DNA of 64,000 bases from Herbinix sp. Its GTDB lineage: Bacteria > Bacillota > Clostridia > Lachnospirales > Lachnospiraceae. Both the position numbers and the translations under genes were made by a program. The notes under the pieces are model-generated. The model made no database searches and was not told the origin of the DNA. It worked only from the letters and a program-made list of their open reading frames with translations. Positions 1-64,000 of the stretch are shown in pieces. The stretch spans positions 62,001 to 126,000 of the forward strand of contig JAQSYO010000005.1 of the NCBI GenBank assembly GCA_029256105.1, written 5' to 3'. Positions within the stretch are counted from its first letter, which is position 1. Each line of letters starts with the position of its first letter.

Positions 1-345
1 GAAGCGGCTATGGCAGCCAGTTCCTTCAAAGCAGATAATCTGGTAGCAATTGTTGACCATAACAAACTACAGGCAAATGGTTTGATTAAAGACCGGTTTA
101 ATAGCATGCCGTTAATTCCGAAATGGGAGAGCTTTGGCTGGAGGGTAATAGAAATTGACGGTCATAATATGGAGGAAATCCTTACCGCTTTTGATATAGC
201 GGACACAGTGAAAGGGCAGCCGACCGTAATCATCGCACACACGGTAAAAGGAAAAGGTGTAAGCTTTGCCGAAAACGTTGTAAGCTTCCATAATGGAATG
301 CTAACGGAAGAAACATATGCACAAGCACTGAAAGAATTGTCGTAA
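1..345 (+). CDS. Transketolase, N-terminal (TPP-binding) subunit, 5'-truncated
   Basis: The reading frame is open from the first base, so only the C-terminal ~114 residues of the protein are visible. The segment resembles the end of the pyrimidine/diphosphate-binding half of a split transketolase: it has the AIVDHNKLQANG stretch, followed by GHN and the HTVKGKGVSFAEN motif typical of this subunit. The transketolase C-terminal subunit follows after 16 bases, as expected for the two-gene form common in Clostridia. The pair transfers two-carbon ketol units between sugar phosphates using thiamine diphosphate. The neighbouring dehydrogenases and glycerate kinase suggest a catabolic paralogue rather than the housekeeping copy; that is inference. 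Confidence 0.9.
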   Translation, partial: EAAMAASSFKADNLVAIVDHNKLQANGLIKDRFNSMPLIPKWESFGWRVIEIDGHNMEEILTAFDIADTVKGQPTVIIAHTVKGKGVSFAENVVSFHNGMLTEETYAQALKELS

Positions 346-361
346 GAAGGAGGATATGAAA

Positions 362-1291
362 ATGGCATATACAAATCAAAGAATGGCGTATGGTAATACG
401 TTAGTGGAATTAGGAAAGGAGGATAAGAGAATCGTTGTTCTCGATGCTGATCTTGGTGGTTCTACTATGGGTAAATTATTTGAAGTAGCATATCCTGAGA
501 GACATTTCGAGATGGGTATTGCGGAAGCTAATATGACTTCAGTTGCCGCGGGATTGGCTCAGACAGGTAAGATACCTTTCACTAATTCCTTTGCGGTTTT
601 TGCGGGAGGCCGTGCATATGACCAGATACGACAGACAATTGCAACCGGAAAGCTGAATGTGAAAATCTGTGGATCTTCCTCCGGTATGTCAGATTTTGGT
701 GATGGTGCAACACATCAAGCAGTAGAGGACATCGCTATTATGCGGGCCATTCCCAATATGACAGTAATCTGTCCAGCAGATGCCAATGAGACAGTACAAG
801 CAGTGAAAGCAGTAATTGACATGTCCGGCCCCTGCTATATCAGGTTAAACCGTAATGATTATGAAAATGTTACAACCGAGGATAAGCCCTTTGAAATCGG
901 TGTACCGAGTGTACTGAAAGAAGGCAGTGATATTGTAGTGTTTGCTACCGGAATAATGGTAGGAAAGGCTTTAGAGGCTGCTGCAAAGCTGAACGATAAG
1001 GTATCTGTAAAGGTTGTCAACGTTAGTACAATCAAACCTTTGAATAAAGAAGTCGTGATTAGTCTGGTGAAGGGCTGCAAAGCAATTGTGACGGTAGAGG
1101 AGCACAGTATCGTTGGCGGTCTTGGAAGTGCAATTTCGGAGGTACTTTGTAAGGAATGCAAGCCGATAGAATTTGTCGGTGTAAATGATACCTTCGGCAG
1201 CAGTGCCCATAATTATGATGATGTATTAAACTATTATGGTCTTACAAAAGACAACATTGTGAAAGCCATTGAGAAAATGGCGGCTTTATAA
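362..1291 (+). CDS. Transketolase, C-terminal subunit
   Basis: A protein of 309 residues with the pyrimidine-binding and C-terminal domains of transketolase. E55 in the GIAEANM motif is the TPP-activating glutamate. An ATG at 356 is only 2 bases from the AAGGAGG at 347-353, so the ATG at 362 (spacing 8) is preferred; the difference is two residues. It pairs with the truncated subunit immediately upstream to make one active site across the two chains. Split transketolases of this type serve the pentose phosphate pathway, but some act on special sugars such as apulose 4-phosphate. Which applies here cannot be told from the sequence. Confidence 0.92.
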   Translation: MAYTNQRMAYGNTLVELGKEDKRIVVLDADLGGSTMGKLFEVAYPERHFEMGIAEANMTSVAAGLAQTGKIPFTNSFAVFAGGRAYDQIRQTIATGKLNVKICGSSSGMSDFGDGATHQAVEDIAIMRAIPNMTVICPADANETVQAVKAVIDMSGPCYIRLNRNDYENVTTEDKPFEIGVPSVLKEGSDIVVFATGIMVGKALEAAAKLNDKVSVKVVNVSTIKPLNKEVVISLVKGCKAIVTVEEHSIVGGLGSAISEVLCKECKPIEFVGVNDTFGSSAHNYDDVLNYYGLTKDNIVKAIEKMAAL

Positions 1292-1376
1292 ATGTCTTGG
1301 CAAGGTGAAGCATGAAGCTTGTGTAGGAGTGGAGGAAAAGTGAAAATAGTCTCGCAAAAATCATGCGAGCCATTAC

Positions 1377-1430
1377 AAGAACTCCAAAATGAATTCCATT
1401 GGAAATTCATTTTGAACTTCTTTCAGGCAT
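1377..1430. repeat. Palindromic ~50-bp repeat element, copy 1
   Basis: About 50 bases closely matching 21964-22013. The core is an inverted repeat, CAAAATGAATT...AATTCATTTTG, flanked by AGAACTC on the left and AACTTCTTTCAGG on the right. One stem pair differs between the copies in a compensated way (T-A here, A-T in copy 2), so the fold seems to be kept. It lies between the transketolase and dehydrogenase genes. It is followed by further small hairpins at 1454-1470 (GCATAA/TTATGC) and 1468-1487 (TGCGCA twice) and preceded by one at 1350-1369 (CTCGCA/TGCGAG). No T-tract follows, so it is not an ordinary terminator. Confidence 0.75.
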
Positions 1431-1500
1431 TGTTTGTGCCTGCGTAGTCCTCGGCATAAATTTATTATGCGCAGAAAGCATGCGCAGGAATGGGGTAGAA

Positions 1501-2385
1501 ATGAAAATTGGATTTATCGGACTTGGAATCATGGGAAAGCCCATGGCAAAAAATCTTATTAAGGCAGGGCATGACCTGATTGTATTTGATGTAATAAAGG
1601 AAAATGTGGACGATGTTGTTGTAGCCGGTGCAAAATCAGCAGCTTCTTCAAAGCAAGTTGCACAGGAATGTAAATTAATTATTACCATGTTACCGAACAG
1701 TCCTCATGTAAAGACAGTTATTATGGGAGAAAACGGTATACTTGAAGGTGCGTCTGAGGAAACAATCGTTGTCGATATGAGTTCCATCGCACCGAGTGCC
1801 TCTCAGGAGATGGAAAAGTCATGTGCAGAAAAGGGTGTAAAATTAATTGATGCTCCGGTATCCGGCGGTGAACCGAAAGCAATTGATGGATCCTTATCTA
1901 TCATGGTAGGCGGAGATAAAGCTGTATTTGATGAAGTGTATGATATTTTGATGGTGATGGGTGCAAGTGCAGTCCATTGCGGAGATATTGGTGCAGGAAA
2001 TACAACTAAGCTGGCTAATCAGGTTATTGTTGCCTTAAACATTGCAGCAGTTTCAGAGGCTTTCATGCTCAGCACGAAAGCAGGTGTTGACCCAATAAAA
2101 GTATTTGATGCTATCAAGGGCGGACTTGCAGGATCTACCGTCATGAATGCGAAAATTCCTATGATTACAGAGGGTAATTTTAAACCAGGTTTTAAGATAG
2201 ATTTACATATCAAAGATTTAAACAATGCATTGGAAACCGGCCACACGGTTGGAGCACCGCTTCCTCTAACTGCCACTGTTTTGGAAATGCTTCAGATGCT
2301 CCATGCAGACGGTTTTGGCCAGTACGATCATAGCGGTATTGCGAAGTATTATGAGAAATTAACAGGTACTGAAATCCGTAAGTAA
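1501..2385 (+). CDS. garR: NAD(P)-dependent beta-hydroxyacid dehydrogenase (2-hydroxy-3-oxopropionate reductase / GarR-like)
   Basis: A 294-residue member of the 3-hydroxyisobutyrate dehydrogenase family. The N-terminus carries the dinucleotide motif GLGIMG (residues 7-12), the substrate loop DAPVSGG lies around 117-123, and the catalytic lysine is K170 in GNTTKLANQ. The frame is open further upstream into the palindromic repeat, but homology begins at the ATG at 1501, right before the Rossmann strand. The family reduces tartronate semialdehyde to D-glycerate or acts on similar beta-hydroxyacids. A glycerate kinase gene 1.2 kb away supports the tartronate semialdehyde role. Substrate assignment within this family by sequence is weak. 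Confidence 0.8.
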   Translation: MKIGFIGLGIMGKPMAKNLIKAGHDLIVFDVIKENVDDVVVAGAKSAASSKQVAQECKLIITMLPNSPHVKTVIMGENGILEGASEETIVVDMSSIAPSASQEMEKSCAEKGVKLIDAPVSGGEPKAIDGSLSIMVGGDKAVFDEVYDILMVMGASAVHCGDIGAGNTTKLANQVIVALNIAAVSEAFMLSTKAGVDPIKVFDAIKGGLAGSTVMNAKIPMITEGNFKPGFKIDLHIKDLNNALETGHTVGAPLPLTATVLEMLQMLHADGFGQYDHSGIAKYYEKLTGTEIRK

Positions 2386-2439
2386 CTTAACTGGAGTACT
2401 ACCTGATATTATGTCAGATATATTAAAGGAGACTTTTAA

Positions 2440-3249
2440 ATGTCAGAGAAATCATACTTAGAGAAGCTATTTTCCCTTGAGGGGAAAGTTGTTTTATTCA
2501 CGGGAGCAGGCGGCGGCATCGGAAGCGAACTGTGTGAAGGATTATCTAAGGCAGGAGCTGTAGTTGCTTTATGTGATATTAATAAACAGAGATTAGATGA
2601 GCTAAAGGAAAAGATTGAGGGGGAAGGAGGCAAAGCCTCCTCTCATATCTTAAACGTTATGGACAAAGATAACATCAAGTCCTGCGTCGACGAAGTGGCT
2701 GCTCAATATGGACATATTGATGTTTTGGTAAACTGTGCAGGGATTAATAAAAGAGAGGGCATCCTTGATGTGGAAGAAGAAACCTATGACCGCATCATGG
2801 ATATTAATTTAAAGGGTGTATTCCTTGTATCCCAGGCGGTTGGACATTATATGAGAGAACAAAATTACGGAAGTATCATTAACGTAGGTTCCCATAATAC
2901 AGGGTGGGTACTTGGCGGTTGCTCTGTTTATGCAGCAACGAAAAGTGGAATAGTCGCATTTACAAAGGCGCAAGCAGTGGAATGGGCAAAGTTTAATGTA
3001 AGAGCTAACGCAATCAGCCCCGGGCATATTAAAACTCCACTCACATCAGTTACTTGGGAACATCCGGATCGTTCTAAATACCTTCTTGACCGAATTGCGA
3101 TGAACCGCCCTGGCTACCCAGAGGATATCGTTGGTGTCTGCATTTTGCTTGCATCTGACGCATCAGCCTATATTACAGGCTGTGAGTATAGGATAGATGG
3201 TGGATGTATTGCAGGAGGTCAGCCTTGGCCTTATGACACAAAGTATTAA
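2440..3249 (+). CDS. Short-chain dehydrogenase/reductase (sugar-acid type)
   Basis: A 269-residue classical SDR. The cofactor motif TGAGGGIG is at residues 21-28, NCAG follows the fourth strand, and the catalytic triad is S151, Y164 and K168 (YxxxK). It starts at ATG 2440 after AAAGGAGA. It resembles gluconate 5-dehydrogenase and 2-deoxy-gluconate 3-dehydrogenase-like SDRs, and some Gram-positive fructuronate reductases are also SDRs, so oxidation or reduction of a keto sugar acid is likely. The exact substrate is not deducible. It lies 54 bases after the garR-like gene and ends at a strong bidirectional terminator. Confidence 0.82.
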   Translation: MSEKSYLEKLFSLEGKVVLFTGAGGGIGSELCEGLSKAGAVVALCDINKQRLDELKEKIEGEGGKASSHILNVMDKDNIKSCVDEVAAQYGHIDVLVNCAGINKREGILDVEEETYDRIMDINLKGVFLVSQAVGHYMREQNYGSIINVGSHNTGWVLGGCSVYAATKSGIVAFTKAQAVEWAKFNVRANAISPGHIKTPLTSVTWEHPDRSKYLLDRIAMNRPGYPEDIVGVCILLASDASAYITGCEYRIDGGCIAGGQPWPYDTKY

Positions 3250-3290
3250 GTACTAGCTTAAAAAACTGATAGTATAAATCCTATTAATCT

Positions 3291-3335
3291 AAAAAGACAA
3301 AAGAGTATTTCCAAGAGCTCTTTTGTCCTTTTTTA
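3291..3335. terminator. Bidirectional rho-independent terminator
   Basis: The stem GACAAAAGAG / CTCTTTTGTC has a 12-base loop, is preceded by AAAAA and followed by CTTTTTT. It can therefore stop transcripts of the SDR gene from the left and of the glycerate kinase gene from the right. Confidence 0.9.
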
Positions 3336-3399
3336 TACCTTATTATTTTTAATATCCACAGGATACCGTGAGCTATGTTCTTTAAGCTCCTAAGATTTT

Positions 3400-3579
3400 A
3401 CAGCATTCATTATTAAGAGCGAAGCGCTTCAAATACTAAGATTGACAGCATTCATTATTAAGAGCGAAGCGCTTCAAATACTAAGATTGACAGCATTCAT
3501 TATTAAGAGCGAAGCGCTTCAAATACTAAGATTGACAGCTTTCATTATTAAGAGCGAACTGCTTTAAATACTAAGATTG
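3400..3579. repeat. Four tandem 45-bp repeats overlapping the 3' end of the glycerate kinase gene
   Basis: Units at 3400-3444, 3445-3489, 3490-3534 and 3535-3579. The first three are essentially identical and contain the perfect palindrome GAAGCGCTTC. The fourth is diverged (GAACTGCTTT) and includes the last codons and stop of the minus-strand glycerate kinase gene. Each unit carries a copy of the gene's terminal CAA TCT TAG in the same frame, because 45 is a multiple of three. The array looks like repeated duplication of a segment spanning the gene's 3' end. Confidence 0.93.
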
Positions 3580-4710
3580 AACAGCTTTAATTAATCGAAA
3601 TACTTGAGCAGCTGCTGAAGTTAGGTTCTTCCGAGCTGTATCATATTCCATTGCTTCTTCTACAGTCATTGGAAGCTGGAGGATACTGAAATAGGCATCA
3701 ATTCCTTCCTCATTACATTTGATCGCATCCTTTGTGGTGCCACCCGCAAATGCAATTACTTTTTTATGATATTGTTTTGCTAATTTCGCAACGCCGATTG
3801 GTGCTTTTCCCATCGCCGTCTGGAAATCGAGTTTCCCTTCCCCGGTAATAACAAAATCAGCTTCCCTTATATCATCTTCCAGTTTTATTTCCTTTAAAAT
3901 AATGCTGATTCCGGATTCCAGAGTGCCATTAAGAAAAGTCAGAAAAGCATAGCCAAGACCACCGGCTGCACCTGTTCCGGGAACGGAAGCGGTATCCTTA
4001 CCTAGAAACTTTTTAACAACCTCTGAGTAATTTTTTAGGCCATTGTCCAGGATTTCAACTATATCCGGGGTTGCTCCCTTCTGTGGTCCAAATACATGGG
4101 AGGCCCCATAAGGTCCGCAAAGAGGGTTAGTTACATCACAGGCTATTTTAAAATTACATTCCTTTAACTCGTGTAAGACATTCACTAAGTTGAGGCTTGC
4201 AATTCTATTTAATTCCTTTCCCTCCGATCCGACCGGTTCGCCCTCTGAATCAAGGAATTCATATCCGAGCGCTTGAAGCATACCGATGCCACCATCGTTC
4301 GTAGCGCTTCCCCCAATTCCAATAATAAAATTCCGACATCCGCACTGGATGGCATCTTTAATCATTTCTCCGACTCCATAAGTCGTTGTATTTAGGGGAT
4401 TTAAAGCAGATTTTGGGACAAGATGAATGCCTGCTGCAGCTGCCATCTCAAGTATAGCGGTCTTTCTATCTTCCAGAATCCCATAGGTACACGAAATCAC
4501 CTGGCCTAAGGGTCCAGTAACTTCAATCCTCTTTTCCTCACCACCCATACCGGCAAGTAATGCATTTACAGTGCCTTCTCCACCATCGGCCAAGGGTTTT
4601 ACGATTACCTGTGCATCATAGACACTTAGAATACCTTCTTTGATTGAAGCACCTGCTTCCATTGAAGTTAAGCTTCCTTTCAGTGAATCTATTGCTATTA
4701 CCACTTTCAT
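3571..4710 (-). CDS. glxK: Glycerate kinase (GlxK/GarK family)
   Basis: A 379-residue protein of the glycerate kinase type 1 family, matching the usual length. It starts MKVVIAIDSLKGSLTS, the hallmark N-terminus, and continues with ADGGEGT, GGSATNDGGIGMLQALG and the C-terminal GEGKLDFQT-GKAPIGVA block. It phosphorylates D-glycerate to 2-phosphoglycerate, feeding lower glycolysis. It converges on the GarR-like and SDR genes, which plausibly supply glycerate. The stop codon lies inside the last unit of a 45-bp tandem array, so the gene's 3' end has been duplicated downstream three times. Confidence 0.92.
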   Translation of the reverse strand: MKVVIAIDSLKGSLTSMEAGASIKEGILSVYDAQVIVKPLADGGEGTVNALLAGMGGEEKRIEVTGPLGQVISCTYGILEDRKTAILEMAAAAGIHLVPKSALNPLNTTTYGVGEMIKDAIQCGCRNFIIGIGGSATNDGGIGMLQALGYEFLDSEGEPVGSEGKELNRIASLNLVNVLHELKECNFKIACDVTNPLCGPYGASHVFGPQKGATPDIVEILDNGLKNYSEVVKKFLGKDTASVPGTGAAGGLGYAFLTFLNGTLESGISIILKEIKLEDDIREADFVITGEGKLDFQTAMGKAPIGVAKLAKQYHKKVIAFAGGTTKDAIKCNEEGIDAYFSILQLPMTVEEAMEYDTARKNLTSAAAQVFRLIKAVQS

Positions 4711-4918
4711 AATATTCTCCCATTAAGTAATATTTTATTGATTAATCATATCATGTGAGTTTCATTACGAAAAGGTTGAAGGATTATTACTTTTCATCAT
4801 TACTTATCAATATCCGTGAAAAGTGAAATTTAAACCATTAGTTAGGGCGTATTACAAGTACTATATTATCTTATTTGAAGCAATCGTATAATGAGGTATC
4901 CAATGTAATGGAAAATAA

Positions 4919-4946
4919 TTGAAATTACACAATAAAATGTTATAAT
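4919..4946 (+). promoter_or_regulatory. Sigma-A-type promoter
   Basis: TTGAAA at 4919-4924 and TATAAT at 4941-4946 with a 16-bp spacer. The nearest downstream element is a hairpin with T-rich tail about 50-90 bases on, not a gene, so it may drive a short RNA or the pckG leader. Confidence 0.6.
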
Positions 4947-4994
4947 AAAATATAAACTTGATCAAAACGATGATATTTTAAAACCAATAAGTAA

Positions 4995-5036
4995 TGGGAG
5001 GCGCTCTATCAATTGATATGATAGGGTGCTTCTTTT
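4995..5036 (+). terminator. Terminator-like hairpin in the pckG upstream region
   Basis: The arms GCGCTCTATCA and TGATAGGGTGC form an 11-bp stem with two wobble pairs, followed by TTCTTTT. It lies between the promoter at 4919 and pckG at 5291, so it could end a small RNA or act as an attenuator. Confidence 0.6.
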
Positions 5037-5290
5037 AAAATAATGGGAGTAGGGTAGCTTTATCTATGGATTATATGTCGATAAGATTAAAAAATTGAAA
5101 AATATTAGTAGTAAATTATTCCATTTATATGTTATTATAAGTAAATAGTGAATTTTATATAAGAAGGAATTATGTATCATATAAATCAGATTTTTATTCA
5201 ATAAATTTTCTTATGGGGTATATCCCGAATTTTATGGGATTTGATGATATACAGACACCTAAATAATTATTTGTTTGAAAGGAGATTTTT

Positions 5291-7087
5291 ATGTTAGAAA
5301 ACAAGGGGTTGCAAAAGTGGGTTGAGGAAATGGCTGATATGTGTCAGCCGGAGGAGGTTTGTTGGTGTGATGGCTCTGATGAGGAGAATGAACGTCTACT
5401 GAAGCTTATGGTTGATAGCGGTATGGCGATCAAATTAAATCCGGAGAAGCGTCCGGGCTGTTATCTTTTCAGAAGTCACGCTTCTGATGTAGCACGTGTT
5501 GAGGACAGAACCTTTATTGCTTCAAAGGAGAAAGAGGAAGCAGGTCCAACTAATAATTGGGTTGAGCCTGAAGAATTGAAAACTACAATGAAGGGACTAT
5601 ACAAGGGAAGCATGAAAGGCAGAACAATGTATGTTATTCCTTTTTCCATGGGTCCGATCGGTTCCCCAATATCTAAAATTGGTATTGAATTAACTGATAG
5701 TCCTTATGTTGTAGTTAATATGCGTATTATGACACGTATTGGAACTAAGGTTTTGGAATCACTAGGTACCGATGGTGAATTTGTTCCATGCTTACATTCC
5801 GTTGGTTCACCACTGGAGGAAGGACAAGCAGATTCTTCCTGGCCTTGTGCTCCAATAGAGAAAAAATATATCAGTCATTTTCCGGAGGAAAGACTTATCT
5901 GGTCCTATGGTTCCGGATATGGCGGCAATGCACTTTTAGGCAAAAAATGTTTTGCTTTACGTATAGCATCAGTACTTGCTCGTGATGAGGGCTGGTTGGC
6001 GGAGCATATGCTTATCCTAAAGCTTACGAATCCGGAAGGCGAGACGAAGTATGTAACTGGCGCTTTCCCCAGTGCTTGTGGAAAGACTAATCTTGCAATG
6101 CTTGTTCCTTCCATTCCTGGTTGGAAGGTTGAAACCGTAGGAGATGATATTGCTTGGATGAAGTTTGGTAAGGATGGACGTTTATATGCCATCAATCCAG
6201 AAGCGGGCTTCTTTGGCGTAGCACCCGGAACATCCTTAGATTCTAACCCGAATGCAATGCATAGCACCGAGAAAAATACTATTTTTACCAATGTAGCTCT
6301 TACAGATGATGGCGATGTATGGTGGGAAGGCATCGGAACACCTGCTCCTGCTCACTTGATTGATTGGAAGGGCAATGATTGGACTCCGGAATCCAAAGAA
6401 CCTGCAGCCCATCCGAATGCTCGTTTTACAGCGCCGGCATACCAATGCCCCGCAATTGCTTCCGACTGGGAAGACCCGGCTGGCGTTCCGATTTCAGCAG
6501 TATTAATCGGTGGACGTCGTCCAAAGACGATTCCTTTGGTTCATGAAAGCTTTGATTGGAAACATGGTGTATTCTTAGGATCCATCATGGGGTCAGAAAT
6601 CACTGCTGCAGCAATCTCCAATAACATTGGACAAGTTCGTCGTGATCCATTTGCTATGCTTCCCTTCTTTGGTTATAATGTATGCCACTATTTACAGCAT
6701 TGGTTGAACATAGGAGAGAAGTCAACCGAGGATAAGTTACCTAAGATATTCTATGTTAATTGGTTCCGTAAGGACCAGGATGGCAAATGGTTATGGCCAG
6801 GATTTGGCGAAAATAGCCGCGTACTTAAATGGATATTTGAAAGAACCTCTGGAAGCGGAAAGGCAGTTAAAACACCAATCGGTTTTATGCCTACCTCGGA
6901 CGCACTTGATCTTACCGGTCTTAAGGGGGTAAGCGAAGCAGATATGAAGGAATTACTAAAGGTTGATAACGAGGAATGGCTAAACGAGGTTGCATCCATC
7001 CGCGAGCATTATGCGAAATTTGGCGAAGAGCTTCCAAAAGAATTAACCGCTCAGCTTGCTGCACTTGAGGTCAGATTAAGAGCATAA
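5291..7087 (+). CDS. pckG: Phosphoenolpyruvate carboxykinase (GTP)
   Basis: A 598-residue GTP-dependent PEP carboxykinase, full length for the family. The P-loop [11 protein letters not shown] spans residues 257-267 and includes the reactive cysteine that marks the GTP enzyme and separates it from the ATP type. Other conserved blocks are [23 protein letters not shown] and the substrate loop region GGRRP. It interconverts oxaloacetate + GTP with PEP + CO2 + GDP. In fermenters with succinate or propionate branches it often runs in the carboxylating direction. GAAAGGAG precedes the ATG with good spacing. It appears monocistronic and ends at a strong terminator. Confidence 0.97.
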
Positions 7088-7218
7088 GATGTAATCCTTT
7101 ATTAAGGTAGCACTAGTAGTGCGATTCAGAAATAATGCTGAAAATTTAACAATTTCAACAATCTGCTTCTGATTAATGCAAAATAATGCTTGGTTAATGT
7201 TTTATAAATGAAAGAAGA

Positions 7219-7261
7219 ATTAGCACCCTAACATGTGTAAATGTTAGGGTGCTAATTTTTT
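7219..7261 (+). terminator. Rho-independent terminator of pckG
   Basis: A perfect 15-bp stem, ATTAGCACCCTAACA / TGTTAGGGTGCTAAT, with an 8-base loop and a run of T immediately after. Confidence 0.95.
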
Positions 7262-7708
7262 GGACAGAAATACTGGTTCTGTTCCGTAGGTTCGTTTTAA
7301 AGTCCTTGAAAATCTTTGGATAAATAGATATCTTAATTTTTAAATAAGTCATGTGCAAATTTAACAAATATTATTCAATTTTTTGTAATTATTCACAATT
7401 TTCAAATACATGCTAGTATGATAATATACTAGTATACAAACAATACATCAAATTCTTAAGGCAATTATTCAAGACTTTCAAGACTTTCAAGACTTGATAA
7501 AAGGCATTGGATGAGCTTGGTGAGAATGGTCTAGGTTTTTTAACAGGCAAGCTACGATTTTCGTATTTTTGTCTACAGTAATTTCTGCGGTGTAATTACT
7601 CTGTTTAATCAAACGAATAAAGATCATATTTTCCAATTTTAATCATTCGAAGCAAAGGTTTATAGTATTGGCATTAAATATTTTAATATCAGAGAAAGAG
7701 GTGCAAAA
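7262..7708. other. Upstream region of the sugar importer operon
   Basis: The 447 bases after the pckG terminator hold the GntR-type palindrome at 7425-7436 and a short direct repeat, TCAAGACTT three times at 7469-7495. The distance from the palindrome to the first permease start (7709) implies a leader of about 260 bases. No gene is visible. Confidence 0.7.
7417..7439. promoter_or_regulatory. Candidate GntR operator, copy 1 (importer operon)
   Basis: The perfect palindrome TATACTAGTATA (7425-7436) overlaps a -10-like TATGATAAT. The 23 bases at 7417-7439 are identical to 46536-46558, upstream of the second GntR gene. A 10-of-12 match lies upstream of the GH2 gene. Position at the promoter and links to two near-identical GntR proteins support an operator role. 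Confidence 0.72.
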
Positions 7709-8659
7709 ATGAAAACTTCCCAGAAGAAACTACTTATCACGAAGACCCGGAAGTCTCACAATTATATAAAACGCTATTGGACACTCTACCTTTTATTGGC
7801 TATTCCAATGTTGTACTTTCTACTATTTCGGTACACACCGATGTCGTACATACAAATAGCGTTTAAGAAGTACAGTATCGTCCAAAATGTTTGGGATATG
7901 AAATGGGCGGATAACCATGGCTTCGAATATTTTATCAAGGCTTTTTCCAACCGTGATTTCTTCTATGCATTGCGTAATACAATTACACTAAACTTTCTTG
8001 ACCTGTTAATCGGATTTCCAGCACCAATCATACTGTCCTTGTTACTTAACGAGTTAGCGTTCAAACGCTTCAAGCGCGTTACACAGACGATAGTCTACAT
8101 GCCGCATTTCCTATCGTGGATTATTATCTCCGGTCTTGCGCTGCAATTACTTGCGCCTACGAACGGCCTTGTGAACATATTGCTGAATTTTATTGGTATT
8201 GATTCTATTCCGTTCCTCAATGATCCTTCACATTGGATATGGACTTACATATTTTTGGGAGTTTGGCAGAGTATCGGTTGGAACACCATCATCTACTTGG
8301 CAGCGATTACGGGTATCAATCCCGAGTTGTATGAAGCAGCTTCAGTGGACGGTGCAAACCGTTTTAAAAAAATGTGGCATATCACATTGCCGGGAATTCG
8401 TCCTACTATCGTTGTCCTTCTCATCATGAGTCTTGGACGTATTTTAGGAAGTGAGTTTGATCGACCATATGCTTTGGGAAACAACTTGGTTAAAGGAGTA
8501 TCCAATGTAATTTCCACATTTGTATATACAAATGGTATCCGTGGACTACAATTTTCGCTGACTACAGCGGTAGGACTTTTTCAATCTGTCATTTGCGTAA
8601 TTTTCTTACTCGCGGCTAATGCCATTGCCAAGAAGAGTGGCGAACGAGGTATTTGGTAA
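7709..8659 (+). CDS. Carbohydrate ABC transporter permease (LplB family)
   Basis: A 316-residue inner-membrane permease with about six transmembrane segments, the first at roughly residues 27-45. The loop YEAASVDGANRFKKMWHITLPGIRP (split here as EAA motif plus following helix) is the site that contacts the ATPase. It belongs to the LplB-type subunits that pair with YtcP-type permeases and very long binding proteins. In xylan degraders such transporters import aldouronates. GAGGTG precedes the start. The operon continues with the second permease and the binding protein, but carries no ATPase gene, so a shared MsmK-type ATPase encoded elsewhere is expected. Confidence 0.9.
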   Translation: MKTSQKKLLITKTRKSHNYIKRYWTLYLLLAIPMLYFLLFRYTPMSYIQIAFKKYSIVQNVWDMKWADNHGFEYFIKAFSNRDFFYALRNTITLNFLDLLIGFPAPIILSLLLNELAFKRFKRVTQTIVYMPHFLSWIIISGLALQLLAPTNGLVNILLNFIGIDSIPFLNDPSHWIWTYIFLGVWQSIGWNTIIYLAAITGINPELYEAASVDGANRFKKMWHITLPGIRPTIVVLLIMSLGRILGSEFDRPYALGNNLVKGVSNVISTFVYTNGIRGLQFSLTTAVGLFQSVICVIFLLAANAIAKKSGERGIW

Positions 8660-8689
8660 GTTGAGTCAATATAAAAGGAGGTATTAATA

Positions 8690-9559
8690 ATGATAAAATC
8701 AAAAGCCACGAAAATTGGAGATTGGATTGTTGCTTTCGTTTGTTTTTTAATTATTTTAATTTGTCTACTACCATTATTAAATGTATTGGCGCGTTCACTT
8801 AGTTCGTCTGAGGCGTTAATTCGAAATAAAGTAGTGCTGTGGCCGGTAGGGTTGAATTTTGACGCTTATGAGACTGTACTTGGTGACTCCAAGTATGTCT
8901 GGTCACTTGGATGGACTGCAATTTTGACAATAATCTGTACCATTTTGTCAGTCTTCATGACCACTATTTGTGCTTACCCGCTCATCTTTGATAAACTCAA
9001 AGGTCGAAGCTTTATTAACACTTTCATTATCCTTACAATGTACTTTAATGCAGGTACCATTCCATTCTACCTGCTCTTGAAAGATATAAATATGCTCAAT
9101 AAGCCAGCAGTACTTATTGTTCCGGGATGCCTTAGTGTATTTAATATGATAATCATGCGAAGCTTTTTCTACAGTATCCCCGAGAGCCTTCGGGAATCTG
9201 CGGAGATCGATGGTGCGAGTTATATTCAGATACTTAGAAAAATTTACTTGCCTCTATCAACTCCTGCGATTGCTACTATAGCACTTTTTTACGCTGTTGG
9301 ACGATGGAACGGTTTTTCAGATGCGTTGATGTATATGAACGATAGACGTTTCTACCCAATACAATTACTGCTATACAACATCCTGAACAACTTCACAAGT
9401 GTAGAAGTTGCTACAAAGGAAGGCTTTTCAAGTCCAGGTCTCGCCGAGACACTCAAGTCGGCAACTGTTATGTTTGCCACCGTACCAATCTTATTGATTT
9501 ACCCATGGTTGCAGAGATATTTTATCTCTGGCGTAACCTTAGGTGCGGTGAAGGAATAG
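8690..9559 (+). CDS. Carbohydrate ABC transporter permease (YtcP family)
   Basis: A 289-residue permease, the partner of the upstream LplB-type subunit. It has about six transmembrane helices beginning at residues 12-34. The ATPase-contact loop is RESAEIDGASYIQILRKI, and the C-terminus GVTLGAVKE is typical for the CUT1 YtcP/AraQ group. It starts 30 bases after the previous gene behind AAAGGAGG. It acts with the binding protein encoded next to take up an oligosaccharide, most likely a glucuronate-substituted xylo-oligosaccharide, judging from the regulon context. Confidence 0.9.
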   Translation: MIKSKATKIGDWIVAFVCFLIILICLLPLLNVLARSLSSSEALIRNKVVLWPVGLNFDAYETVLGDSKYVWSLGWTAILTIICTILSVFMTTICAYPLIFDKLKGRSFINTFIILTMYFNAGTIPFYLLLKDINMLNKPAVLIVPGCLSVFNMIIMRSFFYSIPESLRESAEIDGASYIQILRKIYLPLSTPAIATIALFYAVGRWNGFSDALMYMNDRRFYPIQLLLYNILNNFTSVEVATKEGFSSPGLAETLKSATVMFATVPILLIYPWLQRYFISGVTLGAVKE

Positions 9560-9633
9560 CCGCAGTAAATGGGCTATCATATTAACGGACACAATGTGTC
9601 ACATATAATATTATTATAATAGGAGGTAAAGAA

Positions 9634-11334
9634 ATGAAAAAAATTATTTCTATTCTTATTGTTTGCTGTTTGATGTTTGGAACCCTTACAGCTTGTAGCA
9701 GCAATAAAGGGTCTGACAATAGTCCGACTCCGCAACCGTCCACAGATGGCACGACTGTTGAAGCAACTGCAACAACGGCACCAGAAGAAATTGTAGATGG
9801 TAAATTCACAGAAACAAGACAGATAACAGTTGAGGTATATGATCGTGGTAATGATGGTGGTTCCAAACCGGAAGATAACTTCTACACGAACTATATTAAA
9901 GAAGGAATGCTTCGTGACCATAATGTTGAGGTTACATTCGTACCTGTTCCCCGTTGGACAGAGGTTGAGCAGATTAACAATTTGCTTGCATCAGGTACTG
10001 CACCTGACGTTTGTGTAACATATGACTACTCAACCATCCAGACTTATGCTGGCATGGGCGGAGTAACTGATTTAAGCACCTATGTTGTAGATAACAAAGA
10101 ACTTTTACCTAACTTATGGTCTTGGTTAGGTGAGACGAATATCAACTGGGACAAAAATCCTACCTACGGTACAATATGGGCTCTTGAAGCTAAGCTTGCA
10201 GTTTTAAATCGTGTTAACACATTCGTACGTGAGGATTGGTTAAAGAAGTTGAATATAGCTGAGCCTACAAGTATTGAAGAGTTTGAAGCTATGTTAAAGG
10301 CTTTCAAGGATAATGCTTCTACACTACTTGGTGCTGACGCAGATAAGATGGTTCCTTTCTCTATTAGCTTTGATGTCGGCTGGCGTGCAGATCACTTATT
10401 AAGTGCTTTCGTACCGAACGACATTACTGATAAAGATTACTATGTTAATGGTTTTGATGATAGAAAACTTCTTCTACCTGGCGTAAAAGATGGTGTTAAA
10501 ACACTTAATAAGTGGTACAATGATGGTCTGATTTGGAAAGATTTTGCACTATATGGCGCTGGAGATACCACAGAGGACAGCATGATGAAGGCAGGTTATG
10601 TAGGCGCTTTCATTCATAACTGGGATTATCCTTACCGTAATGGTGAAGACAGCATCCAGAGCAATCTAGCAAGACTTGTTGGTCCTGATGCAGGATTTAT
10701 CGCTATTGAGCCTTTTAAGAATGATGCTGGTGTATATAGAAAGTTCCTATCTGGCCCTGTTGACCGTAAAGTATTCTTCCCTACCACCAACGACGAACCA
10801 GTTGCTTCTCTAATGTATCTTGATTGGATTAGTCAGCCTGAAAATCGTCAGTTCCTTCAGATCGGTGAAGAAGGTGTTACTCATGAGACACAAGCGGATG
10901 GTGCTATTAAAACGATTGCATCTACAGGCGATACTATTATGAACTCCCCGAACAACATCGATTATACTATCACATGCAACGGTTTGGATTTAGGAGATCC
11001 TGATTTAACTGTTAGATCAATTGCACAAGGTTATGCAGGCATTGATTCACGTTTCATTGAGAAAGCATTCGCGATTTCACCGAAAGACGGACGTATTGGC
11101 CAGAATGTAAAAGTTGGTGCAATTAAAGCGGAAGAGGGAATGGGTCCTGCACTTTCAGCGAAACGTGATACAATATATGATCAGGCAGTAGTTGCTCCAG
11201 CTGATCAATTTGATTCAGTATTTGACTCAGGCTTAAATGATTATCTCAGCACAGGCGGTCAGGCGATTATCGATGAACGTAAAGCAGCATGGGAAAAAAC
11301 CTTTGGAGATGTTACTGCTCTTCCAGCTGAATAA
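9634..11334 (+). CDS. Extracellular solute-binding lipoprotein (LplA/LipO-like)
   Basis: A 566-residue family 1 solute-binding protein. The signal peptide ends in the lipobox LTAC with the lipidated cysteine at residue 21, followed by a Ser/Thr/Pro-rich linker to about residue 50. The length of over 500 residues is characteristic of the binding proteins that accompany LplB/YtcP permeases, and it delivers an oligosaccharide to that pair. ATAGGAGG precedes the ATG. The gene ends at a terminator, so the three transporter genes form one unit. Confidence 0.92.
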   Translation: MKKIISILIVCCLMFGTLTACSSNKGSDNSPTPQPSTDGTTVEATATTAPEEIVDGKFTETRQITVEVYDRGNDGGSKPEDNFYTNYIKEGMLRDHNVEVTFVPVPRWTEVEQINNLLASGTAPDVCVTYDYSTIQTYAGMGGVTDLSTYVVDNKELLPNLWSWLGETNINWDKNPTYGTIWALEAKLAVLNRVNTFVREDWLKKLNIAEPTSIEEFEAMLKAFKDNASTLLGADADKMVPFSISFDVGWRADHLLSAFVPNDITDKDYYVNGFDDRKLLLPGVKDGVKTLNKWYNDGLIWKDFALYGAGDTTEDSMMKAGYVGAFIHNWDYPYRNGEDSIQSNLARLVGPDAGFIAIEPFKNDAGVYRKFLSGPVDRKVFFPTTNDEPVASLMYLDWISQPENRQFLQIGEEGVTHETQADGAIKTIASTGDTIMNSPNNIDYTITCNGLDLGDPDLTVRSIAQGYAGIDSRFIEKAFAISPKDGRIGQNVKVGAIKAEEGMGPALSAKRDTIYDQAVVAPADQFDSVFDSGLNDYLSTGGQAIIDERKAAWEKTFGDVTALPAE

Positions 11335-11343
11335 TTATAATAA

Positions 11344-11378
11344 GAGGAGGCTCGTGCAATTGCGAGCTCCCTCTTTTT
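11344..11378 (+). terminator. Rho-independent terminator after the importer operon
   Basis: The arms GAGGAGGCTCG and CGAGCTCCCTC form an 11-bp stem with one mismatch and an 8-base loop, followed by TTTTT. Confidence 0.88.
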
Positions 11379-11689
11379 AATACATGATTAACAGTTAAGC
11401 TGACATTTTTTTAATACAGGATTAAAGAAAGACTGCAAGGCTGCATTTCTTTAATAGGAAAACGCATTAGGGCGAAATCTTGAGCGTTTCTATCTCAAAA
11501 AATATAACAGCCAGAAATAAATAGCACAAAATGAGAGAAGGGCTCTCTTTATAACATCAAACAGTGACTTTAAATCGTGATGAAAGAAATCTATAATACG
11601 GTTTTCATTAATCTATGTTTAATGTGATATATCTGACCATAAATAGTTTGTGAGTACCCTTCTTATTAAAGCTTTTAGGAGATGACCTT
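11379..11689. other. Intergenic region upstream of uxuA
   Basis: 311 bases with several small inverted repeats: ATTAAAGAAA/TTTCTTTAAT (11421-11455) enclosing TGCA/TGCA, AAACGC/GCGTTT (about 11460-11489) and GAGAG/CTCTC (11533-11547). They may be leader folds. No copy of the TATACTAGTATA operator is present here. Confidence 0.55.
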
Positions 11690-12769
11690 ATGAAAATGAT
11701 AATTCGCTGGTTTTCCGGTGGGGATGACAGTGTAACATTAGAACAGATTCGGCAAATTCCCGGGGTTTCTGGAGTGGCAACTATGCTTTCAGATATACCG
11801 GTTGGCGAGATTTGGCCGCAAACGCGACTGGAAGCTTTGCGGGATGAAATACATGCAGCCGGACTTGAACTTGAAGTAATAGAAAGTGTTAATATACATG
11901 AGGATATAAAAAAAGGATTACCATCCAGAGATAAATATATCAAAAATTATTGTAAAACTATTGAAAACTTATCTAAAATTGGTGTAAAATGTCTATGTTA
12001 CAACTTTATGCCTGTAATGGATTGGGCGAGAAGCAATCTTGCGTATACATTAGAAGACGGCAGTACAGCCATGGCATATGATCATGATGAGATTCTTAAG
12101 ATGAATCCTTCAATGATTGCTGAAAAGATGCTCAGTGACTCAAAAGGTTATTCACTCCCAGGGTGGGAACCGGAAAGACTAAAATTAATGTCAGCAGACA
12201 TTGATTTTTATCAGAATATGACTATGGAACAGTATTGGGAGAATTTAAAGTACTTTTTGGATGCGGTTATACCGTATGCTGAAAAGTATGATATAAAAAT
12301 GGCGATACATCCAGATGACCCGCCTTTTTCCATCTATGGACTCCCAAAAACTATAAATAATGTTGAAAATATTCGTAAATTTTTAAGTTTAAATTCAAGC
12401 CCATATAATGGTTTGACTTTATGTGCAGGTTCACTTGGTGCAGACATGAATAATGATGTACCTGCAATCGTGAGTGAATTCGCCTCAACGGGGCGTGTAT
12501 ATTTTGCGCATATACGAAATATAAAGCATTTGGAAGAGAAAGTATTTACTGAAACAGCACATTTAAGTACTTGTGGTGATTTGGATATGTTTAAAGTGGT
12601 AAAGGCATTTCATGACAATGGGTTTGATGGATATATCCGTTCTGATCATGGCCGTATGATATGGGGAGAGCAGGCTAGACCCGGATATGGGCTTTATGAC
12701 AGGGCTATAGGAGCTAATTATCTTTTGGGATTATGGGAAGCAATAGATAAAAGTTCACCTAAAAAATAG
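11690..12769 (+). CDS. uxuA: Mannonate dehydratase
   Basis: A 359-residue UxuA, a TIM-barrel enzyme of the xylose-isomerase-like fold. Recognisable stretches are the N-terminal RWFGG-like IIRWFSGGDDSVTL, then YNFMPVMDW, the metal-site region MAIHPDDPP, and C-terminal SDHGRMIWGE. It dehydrates D-mannonate to 2-keto-3-deoxygluconate, a step of glucuronate catabolism. TTAGGAGATG precedes the start. The GntR regulator follows after 36 bases, probably in the same transcript. Upstream enzymes UxaC and UxuB are not in the window, unless the SDR at 2440 serves as the latter. Confidence 0.95.
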   Translation: MKMIIRWFSGGDDSVTLEQIRQIPGVSGVATMLSDIPVGEIWPQTRLEALRDEIHAAGLELEVIESVNIHEDIKKGLPSRDKYIKNYCKTIENLSKIGVKCLCYNFMPVMDWARSNLAYTLEDGSTAMAYDHDEILKMNPSMIAEKMLSDSKGYSLPGWEPERLKLMSADIDFYQNMTMEQYWENLKYFLDAVIPYAEKYDIKMAIHPDDPPFSIYGLPKTINNVENIRKFLSLNSSPYNGLTLCAGSLGADMNNDVPAIVSEFASTGRVYFAHIRNIKHLEEKVFTETAHLSTCGDLDMFKVVKAFHDNGFDGYIRSDHGRMIWGEQARPGYGLYDRAIGANYLLGLWEAIDKSSPKK

Positions 12770-12805
12770 CTTGACAGTTAACATATATGGTGAGGAGATA
12801 TCATT

Positions 12806-13507
12806 ATGATCATATCAATGAGAGAATCGAGAGAGAGTGCTAGGAAATATGCTTTACGACAAATTCGTGAAAACATTATAACTCTAAAATTGAAACCTGG
12901 CAGCGAAGTTAGTGAGAATGAATTGGCCAAGGAGCTTGGAATCAGCAGAACACCTGTTAGGGAAGCATTGCAGGAATTACAGAAGATGGGTCTGATTGAG
13001 GTTTTTCCACAAAAAGGAAGTGTAATTTCTCATATTGATTTTGACATTGTTGATGAAATGGTATTTTTACGTAAAATCTTAGAAAAAGCAGTGGTTGAAG
13101 AATTGTGTAGCTGCATTACGATAAAAGATTTACAAGAACTTGATAATAACATTCAGTTACAGGAATTTTACCTAGATCAAAAAAATCCTCAGAAAATATA
13201 TGAGTTAGATAACGAATTTCATCGGTCGCTGTTTGTATTATGCAACAAGGAGCGAATTTATAATCTGATGGAAGAAACGCAAGGACATTTTGACCGTATC
13301 CGAGCTCTGAGCGTATATTCCGTGAAAGATATAAAGATTGTTGCTGATCATAAAGCGATTGTGAATGCAATTAGACTAAATGATAAGGAACTGGCAGCTG
13401 AATTTATAATAAAACATCTATCAAGATATAAATTGGATCAAAGTGAAATTATTGAGAAGTATCCAGAATATTTTATGAAAGAGTATGAAAGGGTGGTAGT
13501 AGTTTAG
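12806..13507 (+). CDS. GntR-family transcriptional regulator, FCD subgroup (paralogue 1)
   Basis: A 233-residue regulator with an N-terminal winged helix (residues ~10-75; the recognition helix region SRTPVREALQELQKM is typical) and an all-helical FCD ligand domain. The domain includes DNEFHRSL and the late histidine in KIVADHKAI, the residues that bind metal and carboxylate effectors. By eye, about four of five residues match the regulator at 46815, including almost the whole DNA-binding part, so both should recognise the same operator. Its position after uxuA suggests that a hexuronate intermediate is the effector. The preceding GAGGAG fits the ATG at 12806. Confidence 0.92.
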   Translation: MIISMRESRESARKYALRQIRENIITLKLKPGSEVSENELAKELGISRTPVREALQELQKMGLIEVFPQKGSVISHIDFDIVDEMVFLRKILEKAVVEELCSCITIKDLQELDNNIQLQEFYLDQKNPQKIYELDNEFHRSLFVLCNKERIYNLMEETQGHFDRIRALSVYSVKDIKIVADHKAIVNAIRLNDKELAAEFIIKHLSRYKLDQSEIIEKYPEYFMKEYERVVVV

Positions 13508-13528
13508 TGCTTTTACAAAATTAAGTAG

Positions 13529-13558
13529 AGCGTGAAAATTTGTTTCACGCTTTGTTTA
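13529..13558 (+). terminator. Rho-independent terminator after gntR paralogue 1
   Basis: The stem AGCGTGAAA / TTTCACGCT has a 5-base loop and is followed by TTGTTT. Confidence 0.85.
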
Positions 13559-13582
13559 ATTTTAAACATTTTATCGTCAACG

Positions 13583-13630
13583 AATAAAGAGGAAGGGTGG
13601 ATTCTATGAATGACACCCTTCCTCTTTATT
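13583..13630. other. Perfect 17-bp inverted repeat
   Basis: AATAAAGAGGAAGGGTG at 13583-13599 pairs with its exact complement at 13614-13630, with a 14-base loop. No long T-tract follows in either direction, so it may be a second terminator, a stability hairpin or an element end. It directly precedes the 15-nt minisatellite. Confidence 0.8.
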
Positions 13631-13666
13631 AGGACCTTAAAATAAATAGTTGTAATAGAACTTTCG

Positions 13667-13920
13667 GAATTGAGATAAGAAAAATTGTGACAAGAAAAAT
13701 TGTGAAAAGAAGAATTGTGACAAGAAGAATTGTGAAAAGAAGAATTGAGACAAGAAGAATTGAGACAAGAAGAATTGAGACAAGAAGAATTGAGACAAGA
13801 TGAATTGAGACAAGAAGAATTGGGACAAGAAGAATTGAGACAAGTAGAATTTGACAAGCAGAATTTGGATAAGCAGAAGTTAGACAAGTAGGATTGGGAC
13901 AAGCTGAATCTGATCAAGCG
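13667..13920. repeat. Minisatellite of about 17 units of 15 nt
   Basis: The consensus is GAATTGAGACAAGAA, repeated in head-to-tail order. The middle units are identical, and both ends, especially 13853-13920, are diverged. In one plus-strand frame the core would read EELRQ repeats, but that frame is closed by stops and lacks a start. Minus-strand frames read as Cys/Ser/Asn or Phe/Leu/Ser repeats without a believable start. It is treated as intergenic repetitive DNA between the gntR terminator and the rex1 promoter. Confidence 0.92.
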
Positions 13921-13978
13921 TATAAATTCATGATAGAGTCTCAGTTAGTTCAGTAATGAGGGTAACACAACAAATCTA

Positions 13979-14007
13979 TTGACATACCTGTATATCGGTA
14001 TTACAAT
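13979..14007 (+). promoter_or_regulatory. Promoter of rex paralogue 1
   Basis: The consensus TTGACA (13979-13984) and TACAAT (14002-14007) are separated by 17 bp. A 22-bp palindrome (13993-14014) covers the -10 element and half of the spacer, an arrangement expected for autorepression. Confidence 0.82.
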
Positions 14008-14014
14008 ATCGATA
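13993..14014. promoter_or_regulatory. 22-bp palindromic operator, site 1
   Basis: TATCGGTATT-AC-AATATCGATA, an inverted repeat with one mismatch between the 10-bp arms. Related sites are at 15855-15876 and 16097-16118. It covers the -10 box of the rex1 promoter. Confidence 0.78.
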
Positions 14015-14045
14015 TATAAATACTGAATAAAACGAGGTGTATCCG

Positions 14046-14699
14046 ATGTATGAGTATAATAAAAATGCAGTGACCACACAAGCACTTCACAGGATGCCGT
14101 ACTATATTCAGCAACTGAGAATATTACAGAATGAAAACATTGAAACTGTGTCAGCACCTAGAATAGCAGAGCGATTGAATTTGAATGAAGTGCAGGTACG
14201 CAAGGATTTTGCTGCAGTCAGTTCTGTGAAAGGCAAACCAAAAGCTGGATTTTCTGTTTCAGAATTATTAGATAATATGGAAGAACTTCTTGGATATAAT
14301 AATGCAGACGAGGCGGTATTGGTTGGTACCGGTTCAATTGCGCACGCTATTCTGGCACATGAGGGTTTTCAAAATTATGGTTTAAAAATAGTGGCAGCTT
14401 TTGATACCAATACAGACGGCATTGGGTCAGAAATAAATGGTATAAAAATATTACCGTCAGATAAAATCAGTAATTTGTGCCGTCGGATGCAAGTGCATAT
14501 CGGCATTATTACGGTGCCAGCACAACAAGCACAGGTTGTATGTGATCAACTTGTGGCAGGTGGTGTTCTTGCCATCTGGAATTTTGCACCGGTTCATTTG
14601 TCTGTTCCAGATTATATTCTCGTGCAGAATGAAAACCTTGTGGCGTCTCTTGCCATGCTGTCGAAGCATTTGAAACAAGCAATGAAGACAAAGATATGA
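14046..14699 (+). CDS. rex: Redox-sensing transcriptional repressor, Rex family (paralogue 1)
   Basis: 217 residues. The N-terminal winged helix includes the Rex signature NEVQVRKDFAAVS, and a Rossmann NAD(H)-binding domain begins at VLVGTGSIAHAIL. Rex proteins bind DNA at a high NAD+/NADH ratio and release it when NADH rises. The ATG at 14046 has GAGG eight bases upstream, and a GTG at 14037 is less likely. The promoter carries a palindrome unlike the classical Rex site. The gene is followed by a LysR gene after 24 bases. It is clearly diverged from the second Rex gene at 18752, so the two may differ in DNA specificity. Confidence 0.9.
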   Translation: MYEYNKNAVTTQALHRMPYYIQQLRILQNENIETVSAPRIAERLNLNEVQVRKDFAAVSSVKGKPKAGFSVSELLDNMEELLGYNNADEAVLVGTGSIAHAILAHEGFQNYGLKIVAAFDTNTDGIGSEINGIKILPSDKISNLCRRMQVHIGIITVPAQQAQVVCDQLVAGGVLAIWNFAPVHLSVPDYILVQNENLVASLAMLSKHLKQAMKTKI

Positions 14700-14723
14700 A
14701 ATAGTTAGAAAGTGGGTATTTAA

Positions 14724-15662
14724 ATGAATACGCTGCATTTAAAATATGCTGTAGAAGTTGAACGGACATGCTCCATATCACAGGCGGCGGAAAATCTTTT
14801 TATGGGGCAGCCAAGTTTAAGTAAGGCAATGAAAGAGTTAGAAGATTCACTGGGATATACGATATTTGAACGTACATCGAAGGGTGTAATACCAACACAA
14901 AAAGGGATAGAATTTTTATCCTATGCAAGAAATATTCTTATTCAAATCGAGAAAATGGAGTCACTCTCTGATTCTGCCAATACAAATAAACAAAATTTTA
15001 ATATATCCATTCCTAGAGGTAGCTATATTGCCGATGCAATTACCAGCTTCGTATCAGAACTCGATGAAAGTAAAGGTATCAATATCAATGTTCAGGAAAC
15101 AAACTCCATGCAGGTAATTAGCAATATTATCGATGGTCCATTCAATCTTGGCATCATCCGTTATCAGGTGGAATATGAAAATTATTTTCTTGATTATCTT
15201 ACAGATAAACAGCTCCAATATGAACCGATATGGGAATTTGAACACCTTGCACTCATGTCAGTAAATCATCCGTTAGCTCAAAGTGAAAATGTGGATTATC
15301 AGGAACTTAAGAAGTATACTGAGATAGCACATGGTGATACGGCAATTCCATATATATTGCAGAGTAATAACACAAAAACAGAAGTATCTACAAAAACATC
15401 AAAACATATTTATGTTTATGAAAGGTGTAGTCAATATGATTTACTGACTACGATTCCAACAACCTACATGTGGGTTTCTCCAATTCCTGAAAAATGGTTA
15501 AATCGATATAATCTTATACAACGAAAATGCAAAGCAACCGGTCACAGATATAAGGATGTATTTATCTATCCTAAGGAATATAAGTTTTCAACGCTTGACA
15601 GAAGCTTTATAGATAAATTGTCTGAAGCAAAGAATGAAGTCGTATTTAGAGATTACAAATAA
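14724..15662 (+). CDS. LysR-family transcriptional regulator
   Basis: 312 residues. The N-terminal helix-turn-helix (residues ~1-60) begins MNTLHLKYAVEVERTCSISQAAENLFMGQPSLS (shown by its ends only as NTLHLKYAVEV and AAENLFMGQPSLS), followed by a helical linker and a periplasmic-binding-like effector domain. The co-inducer is unknown. It is probably co-transcribed with rex1 (24-base gap) and reads toward the nfnAB-hyd block. It is a candidate co-regulator of that operon and could be the protein that uses one of the palindromes in the following gap. Confidence 0.88.
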   Translation: MNTLHLKYAVEVERTCSISQAAENLFMGQPSLSKAMKELEDSLGYTIFERTSKGVIPTQKGIEFLSYARNILIQIEKMESLSDSANTNKQNFNISIPRGSYIADAITSFVSELDESKGININVQETNSMQVISNIIDGPFNLGIIRYQVEYENYFLDYLTDKQLQYEPIWEFEHLALMSVNHPLAQSENVDYQELKKYTEIAHGDTAIPYILQSNNTKTEVSTKTSKHIYVYERCSQYDLLTTIPTTYMWVSPIPEKWLNRYNLIQRKCKATGHRYKDVFIYPKEYKFSTLDRSFIDKLSEAKNEVVFRDYK

Positions 15663-15707
15663 AAGTACTGTGTATCGATAATGTGAATCGATACACAGTA
15701 CTTTTTT
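15661..15707 (+). terminator. Terminator of the rex1-lysR unit
   Basis: An 18-bp stem, AAAGTACTGTGTATCGAT with its complement, loop AATGTGA, then TTTTTT. The inner part, TATCGAT...ATCGATA, resembles the 22-bp operator half-sites with different spacing. Confidence 0.93.
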
Positions 15708-15854
15708 GAACTCTACTAAGGGAATTCAATCGTTAGGACGGAGTGAAAGTACTTATCCTACTGCTTCTGTATAATCGTTTAGGGTTTTCATAGAAACAAT
15801 TTGTAGAGAAGCTTATATTAGCTAATGGGATGCAAGATATTTTACTTTTCTCTA

Positions 15855-15876
15855 TATCGATATTGGAATATCGATA
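15855..15876. promoter_or_regulatory. 22-bp palindromic operator, site 2
   Basis: TATCGATATT-GG-AATATCGATA, a perfect inverted repeat. It overlaps a second palindrome, GGAATATCGATATTCC (15865-15880), so three half-sites lie in tandem here. Confidence 0.8.
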
Positions 15877-16096
15877 TTCCGATATCAACACTTAGAAGGT
15901 AGGTTACTTATCCTAATATATACAAGTCAAAAGATAGGAATGATAGTTAAGAGTATCTGATAAATAATGTAAAAGAGATATAAATCAAAGGAAAAGTCGA
16001 AGTATGTAGTTCAAAATGCGGTCTAACTAGATACAGTTAATTTATATACAACGTGAATACTGTCTCATATTTTATATCATTTTCTAATTTCTGTTA

Positions 16097-16118
16097 TATC
16101 GATAATGGAATATCGATT
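16097..16118. promoter_or_regulatory. 22-bp palindromic operator, site 3
   Basis: TATCGATAAT-GG-AATATCGATT, near-perfect. It ends about 15 bases before the putative -35 region of the nfnAB-hyd promoter. Confidence 0.77.
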
Positions 16119-16132
16119 AACTGTTTTTGCAT

Positions 16133-16169
16133 TTCACTTATGCAATAAAGATTGTTAAAATATAAACAA
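16133..16169 (+). promoter_or_regulatory. Putative nfnAB-hyd promoter with a classical Rex operator
   Basis: TTGTTAA-AATA-TAAACAA at 16152-16169 matches the Rex consensus TTGTTAA-N4-TTAACAA at all but one position. It overlaps a plausible -10, TAAAAT (16156-16161), with TTCACT (16133-16138) 17 bases upstream. The promoter assignment is weaker than the Rex site. Confidence 0.65.
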
Positions 16170-16368
16170 TTCAAGAGCAAGAATACTTCCTAAGGTAGCC
16201 AAACTCGCAATAGGCGATGTATATACCGGCACCTATCCTTAAACAATTACCCCTAAGGTAATTGATATATAGCTGTATTGTATTATTACGATACTGAAGT
16301 TGCTTTCTAATCCATAACAGATAAATAGTGTCGCCAACACATAGTATGTTATAGATTTGAAAATAAAA

Positions 16369-16403
16369 AGGCTGTAGCTGTAAAAAGCCACAGCCTCTTT
16401 TTT
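16369..16403 (+). terminator. Intrinsic terminator within the nfnA leader
   Basis: AGGCTGTAGCT pairs with AGCCACAGCCT (one mismatch) and is followed by CTTTTTT. It lies after the putative promoter and about 100 bases before nfnA, so it would attenuate the operon or end a small RNA. Confidence 0.8.
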
Positions 16404-16507
16404 AAGCCAAGAATAGCGAAAGAAATCTAGTAAAAAGAGAAAAGTTGTTTACGTGACTTTTCATGGTAATAATTAAGTCGCCTTGTGGCGACGAATTGGA
16501 GGTAAAG

Positions 16508-17350
16508 ATGTATAAGATAATCAAGAAAAAAGAACTTAACCCGACAGTAACATTAATGGAGATAGAAGCGCCTATGGTAGCGAAAAAGGCTGAGCCTGGC
16601 CAATTTATAATATTGCGTACCGATGAAGATGGGGAAAGAATGCCACTTACGATAGCAGATTATAACCGTGATAAGGGTACTGTAACAATCATTTTTCAGG
16701 TGGTTGGTGCAACAACTGAAATCCTAAATAACAGGATGGAAGGAGAATGTCTGCAGGATTTCGTCGGTCCACTCGGAAGGAAGACGGAAACCGAAGGTAA
16801 GAGGAAAGTTGCGGTTATAGGTGGTGGTGTTGGTTGTGCGATTGCATATCCGGTAGTAAAGAAATTCCATGAACAAGGAACGCAGGTTCATGCAATCATC
16901 GGTTTTCGAAGTAAAGAGCTGGTAATTCTTGAGAATGAGTTCAAAGCAAACAGTAGCAAACTTGTTCTTATGTCTGATGACGGTAGCTGTGGTGAAAAAG
17001 GACTTGTTACGGATGCACTGAGAAAGCTTATTGAAAGCGGAGAACAGTATGATGAAGTTATCACTGTTGGGCCACTGATTATGATGAAATATATCTGTAA
17101 GCTTACAAAAGAATTTGGGATTAAAACCGTTGCCAGTATGAACCCGATCATGATCGATGGGACAGGAATGTGCGGTGGCTGTCGTCTGACCGTTGGAGGA
17201 AGAACGAAATTCGCATGTGTAGATGGTCCGGAATTTGATGGACATGAAGTTGATTTTGATGAGGCAATTGCCCGTTCCACTTTGTACAAGCCATTTGAGC
17301 GCAAAGCACACGAGGATGTCTGCACTCTCTATAAAACGGAGGTGAAATAA
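16508..17350 (+). CDS. nfnA: NADH-dependent reduced ferredoxin:NADP+ oxidoreductase, subunit A
   Basis: 280 residues, the usual NfnA length. It has an N-terminal FAD-binding barrel (EPGQFIILRTDE region), an NAD(H)-binding domain (VIGGGVGCAIAYP) and a C-terminal [2Fe-2S] site in GMCGGCRLTV with a later FACVDGPEF. It starts at ATG 16508 behind TTGGAGGT; an in-frame ATG at 16463 has no ribosome site. With NfnB it couples ferredoxin and NADH oxidation to NADP+ reduction by flavin-based electron bifurcation. A lone pair of this type is also often annotated as glutamate synthase-associated, but no large glutamate synthase subunit is adjacent. Confidence 0.93.
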   Translation: MYKIIKKKELNPTVTLMEIEAPMVAKKAEPGQFIILRTDEDGERMPLTIADYNRDKGTVTIIFQVVGATTEILNNRMEGECLQDFVGPLGRKTETEGKRKVAVIGGGVGCAIAYPVVKKFHEQGTQVHAIIGFRSKELVILENEFKANSSKLVLMSDDGSCGEKGLVTDALRKLIESGEQYDEVITVGPLIMMKYICKLTKEFGIKTVASMNPIMIDGTGMCGGCRLTVGGRTKFACVDGPEFDGHEVDFDEAIARSTLYKPFERKAHEDVCTLYKTEVK

Positions 17351-18739
17351 ATGTCTGCAAATATGTCATTAGTTAAGAATGAAATGCCTATTCAGAAGGC
17401 TGAGATAAGAAATAAAAACTTTCAGGAGGTTACCCTTGGTTATACAAAGGAACAGGCGATTGAGGAAGCGAAGCGCTGTCTAAACTGTAAGAATAAGCTT
17501 TGTGTTACCGGATGTCCGGTACAGATTGATATTCCTGCATTTATCAAAGAAGTAGCAGACGGTAAATTTGAGACTGCGTATCAGGTAATTACTCTTGCCA
17601 GCTCCTTGCCAGCGGTCTGTGGAAGAGTCTGTCCGCAGGAAACGCAGTGTGAAGAAATATGTGTTCGTGGTATCAAAGGGGAAGCGGTTGCGATTGGAAG
17701 ATTGGAACGCTTTGTTGCAGATTACCATAATGCACACTGCAATGAGAAGGTCGTAAAGCCCGAATCGAATGGTCACAAAGTAGCAGTGGTAGGATCGGGA
17801 CCCTCCGGACTTGCTTGCGCTGGAGATCTTGCAAAAAAAGGATATGAAGTAACGGTTTTTGAAGCATTGCATCTGGCCGGAGGCGTCCTAGTCTATGGAA
17901 TTCCGGAATTCAGACTTCCCAAAGCGATAGTTCAGAAAGAAATAGCAACATTGACAGATCTCGGTGTTGATATTCAGACAAATATGGTAATTGGAAAAAC
18001 CATCTCTATTGATGAACTGATGAAAGACGAGGGCTATGAAGCAGTTTTTATTGGTTCTGGAGCAGGACTTCCAAGGTTTATGAATATAAAGGGTGAGAAT
18101 TTAAAAGGGGTATATTCCGCCAATGAATTTCTTACTAGGATAAATCTGATGAAAGCATATCAGGATAACACTACGACACCGATACACAAGGGCAGCAAAG
18201 TTGCAGTAGTCGGTGGAGGAAATGTTGCTATGGATGCGGCTAGATGTGCGAAGCGTCTTGGAGCAGAAGTAACAATTATATACCGCCGTACCGAAAAGGA
18301 ACTGCCTGCGCGACTGGAAGAGGTGGAGCATGCGAAAGAAGAGGGAATCAAATTCATGTTTTTAACGAATCCACTTCAAATTGAGGGGCAGGAGGATGGT
18401 TGGGCAAAAAGCATCATTTGTCAGGAGATGACACTAGGAGAGGCAGATGCATCGGGTAGACAGATGCCAATTCCCTTACCAGACAGTGAGTTTATAGTTG
18501 AAGCTAATTGCGTTATCATGTCCATCGGAACGTCTCCGAATCCACTAATTAAGGACACAACAGAGGGGCTTGCTATACAAAAATGGGGTGGCATTATAAC
18601 GGAGGAAGAAACCGGATTAACCTCCAGAAGAGGTGTATATGCCGGTGGAGACGCAGTTACTGGTGCTGCTACGGTAATCCTCGCAATGGGAGCTGGAAAA
18701 AATGCAGCAGCTGCGATTGATCGTTTTCTAATAGGATAG
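17351..18739 (+). CDS. nfnB: NADH-dependent reduced ferredoxin:NADP+ oxidoreductase, subunit B (GltD-like)
   Basis: 462 residues, starting at the base after the nfnA stop. The N-terminal cysteine-rich region (CLNCKNKLCVTGC and CGRVCPQETQCEEIC) binds two [4Fe-4S] clusters. The FAD motif VGSGPSGLACAG and the NADPH motif VGGGNVAMDAARCAKRLG follow, and the GG-DAVTGAATVILAMGAGK block closes the FAD site. It is the bifurcating-flavin, NADPH-side subunit of NfnAB. Sequence alone does not fully exclude a free glutamate synthase small subunit, but the fused gene order with NfnA is decisive. Confidence 0.94.
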   Translation: MSANMSLVKNEMPIQKAEIRNKNFQEVTLGYTKEQAIEEAKRCLNCKNKLCVTGCPVQIDIPAFIKEVADGKFETAYQVITLASSLPAVCGRVCPQETQCEEICVRGIKGEAVAIGRLERFVADYHNAHCNEKVVKPESNGHKVAVVGSGPSGLACAGDLAKKGYEVTVFEALHLAGGVLVYGIPEFRLPKAIVQKEIATLTDLGVDIQTNMVIGKTISIDELMKDEGYEAVFIGSGAGLPRFMNIKGENLKGVYSANEFLTRINLMKAYQDNTTTPIHKGSKVAVVGGGNVAMDAARCAKRLGAEVTIIYRRTEKELPARLEEVEHAKEEGIKFMFLTNPLQIEGQEDGWAKSIICQEMTLGEADASGRQMPIPLPDSEFIVEANCVIMSIGTSPNPLIKDTTEGLAIQKWGGIITEEETGLTSRRGVYAGGDAVTGAATVILAMGAGKNAAAAIDRFLIG

Positions 18740-18751
18740 GAGTGTGATGCC

Positions 18752-19393
18752 ATGGCATTTAAACCAATTTCTACACAAACATTACAACGTATGCCGATGT
18801 ATCTGAATTATCTAAAGGACCTCCCTGTAGGAGGAGCAGCGAATATTTCTGCAACGATGATGGCGGATGATCTTAGGCTTAACGACGTTCAGGTCAGAAA
18901 AGACCTTGCAATGGTAGGACAGGGTGGACGTCCGAAAATAGGTTATGTTGTGAAAGATTTGATTTCTGATATTGAACATTGTCTTGGCTTTAACAATATT
19001 GATAGTGCAGTACTCATCGGAGTAGGTAATCTTGGACGCACGTTACTTGAATATGAAGGATTTTCGGAATGCGGAGTTGATATTGTTGTTGCATTTGATG
19101 TTAATCAGAGTATTGTCGGTACTACGATTAATGGTAAACGGATACTCCCGGTAAGTAAGCTTTATAGCATATGTTCAAGAATGAAGATAAAAATGGGAAT
19201 CATTACGGTTGGCACCGGGGAGGCACAAGGTATCTGCGATTTGCTTGTGAAAAGCGGTGTCGTAGCAATATGGAATTTTGCATCAGTTCGTTTGAATGTA
19301 CCTAGTAATGTTTTTGTACATAATGATAATATGACAAGCTCACTTGCTGTCTTGTCAAATTATTTAGTCGAACGATTTAGTACAAATAAATAA
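18752..19393 (+). CDS. rex: Redox-sensing transcriptional repressor, Rex family (paralogue 2)
   Basis: 213 residues with the winged-helix signature NDVQVRKDLAMVGQGGRPKIGY, more canonical than in paralogue 1, and a Rossmann domain VLIGVGNLGRTLL. It starts 12 bases after nfnB behind AGGAG and is followed by hydC, so it is embedded in the operon it probably controls. This copy is the better candidate for the classical Rex site at 16152. Confidence 0.92.
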   Translation: MAFKPISTQTLQRMPMYLNYLKDLPVGGAANISATMMADDLRLNDVQVRKDLAMVGQGGRPKIGYVVKDLISDIEHCLGFNNIDSAVLIGVGNLGRTLLEYEGFSECGVDIVVAFDVNQSIVGTTINGKRILPVSKLYSICSRMKIKMGIITVGTGEAQGICDLLVKSGVVAIWNFASVRLNVPSNVFVHNDNMTSSLAVLSNYLVERFSTNK

Positions 19394-19420
19394 AGTTGAA
19401 TTAATGTTAGATTTGTCAAA

Positions 19421-19578
19421 TTGAAGGAGGAAAAATCCTCTAAGCTACGCTCTAGTATTTTATTATTTATTTGAAGGAGGAAAATTCCTCCAAGCTACAT
19501 TTTAGCAATTTATTACTATTTGAAGGAGGAAAATTCCTCCAAGCTACATTTTAGCAATTTATTATTATTTGAAGGAGG
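19421..19578 (+). repeat. Tandem array of Shine-Dalgarno/anti-Shine-Dalgarno units before hydC
   Basis: TTGAAGGAGG occurs at 19421, 19471, 19520 and 19569, a period of 49-50 bases. In the first three units the motif is followed at once by its complement (GGAGGAA-AA-TTCCTCC in units 2 and 3; unit 1 has a weaker AATCCTC), giving a tight hairpin that would hide the ribosome site. Each is followed by an AAGCTAC...TTTATTATT tail. The fourth lacks the complement and is the working ribosome site of hydC. Confidence 0.93.
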
Positions 19579-19585
19579 AATACAT

Positions 19586-20068
19586 ATGAATGAAACATTT
19601 GATTTCACGAAGGTAGATAGCATAATCAATGAGCTTGGATCAAGACAAAGTGCAATCATTGCTATTTTACAAGGTATCCAGGAGCATTACCGTTACTTAC
19701 CCAAAGAGGTTTTCCCGTACTTATCCAAACAGATCGGAATCAGTGAGGCGAGAATTTATAGTACCGCGACATTTTATGATAATTTTTCGTTGGAACCAAA
19801 AGGAAAATTCGTGATTAAGGTATGTGACGGAACTGCCTGTCATGTTAGAAAGTCTATTCCTATTCTCGAGCGATTGCGTAAGGAACTTGGATTAACTGAG
19901 AAAAAGGCAACCGCAGATGATTTAAGCTTTACTGTGGAAACAGTATCCTGTCTTGGTGCCTGCGGACTGGCCCCAGTCATTACTGTGAATGATAAGGTGT
20001 ATCCAGCAATGACTCCGGATAAAACCTCTGAACTGATTAAAGAATTAAAGGAGGAATTGTTATGTTAA
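19586..20068 (+). CDS. hydC: Bifurcating [FeFe]-hydrogenase, gamma subunit (NuoE-like)
   Basis: 160 residues of the thioredoxin-like [2Fe-2S] family. The helical N-terminus is followed by the four-cysteine site CDGTACHV ... CLGACGLAP. The ATG at 19586 follows TTGAAGGAGGAA directly; in-frame starts upstream lie in the repeat array. It passes electrons between the NADH-oxidising HydB and HydA. The gene order hydC-hydB-hydA matches the trimeric electron-bifurcating hydrogenases of Thermotoga and Clostridia. It overlaps the next gene by 7 bases. Confidence 0.94.
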   Translation: MNETFDFTKVDSIINELGSRQSAIIAILQGIQEHYRYLPKEVFPYLSKQIGISEARIYSTATFYDNFSLEPKGKFVIKVCDGTACHVRKSIPILERLRKELGLTEKKATADDLSFTVETVSCLGACGLAPVITVNDKVYPAMTPDKTSELIKELKEELLC

Positions 20069-21930
20069 GAACGAGAGAAGATCTGATCAATATACGTTCG
20101 ATATATGCAAAATCACTCGAGACGCAGACAAAGAAAATTCTGGTTTGTGCCGGAACTGGATGTGTTTCCAGCGGTTCTCTTGAAATATTCGATCGTCTGA
20201 CCATACTTATGAAAGAACTGAATGTTGCGTGTTCCGTCGAACTTGCCAAAGAACCTCATGAAAATACGGTCGGTATGAAAAAGAGTGGGTGCCATGGATT
20301 TTGTGAGCTGGGACCTCTCGTGCGAATTGAGCCACAGGGGTGGTTATATACCAAAGTGAAGCTTTCGGATTGTGAAGATATTATACAAGAAACCATAATT
20401 AATGAAAAGCATATCGAGCGTCTTGCTTATCAAAAAAACAATAACATATGTAAGAAACAAGATGATATCCCTTTCTATAAAAAACAAACGCGTTTAGTTT
20501 TGGAACACTGTGGTCAAATTGATGCTACCTCGATCAATGAATATTTCAGTATCGGTGGATATGCGGCATTCGAAAAGGCATTGTTTGAGATGACGGCGGA
20601 TGACATTATTAATGAAATTTCAGAAGCTAGTCTACGAGGCAGAGGCGGCGGTGGATTTCCGGCTGGTCGCAAGTGGTCTCAAGTGAAAAGGCAGAAGGTA
20701 CAGCAGAAGTATGTTGTATGTAATGGTGATGAAGGCGATCCTGGTGCATTCATGGATAGAAGTATCATGGAAGGTGATCCGCACCGAATGCTTGAGGGTA
20801 TGATGATCGCCGGGTTAGCCTGTGGTGCTACAGAAGGATATATCTATGTACGTGCAGAATACCCGATGGCAGTCAGCCGTTTGAAAATGGCAATTGAACA
20901 AGCAACTGAATATGGCCTGCTGGGTGACAATATTATGGGAACTGGATTTGATTTTCATATACATATTAACCGTGGTGCCGGTGCCTTTGTTTGTGGAGAA
21001 GGCAGTGCGCTAACCGCTTCCATTGAGGGTAAGCGGGGTATGCCAAGGGTAAAGCCTCCAAGAACTGTAGAACATGGATTATTTGATAAGCCAACCGTAT
21101 TAAATAATGTAGAAACCTATGCAAATGTACCTTTAATTATAACGAACGGTGCCAGTTGGTATAAGAGTATCGGTCCGGAAAACAGCCCGGGAACAAAAGC
21201 ATTTGCTTTAACTGGAAATATCGAAAATACAGGACTGATCGAGGTACCAATGGGTACAACGCTGAGAGAAGTTATTTTTGATATCGGAGGCGGAATGCGT
21301 GATGGTAAGGAATTCAAAGCAGTACAGATCGGCGGTCCTTCTGGTGGATGTCTGACCAAAGAACAACTGGATCTGCCTCTTGATTTTGATTCCTTAAAAA
21401 AAGCCGGTGCAATGATTGGTTCGGGTGGATTAGTCGTAATGGACGAAAATACCTGCATGGTTGAAGTGGCTCGTTTCTTTATGAATTTTACGCAGAATGA
21501 ATCCTGTGGCAAATGTGTTCCTTGCCGTGAGGGAACAAAAAGAATGCTTGCTATTCTTGAACGTATTGTAGAAGGCAAAGGTGAGGATGGAGATATCGAG
21601 CTTTTGCTTGAGCTTGCAGATACTATTTCATCGACAGCACTTTGTGGTTTAGGCAAATCAGCTCCATTTCCAATCGTAAGTACGATAAAGCATTTTCGTT
21701 CGGAATATGAAGCTCATATTTACGATAAAAACTGTCCTACCGGAAACTGCCAGAAGTTGATGAAGATAACAATTGATCCTGCTTTGTGTAAAGGTTGTTC
21801 AAAATGTTCCAGATCCTGTCCGGTTAATGCAATTTCCGGAAAAGTGAAAGAACCATTTGTAATAGATGAGTCTAAATGTATCAAGTGTGGTGCATGCATC
21901 ACAACTTGTCCGTTCCAGGCGATTAAATAG
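20062..21930 (+). CDS. hydB: Bifurcating [FeFe]-hydrogenase, beta subunit (NuoF-like)
   Basis: 622 residues in four parts: an N-terminal thioredoxin-like [2Fe-2S] domain (VCAGTGCVSSG, GCHGFCELGP), the FMN/NADH domain with GRGGGGFPAGRKW and GDEGDPGAFMDR, the NuoF [4Fe-4S] site ESCGKCVPCREG, and a C-terminal two-cluster ferredoxin (CKGCSKCSRSCP, CIKCGACITTCP). This layout is that of HydB, which oxidises NADH at FMN. It works with HydA and HydC to make hydrogen from NADH plus reduced ferredoxin. The N-terminal fusion and the C-terminal ferredoxin distinguish it from complex I NuoF. Confidence 0.95.
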   Translation: MLRTREDLINIRSIYAKSLETQTKKILVCAGTGCVSSGSLEIFDRLTILMKELNVACSVELAKEPHENTVGMKKSGCHGFCELGPLVRIEPQGWLYTKVKLSDCEDIIQETIINEKHIERLAYQKNNNICKKQDDIPFYKKQTRLVLEHCGQIDATSINEYFSIGGYAAFEKALFEMTADDIINEISEASLRGRGGGGFPAGRKWSQVKRQKVQQKYVVCNGDEGDPGAFMDRSIMEGDPHRMLEGMMIAGLACGATEGYIYVRAEYPMAVSRLKMAIEQATEYGLLGDNIMGTGFDFHIHINRGAGAFVCGEGSALTASIEGKRGMPRVKPPRTVEHGLFDKPTVLNNVETYANVPLIITNGASWYKSIGPENSPGTKAFALTGNIENTGLIEVPMGTTLREVIFDIGGGMRDGKEFKAVQIGGPSGGCLTKEQLDLPLDFDSLKKAGAMIGSGGLVVMDENTCMVEVARFFMNFTQNESCGKCVPCREGTKRMLAILERIVEGKGEDGDIELLLELADTISSTALCGLGKSAPFPIVSTIKHFRSEYEAHIYDKNCPTGNCQKLMKITIDPALCKGCSKCSRSCPVNAISGKVKEPFVIDESKCIKCGACITTCPFQAIK

Positions 21931-21933
21931 AAA

Positions 21934-21960
21934 AAGAATTTTGAAAGAACCAAAATTCTT
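21934..21960 (+). other. 10-bp hairpin after hydB
   Basis: AAGAATTTTG pairs with CAAAATTCTT across a 7-base loop. There is no T-tract, so it is likely a processing or stability structure rather than a terminator. The palindromic element copy 2 follows at once. Confidence 0.7.
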
Positions 21961-21963
21961 GGA

Positions 21964-22013
21964 AAGAACTCCAAAATGAAATCCATAGGAATTTCATTTT
22001 GAACTTCTTTCAG
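21964..22013. repeat. Palindromic ~50-bp repeat element, copy 2
   Basis: Matches 1377-1430 over about 50 bases: AGAACTCC, the inverted repeat CAAAATGAAAT...ATTTCATTTTG, then AACTTCTTTCAGG. The stem carries a compensated pair change relative to copy 1. It sits in the 142-154-base gap between hydB and hydA. Confidence 0.8.
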
Positions 22014-22084
22014 GTTAATGCATCTTCAATCGAAAGAAGATTTAACTATATAGGATGCCTTAGAGTGGCATCATGGAGGTAAAA

Positions 22085-23782
22085 ATGGATAAGAAAGATA
22101 TAATGATAATTGATGGAATACCAGTGGAAATAGGTAGTGAAAAGAACCTTCTTGAACTGATTCGTAAAGTTGGAATTAAAATGCCGACCTTCTGTTATCA
22201 TTCGGAGCTTTCCATATACGGTGCCTGTCGTATGTGTATGGTTGAAAATGAATGGGGTGGAATTGATGCAGCCTGTTCCACGATACCAAAAGCAGGAATG
22301 AACATAAGAACAAATACAGAAAGACTTCGTAAGTATCGTAAGAACATTCTGGAGCTTTTACTTGCAAATCATTGTCGTGACTGTACTACCTGCAGTAATA
22401 ATGGAAAATGCAAACTACAAGATCTTGCAATGCGTTTTAATATTAAAGGAGTACGTTTCCCTAATACAGCCGAACAGCCTAAAATTGATGATTCCTCGCT
22501 TTGCATTACCCGTGATGCAAATAAGTGTATTCTTTGTGGTGACTGTGTAAGAGTATGTAATGAGATACAAAATGTTGGTGCAATCGATTTTGCACATCGT
22601 GGTTCAAAAATGACGATTAGTACTGCATTTGATATTCCGATTGCAGAGTCACCCTGTGTTGGCTGCGGTCAGTGTGCGACAGCATGTCCAACCGGTGCAA
22701 TTGTAGTGAAAAATGATATCCAGAAGGTCTGGGAAGCATTAGATAATAAGGATGTGAAGGTAACAGTGCAGATTGCGCCTGCGGTTCGTGTCGGTCTTGG
22801 TAAGAAGATGGGAATGAAATCAGAAGACAATGCAATGGGTATGATTGTTGCTTCACTTCGACGTATGGGCTTTGATGAAATTTACGACACTAGTACCGGA
22901 GCGGATATTACGGTCCTTGAAGAAACAAGCGAATTTCTAAAACGGTTACAAAATGACAGTCATATTCCTCTTTTTACTTCCTGTTGCCCTGCATGGGTAC
23001 AGTATTGTGAAAAGAATTACCCGGAGCTTCTGCCTAACGTTTCCACTTGCCGTTCTCCTATGGAAATGCTTGCATCTATTATTAAGGATCAATCAAGTAC
23101 TTCCAGCCGCCGCCATGTTCACGTTGCAGTAATGCCATGTACAGCGAAAAAGTATGAAGCAGCAAGAGAAGAGTTCAAAGTGGAGGGTTCTCCAAACGTT
23201 GACTATGTAATAACGACACAGGAATTGATCCAGATGGTTCGTGAATCCGGTATTATTTTCACAGAGATGGAGCCAGAGGCGGTTGACATGCCTTTTGGTA
23301 CAATGACTGGTGCCGGTGTTATCTTTGGTGTGACTGGCGGTGTTACGGAAGCCGTTCTTCGCCGTCTTTCCTCAGATAAGTCCAAAGCTGCACTTGTATC
23401 TATCGCATATCAAGGTGTGCGTGGAATGAAGGGTGTTAAGGAAACTACAGTGATGTATGGTGGTAAAGAGATTAAAATTGCTGTAGTTAGTGGACTTAAG
23501 AACGCAAGTGATTTGATTGCAAAAATAAAAGCAGGTGAGCATTATGACTTTGTTGAAGTAATGGCTTGTCCTGGAGGGTGTGTATGTGGTGCTGGACAAC
23601 CGTTTGCCGAGAGTAGGGTTAGAGAAAACAGAGGCAAAGGATTATATGCTGCTGACCGACTCTGCAATATAAAGTATGCGGAAGAAAACCCACTCATGTT
23701 ACCTTTGTATCATGGAATATTAAAAGGCAGAGTGCATGAACTTTTACATGTAGATTACCTACATGGAAAGGAGCATGAGTAG
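22085..23782 (+). CDS. hydA: [FeFe]-hydrogenase catalytic subunit
   Basis: 565 residues. The N-terminal [2Fe-2S] domain (YGACRMC) is followed by a His-Cys [4Fe-4S] motif (HCRDCTTCSNNGKC) and a two-cluster ferredoxin (CILCGDCVRVC, CVGCGQCATAC). The H-cluster domain has TSCCPAW with C300, MPCTAKKYEA with C352 and ACPGGC with C495 and C499. The last motif reads VCGAGQP where VNGGGQP is usual. It starts at ATG 22085 behind GGAGGT; an ATG at 22073 lies inside that site. It reduces protons to H2 with electrons bifurcated from NADH and ferredoxin. Confidence 0.96.
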   Translation: MDKKDIMIIDGIPVEIGSEKNLLELIRKVGIKMPTFCYHSELSIYGACRMCMVENEWGGIDAACSTIPKAGMNIRTNTERLRKYRKNILELLLANHCRDCTTCSNNGKCKLQDLAMRFNIKGVRFPNTAEQPKIDDSSLCITRDANKCILCGDCVRVCNEIQNVGAIDFAHRGSKMTISTAFDIPIAESPCVGCGQCATACPTGAIVVKNDIQKVWEALDNKDVKVTVQIAPAVRVGLGKKMGMKSEDNAMGMIVASLRRMGFDEIYDTSTGADITVLEETSEFLKRLQNDSHIPLFTSCCPAWVQYCEKNYPELLPNVSTCRSPMEMLASIIKDQSSTSSRRHVHVAVMPCTAKKYEAAREEFKVEGSPNVDYVITTQELIQMVRESGIIFTEMEPEAVDMPFGTMTGAGVIFGVTGGVTEAVLRRLSSDKSKAALVSIAYQGVRGMKGVKETTVMYGGKEIKIAVVSGLKNASDLIAKIKAGEHYDFVEVMACPGGCVCGAGQPFAESRVRENRGKGLYAADRLCNIKYAEENPLMLPLYHGILKGRVHELLHVDYLHGKEHE

Positions 23783-23783
23783 C

Positions 23784-24032
23784 ATGGTTGAAATCAATGT
23801 GTGTATCGGTACCTCCTGCCATTTAAATGGCTCCTATAATGTCGTTCAAACCTTTCAACAACTGATTGAGGAATATTCACTTCATGAGAAAATTGAGTTC
23901 GAAGCAAAGTTCTGTATGAAAGAATGTCAGAACAAAGGTGTTTCAGTTTCAGTGGATGGAGTAGCCTATCGAATTGAACCAGAGAACGCAAGAGAATTTT
24001 TTCTGAGTACGATTTTATGTAAAATGAAATAG
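23784..24032 (+). CDS. Small thioredoxin-like [2Fe-2S] protein of the hydrogenase operon
   Basis: 82 residues with four cysteines in the NuoE/thioredoxin-like ferredoxin pattern: CIGTSCHLNGS near the start and FCMKECQNKGV in the second half. It begins one base after the hydA stop, behind AAAGGAG. Other in-frame ATGs at 23763 and 23775 are too close to or inside that site. Similar small proteins occur beside clostridial HydA genes. It could be a fourth subunit or an electron carrier for the complex. It is distinct from HydC, which has an extra helical N-terminal part. Confidence 0.78.
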   Translation: MVEINVCIGTSCHLNGSYNVVQTFQQLIEEYSLHEKIEFEAKFCMKECQNKGVSVSVDGVAYRIEPENAREFFLSTILCKMK

Positions 24033-24253
24033 ATACTGTTAAGAAGGTATTGAATAAACCGGAAGGAATTGTGGGCTTGGCGAAGTGATTTGGTAGTACT
24101 TATGAAGATGCAGCTTATGATGCTTTTGTAACTGCATTTATGGAATGGACATCTTATAAAGCACCGGAAGATTTATGCATTATCTTATCAAGATATCAAA
24201 AGGATTATGAAACCTGGTGGATGAAACCTCGGCCATTAGTAAATGAATGGTAA
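24032..24253 (+). pseudogene. Remnant of an unidentified protein gene
   Basis: One frame reads as protein-like sequence from 24032 to the stop at 24251-24253 (ending QKDYETWWMKPRPLVNEW), broken by an in-frame TGA at 24086-24088. There is no start codon with a ribosome site. Codon use looks coding, with acidic and aromatic residues in a regular pattern. It is probably the C-terminal end of a decayed gene. The family is not recognised. Confidence 0.4.
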
Positions 24254-24498
24254 CTACTAATATATAAATATGAATAAAAATCAAGTAAAAAGTAATGAGT
24301 TCCTTATTAACAAAGAGGTTTTTTGATAAAAGCCATAGAGTTGATTTGGAACTCTTTTTCTATGTGGAAGAGAACCATTATTTAGAAATGTTAATAAATA
24401 AGTTTATTCTTATTGACAATAAAAAAATCATCACATATAATAAGTAACAGATGTTACGTAACTAATATTACCTAAAACATGAATTAGGAGGTGTTTGT
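24254..24498. terminator. Terminator and promoter gap before the TetR gene
   Basis: The stem AGAGTT / AACTCT (24337-24355) is followed by TTTTC and likely ends leftward transcripts. GAGTTCC (24297-24303) could pair with GGAACTC (24348-24354) as an alternative. The promoter and operator of the TetR gene follow and are listed separately. Confidence 0.6.
24413..24462 (+). promoter_or_regulatory. Promoter and candidate TetR operator
   Basis: TTGACA (24413-24418) and TATAAT (24436-24441) are 17 bp apart, a full consensus promoter. Just downstream lies GTAAC-AGAT-GTTAC-GTAAC (24444-24462), which includes the palindrome GTTACGTAAC (24453-24462). This is the expected place for autorepression by the TetR protein that follows. 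Confidence 0.78.
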
Positions 24499-25083
24499 GT
24501 GCCACCCAAAATAAAGGTCACAAAAGACGACATAGAGAAAGTAGCACTATGTATTGTTCGGGAGAAGGGATTTGAAAATCTAAATGCCCGTGATTTGGCA
24601 AAGGAGATTGGATGTTCTGTGCATCCGATATATAGAGCATTTGCTTCGATGGAGGAACTTAAAACTGCGATCTACAAAAAGGCGGAGCAAATCTATAATC
24701 AGTGCTTACAAAGTGCAGCGGAACAGGGAGCGGCTGATTTTCTTAATGTTGGACTTACTTATATTGATTTTGCAAAGAATGAGAAAAATCTGTTCAAGCT
24801 AATATTTATGTCGGATGCATTTCGGGAGCAAAGTATAATGGATATCGTAGGTGCAACAGAGGGAGACGATGAAGTTATAGAAATGCTGTGCCAAAGAACC
24901 AACTTAAGTATCCGTGCAGCTAAGGAGTTATATGCAGGAGTTTGGCTTACTACACATGGGATTGCATCCATGTTTGCTACGAATAGCTGCCGATTTAGTG
25001 ATGAAGAAAATAGGCGCTTATTAAGTAATTCATTTATGGGTTTAATAATGAAATTAAAGAAAGAAGAGGAACAAAACAAATGA
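24499..25083 (+). CDS. TetR/AcrR-family transcriptional regulator
   Basis: 194 residues. It starts with GTG behind TAGGAGGTG. The N-terminal helix-turn-helix covers roughly residues 8-55 (NARDLAKEIGCSVHPIYRAFASMEEL region), and the C-terminal part is the WHG-type ligand domain, here with LTTHGIASM. Its ligand is unknown. Its stop overlaps the start of the CPBP protease gene (ATGA), so the two are co-transcribed and the regulator probably controls itself and the protease through the palindrome at 24453. Confidence 0.9.
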   Translation: MPPKIKVTKDDIEKVALCIVREKGFENLNARDLAKEIGCSVHPIYRAFASMEELKTAIYKKAEQIYNQCLQSAAEQGAADFLNVGLTYIDFAKNEKNLFKLIFMSDAFREQSIMDIVGATEGDDEVIEMLCQRTNLSIRAAKELYAGVWLTTHGIASMFATNSCRFSDEENRRLLSNSFMGLIMKLKKEEEQNK

Positions 25084-25850
25084 AAAAATCTTTTGTACAG
25101 AAACACCCTTATATCGCAACAGTCCTTATCGGACTGCTTTGCACATTTATGACCGCATTAGGTATGGCAATCCCACAGATTATGGGATTAGATATGGATA
25201 CAGTATATATTGTTGCTACAATTTTTCTAGTGATTTCAATAGCACTTGGAATTGCTATTATGAAAAAATCGAGGTTTACCATTGCAGAATATGGGTTTCG
25301 AAGAAGTGAAAAAAGGAGTTATAGTAAAGTTTGGTGGTATACTCCGCTAATACTTATAGAAATACTTCCCATTTTAATATTTGGTTTCAGTTCAATGATT
25401 ACACCGATTCAGTATATTATATTCGCTTTCTTCACCATTGCGGTTGGCTTTAATGAGGAAATCTATTTTAGAGCACTTGCACTTAAGTTTATGGAGGAAA
25501 AGGGAAGAAAGAAAGCGATTATCTGGTCATCCATCATTTTTGGAACCCTTCATCTTGTAAATGCGATGAATGGCAAAAATGCGTTATATCTTGTGCTACA
25601 GATGCTTTTTGCATTTTTAGTAGGCCTTATTCTTGCGGAAATAGTAAGTATTACAAAAAGTCTTTGGATCGTTATTATTTGGCATGCTTCTCATGATTAT
25701 ATCTCCAGTATAACAGAAGAGTCCCTTGACCAAAAGGCATTGATTATTATTGCAATACAAGTTATAATTTTATTAGTTTACGCAATTAGTATATGGAAAA
25801 AGAGTAATGTTGAAGATAAAGAAATACTTAATCTAGATCTCAACAGCTAG
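25080..25850 (+). CDS. CPBP-family intramembrane glutamic endopeptidase
   Basis: 256 residues with about seven to eight membrane segments. It has the family motifs in order: EEIYFRALALKF (the catalytic EExxxR), FGTLHLVNA (F-x3-H) and HASHD. CPBP proteins are Rce1-like membrane proteases, and in Firmicutes many are linked to bacteriocin immunity or surface-protein processing. The TetR control and the small membrane protein downstream suggest an inducible membrane stress or immunity role. That is inference only. Confidence 0.88.
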   Translation: MKKSFVQKHPYIATVLIGLLCTFMTALGMAIPQIMGLDMDTVYIVATIFLVISIALGIAIMKKSRFTIAEYGFRRSEKRSYSKVWWYTPLILIEILPILIFGFSSMITPIQYIIFAFFTIAVGFNEEIYFRALALKFMEEKGRKKAIIWSSIIFGTLHLVNAMNGKNALYLVLQMLFAFLVGLILAEIVSITKSLWIVIIWHASHDYISSITEESLDQKALIIIAIQVIILLVYAISIWKKSNVEDKEILNLDLNS

Positions 25851-25944
25851 TAATAAGTACGGTTTATACATAAGATGTGAGGTCTGACTTCTAGGGATGA
25901 ATAGTGAATATATATAAAACCTGATGTAGGAAGGGAAGTCTTTT

Positions 25945-26238
25945 ATGGAAACGATTAATTATATACTTTGGGTCATAATGGTGCCATTTGTTATTGCATT
26001 TTTATGGGTTAAATTATTAAAAAAAAGAACCTGGATGATCATTGGCATTGAAGTATTTATCGTTTTGCTATTAACATGGATTGGCATCATTGAAAATTAT
26101 CCTACTGGAAATATGCAAAGTCAGTTATCTTCCTATTTTGGGGATATTACGAATAACTTTTATTTAAAATATATACCCTTCATAATTATGACAATAATAT
26201 TAATCCAAATGTTGAATAAGCAGAACAATCAAAAATAA
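25945..26238 (+). CDS. Small membrane protein of unknown function
   Basis: 97 residues with three predicted membrane helices (about residues 3-22, 28-48 and 70-88). No family was recognised. It starts at ATG 25945 after AGGAAGGGAAG, 94 bases beyond the CPBP gene, and ends just before a bidirectional terminator. It is probably the last gene of the TetR-CPBP unit. Confidence 0.6.
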   Translation: METINYILWVIMVPFVIAFLWVKLLKKRTWMIIGIEVFIVLLLTWIGIIENYPTGNMQSQLSSYFGDITNNFYLKYIPFIIMTIILIQMLNKQNNQK

Positions 26239-26249
26239 ATCTATAAAGC

Positions 26250-26285
26250 ATAGCACTCCATCACAATATGGGGTGCTATATTTTA
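26250..26285. terminator. Terminator between convergent genes
   Basis: ATAGCACTCCAT pairs with ATGGGGTGCTAT (one wobble), followed by ATTTTAT. It separates the 97-residue protein gene from the convergent MFS gene. Confidence 0.8.
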
Positions 26286-26314
26286 TAAATTTATTTTTTA
26301 CAAAGTATTCAATT

Positions 26315-27700
26315 TTACCTACGGCGCTTCCACCAATAACTTATATAGCTTTTCTGTAATTTTATCTTAATAAATAACTCGCGAAACATGCTAGTGACTG
26401 TATATTCACAGTTGTTGTCAAGCTTTGGTACAATAACAATTACCGTAGCTATTCGTAGGATAACGGATACCGCAATCATGAATTTATACCGATCAGGAAT
26501 GAAAGCACTAAGGGTGTGACTTGAGTGTATACCTTCCAAAATAGCACCTCCGGCAAGGATACCAAGAAAAGCCCCCAAAAGTGAGGTGAAGCAGGAGAAA
26601 AATGCTACATAGGAAGGACGTTGCTCATCCGGTGAGGAGGAGAGTTGAAGACTTGTTGCAGCAAGATTGGCGCCACTCCAAAAGGCTGCACCGATTAAAT
26701 TATGAAGCAATGTCGGCCATATGCTTCCATAAGTGGAGAACAGGAAGAAGAGTGGAGTAAGAGCAGCGACTATACAGCTGCACCATAATACCGGCTTGCT
26801 TCCGAAGTGGTCAAGTAAACGGCCCCAATTAGAAACCACTAACACTGTTACGGCTGCTGCTGTTACCTGACTGCATATGGTAAAGCTTAAATAAGTAAGA
26901 CCCATTTCAGACAGAGCATATCTGGCTAAATATGCTCCTGACATATTTGCGGTAAAACTCCAAGCTGTCCAAAAAATCATGAATTTGAAAAATGGTTTAT
27001 TCGAGATAATCTGTCGACATACAGGTATTATCTTCAGTTGCAGAGGTGGGGTTTTATAAACCTCTTCCATAAAAAAGAAGCAGCACATGTCAAGCATACC
27101 AAGAATACCGGCCATCACGAACACGAGGGTATAACCGGAATATCCGGGCATACGATCTAGAATACTTGCAACTAGAAGACCCATAGTAACACTAGCAATG
27201 GAGGTGATACCATCTCTTTTTGATAGCCAGCGACCACGGATTCCCACCGGAACCAAGTCTGCCATCCAGGGCATCCAACTGACATTGATAAAGGAGCTGT
27301 ATGCAGAAGATATTCCAATCAGTAAAATAACAGACCATAACCTTAACCAAGCAGGGTCAGCAGAAATAAAATAAGGGACAAGACCGATCACAATCCAGAG
27401 TACCCTGGAAAAGAGTCCGTAAGTCATCATGTATTTTTTTCTTTTTTGTGTACGGCTTACCATTGCCGCAAAAGGAATTTGTAATAGAGCCATTGCTAAC
27501 GGTATCGCTGTCAACAGACCAAATACGAAGTCACTTGCGCCTAAAAACTCAGCATACCCTGTCAAAGAGGAACTGCCACCACCACTAACTACGCCAAATA
27601 GCGTACCAAAGGCATTACCCAGAGTCATAAGATAGATACTACGGCGAATTTTAGGTAAAAGAGATGCTTCGTTAAATATTTTCTCAAAGGGCATTCTCAT
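26315..27700 (-). CDS. Major facilitator superfamily transporter
   Basis: 461 residues with about twelve membrane helices. The cytoplasmic loop RTQKRKKYMM after the second helix and RLLDHFGSKPVLW in the second half are MFS-A-type loop signatures. The chosen start (ATG at 27700 on the minus strand, MRMPFEKIF) has AAGAAAGG upstream; an in-frame ATG at 27754 would add 18 residues that look unrelated. The substrate is unknown. It is transcribed divergently from the AraC gene at 28055, so that regulator might control it. Confidence 0.85.
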   Translation of the reverse strand: MRMPFEKIFNEASLLPKIRRSIYLMTLGNAFGTLFGVVSGGGSSSLTGYAEFLGASDFVFGLLTAIPLAMALLQIPFAAMVSRTQKRKKYMMTYGLFSRVLWIVIGLVPYFISADPAWLRLWSVILLIGISSAYSSFINVSWMPWMADLVPVGIRGRWLSKRDGITSIASVTMGLLVASILDRMPGYSGYTLVFVMAGILGMLDMCCFFFMEEVYKTPPLQLKIIPVCRQIISNKPFFKFMIFWTAWSFTANMSGAYLARYALSEMGLTYLSFTICSQVTAAAVTVLVVSNWGRLLDHFGSKPVLWCSCIVAALTPLFFLFSTYGSIWPTLLHNLIGAAFWSGANLAATSLQLSSSPDEQRPSYVAFFSCFTSLLGAFLGILAGGAILEGIHSSHTLSAFIPDRYKFMIAVSVILRIATVIVIVPKLDNNCEYTVTSMFRELFIKIKLQKSYISYWWKRRR

Positions 27701-28054
27701 ATGTATAATAACCTTTCTTAAACTACTTCGGAGCATTCTCCGAACGATTATCAAACCATTATATGGCAGTATTTAGTGAAAGTAAATGTTTAATCTAATA
27801 CCACATTTGTAGTATGGCGAATAATTGCTAAAACTGTGAATGGAAAATACTATCTGTGATGAATTATCCAATAATAAAGTTGTCTGATAGGGAACTCTTA
27901 CGCAAGTAAACGAAGATATCATTAATAGCTGTAGTACTATTTGTAAGAGGATAATTGTAATGTTATAATAAGGTACTGGACAAAGGAAAGCATTTACTGA
28001 CAGGAATTATTGTATAAAATCTGATACCCTACTATTACAAGGAGATGATAAGAA
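27701..28054. other. Divergent promoter region, MFS and AraC genes
   Basis: 354 bases. On the plus strand TTGTAA (27941-27946) and TATAAT (27964-27969), 17 bp apart, form a promoter for the AraC gene. Nothing else distinct was seen. Confidence 0.65.
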
Positions 28055-28897
28055 ATGGAATGGATAAAGTCATTAAACCAGGCAATCGAATATATGGAAG
28101 ATAATATTACTAAAAATATTACATGTGAAGATGTTGCGGAACACATATATCTTTCTAGTTTTCATTTTCAGAGAACCTTTCGTCTGTTTACTGGATTATC
28201 AGTTGGCGAGTATATAAGAAATAGGCGCCTTTCGTTAGCTGGTAATGAGCTGTTAACAAGCAAGCATAAAGTAATCGATATTGCCTTGAAGTATGGGTAT
28301 GAAACTCCGGAAAGCTTTTCAAAGGCGTTCAACAGATTTCATGGTGTTACACCAAATGAGGCAAAAAAGCAGGGTACCGTTCTAAAATCTTTTAATCGAC
28401 TTCTTATCAAAATTATATTAGAAGGTGGTAATAGTATGGATTACAGGATTGAGAAAAAAGAAGCATTTCAGGTGGTAGCAAAGACTAGGTTATTTACAGA
28501 GGATACTACAAAGACAGAGATACCGAAGTTCTGGGAGGAGTATTATAGGAATGGCTTCGAGGATAAAGTTTGCGGTATGATGGGAATCTGCGAACAGATA
28601 AAGGTGAATTCGAAAGAGTGGAAGTATGGTATTGGTTGTGAAAAACAATATGTGAAGGAGATGCCGGAAGGATTTGAGCTACTGGAAGTACCTTCCTATA
28701 CATGGGCGATTTTTACTTGTATTGGCGCTATGCCAGATTCAATACAGAATTTATGGAAAAGAGTATATGGAGAATGGCTGCCGGTGGCAAACTATGAATT
28801 GATATCGGATTATGATATTGAATTCTATACGGATGGTGATAACAGTAAAGAGGATTATGTAAGTGAAATTTGGATACCGGTTAAGGAAAAGGAATAA
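28055..28897 (+). CDS. AraC-family regulator with GyrI-like effector domain
   Basis: 280 residues. Residues ~8-105 form the AraC two-helix-turn-helix DNA-binding domain, with the hallmark ALKYGYETPESFSKAFNRFHG and PNEAKK. Residues ~125-280 form a GyrI-like/Bacterial transcription activator effector-binding domain ending in EFYTDGD and SEIWIPVK. This is the reverse order of sensory AraC proteins and resembles Rob/SoxS-type multidrug-responsive regulators. It binds small hydrophobic cations or drugs by family knowledge. The adjacent divergent MFS gene would be a natural target. AAGGAGAT precedes the start. Confidence 0.92.
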   Translation: MEWIKSLNQAIEYMEDNITKNITCEDVAEHIYLSSFHFQRTFRLFTGLSVGEYIRNRRLSLAGNELLTSKHKVIDIALKYGYETPESFSKAFNRFHGVTPNEAKKQGTVLKSFNRLLIKIILEGGNSMDYRIEKKEAFQVVAKTRLFTEDTTKTEIPKFWEEYYRNGFEDKVCGMMGICEQIKVNSKEWKYGIGCEKQYVKEMPEGFELLEVPSYTWAIFTCIGAMPDSIQNLWKRVYGEWLPVANYELISDYDIEFYTDGDNSKEDYVSEIWIPVKEKE

Positions 28898-28935
28898 CCC
28901 AAATAAAGGGATTATTTAGGAAAGTAGAGATCAAT

Positions 28936-28974
28936 AAAACAGCACTATCACTGAATTGCATAGTGCTGTTTTTT
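28936..28974. terminator. Terminator between convergent AraC and lipoprotein genes
   Basis: AACAGCACTAT / ATAGTGCTGTT with an 11-base loop, followed by TTTT; the reverse strand also ends in a T-run. Confidence 0.92.
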
Positions 28975-29082
28975 GTAGAATTCATTGATATTAGATAGAA
29001 AACTTTACGCTATTTAAATGATATATTAATAATTGGTCCTAATGACATACGTCATTGATGATTTGTGCCATTCGAACCAAAA

Positions 29083-29967
29083 TTATTGTTTTATAATACC
29101 TCCACCCCACTCAACTAATGCAAATCCTGTCCTTTCAAATTTGCTTAAGTGTTGTTCCTCTACGTCTACAAATTCATCTAATGGCTGAAATACCATATAG
29201 ATTCGAAGTATACTGTCAGGCTCAGGATATACTGTTAATTTAGCATTCTCTGTATAAGCTGTAGTCTGAAAAGAAATCTTATTATATGAATTATTCTCCA
29301 TAAAGGGTATCCAAAATTCTATAAAATCTTCTGATTCTTTCTGGCTTAGTCCCATGAAACCAAGCTTATTCCTTAAGAATTGCTCAGTTTGATGGCCTGA
29401 AACACAAAATCCTTTGGAAGTATCATATTCTATAGCACTTTCGCCTTCCCAGAATAAATAAGGATAATCGATGCCATTTTCATCTATAAGTGTTCCGTTA
29501 GGATAAGCGGTTACCTTCCAACCCTTGGAATAAGTGGGATATGTGTGGGTTAACGTTCCATTATAATCCAATAAAACAGATACCTTTGTTTTAACGGTAG
29601 GATAAAGATAAATAACTGGTTTATAACAAACATTTTCTTTTAACTCAAAATCACTAGCTGCTACTAATTTGGCTGTGATTTCATAGGATTTCTCACTTGT
29701 TTCAGTCATTTCATCATAATAAACATCAACATAATCACCTATACAGAAGTCCTTATCTAACGATGCAAACACCTTATAATTCTCTGGGGATGGCCATGGT
29801 GGTACTGCAAGAAAGTATCCATCTCCAATTTCCTGAATCGAAAGTGTTAAACTTTCTGAATTTTCAATATTCTCTTTAGATTCGTCTTTGTCCTCATTTT
29901 TTTTCGAGCAAGAGATTAGTAAACACAAAATTATTATTATGTATACTACTTGAAATATTCTTTTCAT
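29083..29967 (-). CDS. Lipoprotein of unknown function with KPVIYLYP domain
   Basis: 294 residues. The signal peptide ends in the lipobox LLISC (cysteine about residue 20), followed by a charged Lys/Asp/Glu/Ser linker. From about residue 117 the sequence runs CYKPVIYLYPTVKTKVSV and continues to the C-terminus with YSKGWKVTA, FWEG, and EFWIPFM. I recognise this as a conserved but uncharacterised bacterial surface-protein domain. The middle region (residues ~50-110) looks like a small beta-rich domain. Nothing in the neighbourhood suggests its role. Confidence 0.75.
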   Translation of the reverse strand: MKRIFQVVYIIIILCLLISCSKKNEDKDESKENIENSESLTLSIQEIGDGYFLAVPPWPSPENYKVFASLDKDFCIGDYVDVYYDEMTETSEKSYEITAKLVAASDFELKENVCYKPVIYLYPTVKTKVSVLLDYNGTLTHTYPTYSKGWKVTAYPNGTLIDENGIDYPYLFWEGESAIEYDTSKGFCVSGHQTEQFLRNKLGFMGLSQKESEDFIEFWIPFMENNSYNKISFQTTAYTENAKLTVYPEPDSILRIYMVFQPLDEFVDVEEQHLSKFERTGFALVEWGGGIIKQ

Positions 29968-30581
29968 AGATTACATCTCCTTCTTACAGTATATAATAAA
30001 AAATTTGGGGTGGGATTATAGGAAACCCGCCATATTCCTATGTATTGGACTAGATGGAAAAATGTTTACCTTGTTATAAAGTTCCATGGTGTTTTGGGGA
30101 ATTCCATATGAAATACGGTATTCTGTACTCCTTTATTGTAAAATTTAAATACCCATATAAATATTGTAATAAGCATAAAAGATCCATAATCTTTTCATCT
30201 TACCTCATTTCTGTACCTTTGGTAAAATACTTACCAATTTATATACCCATAATATGTATTTTTAATTATAACGTTTTTGTAAAAAATTACAAGTTTAAGT
30301 GTCTAAGCTTACTTTAACTCTATTTAAATAGGATCTAATATTGAAAGATATGATCAAGATGTCCTAGAAACAATTTAAAAACTATTTGAGAGATTTTAGA
30401 ATATAGGTAGGCAATTATAAAATTCAATAAATCACTTGCGTTATTAGTAAAATATATTACTTTTACATCTTGCAATATATTTATTTTAATATACAGGAAT
30501 TAAATATTGCTTCTAATCGACATAAAATGTTAAAATAGATAGATAAGAGATATCGTATATTTGTTATGCCAAGGAGATCAA
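29968..30581. other. AT-rich intergenic region upstream of the Wadjet operon
   Basis: 614 very AT-rich bases between the divergent lipoprotein and jetA genes. ATAGGAA/TTCCTAT forms a hairpin at about 30016-30041. TTGCTT (30507-30512) and TAAAAT (30531-30536), 18 bp apart, may be the jetA promoter. A plus-strand open frame at 30054-30317 has no ribosome site and is not believed. Confidence 0.6.
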
Positions 30582-31955
30582 ATGAAAGAAATATTAAAAC
30601 TACCACATCAATTCTGGAGCGTGTTCAGTTCCCGAAATCGCTATATTTATATGGAAGCACTACTCACGATTTATGATGAATATCTATATAATGATTATTT
30701 TTTGACGAAAGAAACCTGTATATTGTTGATAGCGGAACATTTTACAGATCGGATTGTGGATATCTCTGCTGACGATGAAGAGCAGGATGTTGACAATATG
30801 GAACCGATGGCAACAAAGATTCTAAATCGTTTAATACGGTATACTTGGCTAAAGAAGGTAGAGGATTACAGTTCCTTCAAAACAAATATTATTATTCCGG
30901 ATTATGCTTCGGTTTTTATTGAGACGATTAAGAAATTAAGTAATCCTGACTCAGATGAGAAGGATTTATACATACAAAATGTCTATACCAATATCTATTC
31001 CTTTTATTATGATACAAAAGCAGGAATGGAGCTTTTAAGGGCTGCTCTGATTAATACCACCAGATTAAATCGCGCCTTACAGGATATGCTCCATAATATG
31101 GATCAGTTCTTTGGTGCCCTTTTAGAAAAGAACAACTACGAGGATCTGCTATCAGAGCATTTAAATGTCTATGTTGATACGATTGTCAATAAAAAGTACA
31201 GTTTACTAAAAACCAGTGATAATTTTTATATCTATAAAAATGATATTAAGAAGCTTCTTCGTACCATTGGTGAGGATGAAAACAGATTGTTTTTGTTAAA
31301 GCATAAAATGATGGCGGAAGGCAAGAAGGAAGAAGACATTGAGAATGAATTTACAGATATTCTTTATGAGATAGACCGTGGAATTATTAATATGGAGAAA
31401 CGTATTACCCACATTGATACGGAACACAGTAAATATATCAGAGCAACCGTAAGTCGTCTGGAATATCTTCTAAACAGTGATAATAGTTTGCAAGGCAATG
31501 TGATTGCGTTACTTAATCTTATGTCGGGAATGAATGAATTATATCCACTGGTGGCGTCCTCTGTTATGATGAATGACGCTACCATTATTTCAACGGATTC
31601 TCTATATAAAAAGAGAGGAAAACGCAAACTATTTGAGGAAACGGTGGAAACAGAAGTAGAAACAGAAGAAGAATTATCAAAGGAAGATATTCTGCGCATA
31701 AACCGTAATAAAAGCCGTTACAGCAAGGCACAGATTGAAGAGTTTATACTAAACAAGATGGAGGGTGATATCTACCGTACGAAGGAACATGCGATAGATA
31801 CCGATGAAGAATTCGAGTTATTAATTCTTGCTTATGATTACAGTATTCGAAGAAACAGTCCGTTCCATGTGGTGCCAGGGGTAAAAGATACCATTAACAA
31901 TGGGAAATACTCTTACCCGGATATGATATTTGAGAAAAACAGTAGTAATTTATAA
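30582..31955 (+). CDS. jetA: Wadjet anti-plasmid system protein JetA (kleisin-like)
   Basis: 457 residues, starting at ATG 30582 behind AAGGAGAT; a TTG at 30561 opens the same frame earlier but lies before the ribosome site. The mostly helical, acidic protein begins MKEILKLPHQFWSVFSSRNRYIYMEALL and matches the JetA family that plays the MukF-like kleisin role. JetA bridges the JetC ATPase heads and recruits JetB. Together with JetD the complex extrudes DNA loops and cleaves small closed circles such as plasmids. The identification rests on the four-gene order and on the unmistakable JetC and JetD. The family is likely of the type II kind, but the type is not certain. Confidence 0.85.
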   Translation: MKEILKLPHQFWSVFSSRNRYIYMEALLTIYDEYLYNDYFLTKETCILLIAEHFTDRIVDISADDEEQDVDNMEPMATKILNRLIRYTWLKKVEDYSSFKTNIIIPDYASVFIETIKKLSNPDSDEKDLYIQNVYTNIYSFYYDTKAGMELLRAALINTTRLNRALQDMLHNMDQFFGALLEKNNYEDLLSEHLNVYVDTIVNKKYSLLKTSDNFYIYKNDIKKLLRTIGEDENRLFLLKHKMMAEGKKEEDIENEFTDILYEIDRGIINMEKRITHIDTEHSKYIRATVSRLEYLLNSDNSLQGNVIALLNLMSGMNELYPLVASSVMMNDATIISTDSLYKKRGKRKLFEETVETEVETEEELSKEDILRINRNKSRYSKAQIEEFILNKMEGDIYRTKEHAIDTDEEFELLILAYDYSIRRNSPFHVVPGVKDTINNGKYSYPDMIFEKNSSNL

Positions 31956-32172
31956 AATTAATCTGTTTAGTACAGTGCTTCCCTTGAAAAGTTATGATAG
32001 GTACACTTCAATAACTAAATTGTTAGTTATGAAGGCTTCAACAATACATAATTCCGTAAGGAATTTTATTTTACTAAAATTAATAAAATACAGAGGATAT
32101 CGATTATTTAAGTTAATAGGATAGGTGTACCAATTCAATTGGTATAAACTTTAATCGATAGAAAGGATACCC
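31956..32172. other. Gap between jetA and jetB with two hairpins
   Basis: A 217-base gap, unusual inside a Wadjet operon. AATTCC-GTAA-GGAATT (32049-32064) followed by TTATTTT resembles a weak terminator. TACCAATT-C-AATTGGTA (32129-32145) is a near-perfect palindrome about 30 bases before the jetB start. The gap may hold an internal promoter or operator; nothing codes. Confidence 0.55.
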
Positions 32173-32820
32173 ATGTTCCCATACTATAATGAACTCTTGG
32201 ATGAAGAAAAAGAAGAGTTAAAAGAAGTAATTAAGACCTTGTTCCAACAGACCTATCTATTAGAGAGAAAATATGATAAAAAGTCGGAGCGATATCTTCC
32301 GAACCGATTATATCGGACCTGTGAAAGACATTTGGATTTTTTGAAGGAGTATTTTCAGATAGCAGATATAGATCTCATTGAAAACAGGCAATTTGGTATT
32401 ATGCATATTATTACTCAGAATTTGTTGGGAGATAAACTAAGTAGGTTGACTACTATTTTCATATTATTATTAAAGCTGATCTTTGATGAACAGATGAATA
32501 CGGCCTCTAGCTCGATTCATGTATATACCTCTCTAAACGAAGTATATGACAAAATTCAATTATTCCGCTTGTGGAGTAATAAATCCATTTCTATTACAGA
32601 GGTTCGGAAAGCAATCACTGCTCTTAAAAAATATCAGGTGATTGAAATAACGGACGAGATGGGTGATTTGGACGGCGATACGAGATTTATCATTTATCCG
32701 ACGGTCAATCTATTGCTTAACAGCCAGTCCATAGGAGCAATATTAGAGCAGTATCAAGAGGAAGAGGAGGTAGGCGAGGATGGACAGATATCAAGTACTT
32801 TCGAAGATGTGTCTGAATAA
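32173..32820 (+). CDS. jetB: Wadjet system protein JetB (MukE-like)
   Basis: 215 residues, starting at ATG 32173 after GAAAGGAT. The protein is helical with a C-terminal winged-helix-like region (SITEVRKAITALKKYQVIEI) and a strongly acidic tail (QEEEEVGEDG). Size, position between jetA and jetC, and the winged helix fit the MukE-like KITE subunit of Wadjet. Its last 41 bases overlap the jetC start, so translation is coupled. Confidence 0.82.
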   Translation: MFPYYNELLDEEKEELKEVIKTLFQQTYLLERKYDKKSERYLPNRLYRTCERHLDFLKEYFQIADIDLIENRQFGIMHIITQNLLGDKLSRLTTIFILLLKLIFDEQMNTASSSIHVYTSLNEVYDKIQLFRLWSNKSISITEVRKAITALKKYQVIEITDEMGDLDGDTRFIIYPTVNLLLNSQSIGAILEQYQEEEEVGEDGQISSTFEDVSE

Positions 32821-35800
32821 CTGGCATTATATTAATGAGAAACTTTTGACCTTTCATGACGAGATTAATTTCTTCACAGGTCACTCCGGCAGTGGTAAAT
32901 CTACCGTTCTGGATGCCTTACAGATTGTATTATATGCAGACAGCAATGGCCGCGGATTTTTTAACAAAGCGGCAAAGGAGGATTCTGACCGAACTTTAAT
33001 TGAATATCTTAGAGGTATGAAGGTGGTACAGGAGAACAATGAAATCAGCTATCTGCGAAATAAAAATTTTTCCACCACCATTGTTTTGGAATTTAAAGAT
33101 ACAGAGACACAGAAATATCAGAGCCTTGGTGTCATCTTTGACGTGGATGTTTCAATTAATGATGTAAGCAGATTATTTTTCTGGCATACAGGGGAACTGG
33201 TTCCAAGTCATTACCGTGATGGAGAACGGGTACTATCAATCAATGAATTGAAGGACTATATACAGGACAACTATTCAAAAGAGGAGTATTATTTTAGCAG
33301 AACAAACGAGAAATTCCGAAACGAGTTATACAGCAATTATTTTGGTGGGTTACATCCGAAGCATTTCCCGGCGCTTTTTAAAAAAGCAATTCCCTTTAAA
33401 ATGGATATGAAGTTGGAGGATTTCGTCAAAAATTACATCTGTACGGAAAACGATATTCATATGGAGGATATGCAAGACAGCGTTGCGCAGTACACGAGAT
33501 TAAAAAGAAGGTTGGAGGATACAAAGAATGAGATTTGTCTTTTATCCGATATAAAAGAGCAATATGGACGTTTTGAAACCTTCGCAGATCATATAAGACA
33601 ATACCAGTACAATCTGGACAAACTGGATATTTCAACCATAGAGACAAAGCTTGGAAAGATACAGCTTCAGCAGGTGGAGTATCAAGAAGATATTAAAGTG
33701 CTGGATAAATCAATTACTGAGTTAGAACAAGAGATGAAAGGATTGCAAGAACAAAGAGACGAAGTAGCCTTCTCAATTCAAAACAGTGGATATGAACATC
33801 TCGAACAGGAACTGAGCTCTCTCAATCAAATGCTAGAACTCCTGCATAGAAGTAAAGCGGTCTTTGATAAAACAGCGAATGGATTAAGCGTCTGGTTTGA
33901 TACAGAGCTTTTGGAATCCTGGGCGAAAGTAGGCATTGAGCATTTTAGGGATTACCGAGCAACAAATGTGGAAATCGAGAAATTGAAATCCGTACTAAAC
34001 GAGATAAGAAGAGAAACCACGAAGGATAAAGAGGAATTATCCGGCAAGATCAATGTATTAAAGCAAAAGCTGACGGATATAACAAAAGAGATGGCAATCC
34101 TTAAAAACGGTCAGAAAGCATATCCTTATTATCTTCTGGAAGCGAAAGATTATATCACACGTGAATTGGAGCAGGCATATGAAATGCCGATAAAGGTAGA
34201 TATCTTAGCTGATGTGATTGATGTCAAGAACGAACAATGGTTGAATGCCGTGGAAGGTTATATGGGTAATAATAAATTAAACCTGATTATACCTCCGGAT
34301 TACGTAAAACATGCGATGGAGCTATATAAAACTCTTGATCCAAAAAAGTATTATAAGGTAGCGATAATTGATACGGAAAGTGTGACTCGTGATACCAGAG
34401 CAACGCTTCGTAATTCTCTTGCTGAAGAAATTGAGACCAATTCAGACTATACCAAGGCTTATATTAATTATCTTATGGGTGCGGTAATTAAATGCAGCAC
34501 GGTGGAAGAACTTCGTCATAATAAAAGTGGTATTACAGCAGATTGTATTCTTTATCAGGGATACAAAATACAACACATCAATCCGCGTAATTACACTGAA
34601 GAAGCTTATATCGGTCGAAACGCTATTGAACGAAGACTAAAACTGTTGGAACAAAATCGGAAGGAATTACAAGCACAAAAGGAACCACTGGATCATAAGT
34701 TTAGAAGAGCGGAAGAGCTTTTGCAGTATGAATATCTGCAGAATGATACGGATTTTTATGTAAGTGAGCTACAGCAAATCCAGCAAATTCCTAGTAAGGA
34801 ATTACAAAAGGAAGAATATAAGAGTAAAATTGCGAAACTTAAAGAAATGAATGTGGATGAATGGAAAGCGAAGAAACACGTGCTGGAACAGGTGATAAGC
34901 TCAAAAGGTAAGGAAAAAGAGAAAGCAAGTGTTGCATTACTATCAAAAGAGGGATCCATTAAGGATTTTAGTGAAAGCATTCTCTTACTGAATGAAGAAT
35001 TAATACAGAAGCAAAATACATATCAGTATGAAACGTTACGCGAAGAGGCATATCAATTATTTATCAAGGAGCAGGGGAATAAGAAAACGGAAAGCATTCA
35101 CTATGACTTGATGAATCTAAAACAGAATAGTGAAACACAGATGACCCTTGAATATGATAAACTGGTCAAAAAAAGGGAGTTATATCATTCCGCCTATGCT
35201 TATCGTGGTTATTCTCTTACTGGGAAGGATAATACAGAATATGATCAATTACTCGATACGTTAAGCAGTGATAAGCTGAATGAATTTACGCAGAAGGCAA
35301 ATGAACAGGCAACTCAGGCAATCTATCATTTTAAGACAGATTTCATCTATAAGGTTCGTGATGCGATCAAGGAAGTAATGCAACAGAAGGATGACTTAAA
35401 TCGTATTCTAGCTCAGCTGGATTTTGGCAAGGATAAGTACAAGTTCATCATTACAAAGAATAAAGGTGAGGATGGAAAATTCTACGATATGTTTATGGAT
35501 GAAAATCTGGAAATTAATCCTCATCAACTGACCGGTAACAACAATAACCAAATGGATATGTTCAGTTTACAGCACGAAAAGGATTATAGTGATCTGATTA
35601 ACGAATTAATTGAATTATTTATGCCACCGGATAATAGCGATACGAAACAATTGGAAGAAGCTAGAGCCAATATGGAGAAATATGCGGATTACCGTACTTA
35701 TCTATCGTTTGATATGGAACAGCTGGTGGAAGGAATGGCACCTATGCGACTGAGCAAGATGTTGTCCAAGAACTCCGGCGGTGAGGGCCAGAATCCATTA

Positions 35801-36139
35801 TACGTTGCTTTGCTGGCGAGCTTTGCTCAGGTTTATCGTATTAATCTAAAGTCTAACATACGAAGAAGACCAACGCCTAGATTGGTTGTCCTGGATGAAG
35901 CATTTTCAAAGATGGATGCGGAGAAGGTGGGAAGCTGTATCGGACTCATCCGAAAACTCGGCTTCCAGGCTATCATCAGTGCTACAAATGATAAAATCCA
36001 GAATTATGTTGACAATGTCGATAAAACATTTGTTTACGCTAATCCCAATAAAAATCGTATCTCAGTTCAAGAATTTGAAAAAAAAGAGTTTAGCAATCTG
36101 TTAACCTCACAGGAGGATGAAGATGATGGCGCTAATTGA
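32780..36139 (+). CDS. jetC: Wadjet system SMC-like ATPase JetC (MukB-like)
   Basis: 1119 residues. The Walker A is GHSGSGKST (residues 34-42), the ABC signature NSGGEG is at 998-1003 and the Walker B VVLDEAF has D1039 and E1040. Two long coiled-coil arms flank a hinge region around residues 480-620. This is the motor that binds and loops DNA. The N-terminal 'HYINEKLLTF' start and the overall length match JetC, and the operon context excludes a housekeeping SMC or RecF/SbcC. It overlaps both neighbours. Confidence 0.95.
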   Translation: MDRYQVLSKMCLNNWHYINEKLLTFHDEINFFTGHSGSGKSTVLDALQIVLYADSNGRGFFNKAAKEDSDRTLIEYLRGMKVVQENNEISYLRNKNFSTTIVLEFKDTETQKYQSLGVIFDVDVSINDVSRLFFWHTGELVPSHYRDGERVLSINELKDYIQDNYSKEEYYFSRTNEKFRNELYSNYFGGLHPKHFPALFKKAIPFKMDMKLEDFVKNYICTENDIHMEDMQDSVAQYTRLKRRLEDTKNEICLLSDIKEQYGRFETFADHIRQYQYNLDKLDISTIETKLGKIQLQQVEYQEDIKVLDKSITELEQEMKGLQEQRDEVAFSIQNSGYEHLEQELSSLNQMLELLHRSKAVFDKTANGLSVWFDTELLESWAKVGIEHFRDYRATNVEIEKLKSVLNEIRRETTKDKEELSGKINVLKQKLTDITKEMAILKNGQKAYPYYLLEAKDYITRELEQAYEMPIKVDILADVIDVKNEQWLNAVEGYMGNNKLNLIIPPDYVKHAMELYKTLDPKKYYKVAIIDTESVTRDTRATLRNSLAEEIETNSDYTKAYINYLMGAVIKCSTVEELRHNKSGITADCILYQGYKIQHINPRNYTEEAYIGRNAIERRLKLLEQNRKELQAQKEPLDHKFRRAEELLQYEYLQNDTDFYVSELQQIQQIPSKELQKEEYKSKIAKLKEMNVDEWKAKKHVLEQVISSKGKEKEKASVALLSKEGSIKDFSESILLLNEELIQKQNTYQYETLREEAYQLFIKEQGNKKTESIHYDLMNLKQNSETQMTLEYDKLVKKRELYHSAYAYRGYSLTGKDNTEYDQLLDTLSSDKLNEFTQKANEQATQAIYHFKTDFIYKVRDAIKEVMQQKDDLNRILAQLDFGKDKYKFIITKNKGEDGKFYDMFMDENLEINPHQLTGNNNNQMDMFSLQHEKDYSDLINELIELFMPPDNSDTKQLEEARANMEKYADYRTYLSFDMEQLVEGMAPMRLSKMLSKNSGGEGQNPLYVALLASFAQVYRINLKSNIRRRPTPRLVVLDEAFSKMDAEKVGSCIGLIRKLGFQAIISATNDKIQNYVDNVDKTFVYANPNKNRISVQEFEKKEFSNLLTSQEDEDDGAN

Positions 36140-37286
36140 TTTGATTCTTGATCAATATGAAAGAAGTTCTAAGTGGAAGGGTGATTTATCCGGTAACGCT
36201 AGCTTTCGTGTGGAAGAAGAGCATTATAAGTTACTAGGCAAAAGTACCCTGATTCAAGAGGCGAAGAAACTAGAAGAGGAACAGCTTATAAGAATTCGAT
36301 GGGTGAAGGGTTATACCAATGAGGATATCGAGAAAGTAGAATATTCCTTATCAAACATAGAGCAGTTTTATATACAATCAAATCGCACACCCAAGCATCA
36401 ATTCATAGGGTTAAAGATGGATATGGTACAAGACTTTTGTAGGCAGATTAGGAGTCCCTGGATTCGAGAATATACTGAACAAGAAGTATTGCCAAGATTG
36501 TATAAGGGAACGGACAAACATAGCATCGAAGAGCTGCAAAAGTTGTATCTATGTTTTATGGGATTAGATAAGCTGGAGGCTCCAATATTCAAAAGAATAT
36601 TCAGTAAGAGGTTTCTTAAAAACTCTAAGGTATTTGAAAAGGAATTTCAAGACAAGATAATCCGTATTGCCAGAAAGTATTCGACGGAGATTGAGGATAC
36701 TATGGAGGACACTGAGGTTCTGTCACAGCTCTATATCGAGGAATATGCACAGGAGTTATCGGTAAAGGGTAGTTTGCGCCTGGAAGTCTCGGGATATAGC
36801 ATAGATACAGGAATATTTCCCTATGGTACGGTACTTAATACTCAAACTATTAAGAATGCCACAATTTTAGACAACCTACAGATTACAAAGGTGTTAACCA
36901 TTGAAAACAAAGCAAATTATGTTTCAGAGCCCTATGAAGAAGGTAAGCTAATTATTTTCAGCCATGGCTATTTTTCGCCCTTGGAAAGGGAATTCTTAAG
37001 GCAATTGAGAAATAAATTGGAAGGACAAGAGGTCACCTACCTTCACAGTGGGGATCTGGATTATGGTGGTGTACGTATCTTTCAGTATATAAGAAAGCGA
37101 ATCTTTCCTGAAGTACAAGCCTATCGCATGGATTTGGAGACCTTTGAGCAGTATATTTCCTATGGGGAACCAATTGAAAGCGCTCCGCTCGAAAAGCTGA
37201 AGCGCATTGATGAACCAAGGTTGCAAGAGGTTATTAATCAAATTATTAAGACCGGATTGGTGATAGAGCAAGAGGTATATCTATAA
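36123..37286 (+). CDS. jetD: Wadjet system nuclease JetD (topoisomerase VI-like)
   Basis: 387 residues. The N-terminal part has winged-helix-like segments. The C-terminal Toprim domain shows the acidic glutamate in LTIENKANY and the DxD in SGDLDYGG (D311 and D313), which bind the metal used for DNA cleavage. The AGGAGG at 36111-36116 abuts an ATG at 36117, so ATG 36123 or 36126 is the more likely start. JetD cuts the DNA once the JetABC motor has reeled in a small circle. The gene closes the operon. Confidence 0.92.
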   Translation: MMALIDLILDQYERSSKWKGDLSGNASFRVEEEHYKLLGKSTLIQEAKKLEEEQLIRIRWVKGYTNEDIEKVEYSLSNIEQFYIQSNRTPKHQFIGLKMDMVQDFCRQIRSPWIREYTEQEVLPRLYKGTDKHSIEELQKLYLCFMGLDKLEAPIFKRIFSKRFLKNSKVFEKEFQDKIIRIARKYSTEIEDTMEDTEVLSQLYIEEYAQELSVKGSLRLEVSGYSIDTGIFPYGTVLNTQTIKNATILDNLQITKVLTIENKANYVSEPYEEGKLIIFSHGYFSPLEREFLRQLRNKLEGQEVTYLHSGDLDYGGVRIFQYIRKRIFPEVQAYRMDLETFEQYISYGEPIESAPLEKLKRIDEPRLQEVINQIIKTGLVIEQEVYL

Positions 37287-37410
37287 AAGATTATTATAGG
37301 TAACTTATGAGCTTAAGGAAAAGAATCGGCGAAATATAAAGAAACAAACATAATGTTAATAAGAAAGTAACTACAAATTTTAACTCTTAAAATATTCAAG
37401 GAGATAGAGC

Positions 37411-37902
37411 ATGGAGATCCGAAATACCGTTTTAGCGGATATGGATAATGTTATGGAGATATACGAGAAAGCAAGACAATATATGAGGGATAATGGAAAT
37501 CCGAACCAGTGGATAAACGGGTATCCGAGTGTTGAATTAATCGAAGGTGATATTAACGATAATAGTAGCTATGTTTGTATTGATGATAAGCAGATTGTTG
37601 GAGTTTTCCGCTTCACACTTGGAACAGACCCTACGTATATCAATATATATGAGGGGAAATGGATAAATGAAGAGCCATATGGAGTAGTTCATAGGATAGC
37701 ATCTTCAAGCCATAAAAAAGGTGTTGCGTCCTACTGCCTGAATTGGTGTCTAGAAAAATGTGAAAATATAAAAATTGATACACACCGAGATAATAGCATA
37801 ATGCAAAGATTACTTGAAAAAAACGGGTTTGAAAAATGTGGAATTATTTTCTTAGAGGATGGAGCTGAAAGGCTAGCGTTTCAGAAGACGTTCCACAAGT
37901 AA
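37411..37902 (+). CDS. GNAT-family N-acetyltransferase
   Basis: 163 residues of the GNAT fold. VHRIASSSHKKGVASYCLNWC contains the acetyl-CoA-binding V/I-x-R/x-H-x2-x-G region, followed by IKIDTHRDNSIMQRLLEKNGFEKCG, typical of the C-terminal half. The acceptor is unknown. It starts behind CAAGGAGAT. It is probably independent of the Wadjet operon, separated by 124 bases. Confidence 0.85.
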   Translation: MEIRNTVLADMDNVMEIYEKARQYMRDNGNPNQWINGYPSVELIEGDINDNSSYVCIDDKQIVGVFRFTLGTDPTYINIYEGKWINEEPYGVVHRIASSSHKKGVASYCLNWCLEKCENIKIDTHRDNSIMQRLLEKNGFEKCGIIFLEDGAERLAFQKTFHK

Positions 37903-37977
37903 TCTGAATGGATAAAGATATTTGAGTTTTAAACGGAGAGGTAAGGTTACTTATTTATCGATATGGGAGGATGTATC

Positions 37978-39159
37978 ATGTTAGGAAATGAAGAAATCAA
38001 GCAGATCAAAAAGGTAATCAAGGACAGTGTGGACAAAAATGAAGTAGCTGGTGTAAATTTATTGGTTATCAAAGAAGGTAAGGAAATTCTCTATCATGAA
38101 GATGGTATGGCGGACAAAGATGCGGAACAACCAATCAAAAGAGATTCCATTTTTCGATTATATTCCATGAGTAAGCCGGTCACAGCTGCTGCGATGATGA
38201 TACTTATGGAACGCGGGGAAATAGATTTATATGATCCTGTAAGCAAGTATCTTGAGGGATTTAAAAATCAATTGGTTGAGGTAGGTGGAAACCTGGTTTC
38301 AGCAAATCGTGAGGTAAACATTAAGGACTTGCTTTCCATGACTTCAGGCTTGGTATACCCGGGTGAAGGCAAGGCTGGGCAAGATACTGCGGATGTATTT
38401 CTAGAGATGGATCAAAGACTGTTAGGTGATCAGCCTATGGATACCTTGGAAGCGATGAACAAATTGGGGAAATGTGCACTAGCTTTCCAGCCGGGAGAAT
38501 TATGGCAATATGGAACCTCAGCCGATGTATTGGGAGCAGTCATTGAGGTGGTAAGTGGTCAAAGGTTTGGTGTGTTCTTGCAGAAAGAAATATTTGAACC
38601 CTTAGGGATGAAGGATACCGGATTTTGGTTGCCTGTGGAAAAAAGAAGCCGCCTGGTTAAAACTTATGCCGATGATGGAAAAAACGGATTAGAGCTTTAT
38701 AACGGGAATAATCTAGGCATCATTAATCTAATGGATAGAGCTCCTGCGTTTGAATCGGGTGGAGCTGGTCTTGTTTCTACCATCGATGATTATGCTAGGT
38801 TTGCTAAGATGCTTATGAATAAAGGAAATCTTGATGGTACTCAGATATTAAGGCCTAGAACAGTGAAATACCTTACCTCAGCTACATTAACGCCTACCCA
38901 ACAGAAATGCTTTGATACTTGGCTTACTTTAAGTGGTCACAGTTATGGAAATTTTATGCGTATAATGACGGAATGTGGTAAGGCTGGTGACATGGCAAGT
39001 CCCGGAGAGTACGGATGGGATGGATGGCTTGGGGCATACTTTAATAACTGTCCCGAAGAGGACTTAACAATTTTATTAATGATGCAGAAAACAGATGCCG
39101 GAACAACTACGCTTACCAGAAAATTGCGTAATATAATCTTAAGCGCCTGTTGCGAATAA
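37978..39159 (+). CDS. Serine hydrolase, class C beta-lactamase-like (esterase type)
   Basis: 393 residues. The catalytic S63-x-x-K66 lies in YSMSKPVT and the second motif is Y178-G-T-S in place of Y-x-N. The usual KTG-type third motif is not clear; the region near the C-terminus reads YGWDGWLG. This is the pattern of the beta-lactamase-like esterases (EstB group) and D-aminopeptidase-like hydrolases rather than true lactamases. No signal peptide is seen, so it is cytoplasmic. The ATG at 37978 fits GGGAGG at 37966; an ATG at 37963 overlaps that site. Confidence 0.85.
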   Translation: MLGNEEIKQIKKVIKDSVDKNEVAGVNLLVIKEGKEILYHEDGMADKDAEQPIKRDSIFRLYSMSKPVTAAAMMILMERGEIDLYDPVSKYLEGFKNQLVEVGGNLVSANREVNIKDLLSMTSGLVYPGEGKAGQDTADVFLEMDQRLLGDQPMDTLEAMNKLGKCALAFQPGELWQYGTSADVLGAVIEVVSGQRFGVFLQKEIFEPLGMKDTGFWLPVEKRSRLVKTYADDGKNGLELYNGNNLGIINLMDRAPAFESGGAGLVSTIDDYARFAKMLMNKGNLDGTQILRPRTVKYLTSATLTPTQQKCFDTWLTLSGHSYGNFMRIMTECGKAGDMASPGEYGWDGWLGAYFNNCPEEDLTILLMMQKTDAGTTTLTRKLRNIILSACCE

Positions 39160-39401
39160 GTGGTTATGGTTTAGGCTTAACATTTTATGAAAGGAATATC
39201 TTGAGGATCGCAGATATGAGGAGGAGTAAGGCGTTAAGTTTGTAGTACATCCGATCATGAATATAGTGAATTATTATAGAAAAATTAATTTAAAAACCTT
39301 CTAATTTACTCTAGCATTATATTTATAAATAGTATAAAATATAGTAACAATTACTATTACTGTTATAAATAGATTGAAGGAGCTTAGAAAGGAAGGGGCT
39401 T

Positions 39402-41693
39402 ATGGATATAAAAATCAAAAAGCGCAATGGAAGTTACGAGCAACTTTGCGTGGAGAAAACGAAAAAAATGGTAGCTTATGCCTGTGATGGATTAGAGGGA
39501 TGTAATCCAGTTGAACTTGAGATGGATTCCAATATTCAATTTCGAGATGGCATGAGCACAAAAGAAATACAGAAAATACTAATTCAAACAGCGATTGAGA
39601 AAATGATACAGACAACCAAGGACAATTATGGTAATGCGGTCAAAAGGACCAATATTAATTGGCAATATGTAGCGGCTCGATTATTAATGTCTGATTTATA
39701 TAAAGAGGCAGCAATTAATAGAGGTTACCATTATTTTGGATATGGAGATTTTTCAGTATTAGTACATAAATTAGTTGGATTAAATTATTATGGGGATTAT
39801 CTACTTGCGGAATATACCGATGCAGAAATCAAGGAATTAGAAGCTTGCTTAAAGCCAGAGCGGGATTTACTCTTTAATTATGAAGGATTAAAGCTATTAG
39901 CGGATAGATACTTAATCCGAGGCTTCAATAAGGAGGTTTTGGAATTACCACAGGAACGATTTCTTGTAATTGCAATGCATCTTGCAATACCAGAAGGCAA
40001 TAAAAAGATGGAATACGCTAAAAAATTCTATGATTTGTTGAGTGAACTCAAGATGACAACAGCAACGCCAACCTTAGCTAGCGCCGGTACAATGTATCAT
40101 CAGTTAAGTAGTTGCTTTATCTCGGTAGTAGGGGATAATTTATGGTCGATTTATGATATAAATCATAAGTTTGCGAGCGTATCGAAGCATGGTGGAGCTT
40201 TGGGAATCTATACAGGTAAAATTAGAGCATTAAATAGTGAGATAAGAGGTTATAAAAATGCTTCCGGCGGAGTAATTCCTTGGATCAGGCTTTATAACGA
40301 TACGGCTGTAGCAGTGGACCAGTTAGGCAGAAGAAAAGGTGGAGCCTCCATTACGTTAGATATATGGCATCAGGACCTTTATGAATTCTTGGAACTTAGG
40401 ACGAACAACGGAGATGATAGAAGAAAGGCACATGACATTTTTCCTGCCTTAAGTATTCCGAATCTTTTTATGGAGCGCTTGCAAACGAGAGGAAATTGGT
40501 CCTTATTTGATCCTTATCAAGTGAATAAGGTGATGGGATTTCAATTGGAGGATTTTTATGATGAGGTTGAGGATAACGCATTTACGGAGCATTATCTTGC
40601 ATGTGAAGCAAATGATAATCTAGGACGTGTTGAAGTAACGGCCTTGGAAATTATGAAGAAGATTATGAAGAGTGCGGTTGAGACCGGGACACCTTTTATA
40701 TTCTTTCGTGATACTGTAAATCAAGCCAATCCTAATAAGCATGCCGGGATGATATATGCTTCAAACCTATGTCATGAGATTGCACAAAATGTGAGTGAGT
40801 CAACTTTTATTGAAGAAGTAATCGAAACGGTCGACCACAAAAAGCAAGTCGTAACAAGAGTACAATCCGGTGATATGGTAACCTGTAATCTCAATTCGAT
40901 AAACCTTGGACGAGTGAGTATAGAAGAGTTGAGAGATACTATACCTCTGCAGATTCGTATGCTAGACAATGTCATAACCTTAAATCAATCCCCGGTTTCC
41001 GAAGCCAGAATTACAAGTGATAAGTATAGAGCAATTGGTCTTGGGACAAGTGGATATCATCATTACCTCGTGAATAATAAGATTACTTGGGAAAGTGAAG
41101 CACATTTTAAGGAAGCTGACCGTTTATTTGAAGAGATAGCGTATCAAGCGATTAAAGCCTCAATGGAAATTGCGAAAGAGAAGGGTGCATACCCCGAATT
41201 TGAAGGTTCTGAGTGGCAGACTGGTAAATATTTTAAGCGAAGAGGTTATACCTCAGAGAGATGGCTATCCTTGCAAGAAGATGTGAAAAAGTATGGTTTA
41301 AGAAATGGTTATATTACAGCTGTTGCACCTACCGGGAGTACTTCTAATATCGCAGGAACAACAGCAGGTATCGATCCCATCTTTAAGAAATTCTTCATTG
41401 AGGAAAAGAAGGGAAGCTTTACACCAAAGGCTGCACCAGACCTTAGTGATGAAAATTTTTGGTTGTATAAAGAGGCGCACCACATTGATCAGCTCTATAG
41501 CATAAAAGCATGTGGTATTCGACAAAGGCATATCGATCAGTCACAATCATTTAATCTTTATATTACACCTGAGGTCAGTGCGAAAGACATATTAAATCTA
41601 TATATGGAAGCTTGGAGAAATGGTGTAAAGACAATTTATTATGTGAGAAATCAATCCCTTGAGATGGATGAATGCACAAGCTGTTCCAGTTAA
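39402..41693 (+). CDS. nrdA: Class I ribonucleoside-diphosphate reductase, alpha subunit
   Basis: 763 residues. The N-terminal ~90 residues are an ATP-cone (MDIKIKKRNGSYEQL). The barrel includes SSCFIS (first redox cysteine region), NLCHEI with the active-site N-C-E triad and NLNSINLG. The C-terminus ends ECTSCSS, the mobile redox cysteine pair. It reduces ribonucleoside diphosphates using the radical made in NrdB. It starts behind AAAGGAAGGGG. The beta gene follows after 23 bases. In most Clostridia the main aerobic-type enzyme coexists with the anaerobic NrdD. Confidence 0.96.
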   Translation: MDIKIKKRNGSYEQLCVEKTKKMVAYACDGLEGCNPVELEMDSNIQFRDGMSTKEIQKILIQTAIEKMIQTTKDNYGNAVKRTNINWQYVAARLLMSDLYKEAAINRGYHYFGYGDFSVLVHKLVGLNYYGDYLLAEYTDAEIKELEACLKPERDLLFNYEGLKLLADRYLIRGFNKEVLELPQERFLVIAMHLAIPEGNKKMEYAKKFYDLLSELKMTTATPTLASAGTMYHQLSSCFISVVGDNLWSIYDINHKFASVSKHGGALGIYTGKIRALNSEIRGYKNASGGVIPWIRLYNDTAVAVDQLGRRKGGASITLDIWHQDLYEFLELRTNNGDDRRKAHDIFPALSIPNLFMERLQTRGNWSLFDPYQVNKVMGFQLEDFYDEVEDNAFTEHYLACEANDNLGRVEVTALEIMKKIMKSAVETGTPFIFFRDTVNQANPNKHAGMIYASNLCHEIAQNVSESTFIEEVIETVDHKKQVVTRVQSGDMVTCNLNSINLGRVSIEELRDTIPLQIRMLDNVITLNQSPVSEARITSDKYRAIGLGTSGYHHYLVNNKITWESEAHFKEADRLFEEIAYQAIKASMEIAKEKGAYPEFEGSEWQTGKYFKRRGYTSERWLSLQEDVKKYGLRNGYITAVAPTGSTSNIAGTTAGIDPIFKKFFIEEKKGSFTPKAAPDLSDENFWLYKEAHHIDQLYSIKACGIRQRHIDQSQSFNLYITPEVSAKDILNLYMEAWRNGVKTIYYVRNQSLEMDECTSCSS

Positions 41694-41716
41694 TTAAAGG
41701 AAAGAGGTAGGATAAA

Positions 41717-42745
41717 ATGATTAAGAAAAAAATATTTAACGAGTATGGTATACGTGGGACAGAAGCCCTGATCAATGGAAATACAACGAATTTAAGAGAA
41801 TGGAACCGTATCAAGTACAATTGGGCAACGGTATTTTATCGAACCATGTTAAACAATTTTTGGATTCCGGAAGAAATCTCTTTGAATGAGGATATCAAGC
41901 AATTTCCTCTGCTAACTGATGGGGAAAGGAATGCTTTTGATAAAATTATTTCTTTTTTGAACTTTCTTGATTCTGTCCAAAGTGAGAACTTACCAAATCT
42001 TACAAGATATGTTACTGCACCAGAGATTTCTTCTCTTCTTAATATACAGGCTTTCCAAGAAGAGATACATGCACAAAGCTATTCTTATATTTTAGATACC
42101 GTAACGAATCCAGTAACTAGAGATAAAATCTACGATGTGTGGAGGGAAGATAAACATCTGCTTAAAAGAAATCAGTATATTGCTAATATCTATCAAGCCT
42201 TTAACGAAAATGCAACGGTTGAGAACTTTATTCGGGCTGTTATCGCCAATTATATATTAGAGGGCATATACTTCTATTCTGGATTTAGCTTTTTCTATAC
42301 CTTAGCAAGACAGGGTAAGATGGTAGCAACCAGTACTATTTTTAAATATATCAATCGAGATGAGGTTACTCATCTGGTTTTATTTCAGAATATAATAAAA
42401 GAGCTTAAAAATGAAAACCCTGAGTTATTTACAAAGGAAGTATTGGAAGAAATCAGGGAAATGATGAGAGACGGTATCGATCATGAGATCGCTTGGGGTC
42501 AATATGTAACCAATAATGAAATATTAGGAATGAACGATGATCTGATTGATAAATACATAAAATATTTAGGGAATCAAAGGCTGAAGGCAATTGGTCTCGA
42601 GGAGCTTTATCCTGAAATAGTAGAAAATCCTATGGCTTGGATTGAAGGATACTCAAATTTAAATAGAACTAAGACAGACTTCTTTGAAGCAAAAGTAACG
42701 AATTATACCAAGGCAGCAGCGTTTGACTTTGATGACCTGGAATAG
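41717..42745 (+). CDS. nrdB: Class I ribonucleoside-diphosphate reductase, beta subunit
   Basis: 342 residues with a full set of metal ligands: D85 in LDSVQ, E115 and H118 in EEIH, a glutamate in ILEGIYF, and the E-x-x-H of RDEVTH. Y122 in QSYSYI is in the position of the E. coli radical tyrosine. It is therefore expected to form a tyrosyl radical with a dimetal centre. The start follows AAAGAGGTAGG. It forms an operon with nrdA and ends near a terminator. Confidence 0.96.
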   Translation: MIKKKIFNEYGIRGTEALINGNTTNLREWNRIKYNWATVFYRTMLNNFWIPEEISLNEDIKQFPLLTDGERNAFDKIISFLNFLDSVQSENLPNLTRYVTAPEISSLLNIQAFQEEIHAQSYSYILDTVTNPVTRDKIYDVWREDKHLLKRNQYIANIYQAFNENATVENFIRAVIANYILEGIYFYSGFSFFYTLARQGKMVATSTIFKYINRDEVTHLVLFQNIIKELKNENPELFTKEVLEEIREMMRDGIDHEIAWGQYVTNNEILGMNDDLIDKYIKYLGNQRLKAIGLEELYPEIVENPMAWIEGYSNLNRTKTDFFEAKVTNYTKAAAFDFDDLE

Positions 42746-42795
42746 TAAAGTAAAACCCTTGGATGGAAGATAAACTAAAACATTAAAACTCAAGT

Positions 42796-42834
42796 GGCAT
42801 TATCATTTTGTAAAATATATGATAATGCTTTTTT
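42796..42834 (+). terminator. Terminator of nrdAB
   Basis: GCATTATCAT / ATGATAATGC with a 12-base loop and TTTTTT directly after. Confidence 0.93.
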
Positions 42835-42963
42835 GTTAAATAAATATAGGTTAATTCGATCGAATTATGGCAATTGTGAGTGTGAAATATGGGGTAAATT
42901 ACGAATAATTGTCATATTGTTATAAATAATTGCTATATTTGATTGTACAGATTGAGTATATTA

Positions 42964-42998
42964 TTGAAGTCTAATATCATATTACCATACTAATATAC
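42964..42998 (+). promoter_or_regulatory. Candidate promoter and GntR operator, copy 3 (GH2 gene)
   Basis: CATACTAATATA (42986-42997) matches TATACTAGTATA at 10 of 12 positions and shares the following CAA. TTGAAG at 42964-42969 lies 18 bases before TACTAA at 42988, so the site may overlap the -10 box. The match is weaker than for copies 1 and 2. Confidence 0.5.
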
Positions 42999-43042
42999 AA
43001 GCAAAAAACAATTATTGTATTGGATGAAATAGGAGCTTAAGG

Positions 43043-46000
43043 ATGACAATAAAAACATTATTCAATGATAACTGGGAATTTACGAAGCAGATCATTGGCT
43101 GCAACATCGAGGATATTTTAAAGGATGATTATGCTTGGAAAAAGATTGACATCCCTCATGACTGGATGATATATGATACCGCCTATTTTGGTGAATCTAG
43201 AGAAGGATGGTATAAGAAGCAATTTTTAGTTAATAGGGAAGATGGGGATACTAATCGTTACCTTTTACGATTTGAGGGAGTCTATATGGACAGTACCGTA
43301 TATGTAAATGGTATCAAAGTTGGTGAATGGAAATATGGATATTCTACGTTTGAATTTGATATTACAGATACCTTGAAGGAAGGTGAAAATGAGCTACTGG
43401 TTCGTGCAGTTTTGCAAATACCAAACTCCAGATGGTATTCCGGTGCTGGTATTTACCGTAATGTATGGTTAAGTACTGTTCCTAAAGTACATCTGACTCC
43501 CGATGGAGTGTACATTTCAACTCAAAAATCGGAGACTGTTTGGAACGTAAATGTTGAAAGTGAAATTAATTTTACCGGTTCAAAGGATGTATCTGATGAA
43601 ACGCAGAAAGCATATACAATAAAACATACCATTATGGACAGCAATGGTACTGCTATTGCAAATGTTAAAGGAAACACTAAAGCGCAGACATTGTCAGTAT
43701 CCTCCCCTTGTCTTTGGGATATTGAAGAACCTAATTTATATTATTTAAAAACGGAACTTTTACTTGAGGGAGATGTGATTGACGAGCAAATAAATCGTTT
43801 TGGTTTCCGTACACTTCGCTTTGATGTAGATAAAGGTTTTTATTTGAATGACCGGCATGTAAAACTTCACGGAGTATGTCAACATCATGATTTGGGTACA
43901 CTTGGAACAGCCGTAAATCGTACAGCATTGAAAAGACAGTTGGCGATTTTGAAGGAAATGGGTGTTAATGCCATCCGTACTTCCCACAATATGTGTGCCG
44001 TAGAACTTTTGGAGCTTGCCGACGAGATGGGCATCTTAATTAATGCGGAATCCTTTGATATGTGGGAGAAGCAGAAAAACATTTATGATTATGCACGCTT
44101 CTTTAAAGAATGGGTAGAGCGTGATGTTGCAAGTTGGATCCGTAGGGATCGAAATCATCCAAGTATTAATATGTGGTGTATCGGTAACGAAATCTATGAT
44201 ACACATGCTGACGAGCGTGGGCAGGAATTAACAAGAATGCTGATTGACCTAGTCCACAGGCATGATCCTAATCATAATGCACCCGTTACCCTTGGATCCA
44301 ATTACATGCCATGGGAGAACGCTCAGAAATGCGCTGATATTGTTAAATTGGCAGGCTACAACTATGCAGAAAAATATTATAGTATACATCATGAACAGCA
44401 TAAGGACTGGATGATATATGGTAGTGAAACCGGTTCTGTAGTTCAAAGCCGCGGAATCTATCATTTTCCGCTAAGTGCAGATATCTTGAGCGATGATGAT
44501 GAACAGTGTTCTTCTTTAGGTAACAGTATCACTAGTTGGGGTGCCAGAAGTATTGAAAAGTGTATTATCGATGACAGAGATGCCGAGTTCAATGCCGGTA
44601 TGTTTATCTGGAGTGGATTTGATTATATTGGAGAACCAACACCTTATCATACAAAGAGCTGTTACTTTGGACAAGTCGACACTGCAGGATTTAAAAAAGA
44701 TTCCTTCTATATGTATCAAGCAGAGTGGACCGATTACCGAACATCGCCGATGGTACATCTTTTCCCATATTGGGACTTTAACGAAGGTCAAATAATCGAT
44801 GTGCGTATCTGCTCCAATGCTCCCAAGGTTGAACTTTTCTTTAATGACAGTTCACAGGGTATCTTTGAAATCGATCATGTGAATGGTCAAAAGTTGGTGG
44901 GTGATTGGCAATTGCCTTACCGTAGGGGTGAACTTCGGGCTGTTGCTTATGATGAAAATAATAAAGTAATTGCCGAAGATATACAACGCTCGTTCTCAGA
45001 TGCAGCACAAATTATTCTAAATACGGATAAGAAGGAACTGAAGGCGGATGGGCAGGATCTCATATTTGTAGAAATCTCCATGGCGGACCAGTCTGGTTAT
45101 CCAGTTCAGAATGCCAATAACCGTGTTGATGTGAAAGTTAGTGGAGCCGGGCGTCTGATTGGCCTTGATAATGGTAACAGCACAGATTATGAATCCTATA
45201 AGGGAACAAGCCGCAGATTATTTAGCGGTAAACTGCTCGCTATTATTGCTGCTAAGACGGTATCAGGAGAGATACAGTTGGAAGTTTCGTCAGCAGGGCT
45301 TCCATCGGCTAGTTTGATTCTAATGGCAAAGGAGTGTGCAGTGCCAATAGGAATATCAGCCAACGAAGAGAATGCTGCGAGTTCTACCGTAACTGAGATT
45401 CCCATACGAAAACTCGAGATAATCAGCCCGAAAGGGACACAATTGCAGGAGGATCTCCGTGAGGTCGAAGTTGAGCTAAAGATTTATCCTCAAGATGCTA
45501 CATATGATGATATCGCATGGCGTGTGACAACAGTATCCGGAGTAGATTCAAACATTGTAAGTATTCAGCCAAAGGGCAGAAAAGCTGTTATACAGGCGTT
45601 GGGAGACGGTGTATTTTATATTCGTGCTACTGCAAATAATGGAGATAAAAAAATTCGTATGATCTCCGTTCTGGATTTCCAAGTGACAGGATTAGGTACT
45701 GCTTTCTTTAATCCATATGAATTTGTTTCCGGTAGTCTTTATGGTAAAACCTTTGGTGAAATCGGAAGCGGTAATGATCGTGGCTTTGCAACCTCTCGTG
45801 ATGGCGAAAGCGGGGTTATTTTTGAAAAATTAGATTTTGGTGCAATCGGTTCGGATGAGATAACAATTCCAATATTTGAGCTTGGCGGTAAACCCACTGA
45901 GATTGAGATATGGGAAGGCAATCCTAATGCAGAGGGAAGTAATCTGCTGGCGGATGTAATTTATAATAAACCATCGATCTGGAATACGTATCAGGAAGAA

Positions 46001-46465
46001 ACGTATCGGCTTAAGAAACGTTTGACAGGAATCACTTCACTTGCATTTCTCCTAAGAAATAAGGTGCATATCAAAGGATTTTCTTTTACGAGGATTGAAA
46101 AAGCGTATGAACAGCTTAGCGTTCTTTCCTATAATAACATATATGGAGATTCCTACACAATTGGAGAGGACTGTATTACTGGAATAGGTAATAATGTAAC
46201 AATTGTTTTTGATGAGATGAATTTTGGTACAGACGGCTTTAAGAAGTTAGTAGTTTGTGGACGTTCTTCCATTGATAAGAATACGATTCATGTTCGCTTT
46301 AACAATGCAGAAGGTGAAGTGAAGCAGTTGGCTGAATTCCAGTATTCGGATCAATATGTAGAGCGTGAGTTTAATTTGGAAAGTGTTACTGGAGTACAAA
46401 CCGTGTCGTTTGTATTTTTACCGGGATGTAAATTTGATTTCAAATGGTTTCAATTTACGAACTAA
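43043..46465 (+). CDS. Glycoside hydrolase family 2 enzyme (beta-galactosidase/beta-glucuronidase-like)
   Basis: 1140 residues without a signal peptide, so cytoplasmic. The GH2 sugar-binding and Ig-like domains fill residues ~1-290. The TIM barrel follows with GVCQHHDLG, IRTSHN, acid/base E383 in CIGNE and nucleophile E462 in YGSETGS. From ~600 come a DUF4982-like and Ig-like domains (to ~870), then two carbohydrate-binding-like beta-sandwiches (~880-1140). The substrate may be a galactoside, an arabinopyranoside or a uronide. The shared GntR-type operator and neighbours favour hemicellulose side chains. It starts behind ATAGGAG. Confidence 0.9.
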   Translation: MTIKTLFNDNWEFTKQIIGCNIEDILKDDYAWKKIDIPHDWMIYDTAYFGESREGWYKKQFLVNREDGDTNRYLLRFEGVYMDSTVYVNGIKVGEWKYGYSTFEFDITDTLKEGENELLVRAVLQIPNSRWYSGAGIYRNVWLSTVPKVHLTPDGVYISTQKSETVWNVNVESEINFTGSKDVSDETQKAYTIKHTIMDSNGTAIANVKGNTKAQTLSVSSPCLWDIEEPNLYYLKTELLLEGDVIDEQINRFGFRTLRFDVDKGFYLNDRHVKLHGVCQHHDLGTLGTAVNRTALKRQLAILKEMGVNAIRTSHNMCAVELLELADEMGILINAESFDMWEKQKNIYDYARFFKEWVERDVASWIRRDRNHPSINMWCIGNEIYDTHADERGQELTRMLIDLVHRHDPNHNAPVTLGSNYMPWENAQKCADIVKLAGYNYAEKYYSIHHEQHKDWMIYGSETGSVVQSRGIYHFPLSADILSDDDEQCSSLGNSITSWGARSIEKCIIDDRDAEFNAGMFIWSGFDYIGEPTPYHTKSCYFGQVDTAGFKKDSFYMYQAEWTDYRTSPMVHLFPYWDFNEGQIIDVRICSNAPKVELFFNDSSQGIFEIDHVNGQKLVGDWQLPYRRGELRAVAYDENNKVIAEDIQRSFSDAAQIILNTDKKELKADGQDLIFVEISMADQSGYPVQNANNRVDVKVSGAGRLIGLDNGNSTDYESYKGTSRRLFSGKLLAIIAAKTVSGEIQLEVSSAGLPSASLILMAKECAVPIGISANEENAASSTVTEIPIRKLEIISPKGTQLQEDLREVEVELKIYPQDATYDDIAWRVTTVSGVDSNIVSIQPKGRKAVIQALGDGVFYIRATANNGDKKIRMISVLDFQVTGLGTAFFNPYEFVSGSLYGKTFGEIGSGNDRGFATSRDGESGVIFEKLDFGAIGSDEITIPIFELGGKPTEIEIWEGNPNAEGSNLLADVIYNKPSIWNTYQEETYRLKKRLTGITSLAFLLRNKVHIKGFSFTRIEKAYEQLSVLSYNNIYGDSYTIGEDCITGIGNNVTIVFDEMNFGTDGFKKLVVCGRSSIDKNTIHVRFNNAEGEVKQLAEFQYSDQYVEREFNLESVTGVQTVSFVFLPGCKFDFKWFQFTN

Positions 46466-46814
46466 TGTTTTGTTAATAAGTACTAAAAAATATAACTGCT
46501 TTGATTAGTTTTATTAGTTGCAAAGTAAATACTGATATGATAATATACTAGTATACAAGAATAATAATTAGTTAATTTATGCTACGAAGATTGGTTCGTT
46601 AGAACAGCTAAATATATTTTCAAAGTTATATAAAAACAATTGAAATTGTATCCAAGATTGATGTAAAATGTATATGTTAAAACATAATTACGATATAGCT
46701 TTGTAAAGAAGTGAATTAATTAATATATTCGACCGTATAGGTCTATAAGAAGTAATGGATAAGGGCATTTTAATTAGGAATTATAATCATTGATTATGAT
46801 AAGGAGAGAATGAG
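46466..46814. other. Intergenic region upstream of gntR paralogue 2
   Basis: 349 bases with the palindromic operator at 46544-46555 and a small GACC/GGTC hairpin at about 46731-46743. No T-tract terminator for the GH2 gene is obvious. Confidence 0.6.
46536..46558. promoter_or_regulatory. Candidate GntR operator, copy 2 (gntR2)
   Basis: TATACTAGTATA at 46544-46555 inside 23 bases identical to 7417-7439. It lies 260 bases before the gntR2 start, about the same distance as copy 1 has from its first gene, so both leaders are long. Confidence 0.72.
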
Positions 46815-47522
46815 ATGGACATTTATAGGCCGGCATTAAAGGAGAGCGCAAGAGAATATGCATTACGTCAAATTCGTGAAAATATCATAACCTTGAAATT
46901 GAAACCGGGAAGTGCGATTAGCGAAAATGAATTAGCTAAGGAACTTGGTATGAGTAGGACCCCTGTTAGAGAAGCATTGCAAGAACTGCAGAAGATCAAT
47001 TTGATTGAGGTTTATCCGCAGAGGGGCAGTGTTATATCTCATATAGACTTTGATATAGTCGAGGAAACGGTATTCTTACGTAGGGTTTTGGAAAAAGCAG
47101 TTGTGGAAGAATTGTGTGATACCATAACAGAAGAAAAGCTGCTGGAGCTTGATAAGAACATAAAGCTCCAGGAATTTTATCTGGATACCAGATCCCAGGA
47201 GAAAATTTTGGAACTTGACAACGAATTTCACCGGTCATTATTTGTAATGTGTAATAAGGAACGAATTTATAATCTGATGGAGCGTATGCTGGGTCATTTT
47301 GATCGTATTCGTGCATTAAGTTTATATTCTGTTAAGGAAATTAAGATTGTTGCAGATCATAAAGCAATTGTAAACGCAATTAGATTAGGGGACAAAAAAC
47401 TAGCAGCGGAGGCAATTGTGAAGCACCTTTCGAGGTATAAATTAGATCAAAGCGAGATTATGGAAAAATATCCTGAATATTTTGTGTTTGAAAATGAAAA
47501 GGCAGTTGTTTCAAGCAATTAA
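46815..47522 (+). CDS. GntR-family transcriptional regulator, FCD subgroup (paralogue 2)
   Basis: 235 residues. The winged helix (SRTPVREALQELQKI) and FCD domain (DNEFHRSL, IVADHKAI) are almost the same as in the regulator at 12806; most differences are conservative and lie outside the recognition helix. It is probably a recent duplicate, one per hemicellulose locus. An AAGGAGAG precedes the ATG. The shared 23-bp operator in front of this gene and of the importer operon suggests auto- and cross-regulation. Confidence 0.92.
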   Translation: MDIYRPALKESAREYALRQIRENIITLKLKPGSAISENELAKELGMSRTPVREALQELQKINLIEVYPQRGSVISHIDFDIVEETVFLRRVLEKAVVEELCDTITEEKLLELDKNIKLQEFYLDTRSQEKILELDNEFHRSLFVMCNKERIYNLMERMLGHFDRIRALSLYSVKEIKIVADHKAIVNAIRLGDKKLAAEAIVKHLSRYKLDQSEIMEKYPEYFVFENEKAVVSSN

Positions 47523-47665
47523 TTATAATATTGGAGTACCTATTGCGAATTTGAAAAGTCCGGGATGTTTTGTTTATATTAGAAAACTTGGATTATGATA
47601 ATAAGTAGTATAAGGTATTTGAATGCAAAGATGAAAGAGAGGCAAGAAGGAAGCTTATAAAGCAG

Positions 47666-47707
47666 AAAAAGTATCAATATGGAAGCATATCAGATACTTT
47701 TTTTATT
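47666..47707. terminator. Bidirectional terminator between gntR2 and the convergent AraC gene
   Basis: AAAAAGTATC pairs with GATACTTTTT across a 17-base loop, with A-runs and T-runs on the outer sides. Confidence 0.9.
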
Positions 47708-48584
47708 TATGTTCTTGTATCTCTCTTCTTTGTAAGTACATTCCTTTGTATTCGGAAGGTGTGCAGCCTTTCTGTATTTTAAACATGCGGATGAAGGCAG
47801 ACATACTTGTGAAACCACATTGCTGGGAAACAGTATTGATGGATATTGCAGGGTTCCTTAATAATGATGTGGCATGCATGATACGCGTCTTGTTTAAGTA
47901 CTGATAAAATGAGACATCGGAATATTGTTTGAAAATCCTGGAAAAATGATATTTGCTAAATCCTGCGAGGTCAGCGACTTGTTCCAGTGTAATATTCTCG
48001 TTAAAATGATTGTTAATATAGTTACATACAGTTAAAAAAACTGTGGAGTATTCCATTTGTTTGGAGGAATTAGTGCGAGGAAATATTTCCTCAATCGCAT
48101 GGTTTCTGCCAATTATTGTGAAGATAGAAAGTAGTATAGTATACATGACAGTATCACGGTAAAGCGAGGCATTTCCATATTCATTAACGATATTATTAAT
48201 CAAAATTTGAAGTCTCTTAACTATCTTAGGAGAATTGTTGGGAGTAATATGAACGATAGGGGATAGGATTCCTACTAATGTATTAAATTCGTTTAAAGAA
48301 TTTAATTGAGACAGGTCTGCGATAATAATGTATCGTCTACCTTTACTCGGTGCTGTGAGTTGATGCAGTACGCCTGAGCTGATGATTAGGATGTCACCCT
48401 CCTGTAAAACATATTCTTCGTCATTACAGTAGACGGTGTATATATTTTCAATTGGCATGATGATTTCAAGGGATGAGTGCCAATGAAGTGGATAATTCTC
48501 AGCTTCAATGTTGTCATATAACCTTATTGTGGAATCACCCAGATAATTTACGGTTTCTTTGGTACCGCTCAATGTCTCAATCAT
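47703..48584 (-). CDS. AraC-family regulator with cupin sensor domain
   Basis: 293 residues. The N-terminal part (~1-110) is a cupin-like sugar sensor (YPLHWHSSLEIIMPIEN), and the C-terminal ~100 residues are the AraC DNA-binding domain (FNENITLEQVADLAGFSKYHFSRIFK and SVSQQCGFTSMSAFIRMFK-like second helix). The start at 48584 on the minus strand has GGAGG 7 bases upstream; an ATG 42 bases earlier is less likely. It lies next to aguA and the GH2 gene and is read divergently from aguA, making it a candidate activator of xylan side-chain enzymes. Confidence 0.9.
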   Translation of the reverse strand: MIETLSGTKETVNYLGDSTIRLYDNIEAENYPLHWHSSLEIIMPIENIYTVYCNDEEYVLQEGDILIISSGVLHQLTAPSKGRRYIIIADLSQLNSLNEFNTLVGILSPIVHITPNNSPKIVKRLQILINNIVNEYGNASLYRDTVMYTILLSIFTIIGRNHAIEEIFPRTNSSKQMEYSTVFLTVCNYINNHFNENITLEQVADLAGFSKYHFSRIFKQYSDVSFYQYLNKTRIMHATSLLRNPAISINTVSQQCGFTSMSAFIRMFKIQKGCTPSEYKGMYLQRREIQEHK

Positions 48585-49002
48585 ATCGAAACCTCCAATA
48601 AATGAATGCTCATTATAATTATACATAAATTACAATTAATTTTGCATTAATGATAAATTATAGTATATTTTAGCCGAGAAGTAAACAGAAGATACTATTT
48701 TGTTTTGCCATAAAGAGCTGAGTAAAAAGTAATTAGAAGATATACCAAAGTAGAAGAAATGTGAATTGCGAAATAATAAGGTGTAAGAGAAGAATAAAGT
48801 GGAAGAAATGATACGCAATAAAGAAAAAATAAAGGAATATAAAAGCGAGCAAAAGAGATAGTTAATCAGATGACGTTGGAAGAAAAAGTAGTTCAGATGA
48901 AGGCAACCGTGCTAACAGCTACATTTGATGAAGAGTTAATGATGCTAGGCGCATAGGCATTGCATTATATTATAGAGTGGAAGTACCATGAAGGAGGATA
49001 TT
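48585..49002. other. Divergent region between the AraC gene and aguA
   Basis: 418 bases, AT-rich. It contains a 114-base frame that looks like the N-terminal end of a GH3 glycosidase (listed as a pseudogene) but no TATACTAGTATA operator. Confidence 0.6.
48843..48956 (+). pseudogene. N-terminal remnant of a GH3 glycosidase
   Basis: The frame reads KRAKEIVNQMTLEEKVVQM and continues about 20 residues to a TAG. The stretch (x-V-x-QMTLEEK-x-xQM) is the recognisable N-terminus of GH3 beta-glucosidases and beta-xylosidases. A TAA lies directly upstream at 48840, so no start remains. It is probably the relic of a former xylosidase gene or a recombination scar before aguA. Confidence 0.5.
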
Positions 49003-51006
49003 ATGGAATATACGAATTGTTGGCTACAATATCAAAGCATTTCAGCTACAAATACGACAGAGGTAGCATTATTTTGTGATGCAAAAGGAGTTATCGTTAA
49101 AAATGCAATTGAAGAAGTGAGTTTCGCGTTTCAATCACTCTATGGCCGTGCCATAAAGATAGTGGATAGCGAGATTACCTATAATAAGGCTGAGATAGGC
49201 ATTTGTATGAAGCTTGATTTAAGCATGCAAATTGGAAAAGAGGGTTATCGATTCGAAGCGCAAGATGGCAAAGGTACGATCATTGCTGCTTCTGAAGCAG
49301 GTCTCCTATATGGTGTATTCGCCTTGTTAAGAAATCTCCAGGTTCAGAAGGTAACGGATTATGATAAGTGGACATACTCCGAAGAAAAAGAGCCTTCAAA
49401 CCCCATCCGTATGTTAAATCATTGGGATAATATAGAGGGAAATATCGAAAGAGGATATTCCGGCAATTCATTCTTTTTTAAGAAGGATGAGATATTGATC
49501 AACGAACGTACGAGAGCATATGCAAAAATGATTGCCTCCACTGGAATTAATGCAGTAGCGATTAATAATGTAAATGTAAAAAATGCAGCCACAGAGCTTA
49601 TCTCAGCTAGGTATTACGAGAAGCTACGCAGCATGTCTGAAATCTTTGCTGCCTTTGGAGTTAAACTTTTCTTAAGTATAAATTTTGCTTCTCCTATGGA
49701 ACTTGGTGGGTTGGAGTCTGCTGATCCGTGTGATAAAAAAGTTTGTAGCTGGTGGATGGAAAAAGCGAAAGAAGTCTGGGAGAATATTCCTGAATTGGGA
49801 GGCTTCTTAGTAAAGGCGGATTCAGAAGGAAGACCGGGACCCTTTACGTATGGCAGGACGCATGCGGATGGTGCTAATATGTTAGCAGAAGCCATCAAAC
49901 CTTATGGTGGTCTTGTTATTTGGCGTTGTTTTGTATACAACTGCCAACAGGATTGGCGAGATTTAAAGACGGACCGGGCAAGAGCTGGTTATGACAATTT
50001 CATGCCAATTGACGGTAAATTTGCTGAAAACGTTGTTTTACAAATTAAGAACGGACCGATGGATTTTCAGGTACGTGAACCGATATCCCCGTTATTTGGT
50101 GGTTTGAAAAAGACCAACATGATGTTGGAAGTGCAAATAGCACAGGAATATACGGGACAACAGAGGCATGTGTGCTATTTAATCCCTTGGTTTAAGCAAA
50201 TTCTTGCTTTTAACACGCACTGTGGTGAAGAGAAGGGGACGGTAGCTGATATCGTCAGCGGTAGAACATATAAGAATAATTATTGTGGTATGGTTGCCGT
50301 TACTAATACCGGAGATGATGCTAACTGGACCGGTCATGATCTTGCCGCAGCCAATCTCTATGGTCTTGGAAGACTTGCTTTTGATACCACCCTTACTGCT
50401 GAGGAGATTGCAAAAGAATGGATTACACAGACTTTTGGCTCTAATGAAAAGATAATGGATAATGTACTTAAGATTCTGATGATGTCATGGCCAACCTATG
50501 AAAAATATACCTCACCGCTTGGTATTGGCTGGATGGTCAAACCGAATCATCATTACGGACCGGATGTTGACGGGTATGAATACGACAGATGGGGTACTTA
50601 TCACAAAGCGGATCACAAGGCGATTGGTATGGATCGAACGGAAAATGGAACTGGATATTGCAACCAGTATAATGAGCCACTTGCGTCGATGTATGCAGAA
50701 CGAAAGACCTGCCCGGAAGAACTTATCCTGTTCTTCCATCATATGGAATATGATTATGTCCTATCTTCTGGTAAGACAGTATTACAACATATATATGATA
50801 CACACTTTGAGGGAGCAGAAGAAGCCGGGCAGTTTTTAGAGTTATGGAAAGAATTACAGGGATTGGTTGAGGCTGAAACCTATCAAAGAGCATTCGATCG
50901 ATTTGCAAATCAAAAGGAACATGCAAAGGAATGGCGTGATGTAATCAATTCATACTTTTATCGAAAAACGCTAATTCCAGATCAACTTGGTCGTCCTTTG
51001 TACTAG
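49003..51006 (+). CDS. aguA: Alpha-glucuronidase, glycoside hydrolase family 67
   Basis: 667 residues, full length for GH67. The N-terminal beta-sandwich domain is followed by the TIM barrel and a helical C-terminal domain. The catalytic residues are E275 (ADSEGRPGP), D354 (PMDFQ) and E382 (IAQEYTG), spaced exactly as the known residues of the Geobacillus enzyme (285, 364, 392). It cuts 4-O-methylglucuronic acid from the non-reducing ends of aldouronic acids in the cytoplasm. The ATG at 49003 is preferred because AAGGAGG lies at 48991-48997; an ATG at 48988 precedes it. The released glucuronate feeds UxuA. Confidence 0.97.
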   Translation: MEYTNCWLQYQSISATNTTEVALFCDAKGVIVKNAIEEVSFAFQSLYGRAIKIVDSEITYNKAEIGICMKLDLSMQIGKEGYRFEAQDGKGTIIAASEAGLLYGVFALLRNLQVQKVTDYDKWTYSEEKEPSNPIRMLNHWDNIEGNIERGYSGNSFFFKKDEILINERTRAYAKMIASTGINAVAINNVNVKNAATELISARYYEKLRSMSEIFAAFGVKLFLSINFASPMELGGLESADPCDKKVCSWWMEKAKEVWENIPELGGFLVKADSEGRPGPFTYGRTHADGANMLAEAIKPYGGLVIWRCFVYNCQQDWRDLKTDRARAGYDNFMPIDGKFAENVVLQIKNGPMDFQVREPISPLFGGLKKTNMMLEVQIAQEYTGQQRHVCYLIPWFKQILAFNTHCGEEKGTVADIVSGRTYKNNYCGMVAVTNTGDDANWTGHDLAAANLYGLGRLAFDTTLTAEEIAKEWITQTFGSNEKIMDNVLKILMMSWPTYEKYTSPLGIGWMVKPNHHYGPDVDGYEYDRWGTYHKADHKAIGMDRTENGTGYCNQYNEPLASMYAERKTCPEELILFFHHMEYDYVLSSGKTVLQHIYDTHFEGAEEAGQFLELWKELQGLVEAETYQRAFDRFANQKEHAKEWRDVINSYFYRKTLIPDQLGRPLY

Positions 51007-51063
51007 AAGTATTTGTTACAAATATAATTGATATAATTTATCATATAAAGGTGGTTAACCGAC

Positions 51064-52911
51064 ATGGAGGAAAAGGGACTTGTACTTTCGCCGATTTTAT
51101 GCGATGGAATGATTTTACAACGAGAGGTTTGTAACCGTATTTATGGAACGGAAAAGAAAGCAGATACAGTTACCGTCTGTTTTATGGATAAGGAATACAG
51201 TGCCAGGGTAGAGGATAATTTTGATTTTAGTGTAGAACTGCCACCGGTAGAAGCCGGTGGACCGTATCGTATTACGGTAAAGGGAAGCAGTGAGATTACG
51301 ATAAGTGACATTTTGTTCGGAGACGTATACCTCTTAAGTGGACAATCTAACATGGAACTACCTATTCGAAGGGTGCTTGATGTATCAGCAAATGAAATTA
51401 AGAATACAAGTGAGCCTATGATCAGGCAATATTTGTTACCTGCAACTTTTAAATTCAGTGAACCGGAAAAGTATATGTATGCAAGTTCCTGGAAAAAGGC
51501 CATGGGGGAAGATCTCATGAATTTTAGTGCCGCAGGATACTTTTTTGCAAAAGAAATTAAGGAGTCCTACCAGGTGCCGATTGGTCTGATTATGTCAGCA
51601 GTAGGGGGATGCAGGGTTGAATCCTGGATGAACCCGGTAACACTCCGTAAGTTTGGGGATTATGAGGATATCGTAAAAGACTTTAAAGATCCTGAATACT
51701 TTAAAAAATATCTCCAGGAACAGCAAAATAAAGCAAATGAATGGATCAGTCACATCGAGGAAGAGGAACAGAAGTTTCTGGATTCGGACAACTATAAGGA
51801 GTGGGATACCTGCAGGATTCCATCCTTAGTTTCTGACTATGACAAAGGTACCTTTAACGGCTCGGTATATCTATGCAAGGAAGTGATTCTGGATTCGGAA
51901 CCAGTAGAAGAAGATGCTTATATTTATATGGGTACTATTATTGATTCAGATAGGATTTGGATTAATGGGATATTAGTAGGAAGAACAGAATATAGATATC
52001 CACCCCGTAATTACCCGATTCAAAAAGGGGTGTTGAAAAAAGGCAGTAATCTAATCACGGTGCGTATTGTGATTAATAATAACAACGGCGGAACTATTAA
52101 GGGAAGGCCATACCATCTGTACAGTGATGGTCTGAAGACTACTCTGGAAGGGGATTGGTACTACAGAGTTGGTAAAAAAACCGAAAGGACAATGCCAGCG
52201 GTATTGTTTCCTCCAAACCTTCCAATCAGTTTTTACAATACGGTTGTAGTACCGCTTTCAAAATTACCGATCAAAGGTGTATTATGGTATCAGGGTGAAA
52301 GTAATACGGCAGATCCAAAGGATTATGCAGAAAAGTTCTCTGCTATGGTATCCGATTGGCGTGAACTATCTGGTTGGCAGGTGCCATTTATTTATGTACA
52401 GTTGGTTAATTATAGGGAACCGTTAAATACTACCGAGGATACGGGATGGGCCGAGCTTAGGGAGCAGCAGAGACAGAATTTATCTTTAGAAGATGTTGCA
52501 ATGGTGGTGGCACTTGATATAGGAGAGTCAAACGATCTACATCCTCAGAATAAAAAGGCAGTTGGTGTTCGTCTGGCAAAGGCAGCTAGACACTTAATCT
52601 ATAAGGATACGTTGGTACATAGTGGGCCACTTCCGAAGCAAGCAAAGCTAGTGGAAAAGAGCATTGAAGTTTGCTTCGAATACTTGGAGGATACGGATGA
52701 CGAGTGTAAGCTTAACAATTTTGAACTTGCTAATACAGATGGTACCTATCATACTGCATTAGCAATAAGAAAAGGTAATCGAGTATTCATTTCATGTGAT
52801 AAGGTGGAGACTCCAACTTCGGTCCGATATGCTTGGTGTGATAATCCAAGTAACGTTAATTTTTATAACGATGCTGGTTTACCAGCTACAGGCTTTCGCT
52901 TGGATATTTAA
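51064..52911 (+). CDS. SGNH-type carbohydrate acetylesterase (sialate O-acetylesterase-like)
   Basis: 615 residues without a signal peptide. The nucleophile S95 lies in LLSGQSNMELP, a further conserved block is VLWYQGESN, and the acid/base pair is D491 and H493 in NDLHPQN. An inserted beta-sandwich of about 130 residues sits between the blocks (roughly 255-370). Members of this family remove acetyl groups from sialic acid or from xylan oligomers. Being 57 bases after aguA, it most likely deacetylates xylo-oligosaccharides. It starts behind AAAGGTGG. Confidence 0.88.
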   Translation: MEEKGLVLSPILCDGMILQREVCNRIYGTEKKADTVTVCFMDKEYSARVEDNFDFSVELPPVEAGGPYRITVKGSSEITISDILFGDVYLLSGQSNMELPIRRVLDVSANEIKNTSEPMIRQYLLPATFKFSEPEKYMYASSWKKAMGEDLMNFSAAGYFFAKEIKESYQVPIGLIMSAVGGCRVESWMNPVTLRKFGDYEDIVKDFKDPEYFKKYLQEQQNKANEWISHIEEEEQKFLDSDNYKEWDTCRIPSLVSDYDKGTFNGSVYLCKEVILDSEPVEEDAYIYMGTIIDSDRIWINGILVGRTEYRYPPRNYPIQKGVLKKGSNLITVRIVINNNNGGTIKGRPYHLYSDGLKTTLEGDWYYRVGKKTERTMPAVLFPPNLPISFYNTVVVPLSKLPIKGVLWYQGESNTADPKDYAEKFSAMVSDWRELSGWQVPFIYVQLVNYREPLNTTEDTGWAELREQQRQNLSLEDVAMVVALDIGESNDLHPQNKKAVGVRLAKAARHLIYKDTLVHSGPLPKQAKLVEKSIEVCFEYLEDTDDECKLNNFELANTDGTYHTALAIRKGNRVFISCDKVETPTSVRYAWCDNPSNVNFYNDAGLPATGFRLDI

Positions 52912-53009
52912 AATCCACGTAGTACATGAAACGGTTTTGTAGAGGAATATAAAAACCCGAGGTAGGATATAGTTTTATAATTGTATAGCAGGTATCTATA
53001 ATTAGCTTG

Positions 53010-53049
53010 AGCACTATCATTTTGTAATAAGTAAATGGTAGTGCTTTTG
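53010..53049 (+). terminator. Terminator after the esterase gene
   Basis: AGCACTATCATTT pairs with AAATGGTAGTGCT (one wobble), followed by TTTGT. The stem resembles those after nrdB and the AraC gene at 28897. Confidence 0.8.
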
Positions 53050-53286
53050 TCATACATATATAGTAAGAGACAATGGTATAAGCCACAGACGTAAAGGTAA
53101 TCATGAGATCGGCGCTTTCTAGAGTTGGTAGGAGGAAGCGGGAGGCAGTGTTACAAAGTATTGAAAAATATGGAGGGTAATCCTATAATAGTAAATATGC
53201 TTTATGAGTAAATAAAAGGGCATATTGTGGAACGAAAAGGGTATTAAAGGCGTCTGAAGTAATATAGGTAAAAAATAAAAAATGTT

Positions 53287-53425
53287 ATACACTAAAAAAG
53301 TGACACTAAAAAAGTGACAATTAAAAAGTGACAATAAAAAAGTGATATTAAAATGTGATACTAAAAAGTGTTACTAAAAAAGTAATACTAATATAGTAAT
53401 ACTAAAAAGCGATATTATAAAAGTG
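53287..53425. repeat. Minisatellite of about ten 13-14-nt units with internal dyads
   Basis: Units follow ACACTAAAAAAGTG with drift (ATACTAAAAAGTG, TTACTAAAAAAGTA, ATATTATAAAAGTG). Each unit holds CACT...AGTG or ACT...AGT, which are complementary, so every unit can form a small hairpin or be bound as a half-dyad. It lies in the 582-base gap before the HAD gene; no coding frame runs through it. Confidence 0.85.
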
Positions 53426-53493
53426 AAAAGAATATACAATTAATGGGAATTTGTATTTAGGGAAAATATTATTATCAAGTGAGGAGATAGATC

Positions 53494-54099
53494 ATGATAC
53501 ATACAGTTGTTTTAGACATAGGAAATGTTCTGGCACAATTTCGTTGGAAGGAATACTTAGAGAAATGCGGATACGACGAAAATGTAATTCAAAAAATAGG
53601 TAATGCTACGGTTCGTAGTGAATATTGGAAGGAGTGGGACAGAGGAGCACAAGAGGATGATGAATTGATTTCTAAGTGTTGTGCGCTAGAGCCTAGTGTA
53701 GAAAAGGAAATAAAGGCCCTATTTAATGATGTGGAGCAATTGGTTAGAGAATACGATTATTCGGTTGAATTTATTAAAAAGCTGAAGGAAAATGGATATC
53801 AAGTTTATCTATTATCTAATTATGGTAGAACGCATTTCCAACGGGATCAACGTAATTTTAGATTTATGAAGTATGTTGATGGAGCTATCATTTCTTCACA
53901 GGTACAATATATAAAACCGGAACCTGAGATATATGAAGCTCTGATCAATCGATATCATATTAATCCGTCGGAAGCAGTATTTTTAGATGATTTGCAAGAT
54001 AATCTGGAGGGTGCTAAACCATTTGGATTTCATACGATACTAGTTAGGTCATATGAGCAAATGATAGAAGATTTAAAAAAACTCGGAGTAAGCCTATAA
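53494..54099 (+). CDS. HAD-superfamily hydrolase, subfamily IA
   Basis: 201 residues. Motif I is VVLDIGNVLAQF, the D-x-G-N-V form seen in YihX-like phosphatases. Motif II is LLSNYG, motif III lysine lies in YIKPEPEIYEAL, and motif IV is FLDDLQDN. It is a soluble sugar-phosphate or nucleotide phosphatase, possibly for alpha-glucose 1-phosphate by family. GAGGAGAT precedes the start. Confidence 0.9.
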   Translation: MIHTVVLDIGNVLAQFRWKEYLEKCGYDENVIQKIGNATVRSEYWKEWDRGAQEDDELISKCCALEPSVEKEIKALFNDVEQLVREYDYSVEFIKKLKENGYQVYLLSNYGRTHFQRDQRNFRFMKYVDGAIISSQVQYIKPEPEIYEALINRYHINPSEAVFLDDLQDNLEGAKPFGFHTILVRSYEQMIEDLKKLGVSL

Positions 54100-54116
54100 G
54101 AATCAAATTTAGGATG

Positions 54117-54158
54117 GGGCATTGTCTATTTTTTATACATGGGATAATGCCTTTTATT
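54117..54158 (+). terminator. Terminator after the HAD gene
   Basis: GGCATTGTC and GATAATGCC form a 9-bp stem with one wobble, followed by TTTTATT. Confidence 0.75.
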
Positions 54159-54355
54159 ATACGAGCAATGTCTTTATTTTTACTCAATTATGGGTATTTA
54201 TGTAATAATTATATAAATTGTTATTAAATGTTACAATAATTTAAAGAAATTGTAATCAAAAATATTTAAAATAAGCGCATATATATGGTACAATGTAAAT
54301 GGATACAAATATACTTTTAGAAGAGATAAAGGAAATTAAAGTGAGAAGGTGCAAT

Positions 54356-55906
54356 ATGACTGAGAAGAATATAAGTAAAAATGTAAGTCAAGAGAATAGA
54401 AGCAATAATATTAGAAGTAAAAAGAAAAAGAATAAAAGGAGGAAAAGATTATTTTATGGGAGCGTTGGTGTAATTACACCGGTACTTCTATTGTATTTAT
54501 TTCTTTCCTTTTATTATCATAATCATTTTTATAACAATGCGGTTATTAATGGTGTAAGCGTCTCAAATATGGTAGTAAATCAAGCGGAGGATGCGATTAA
54601 TGCACAGGTAAAATCTTACTTGTTAACCTTGGAAGAACGAAATGATGTGTCTGAACAGATTAATGGAGAGAATATTGGTTTACATACTGTCTTTGATGGA
54701 AGTTTAAAAGAATTATTAGCAAAACAAAATGGTTTGGCATGGCCGATTTCATTGTTCAAGACACATGTAATGGAAATAAATACAATGTTGGAATATGATG
54801 AGTCTTTGTTGAAAATATATTTTGACCGACTAAAGTGTTTTGATGAAGCAAATGTTGAAGAGCCTGTAAATGCTCATATTTCAGAGTACGGCAAAAACGG
54901 CTATGAGATAGTGAAGGAAAGCCTTGGAACTAAGGTATATGCAGACAAATTATATGAAATAATGAAGGAATCAATTATTAATTTAGAGCCCACGATATCT
55001 TTAGAAGAAGCAGAATGTTATGATGAACCAAAGATTAACTCTCAAGATCCGGGATTAGCAAAAGCCTTAGATAAAATGAATAAAATAGCCGGAGCGAAGA
55101 TAACCTATGAATTTGGGAAAGATACCGAAATCTTAGATGGAAACCAGATTAGTAAATGGCTCACCCTTGATGACAATTATGATGTTACTCTAGATAAAGT
55201 TGGCGTGAAAGAATATGTTGATTACATAGGAAAGACATATAACTCTTTTGGAAGAGTTCGTACCTTCCAGACTTCTTATGGAGATATAATAAAAGTCAAA
55301 GGTGGTGACTATGGCTGGTGGTTGGATCGACCTACGGAAGTAGCGGAACTAACAGAATTACTTTTAAAGGGGGAACAACTAACGCGTGAACCGGCATATT
55401 TCCAGATAGCACAACAATATGGACCGGACGATATTGGAGATACCTATGTAGAAGTAAATTTAACTGCACAACATTTATTTTTCTACAAAGAAGGTAAACT
55501 GGTTTTAGAGTCGGATTTTGTATCTGGTAATCTTTCAAAAGAATTTGGGACACCTACGGGCACCTATCCAATTCAATATAAAGAAAATGATGCTACTTTG
55601 GTTGGTGAAGATTACGCAACTCCTGTTAAATACTGGATGCCCTTTAATGGTAATATTGGTTTTCATGATGCCACTTGGCGTGAAGAGTTCGGTAAAGATT
55701 TCTATATTAATAATGGATCCCATGGCTGTATTAACATGCCACCGGCCAATGCTAAGAAGATGTTTGAAAACATAAAAAGAGGAGTAGCAGTTGTAGTATA
55801 TGAACTTGAGGGAACAGAAAGCTTTGATATAGAAAAAGATAAAGAAGAGAAAGAAAAGGACAAGGCGAATACAGAAACAACTACAGCTTCGACTACAGTC
55901 AGGTAA
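54356..55906 (+). CDS. L,D-transpeptidase (YkuD) with peptidoglycan-binding domains
   Basis: 516 residues. A basic N-terminus (RSKKKKNKRRKR) precedes one membrane anchor at about residues 38-58. Two repeated peptidoglycan-binding-4-type domains follow (to ~370), then the YkuD domain with FHDATW and SHGCINMPP carrying the catalytic cysteine. A Lys/Glu/Thr tail ends the protein. It cross-links or anchors peptidoglycan through 3-3 links outside the membrane. The ATG at 54356 has GAAGG upstream; an in-frame ATG at 54299 lacks a ribosome site. Confidence 0.93.
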   Translation: MTEKNISKNVSQENRSNNIRSKKKKNKRRKRLFYGSVGVITPVLLLYLFLSFYYHNHFYNNAVINGVSVSNMVVNQAEDAINAQVKSYLLTLEERNDVSEQINGENIGLHTVFDGSLKELLAKQNGLAWPISLFKTHVMEINTMLEYDESLLKIYFDRLKCFDEANVEEPVNAHISEYGKNGYEIVKESLGTKVYADKLYEIMKESIINLEPTISLEEAECYDEPKINSQDPGLAKALDKMNKIAGAKITYEFGKDTEILDGNQISKWLTLDDNYDVTLDKVGVKEYVDYIGKTYNSFGRVRTFQTSYGDIIKVKGGDYGWWLDRPTEVAELTELLLKGEQLTREPAYFQIAQQYGPDDIGDTYVEVNLTAQHLFFYKEGKLVLESDFVSGNLSKEFGTPTGTYPIQYKENDATLVGEDYATPVKYWMPFNGNIGFHDATWREEFGKDFYINNGSHGCINMPPANAKKMFENIKRGVAVVVYELEGTESFDIEKDKEEKEKDKANTETTTASTTVR

Positions 55907-55946
55907 TATGTGATATTCTATGATATTACATTAAATTTCTTGATGA

Positions 55947-56030
55947 AGTAAGGCAAGTGAAAGCGAACTCTAAATGTTTGACCAAAAGTCTAACATCGGG
56001 TGGTTTACTTTTCACTTGCCTTACTTTTTT
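55947..56030 (+). terminator. Long-loop terminator after the L,D-transpeptidase gene
   Basis: AGTAAGGCAAGTGAAA (55947-55962) pairs perfectly with 56010-56025 and is followed by TTTTT. The 47-base loop is unusually long. Confidence 0.85.
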
Positions 56031-56170
56031 ATTGGTCTTCCATCGTTACACAACTAATACTATATTAATAATATATGCTGAGAAAGAATTAAGCTTGTAT
56101 ATAATGGAACATATTCACATATCTATAAACATAAGGTAATTGAGGGGGTGCCGGTACGAACATTTTTTAT

Positions 56171-56581
56171 ATGGTATATGCAATTTTAGCTGGAATTTTT
56201 ACAACCATTGAAACAAGTATTAATTCCCAACTCGGCAAACACCTTACTCCAAGCATCGCAACGCTTCATAGCTTAATTACAGGTATGACCTTCATGTTAT
56301 TGATTAATCTTTTAAAGGGTAATATTACAAGATATCAAAAGATAGTAACGGTGAGTCCGATTTGGTTAATCGGGGGACTATTCGGAGCCTTTATTATATA
56401 TTTATCTTCAAAAGCAATTCCGGTACTCGGTATCTCAAATTCATTAATCTTAATCCTAGCTGGTCAGCTTTTAAGTGGTCTTATTATTGATGTATTTGTT
56501 AATAATGTAGAGATCAGTCTGAAGAAAATGGTAGGTATGGGGATGTTTCTAATTGGGACGATCATTTTTCTTCAGAAGTGA
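56171..56581 (+). CDS. YdcZ-like (DUF606) membrane protein, DMT transporter type
   Basis: 136 residues with four to five membrane helices. The N-terminal IETSINSQLGKHLTP is the signature of the YdcZ/DUF606 half of the EamA-like drug/metabolite transporters. Its substrate is unknown. The start is uncertain: the ribosome-site-like GAGGGGGTG (56142-56150) lies 20 bases before the ATG, and no standard start codon is nearer in frame, only an ATT at 56162. Confidence 0.8.
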   Translation: MVYAILAGIFTTIETSINSQLGKHLTPSIATLHSLITGMTFMLLINLLKGNITRYQKIVTVSPIWLIGGLFGAFIIYLSSKAIPVLGISNSLILILAGQLLSGLIIDVFVNNVEISLKKMVGMGMFLIGTIIFLQK

Positions 56582-56663
56582 TTAACTATTTTATATCTAA
56601 TAGCATTTGTGTCTTTTAAATACATATAATTTCATTATATATCAATGTTTAGGTGATGACTGA

Positions 56664-57554
56664 ATGCAGAAAGAATCTAATTATAAACAATACTTTAAAA
56701 CTCTTTTCGTAGTAATTGTTTTTACTTTGTTAACAATTTCTATTGTAAAAAATGCAACAGAGCTTCATGCTGTTTCTTCCATGCAACAACCTATATGTGT
56801 ACCAATCATGATGTATCATCAGGTGAAAGGTAATTATTTTAGTAAAGATGTCATAAGCCCATATGAATTTGAAAGTGATTTAAAATACCTAAAAGAAAAT
56901 AACTACAATACAATAACAATGACACAATTAATTGATTACGTATATGAAGGCAAAGAATTACCACAAAATCCAATTATACTATCTTTTGACGATGGATACT
57001 TAAGCACCTATAAGAATGTCTTTCCATTGCTGCAAAAGTATGATATGAAGATTGTATTATCAATTATTGGTAAGGTTACGGACGATTTTTCAAAAGTGGT
57101 TGATAATAATATTAATTATGCACATTCATCCTGGAATCAAATTAAAGAGATGAATGATTCAGGGCTGGTTGAAATTCAAAATCATACTTATAATTTACAT
57201 AAAGTTTGTGATGGACGGTATGGATGTGGACAAATGGCAAATGAAACGATATCCAATTACGAAAAGTTAATGATAGAGGATGTAATTATCCTTCAAGAAA
57301 AAATAAAATTGGTGACGGAAAAAGTTCCGAATACATTTACTTATCCCTTTGGAAAATATAATGATAATACGGATACAATCATTAAAAAATTAGGTTTTAA
57401 AGCAACGCTTTCCGTAAAATTTGGTGTGAATATGATTAGTAGGGAAAAACCTGAAAAACTATTCGGATTAAAAAGGATATGTCGTGCACATAAACAAAGC
57501 ATCGGAAAATTAATAAAAGACGGAATGGCAACGCTTAAATATAGTAAAGATTAA
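56664..57554 (+). CDS. Polysaccharide deacetylase (NodB domain)
   Basis: 296 residues. An N-terminal membrane anchor (~12-30) is followed by PIMMYHQV and the NodB domain with LSFDDGYLSTY (metal aspartates) and the histidines of NHTYNLH. The last part has FTYPFGKYND. It removes acetyl groups from peptidoglycan or cell-surface glycans outside the membrane. A cysteine pair VCDGRYGCG lies in the middle. AGGTGAT precedes the start. With CwlD downstream it resembles the PdaA-CwlD partners that make cortex muramic lactam. Confidence 0.9.
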   Translation: MQKESNYKQYFKTLFVVIVFTLLTISIVKNATELHAVSSMQQPICVPIMMYHQVKGNYFSKDVISPYEFESDLKYLKENNYNTITMTQLIDYVYEGKELPQNPIILSFDDGYLSTYKNVFPLLQKYDMKIVLSIIGKVTDDFSKVVDNNINYAHSSWNQIKEMNDSGLVEIQNHTYNLHKVCDGRYGCGQMANETISNYEKLMIEDVIILQEKIKLVTEKVPNTFTYPFGKYNDNTDTIIKKLGFKATLSVKFGVNMISREKPEKLFGLKRICRAHKQSIGKLIKDGMATLKYSKD

Positions 57555-57632
57555 AGAGAATCATAGATCAGTGATTTAAATTTTTTTATTATCATAGAAT
57601 ACTTAATAAACGAGTAATTTGGTGTATTGGTT

Positions 57633-58322
57633 ATGAAAAGGAATTATTTTATGATTACTTTTTTATGCTTGGTTTTATTGGCATATATATTATTTTCTCA
57701 AAAAGGTATCGAAGCGATTAAGCACATGAGACGTCAGGTAGATAAAATAACAGTTGTTATTGACGCAGGCCATGGTGGCTTTGATCCAGGTAAGATAGGG
57801 ATTAATAATGCTCTTGAAAAAGAGATTAATTTAAGTATCGCCTATAAACTTAAAAGTTTATTAGAACAAAATGATATTCAGGTAATTATGACAAGGAAAG
57901 ATGATAATGGATTATATGAGGAAAAAAGCCGCTATAAAAAAAGTGTAGATATGAGAAAAAGAGTGGAAATTATTAATTCAAGTGATGCAATCATCGCAAT
58001 TAGTATTCACCAAAATAGTTTTACGCAGGAAAGCTCGAGAGGAGCACAAGTGTTTTATTATCAAAAATCGTCGGAAGGGAAAATTCTTGCAGAAATATTA
58101 CAAGAAGGAATTAAAAGATCTCTTAAGGATGGTAATCATAGACTTGCAAAATCAAATGGTAGCTATTATATGCTCAAACAGACAAAATGTCCATTGGTCA
58201 TCGTTGAATGTGGATTTTTATCAAATTGGAAAGAAGCAAAGCTATTAAATAATGAAGCCTATCAAGATAAAATGGCATGGGCAATTCATTTGGGTATTTT
58301 GGAATACATAAATTCTAAGTAA
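57633..58322 (+). CDS. cwlD: N-acetylmuramoyl-L-alanine amidase, CwlD type
   Basis: 229 residues. A membrane signal segment (residues 5-22) precedes the Amidase_3 domain with VVIDAGHGGFDPG (first zinc histidine), KEINLSIAYK (glutamate), SIHQNS (second histidine) and VECGFLSN with the late catalytic glutamate. CwlD makes muramic lactam in spore cortex together with a deacetylase; the preceding gene provides that partner. The ATG at 57633 was chosen over a TTG at 57627. The ribosome site is weak. Confidence 0.9.
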   Translation: MKRNYFMITFLCLVLLAYILFSQKGIEAIKHMRRQVDKITVVIDAGHGGFDPGKIGINNALEKEINLSIAYKLKSLLEQNDIQVIMTRKDDNGLYEEKSRYKKSVDMRKRVEIINSSDAIIAISIHQNSFTQESSRGAQVFYYQKSSEGKILAEILQEGIKRSLKDGNHRLAKSNGSYYMLKQTKCPLVIVECGFLSNWKEAKLLNNEAYQDKMAWAIHLGILEYINSK

Positions 58323-58328
58323 GTTCAC

Positions 58329-58373
58329 ATGGTAAAAGGGTGTAAATTAAAAATTTACACCCTTTTACCATTT
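58329..58373. terminator. Bidirectional terminator between cwlD and dapA
   Basis: ATGGTAAAAGGGTGTAAATT pairs perfectly with the following arm, giving a stem of about 20 bp with a minimal loop. It lies between convergent genes; the T-run is weak, so it may act mainly as a transcription roadblock or stability structure. Confidence 0.75.
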
Positions 58374-58382
58374 ATAATTATT

Positions 58383-59249
58383 CTATCTTATAATATACGC
58401 ATCCAGTTTATTTTTTAACTGCTCTGAAATTTGCGTCAATGGAAGACGTACCTCGGGGGAAGTTATCAATCCCAGTTCCTTTAAGCAGTACTTAATGGGC
58501 GAAGGGTTAGGCTCCTTGAACAGGAGAGGAATAAAGTCATATAGTTGTTTCCAAATTTGCATCGCAGCTTCTTGGTCATTTTCTCTCATTTTATTATATA
58601 ACGCTACAAACTGCTCTGTTCTAAGGTGAGAAGATGCAAGTATTCCTCCTTGACCTCCCATTGCGAGAGTTACATAAAACAAAATATCCTCTCCGGTTAG
58701 TATTGAAAAATCTTTTGGTGGATTCATAAGTAATGCCATTGATTGCTTTATATCTCCGCAAGAATCCTTTAATCCCACGATATTTTTGAATTCTGCCAAC
58801 TTATATATAGTTTCATTTTCAATATTCACACCGGTACGATAAGGAATGTTGTAAAGGACAATATTTAATGGGGTAGCCTCGGCAATGCTCATAAAATGAT
58901 TATAAATACCTTCTTGGTTTGGTCTGTTATAGTAAGGACAAACCGATAAAATACCTTGTACGTTGTATTCTTCAGCAATCCTTACTTTCTTAATTACCTT
59001 CGCTGTGTAGTTGCCCCCTATTCCTATATAGATGGGTAGACGGTCTTTGTTGTACTCCATGGTCTTTTCCATCATCTCTTCAAATTCGTAATCACTAAGT
59101 ACCGGGATTTCCCCTGTGGTACCCAATGGAATAATTCCGCTAATCCCTGTATCCGCATAATGATCGATTAAATTTTTGTACGATTTATAGTCTATTTTAT
59201 CCTCTAAAAACGGAGTTATAATTGGTAACCAGACGCCTGTAAGTTGCAT
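58383..59249 (-). CDS. dapA: 4-Hydroxy-tetrahydrodipicolinate synthase
   Basis: 288 residues, a complete (beta/alpha)8 barrel. PLGTTGEIPVL holds the pyruvate/ASA-binding GTTGE motif, YNIPYRTG has the catalytic tyrosine, and GLKDSCGD has the Schiff-base lysine. It condenses pyruvate with aspartate semialdehyde in lysine and dipicolinate synthesis; NanA-type lyases share the fold but GTTGE-Y-R fits DapA. GGGAGG precedes the start on the minus strand. Its neighbour on the other side is an AraC gene transcribed away. With cwlD nearby, a role in spore dipicolinate supply is possible. Confidence 0.88.
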   Translation of the reverse strand: MQLTGVWLPIITPFLEDKIDYKSYKNLIDHYADTGISGIIPLGTTGEIPVLSDYEFEEMMEKTMEYNKDRLPIYIGIGGNYTAKVIKKVRIAEEYNVQGILSVCPYYNRPNQEGIYNHFMSIAEATPLNIVLYNIPYRTGVNIENETIYKLAEFKNIVGLKDSCGDIKQSMALLMNPPKDFSILTGEDILFYVTLAMGGQGGILASSHLRTEQFVALYNKMRENDQEAAMQIWKQLYDFIPLLFKEPNPSPIKYCLKELGLITSPEVRLPLTQISEQLKNKLDAYIIR

Positions 59250-59483
59250 AAAAACCTCCCAAGATAATTAGCCAAATGCTTCAGCTATTTCTTATTATAT
59301 TATACATAACATTATTTAATAAAAATATCATTATAATGCTTTGAATAATGCATATAATGCTATATAATTGTTTTCAAGAATGCAATATAAATAGTTAGTA
59401 GGTTAATGTGAAAAAGATTTTTGATTGTAAATTTGTGCCTGCGGTTCCAAGTTTGCAGGTTGTGAAGAAAGGCTGGAGTTTAA
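59250..59483. promoter_or_regulatory. Divergent region dapA / AraC gene
   Basis: On the plus strand TTGAAT (59341-59346) and TATAAT (59363-59368), 16 bp apart, form a likely promoter for the AraC gene. The segment repeats ATAATGC several times around 59332-59360. No clear promoter for dapA was found. Confidence 0.5.
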
Positions 59484-60326
59484 ATGAATAATTATGAAAA
59501 AATAGGATATTTAAATAATGATTTTCAAATGTTTCATATCATAGATAACAAGCAGAAAGAATTCACTTTTCATTATCATGATTTCAATAAAATAATTATC
59601 TTTTTAAGTGGCAATATAAATTATTCCATTGAAGGCAAGAATTATTTATTGAAGCCTTATGATATCGTACTTGTTAATGCTGGGGAAATACATAAACCTT
59701 CCATCCTTGATAATTCTACCTATGAAAGAATTATTATTTATGTCTCAACCCAATTCCTAAATACATATAAAGGAACGGACTATGATTTAAATTATTGTTT
59801 CGAGCGTGCAAAAAAAGAGCATTCGAATGTTCTTAGAATCCCTTCAATAGATAAGAGTAAACTCTATCAAGTATGCCTCGAATTGGAGCATTCATTTACG
59901 GATCATGCCTTTGCAAAGGAGCTTTACCAAAAGATCTTATTCCTAGAATTTATGATTCAGTTGAACAGAACTGCAATATTGAATCATATCAATTATCTGG
60001 ATTCAGTTAACGAGAGGGAGAAACTTCTTCAAATTATTGAATACATAAATGAGCATCTTGTGGAAGAGATAACGATTGATATATTATCGGCATATTTTTA
60101 TCTTAGTCGTTATTACCTGATGCATTTTTTTAAAGAAGAAACAGGGTATACCATAGGAAATTATATCACTGAGAAACGAGTATTATTAGCGAAAAACCTT
60201 GTTCAAAATGGAAGTTCGCTTACGGAAGCGTGCTATCAAAGCGGCTTCAAAAATTATTCTGCTTTTTCAAGAGCTTTTAAGAAAACATATAACACGGTTC
60301 CTAAAAAAGCATTGATTATTGATTAA
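59484..60326 (+). CDS. AraC-family regulator with cupin sensor domain
   Basis: 280 residues. The N-terminal cupin-type sensor (FTFHYHDFNKIIIFLSGN, then VNAGEIHKP) precedes a C-terminal AraC DNA-binding domain (ITIDILSAYFYLSRYYLMHFFKEETGY and CYQSGFKNYSAFSRAFKKTY, each a helix-turn-helix). GGAG is found 8 bases before the ATG. The effector is unknown. It is divergent from dapA and precedes the UbiD gene by about 250 bases. Confidence 0.9.
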   Translation: MNNYEKIGYLNNDFQMFHIIDNKQKEFTFHYHDFNKIIIFLSGNINYSIEGKNYLLKPYDIVLVNAGEIHKPSILDNSTYERIIIYVSTQFLNTYKGTDYDLNYCFERAKKEHSNVLRIPSIDKSKLYQVCLELEHSFTDHAFAKELYQKILFLEFMIQLNRTAILNHINYLDSVNEREKLLQIIEYINEHLVEEITIDILSAYFYLSRYYLMHFFKEETGYTIGNYITEKRVLLAKNLVQNGSSLTEACYQSGFKNYSAFSRAFKKTYNTVPKKALIID

Positions 60327-60574
60327 TAGTAAAGTAATCACCGATGTCGTAATACATAAAAGTATAAGATAGAAATTGAAAACCACTAAAGTTAGCCTAT
60401 TAAATCTAACTTTGAAGGGTACACTATTGTGGTGATTAGTAGATAGGAATGTGACAATATATGATTCACTATTGAATAATGGTAAAATATGATTTAGAAT
60501 ATTTGCTGTGTGTAGGTTTCCTAATAGGGAGTATATAACAAAGTTAAAATATGCTAAAATAAAGGATGTGTTGC

Positions 60575-62290
60575 ATGTCATATAAAGATTTACATACTTT
60601 TATAGAGGAACTTAAGAAGAAAGAGGAATTAAAGATTGTTACTACCAAGGTATCGGCAGAGCTTGAGATTACGGAGATTACAGATCGTGTTTCAAAATCC
60701 CATGGTCCTGCATTATTATTTGAAAACGTTGCTGGTTCAAAGTATCCGGTTTTAATGAATGCAATGGGTAGCTTCGATAGAATGAGTATGGGTTTAGGTG
60801 TCAAAGAGTTGAACGATATAGGTGCAGATATTACAAACTACCTAGATTTAAGCAACTATCTATCCATTAAAAAATTAATAAAAAATATCCCGTGCCTAAT
60901 GAGGTTGTTGAAGGTATTTCCAATCAAAAGTAGATTAAAAGGCAGATGCCAAGAAGTAATTGAACATGAGGTAGATATGAATACACTTCCAGTGCTGCAA
61001 TGTTGGCCCGAGGATGCAGGTAAATTCGTAACGTTACCTTTGGTTTTTACAAAAGATATTAAAACGAAACAGCAAAATGTTGGAATGTATCGTATGCAAG
61101 TCCTTGATAAAACCAGTACTGGAATGCATTGGCATAAGCATAAGGATGGATCAGAAATCTATAAAGGATACCAGGAAAGTAAGCAAAAAATGCCAATATC
61201 GGTTGCACTTGGATGTGATCCGGCAATCACCTATGCTTCTACAGCACCTTTGCCGAAAATGATAGATGAAATGATGCTGGCAGGTTGGCTACGTAAATCA
61301 AGAGTTAAAATGGTGAAAAGCATTACGAATAATATCTATGTTCCTTCGAATGCAGAATTCATATTGGAGGGGTATGTAGATCCGGAAGAAGAACTGGTTC
61401 TGGAAGGTCCGTTTGGTGACCATACCGGCTACTATTCACTGGCAGACTATTACCCAAGATTTCATATCACATGTATTACTCATAAGAAGAAAGCGATTTA
61501 TCCGGCAACTGTAGTTGGCAAGCCTCCTATGGAGGACTGTTATATGGCCAAGGCGACCGAACGTATTTTTTTACCCATGCTCCGATTAATCATTCCAGAG
61601 CTAATAGATATGAATTTGCCACTAGAGGGAGTATTTCATAATTGTGCCATTATTTCAATTAAGGGAAAATATCCTGGAAGTGCACGAAAAGCGATGAACA
61701 GTATCTGGGGAATGGGACAGATGATGTACACGAAATTAATTGTAGTTGTTGATGAAACAGTTGATGTACAAAATTTAGCTGAAGTTCGAGATGTTGTACT
61801 TAACAATGTGAAGGGTAGTAGTGACCTATTTATCTCTGAAGGACCACTGGATGCACTTGATCATTCATCGGACCAAGCATTGTATGGCAGTCGGCTCGGA
61901 GTGGATGCAACAAATAGCAGAATAGTGGATAAAGAAGAGAAGGTTACCGCAACCTACCATATCCTTACCCTTCAAAAAGAAAAAGCTTGGCAAGGTAGAG
62001 ATACCTTAGAAGAGTATTTGAAATGTAATTCAGATAAGTTTGTAATTGCTGTTGATGATGATATCTCTCCTACTGATTTATCTACAATTATGTGGAAAGT
62101 GTTTAATAATATTGACGCAAAAAGAGATCTGGTTATTATAAACCATAAGATAGGAATTGATGCAACAAAGAAGTGGAGAGAGGAAGGCTTAACCAGAGAT
62201 TGGCCAAATGATATTAAAATGACGGACGAGATAAAACATCTAGTAGATGAGAGGTGGAACGAATATGGGATTGATTCGATTTATCAATAG
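60575..62290 (+). CDS. ubiD: UbiD-family decarboxylase
   Basis: 571 residues. Hallmarks are the N-terminal LHTFIEEL, the prenyl-FMN and metal-binding stretch NVGMYRMQVLD...GMHWHKHKDG, EGPFGDHTGYY and CRGKYPG-like SIKGKYPGSARKAMNSIWG. The enzyme needs prenylated FMN made by a UbiX protein, not present here. It removes the carboxyl group of an aromatic or hydroxybenzoate-like substrate; the UbiA gene next to it suggests a prenylated aromatic acid. The ATG at 60575 fits AAAGG at 60562; an ATG at 60566 is too near. It overlaps the ubiA start by 26 bases. Confidence 0.92.
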   Translation: MSYKDLHTFIEELKKKEELKIVTTKVSAELEITEITDRVSKSHGPALLFENVAGSKYPVLMNAMGSFDRMSMGLGVKELNDIGADITNYLDLSNYLSIKKLIKNIPCLMRLLKVFPIKSRLKGRCQEVIEHEVDMNTLPVLQCWPEDAGKFVTLPLVFTKDIKTKQQNVGMYRMQVLDKTSTGMHWHKHKDGSEIYKGYQESKQKMPISVALGCDPAITYASTAPLPKMIDEMMLAGWLRKSRVKMVKSITNNIYVPSNAEFILEGYVDPEEELVLEGPFGDHTGYYSLADYYPRFHITCITHKKKAIYPATVVGKPPMEDCYMAKATERIFLPMLRLIIPELIDMNLPLEGVFHNCAIISIKGKYPGSARKAMNSIWGMGQMMYTKLIVVVDETVDVQNLAEVRDVVLNNVKGSSDLFISEGPLDALDHSSDQALYGSRLGVDATNSRIVDKEEKVTATYHILTLQKEKAWQGRDTLEEYLKCNSDKFVIAVDDDISPTDLSTIMWKVFNNIDAKRDLVIINHKIGIDATKKWREEGLTRDWPNDIKMTDEIKHLVDERWNEYGIDSIYQ

Positions 62291-63161
62291 ATTACTTAAT
62301 AAATTAATCAACAAATTAAAACAATATGGAAAGCTTGTTATGTTTTCCCATACAATATTTTCATTTAGTTTTGCACTTCTATCTATGACACTAGCAGCGC
62401 ATGGATTACCGGAATTATCTACTCTATTTTGGATAATCGTCTGTTTCATGGGTGCCAGAACTGGAGCCAATGCTATAAATCGTGTCATTGATGCCAAAAT
62501 AGATGCACGCAATCCAAGGACTTCAGGTCGGCAGATACCAAAGGGAGAAGTGAAAAAGAAAGAGGTAGTCGCATTTACTGCAATTTGTTTTCTTATCATG
62601 TTAATTGGCGCCTATCAATTAAATTGGATTTGCTTTCTACTTTCGCCTGTAGCCTTGTTCCTGATGATTATCTATTCTTACTGTAAACGTTTTACTTTTT
62701 TGTGTCACTTAATATTAGGAGTTACCTGTGCTTGTGCACCTGTTGGGGCTTGGCTTGCGGTGACGGGGGAACTTTCCTTTATTCCATTGTTTATGGGAGC
62801 AGCGAATACTTTATGGGTTACCGGTTTTGATGTAATTTATGGATCACAGGATTATGATTTTGACAGAGCCAATGGACTTCATTCCATCCCTGTTAAGTTT
62901 GGTGTGAAAAATGCATTATCCATAGCAATGTTTTTTCATGTTATTACATTGCTCTGTCTAATTATTATTGGCATTTTGGCACCAGAGTTAGGGGTAATTT
63001 ATTATATAGGAATAACCATTATCACATGTTTATTTATCATAGAATATCGGATCGTTTCCCCAACGAATTTAAACAATGTCAATATAGCATCCTACAGTAT
63101 TAACCAGCTTGTTAGTATTGTTTTACTTGTCAGTGGTTTATTAGATACCTTGATTTTGTAA
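62265..63161 (+). CDS. ubiA: UbiA-family prenyltransferase
   Basis: 298 residues with about eight membrane helices. The first prenyl-diphosphate motif is NRVIDAKIDARNPRTSGRQIP and the second YGSQDYDFDRANGLHSIP (DxxxD). It attaches a polyprenyl chain to an aromatic acid in the membrane. The pair with UbiD points to a menaquinone or ubiquinone-like (for example futalosine-derived) pathway. The ATG at 62265 has AGGTGG 9 bases upstream, preferred to 62247. Confidence 0.92.
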   Translation: MGLIRFINRLLNKLINKLKQYGKLVMFSHTIFSFSFALLSMTLAAHGLPELSTLFWIIVCFMGARTGANAINRVIDAKIDARNPRTSGRQIPKGEVKKKEVVAFTAICFLIMLIGAYQLNWICFLLSPVALFLMIIYSYCKRFTFLCHLILGVTCACAPVGAWLAVTGELSFIPLFMGAANTLWVTGFDVIYGSQDYDFDRANGLHSIPVKFGVKNALSIAMFFHVITLLCLIIIGILAPELGVIYYIGITIITCLFIIEYRIVSPTNLNNVNIASYSINQLVSIVLLVSGLLDTLIL

Positions 63162-63166
63162 TTGTA

Positions 63167-63200
63167 TTACTAATTATTAGATAACAAAAATAATTAGTAA
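63167..63200 (+). terminator. Hairpin between ubiA and the lipoprotein gene
   Basis: TTACTAATTATT pairs with AATAATTAGTAA (12 bp, all A/T-rich). The run after it is A-rich, so on the plus strand it is at best a weak terminator. A short direct repeat, AAATCATT, recurs three times at about 63236-63277. Confidence 0.6.
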
Positions 63201-63306
63201 GTAAAAATAATTTAAAAGAAAAAAATTAGAATGAAAAATCATTTGTAAGTTAAATCATTAACAAGTAAAATCATTAGATGTTAAAATAAAAGTGAGGTTT
63301 AAAAAT

Positions 63307-64000
63307 ATGAAAAACAAGTTAAAAATCATATCTATAGTATTAGTTATCGCATTATTATTCACAGCTTGTAAAGCACAGGAGAAGGTTACGAATTCTGTGG
63401 GAACAAATGAGACTGATAAAACAGAAAGTACAGATATTACAGATAGTAAAGAAGAAGCGGATAGTGCAGACAAAACAGAAGCAGCTGAAAAACCAGTGTT
63501 ACGCATAGGCATGATGTCATCTTCTGATGTAATTCCTTATGTATTAATTAACGAAAATGGATTAGCAGACAAATATAATTTCGAACTGGATTTAGAAGTA
63601 TTTACCTCTGCAAAAGATAGGGATGCAGCACTTCAGGCAGATGAATTAGACGGCGTATTAACAGACTACATAGGTATCTGTATGTATCAAAATGCCAATT
63701 TTGATGTCAGAATCACAGGAATTACGGACGGTGATTATATCTTAATGGCAGGTAAGAATACAGGTATCACAGATATTAATGATATCAAGGGAAAGAGTAT
63801 AGCGATATCAGAAAATACGTTGATTGATTATACTCTTGATAATATTTTGCTGAATAACAATCTAGTAAGTACGGATTTAAAGAAAGAAATCGTTCCTAGA
63901 ATACCGGACAGGCTTGAGTTACTTCGTAATGATAAGATAGATCTTGGCTTAATGCCGGAACCTTTTGCAACACTTGCACTTAATGATGGTGCAATATCCT
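63307..64000 (+). CDS. ABC-type substrate-binding lipoprotein (NMT1/SsuA-like), 3'-truncated
   Basis: The frame is open to the window end (231 residues seen). The signal peptide ends in the lipobox LFTAC (cysteine about residue 21), followed by an acidic Ser/Thr/Asp-rich linker to ~60. From LRIGMMSSSDVIPYVL on it resembles NMT1/SsuA/ThiY-type binding proteins, with DIKGKSIAISENTLIDY and LMPEPFATLAL. This fold also occurs in the futalosine enzymes MqnA and MqnD, but the lipobox argues for a transporter component here. GTGAGG precedes the start. Confidence 0.8.
   Translation, partial: MKNKLKIISIVLVIALLFTACKAQEKVTNSVGTNETDKTESTDITDSKEEADSADKTEAAEKPVLRIGMMSSSDVIPYVLINENGLADKYNFELDLEVFTSAKDRDAALQADELDGVLTDYIGICMYQNANFDVRITGITDGDYILMAGKNTGITDINDIKGKSIAISENTLIDYTLDNILLNNNLVSTDLKKEIVPRIPDRLELLRNDKIDLGLMPEPFATLALNDGAIS

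Follow-up and report, generated by a model that had tools for sequence, protein, structure and literature searches.

Genes and Predicted Elements at the Locus

The window analyzed here, a stretch of 64,000 nucleotides from a Herbinix genome, contains a gene for a Rex-type repressor (rex1) followed by a gene for a LysR-type regulator and, farther downstream, the genes nfnAB-rex2-hydCBA, which include a second Rex gene and an [FeFe] hydrogenase. Three copies of a 22-bp palindrome lie among these genes: one upstream of rex1, and two situated between lysR and nfnAB-rex2-hydCBA. The features of the region are listed in Table 1.

Table 1. Genes and predicted regulatory elements, in window coordinates (a dot indicates that no strand is assigned)
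Feature	Position	Strand	Remarks
Predicted sigma-70 promoter, rex1-lysR	13979..14007	+	TTGACA-17-TACAAT, 11/12 consensus matches
Putative operator 1, box pair across -10 of rex1 promoter	13993..14014	.	1 mismatch
rex1, Rex-subfamily repressor	14046..14699	+	Likely reader of the boxes
lysR, LysR-type regulator 3' of rex1	14724..15662	+	Pfam PF00126, PF03466
Terminator hairpin	15661..15705	.	Boxes spaced 13 bp, read as incidental
Putative operator 2	15855..15890	.	Exact pair 15855-15876 and overlapping weaker pair 15869-15890
Putative operator 3	16097..16118	.	Box pair at about -60 of predicted nfn promoter; 2 mismatches to the 20-base pattern, 1 to the box pair
Weak predicted promoter, nfnAB-rex2-hydCBA	16133..16161	+	TTCACT-17-TAAAAT, TG 5' of -10, 9/12
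Classical-type Rex site TTGTTAAAATATAAACAA	16152..16169	.	1 mismatch; center 53 bp from operator 3 center
nfnA, nfnB	16508..18739	+	nfnA 16508-17350, nfnB 17351-18739; Pfam
rex2, second Rex-subfamily member	18752..19393	+	46% identity to rex1
hydC, hydB, hydA, [FeFe] hydrogenase	19580..23782	+	hydC 19580-20068, hydB 20062-21930, hydA 22073-23782; Pfam

The initial annotation had placed the first copy over the -10 box of a consensus promoter for rex1, and our analysis agrees, the predicted promoter being a strong one; the TTGACA element of this promoter is conserved among aligned relatives. The promoter call for the nfn operon is weak by itself (the scan returned seven promoter-like sites versus 13.5 in shuffled sequences), and its -10 region is conserved in six aligned sequences from the genus.

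Copies of the Palindrome in the Window and in the Genome

The palindrome reads TATCGATATT-N2-AATATCGATA. All three copies reported in the initial annotation are real and local, although only that at 15855-15876 is exact. The copy at 13993-14014 has one mismatch, and that at 16097-16118 has two against the 20-base pattern, or one against the box pair described later. A fourth match, with three mismatches (15869-15890), overlaps the exact copy. In 100 dinucleotide shuffles, 0.03 matches were expected at three or fewer mismatches, and no shuffle gave four matches.

Besides these three copies, the whole 4.8-Mb genome contains no place that matches with up to two mismatches. At up to three mismatches, it has six places (the four in the window and two more) versus two for a reversed control pattern. 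Counts of the box pair at two mismatches are noisy, with 12 places versus six for the control in this genome and two versus six in another (G024). Judged from the genome scan and from the other genomes surveyed, the palindrome is not scattered at random genomic positions, a distribution that the initial annotation had named as evidence against a regulatory role.

A spaced variant had also been noted within the terminator downstream of lysR. The sequence is present, but its boxes are 13 rather than 14 bp apart, and no box-bearing hairpin with 13-bp spacing was seen in the 120 bp 3' of lysR in four relatives. We therefore rejected it as a fourth operator.

A Box Pair Upstream of One Rex Subfamily

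The 22-bp palindrome consists of two TATCGATA boxes 14 bp apart, each of which is itself an 8-bp palindrome. Owing to this symmetry, direct repeats of the box are at the same time inverted repeats, and longer arrays with a 14-bp period are possible.

We collected rex genes by protein similarity, which yielded 113 genes and, after removal of near-copies, 107; one further locus (L053) had been omitted beforehand because it is the same locus as L045. The set comprises 86 genes of the subfamily to which rex1 and rex2 belong, these two included, and 21 classical rex genes. In an unbiased count of 8-mers in the 300 bp upstream of each gene, TATCGATA was the top word for the subfamily, occurring in 42 of 86 upstream regions versus 0.70 expected. 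When one mismatch was allowed per box, boxes in these regions were spaced by 14 bp (48 times), 28 bp (14 times), or 42 bp (four times), and by any other distance up to 45 bp at most three times. In the 21 classical upstream regions, TATCGATA falls outside the top 14 words, and no box pairs occur within 45 bp; a single box with at most one mismatch precedes seven of these genes.

A pair with up to two mismatches lies upstream of 41 of the 86 subfamily genes (0.02 in shuffled sequences and zero for the reversed pattern), and a pair with two mismatches precedes one classical gene (L019). The remaining 45 subfamily genes lack such a pair within 300 bp; they include rex2 of the window, which is internal to its operon. 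They yielded no other clear word, with TATCGATA still ranking first (6/45). Base frequencies derived from sites chosen by their boxes depend on that selection and hence do not constitute independent evidence.

Classical Rex proteins recognize TTGTTAA-N4-TTAACAA in Clostridiaceae and TTGTGAA-N4-TTCACAA overall, and complexes have been solved (7WB3, 3WGI). The classical operator (TTGTTAA/TTGTGAA-N4-TTMACAA) does not typify the region before the subfamily's own genes: a classical-type site with up to two mismatches was found upstream of six of 86 subfamily genes (0.58 expected) and of two of 21 classical genes, the latter count making autoregulation a weak yardstick. Some subfamily genes may also be read by classical Rex.

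Properties of the Subfamily Proteins

Rex1 and Rex2 of the window match the N-terminal winged-helix domain PF06971 and the C-terminal Rossmann domain PF02629 above curated cut-offs and have the Rex fold. The NAD(H) site, comprising a glycine motif and the Asp for the adenosine ribose, is retained in the subfamily, with G89 and D115 present in all 86 proteins and G91 in 84. The nicotinamide-stacking Tyr100 occurs in 75 of 86; Rex1 of the window has His100, and its response to NADH may differ for this reason. In the Rex tree, a 100/100 branch separates the 86 subfamily rows from the 21 classical rows, so that the subfamily falls outside the classical branch; the bootstrap is not fully settled, and the classical rows come from one family only.

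Fixed differences between the subfamily and classical Rex involve position 45 (Val or Ile in 86 of 86 proteins), position 60 (Pro in 84), and position 61 (Lys or Arg in 83), and Arg48 and Lys49 are kept in all 86. Glu or Asp at position 44 was considered as a specificity residue and rejected, being present in just 62 of 86.

The subfamily is like classical Rex in its fold and domains, in its predicted autoregulation and NADH-linked targets, and in a dimeric operator register that keeps T-9, G-7, T-5, and A-4. It differs in that its TATCGATA boxes are self-palindromic and often form 14-bp arrays, in changes to the recognition helix and wing at fixed positions 45, 52, 60, and 61, and in forming a separate branch. 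Also, classical Rex has a wide regulon, whereas the subfamily boxes are local, with essentially one locus per genome. Pair-bearing members include records assigned to Bacillota, Chloroflexota, Bacteroidota, Omnitrophota, and Synergistota, many of them metagenome bins whose labels are possibly wrong.

Besides Rex1 and Rex2, the genome encodes a classical Rex protein on a different contig, which brings the total to three; the initial annotation had counted two. Taken as a whole, that annotation is substantially right: it holds for the reality and local placement of the copies and for the position of the first over the -10 box, and it needs correction in the number of Rex proteins.

Co-Occurrence of the Box Pair and the Subfamily

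An exact pair is found in 14 of 391 genomes of the class, at 19 places, versus three places in three genomes for the reversed control. The subfamily is encoded in 35 of the 391 genomes, and these include 13 of the 14 exact-pair genomes (Fisher p 3e-14, own genome included). The sole exception, G479, has two exact pairs (L208:10607 and L209:4202) with unrecognized neighbors and no subfamily Rex match at E 1e-40.

Apart from the window's own genome, 15 pair loci were opened, of which 11 have a subfamily rex gene within about 1.5 kb. At L184, the pair accompanies lysR, lactate dehydrogenase, and fumarase genes, with rex about 11 kb away, and at L176, it lies near hydrogenase-type matches, with rex on a different contig. 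Approached from the Rex side, 30 opened loci of the class sample include 14 with a pair upstream of rex, four with a pair elsewhere in the locus, and 12 with none. In nine genomes of the family (the window's own and eight others), all exact and one-mismatch pairs are at rex or at a linked hydrogenase locus; a genome-wide regulon is not supported. The finding is larger than the initial annotation stated, because the operator code likely goes with a whole Rex subfamily in many anaerobic bacteria.

Conservation within the Genus

The DNA behind operator 3 has kin in the window's genus, with nine of 61 genomes matching, own included, and five other strong matches were compared with the window. All five relatives carry operators 2 and 3, and operator 1 is present in the four whose stretch contains rex1; in the fifth (G654), rex1-lysR is on another contig with a two-mismatch pair upstream. 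Across their 22 bp, operators 1, 2, and 3 show 92%, 93%, and 97% identity, versus 32-42% in the 40-bp flanks and 70% in the right flank of operator 3, which contains the promoter; as the sites were located by pattern, this identity is partly by selection. The same conserved islands appear in a whole-region alignment.

Three of the five relatives (L261, L264, and L265) lack rex2 in the operon and retain the operators, so rex2 is unnecessary to explain them. An iron-type alcohol dehydrogenase gene lies between operator 3 and the nfn/hyd genes in four of the five, and it is absent in the window and in L265. Start-to-start distances between operators 2 and 3, compared with a view to possible looping, range from 154 to 318 bp in the six genus sequences, with no single helical phase. 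In G643 (L263:2977-8556), about 5.5 kb of other DNA separates lysR from operators 2 and 3, which are still in place before the alcohol dehydrogenase gene.

A Classical-Type Site Near the Third Box Pair

The classical-type site at 16152-16169 spans the -10 element of the promoter predicted for nfn and is likely a classical Rex site. Among 109 distinct pairs (one mismatch allowed), a classical-type site with up to two mismatches lies exactly 53 bp away in 10 cases, five contributed by the window's genus, and three further cases have a distance of 50-52 bp. Out to about 200 bp, every other distance is represented by one or two cases, and a scrambled palindrome gave four scattered cases as a control. 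All but one of these 13 composite cases (the exception is L237) come after a lysR gene.

Conservation of the classical-type site is partly that of the extended -10 itself (TGTTAAAAT), and its right arm is poor in L261 and L263. The scan of the window's own genome gave 105 classical-type sites with up to two mismatches versus 116 for the control and so does not delineate a classical regulon; 10 sites have at most one mismatch, including that of the window. The initial annotation had proposed two operator codes, which comes near the truth, except that both Rex paralogues of the window go with the new boxes. The second code would be that of the unlinked classical Rex, for which the site at 16152-16169 is a candidate.

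Candidate Readers of the Boxes

The initial annotation had left the choice between a Rex with changed specificity and the LysR protein. Comparison across genomes favors the former, and we consider it quite probable that the box pair is the operator of the deep Rex subfamily represented by rex1 and rex2, with a predicted DNA specificity other than the classical one. LysR fits poorly with the LysR-free box loci and the boxless LysR loci. If LysR were the reader, it would repress rex1-lysR at operator 1 and activate the nfn/alcohol-dehydrogenase promoter from operator 3 at about -60, a common position for LysR activators. The setting does resemble that of LysR-type sites: lysR lies beside the sites, with operators on both sides of it in the window and in four of five genus relatives; a dyad stands at about -60 of the nfn promoter with its poor -35; and the composite promoters almost all come after lysR. 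However, the boxes do not accompany lysR genes that lack this Rex. Our survey of 250 family genomes, 29 of which had a LysR match with an E-value of 1e-30 or lower, gave 30 loci with about 1.5 kb on each side. None of the 26 loci without an adjacent rex has a pair at up to two mismatches (L169 has two at three mismatches, and three of the 26 come from genomes with the subfamily elsewhere), whereas all four loci beside rex1, own included, carry such pairs. LysR genes are absent within 3 kb of 35 of the 41 box-bearing rex genes, 22 of the 35 having full 3-kb flanks on both sides, and the pair is similarly frequent without LysR nearby (35/72) and with it (6/14). Thus, the site does not stay with lysR across genomes; because LysR loci without rex lack pairs and box-bearing rex genes mostly lack LysR, the boxes track Rex, and LysR is an unlikely reader on its own.

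LysR may still act at the nfn/alcohol-dehydrogenase promoter. In one refinement, contained in our preferred reading rather than competing with it, subfamily Rex would read the boxes in general, with LysR sharing operator 3 or competing for it, so that Rex acts as an anti-activator at the composite promoter. The composite arrangement of pair, 53-bp distance, and classical-type site over an extended -10, with its lysR neighbor, speaks for this scheme, as does the tendency of LysR-free pairs to overlap the core promoter. It is possible, but we lean against it, as the conserved TTTGCATTTCA stretch adjoining operator 3 could be LysR's own site. An unlinked third regulator might instead read the boxes, the Rex subfamily being a mere passenger of the gene clusters. 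The exact pairs of G479 would agree with this, as would a genome (G616) in which pair and rex are on separate contigs. Such a regulator is very improbable given that the pair stands directly before so many subfamily rex genes, spread over the tree, and that the pairs in the nine family genomes keep to rex or the linked hydrogenase locus. Finally, TATCGATA is AT-rich and self-complementary, and loose matches do occur, as in the two-mismatch counts given earlier for the window's own genome; but the fixed 14-bp period, the genus footprint, and the reciprocal co-occurrence make functionless repeats, arisen by chance or mutation, scarcely credible.

Predicted Regulation and Biologic Roles

Binding of the boxes by subfamily Rex is likely, and a Rex dimer would fit the box pair in the classical register, with G-7 and A-4 from the center falling on a G and an A of the box. 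In the T. maritima Rex-DNA structure (PMC8836258), these two bases are read by Arg48 and Lys49. Promoters could be predicted for 36 of the 41 box-bearing rex genes, and the pair overlaps the region from -35 to +20 in 27 of the 36 (0.40 at random), a location that suits a repressor.

Genes adjoining the boxes, many of them NADH-linked, encode AdhE, iron-type alcohol dehydrogenase, lactate dehydrogenase, fumarase, HydCBA, and [FeFe] hydrogenases; those at L046 include CbiK and ApbE, so not all neighbors are NADH-linked. On our best reading, subfamily Rex would control its own gene along with fermentation genes whose products consume NADH. The proximity of fumarase and lactate dehydrogenase genes to box-bearing rex (L098:8757-10133, L067:7691-9061, and L059:7848-8885; also L184, L223, and L245) hints at an additional role of the subfamily in directing lactate and fumarate routes. 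At L048:7388-11864 and L101:7639-9309, pairs before rex are followed by [FeFe]-hydrogenase-domain genes, and at L048, a gene with a SpoIIE-type phosphatase domain lies between two of these.

In the proposed mechanism, scarcity of NADH would lead Rex1, perhaps together with Rex2, to bind operator 1, which covers the -10 of the rex1-lysR promoter, as well as operators 2 and 3 ahead of nfnAB-rex2-hydCBA. As NADH builds up, Rex would be released, and the hydrogenase, the transhydrogenase, and, in relatives, the alcohol dehydrogenase would drain the excess. From its location at about -60, 53 bp from the classical-type site, operator 3 could act by blocking an activator, by looping to operator 2, or by activation; with this location and the poor -35, activation or a LysR role may apply at the nfn promoter. 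More broadly, anaerobes might have two parallel Rex systems, one consisting of classical Rex with TTGTTAA arms and the other of a second deep lineage on TATCGATA boxes, whose dimers tile in 14-bp steps. At some promoters, the two codes would be fixed at a distance of exactly 53 bp, or five helical turns, and a single hydrogenase/alcohol-dehydrogenase promoter would thereby be set jointly by LysR and two NADH sensors. This larger model is tentative, and we give it slightly less than even weight.

A related case could be Rex_1799/Cthe_0422 of C. thermocellum, a second Rex with 34-36% identity to characterized Rex whose gene lies next to adhE and hydrogenase genes (PMC8457756, PMC3848806). Phased pairs precede rex in the Acetivibrio relatives L073 and L074, and on the basis of these pairs and of the identity values, Cthe_0422 probably belongs to the boxed subfamily. 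The DAP-seq results for C. thermocellum concern classical Rex_2471, and the available excerpts report no operator for Rex_1799/Cthe_0422. After furfural treatment, Cthe_0422-0432 (rex, adhE, and hydrogenase) showed the largest fall, and the authors connect it with depletion of NAD(P)H (PMC3848806); this response fits the control proposed here.

The genes that adjoin the boxes, which include both bifurcating and sensory-type [FeFe] hydrogenases, decide among hydrogen, ethanol, and lactate as products, and the probable inclusion of the C. thermocellum Rex encoded next to adhE makes the subfamily relevant to biofuel strains. In Gram-positive bacteria, Rex serves as the standard sensor of NADH in metabolism, and one operator is taken to hold almost universally. 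Searches for Rex regulons rely on TTGTTAA-type patterns (for example, PMC9600882) and would miss a second code. None of the titles and abstract openings returned by our searches of the open-licence PubMed Central literature describes an operator made of TATCGATA pairs. The two Rex lines also provide a clean pair of paralogues for the study of changes in the DNA alphabet of winged-helix proteins.

Additional Observations

The leader at 16162-16410, 5' of nfnA, is strongly structured (z -4.24; none of 200 shuffles as low) and ends with a terminator-like hairpin (16377-16394). It is partially conserved, with 73-78% identity in five genus relatives, and an Rfam search with it gave nothing above threshold. 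The leader is possibly an attenuator or riboswitch ahead of the nfn-hydrogenase operon.

An Rfam scan of 13500-24500 gave a single match above the gathering score, CRISPR-DR44 at 14256-14283, and four below; the former sits within the rex1 reading frame and was rejected as a chance match. Directly 5' of the rex1 promoter, at 13667-13903, a 15-bp unit, GAATTGAGACAAGAA, is repeated in tandem for 15.9 copies.
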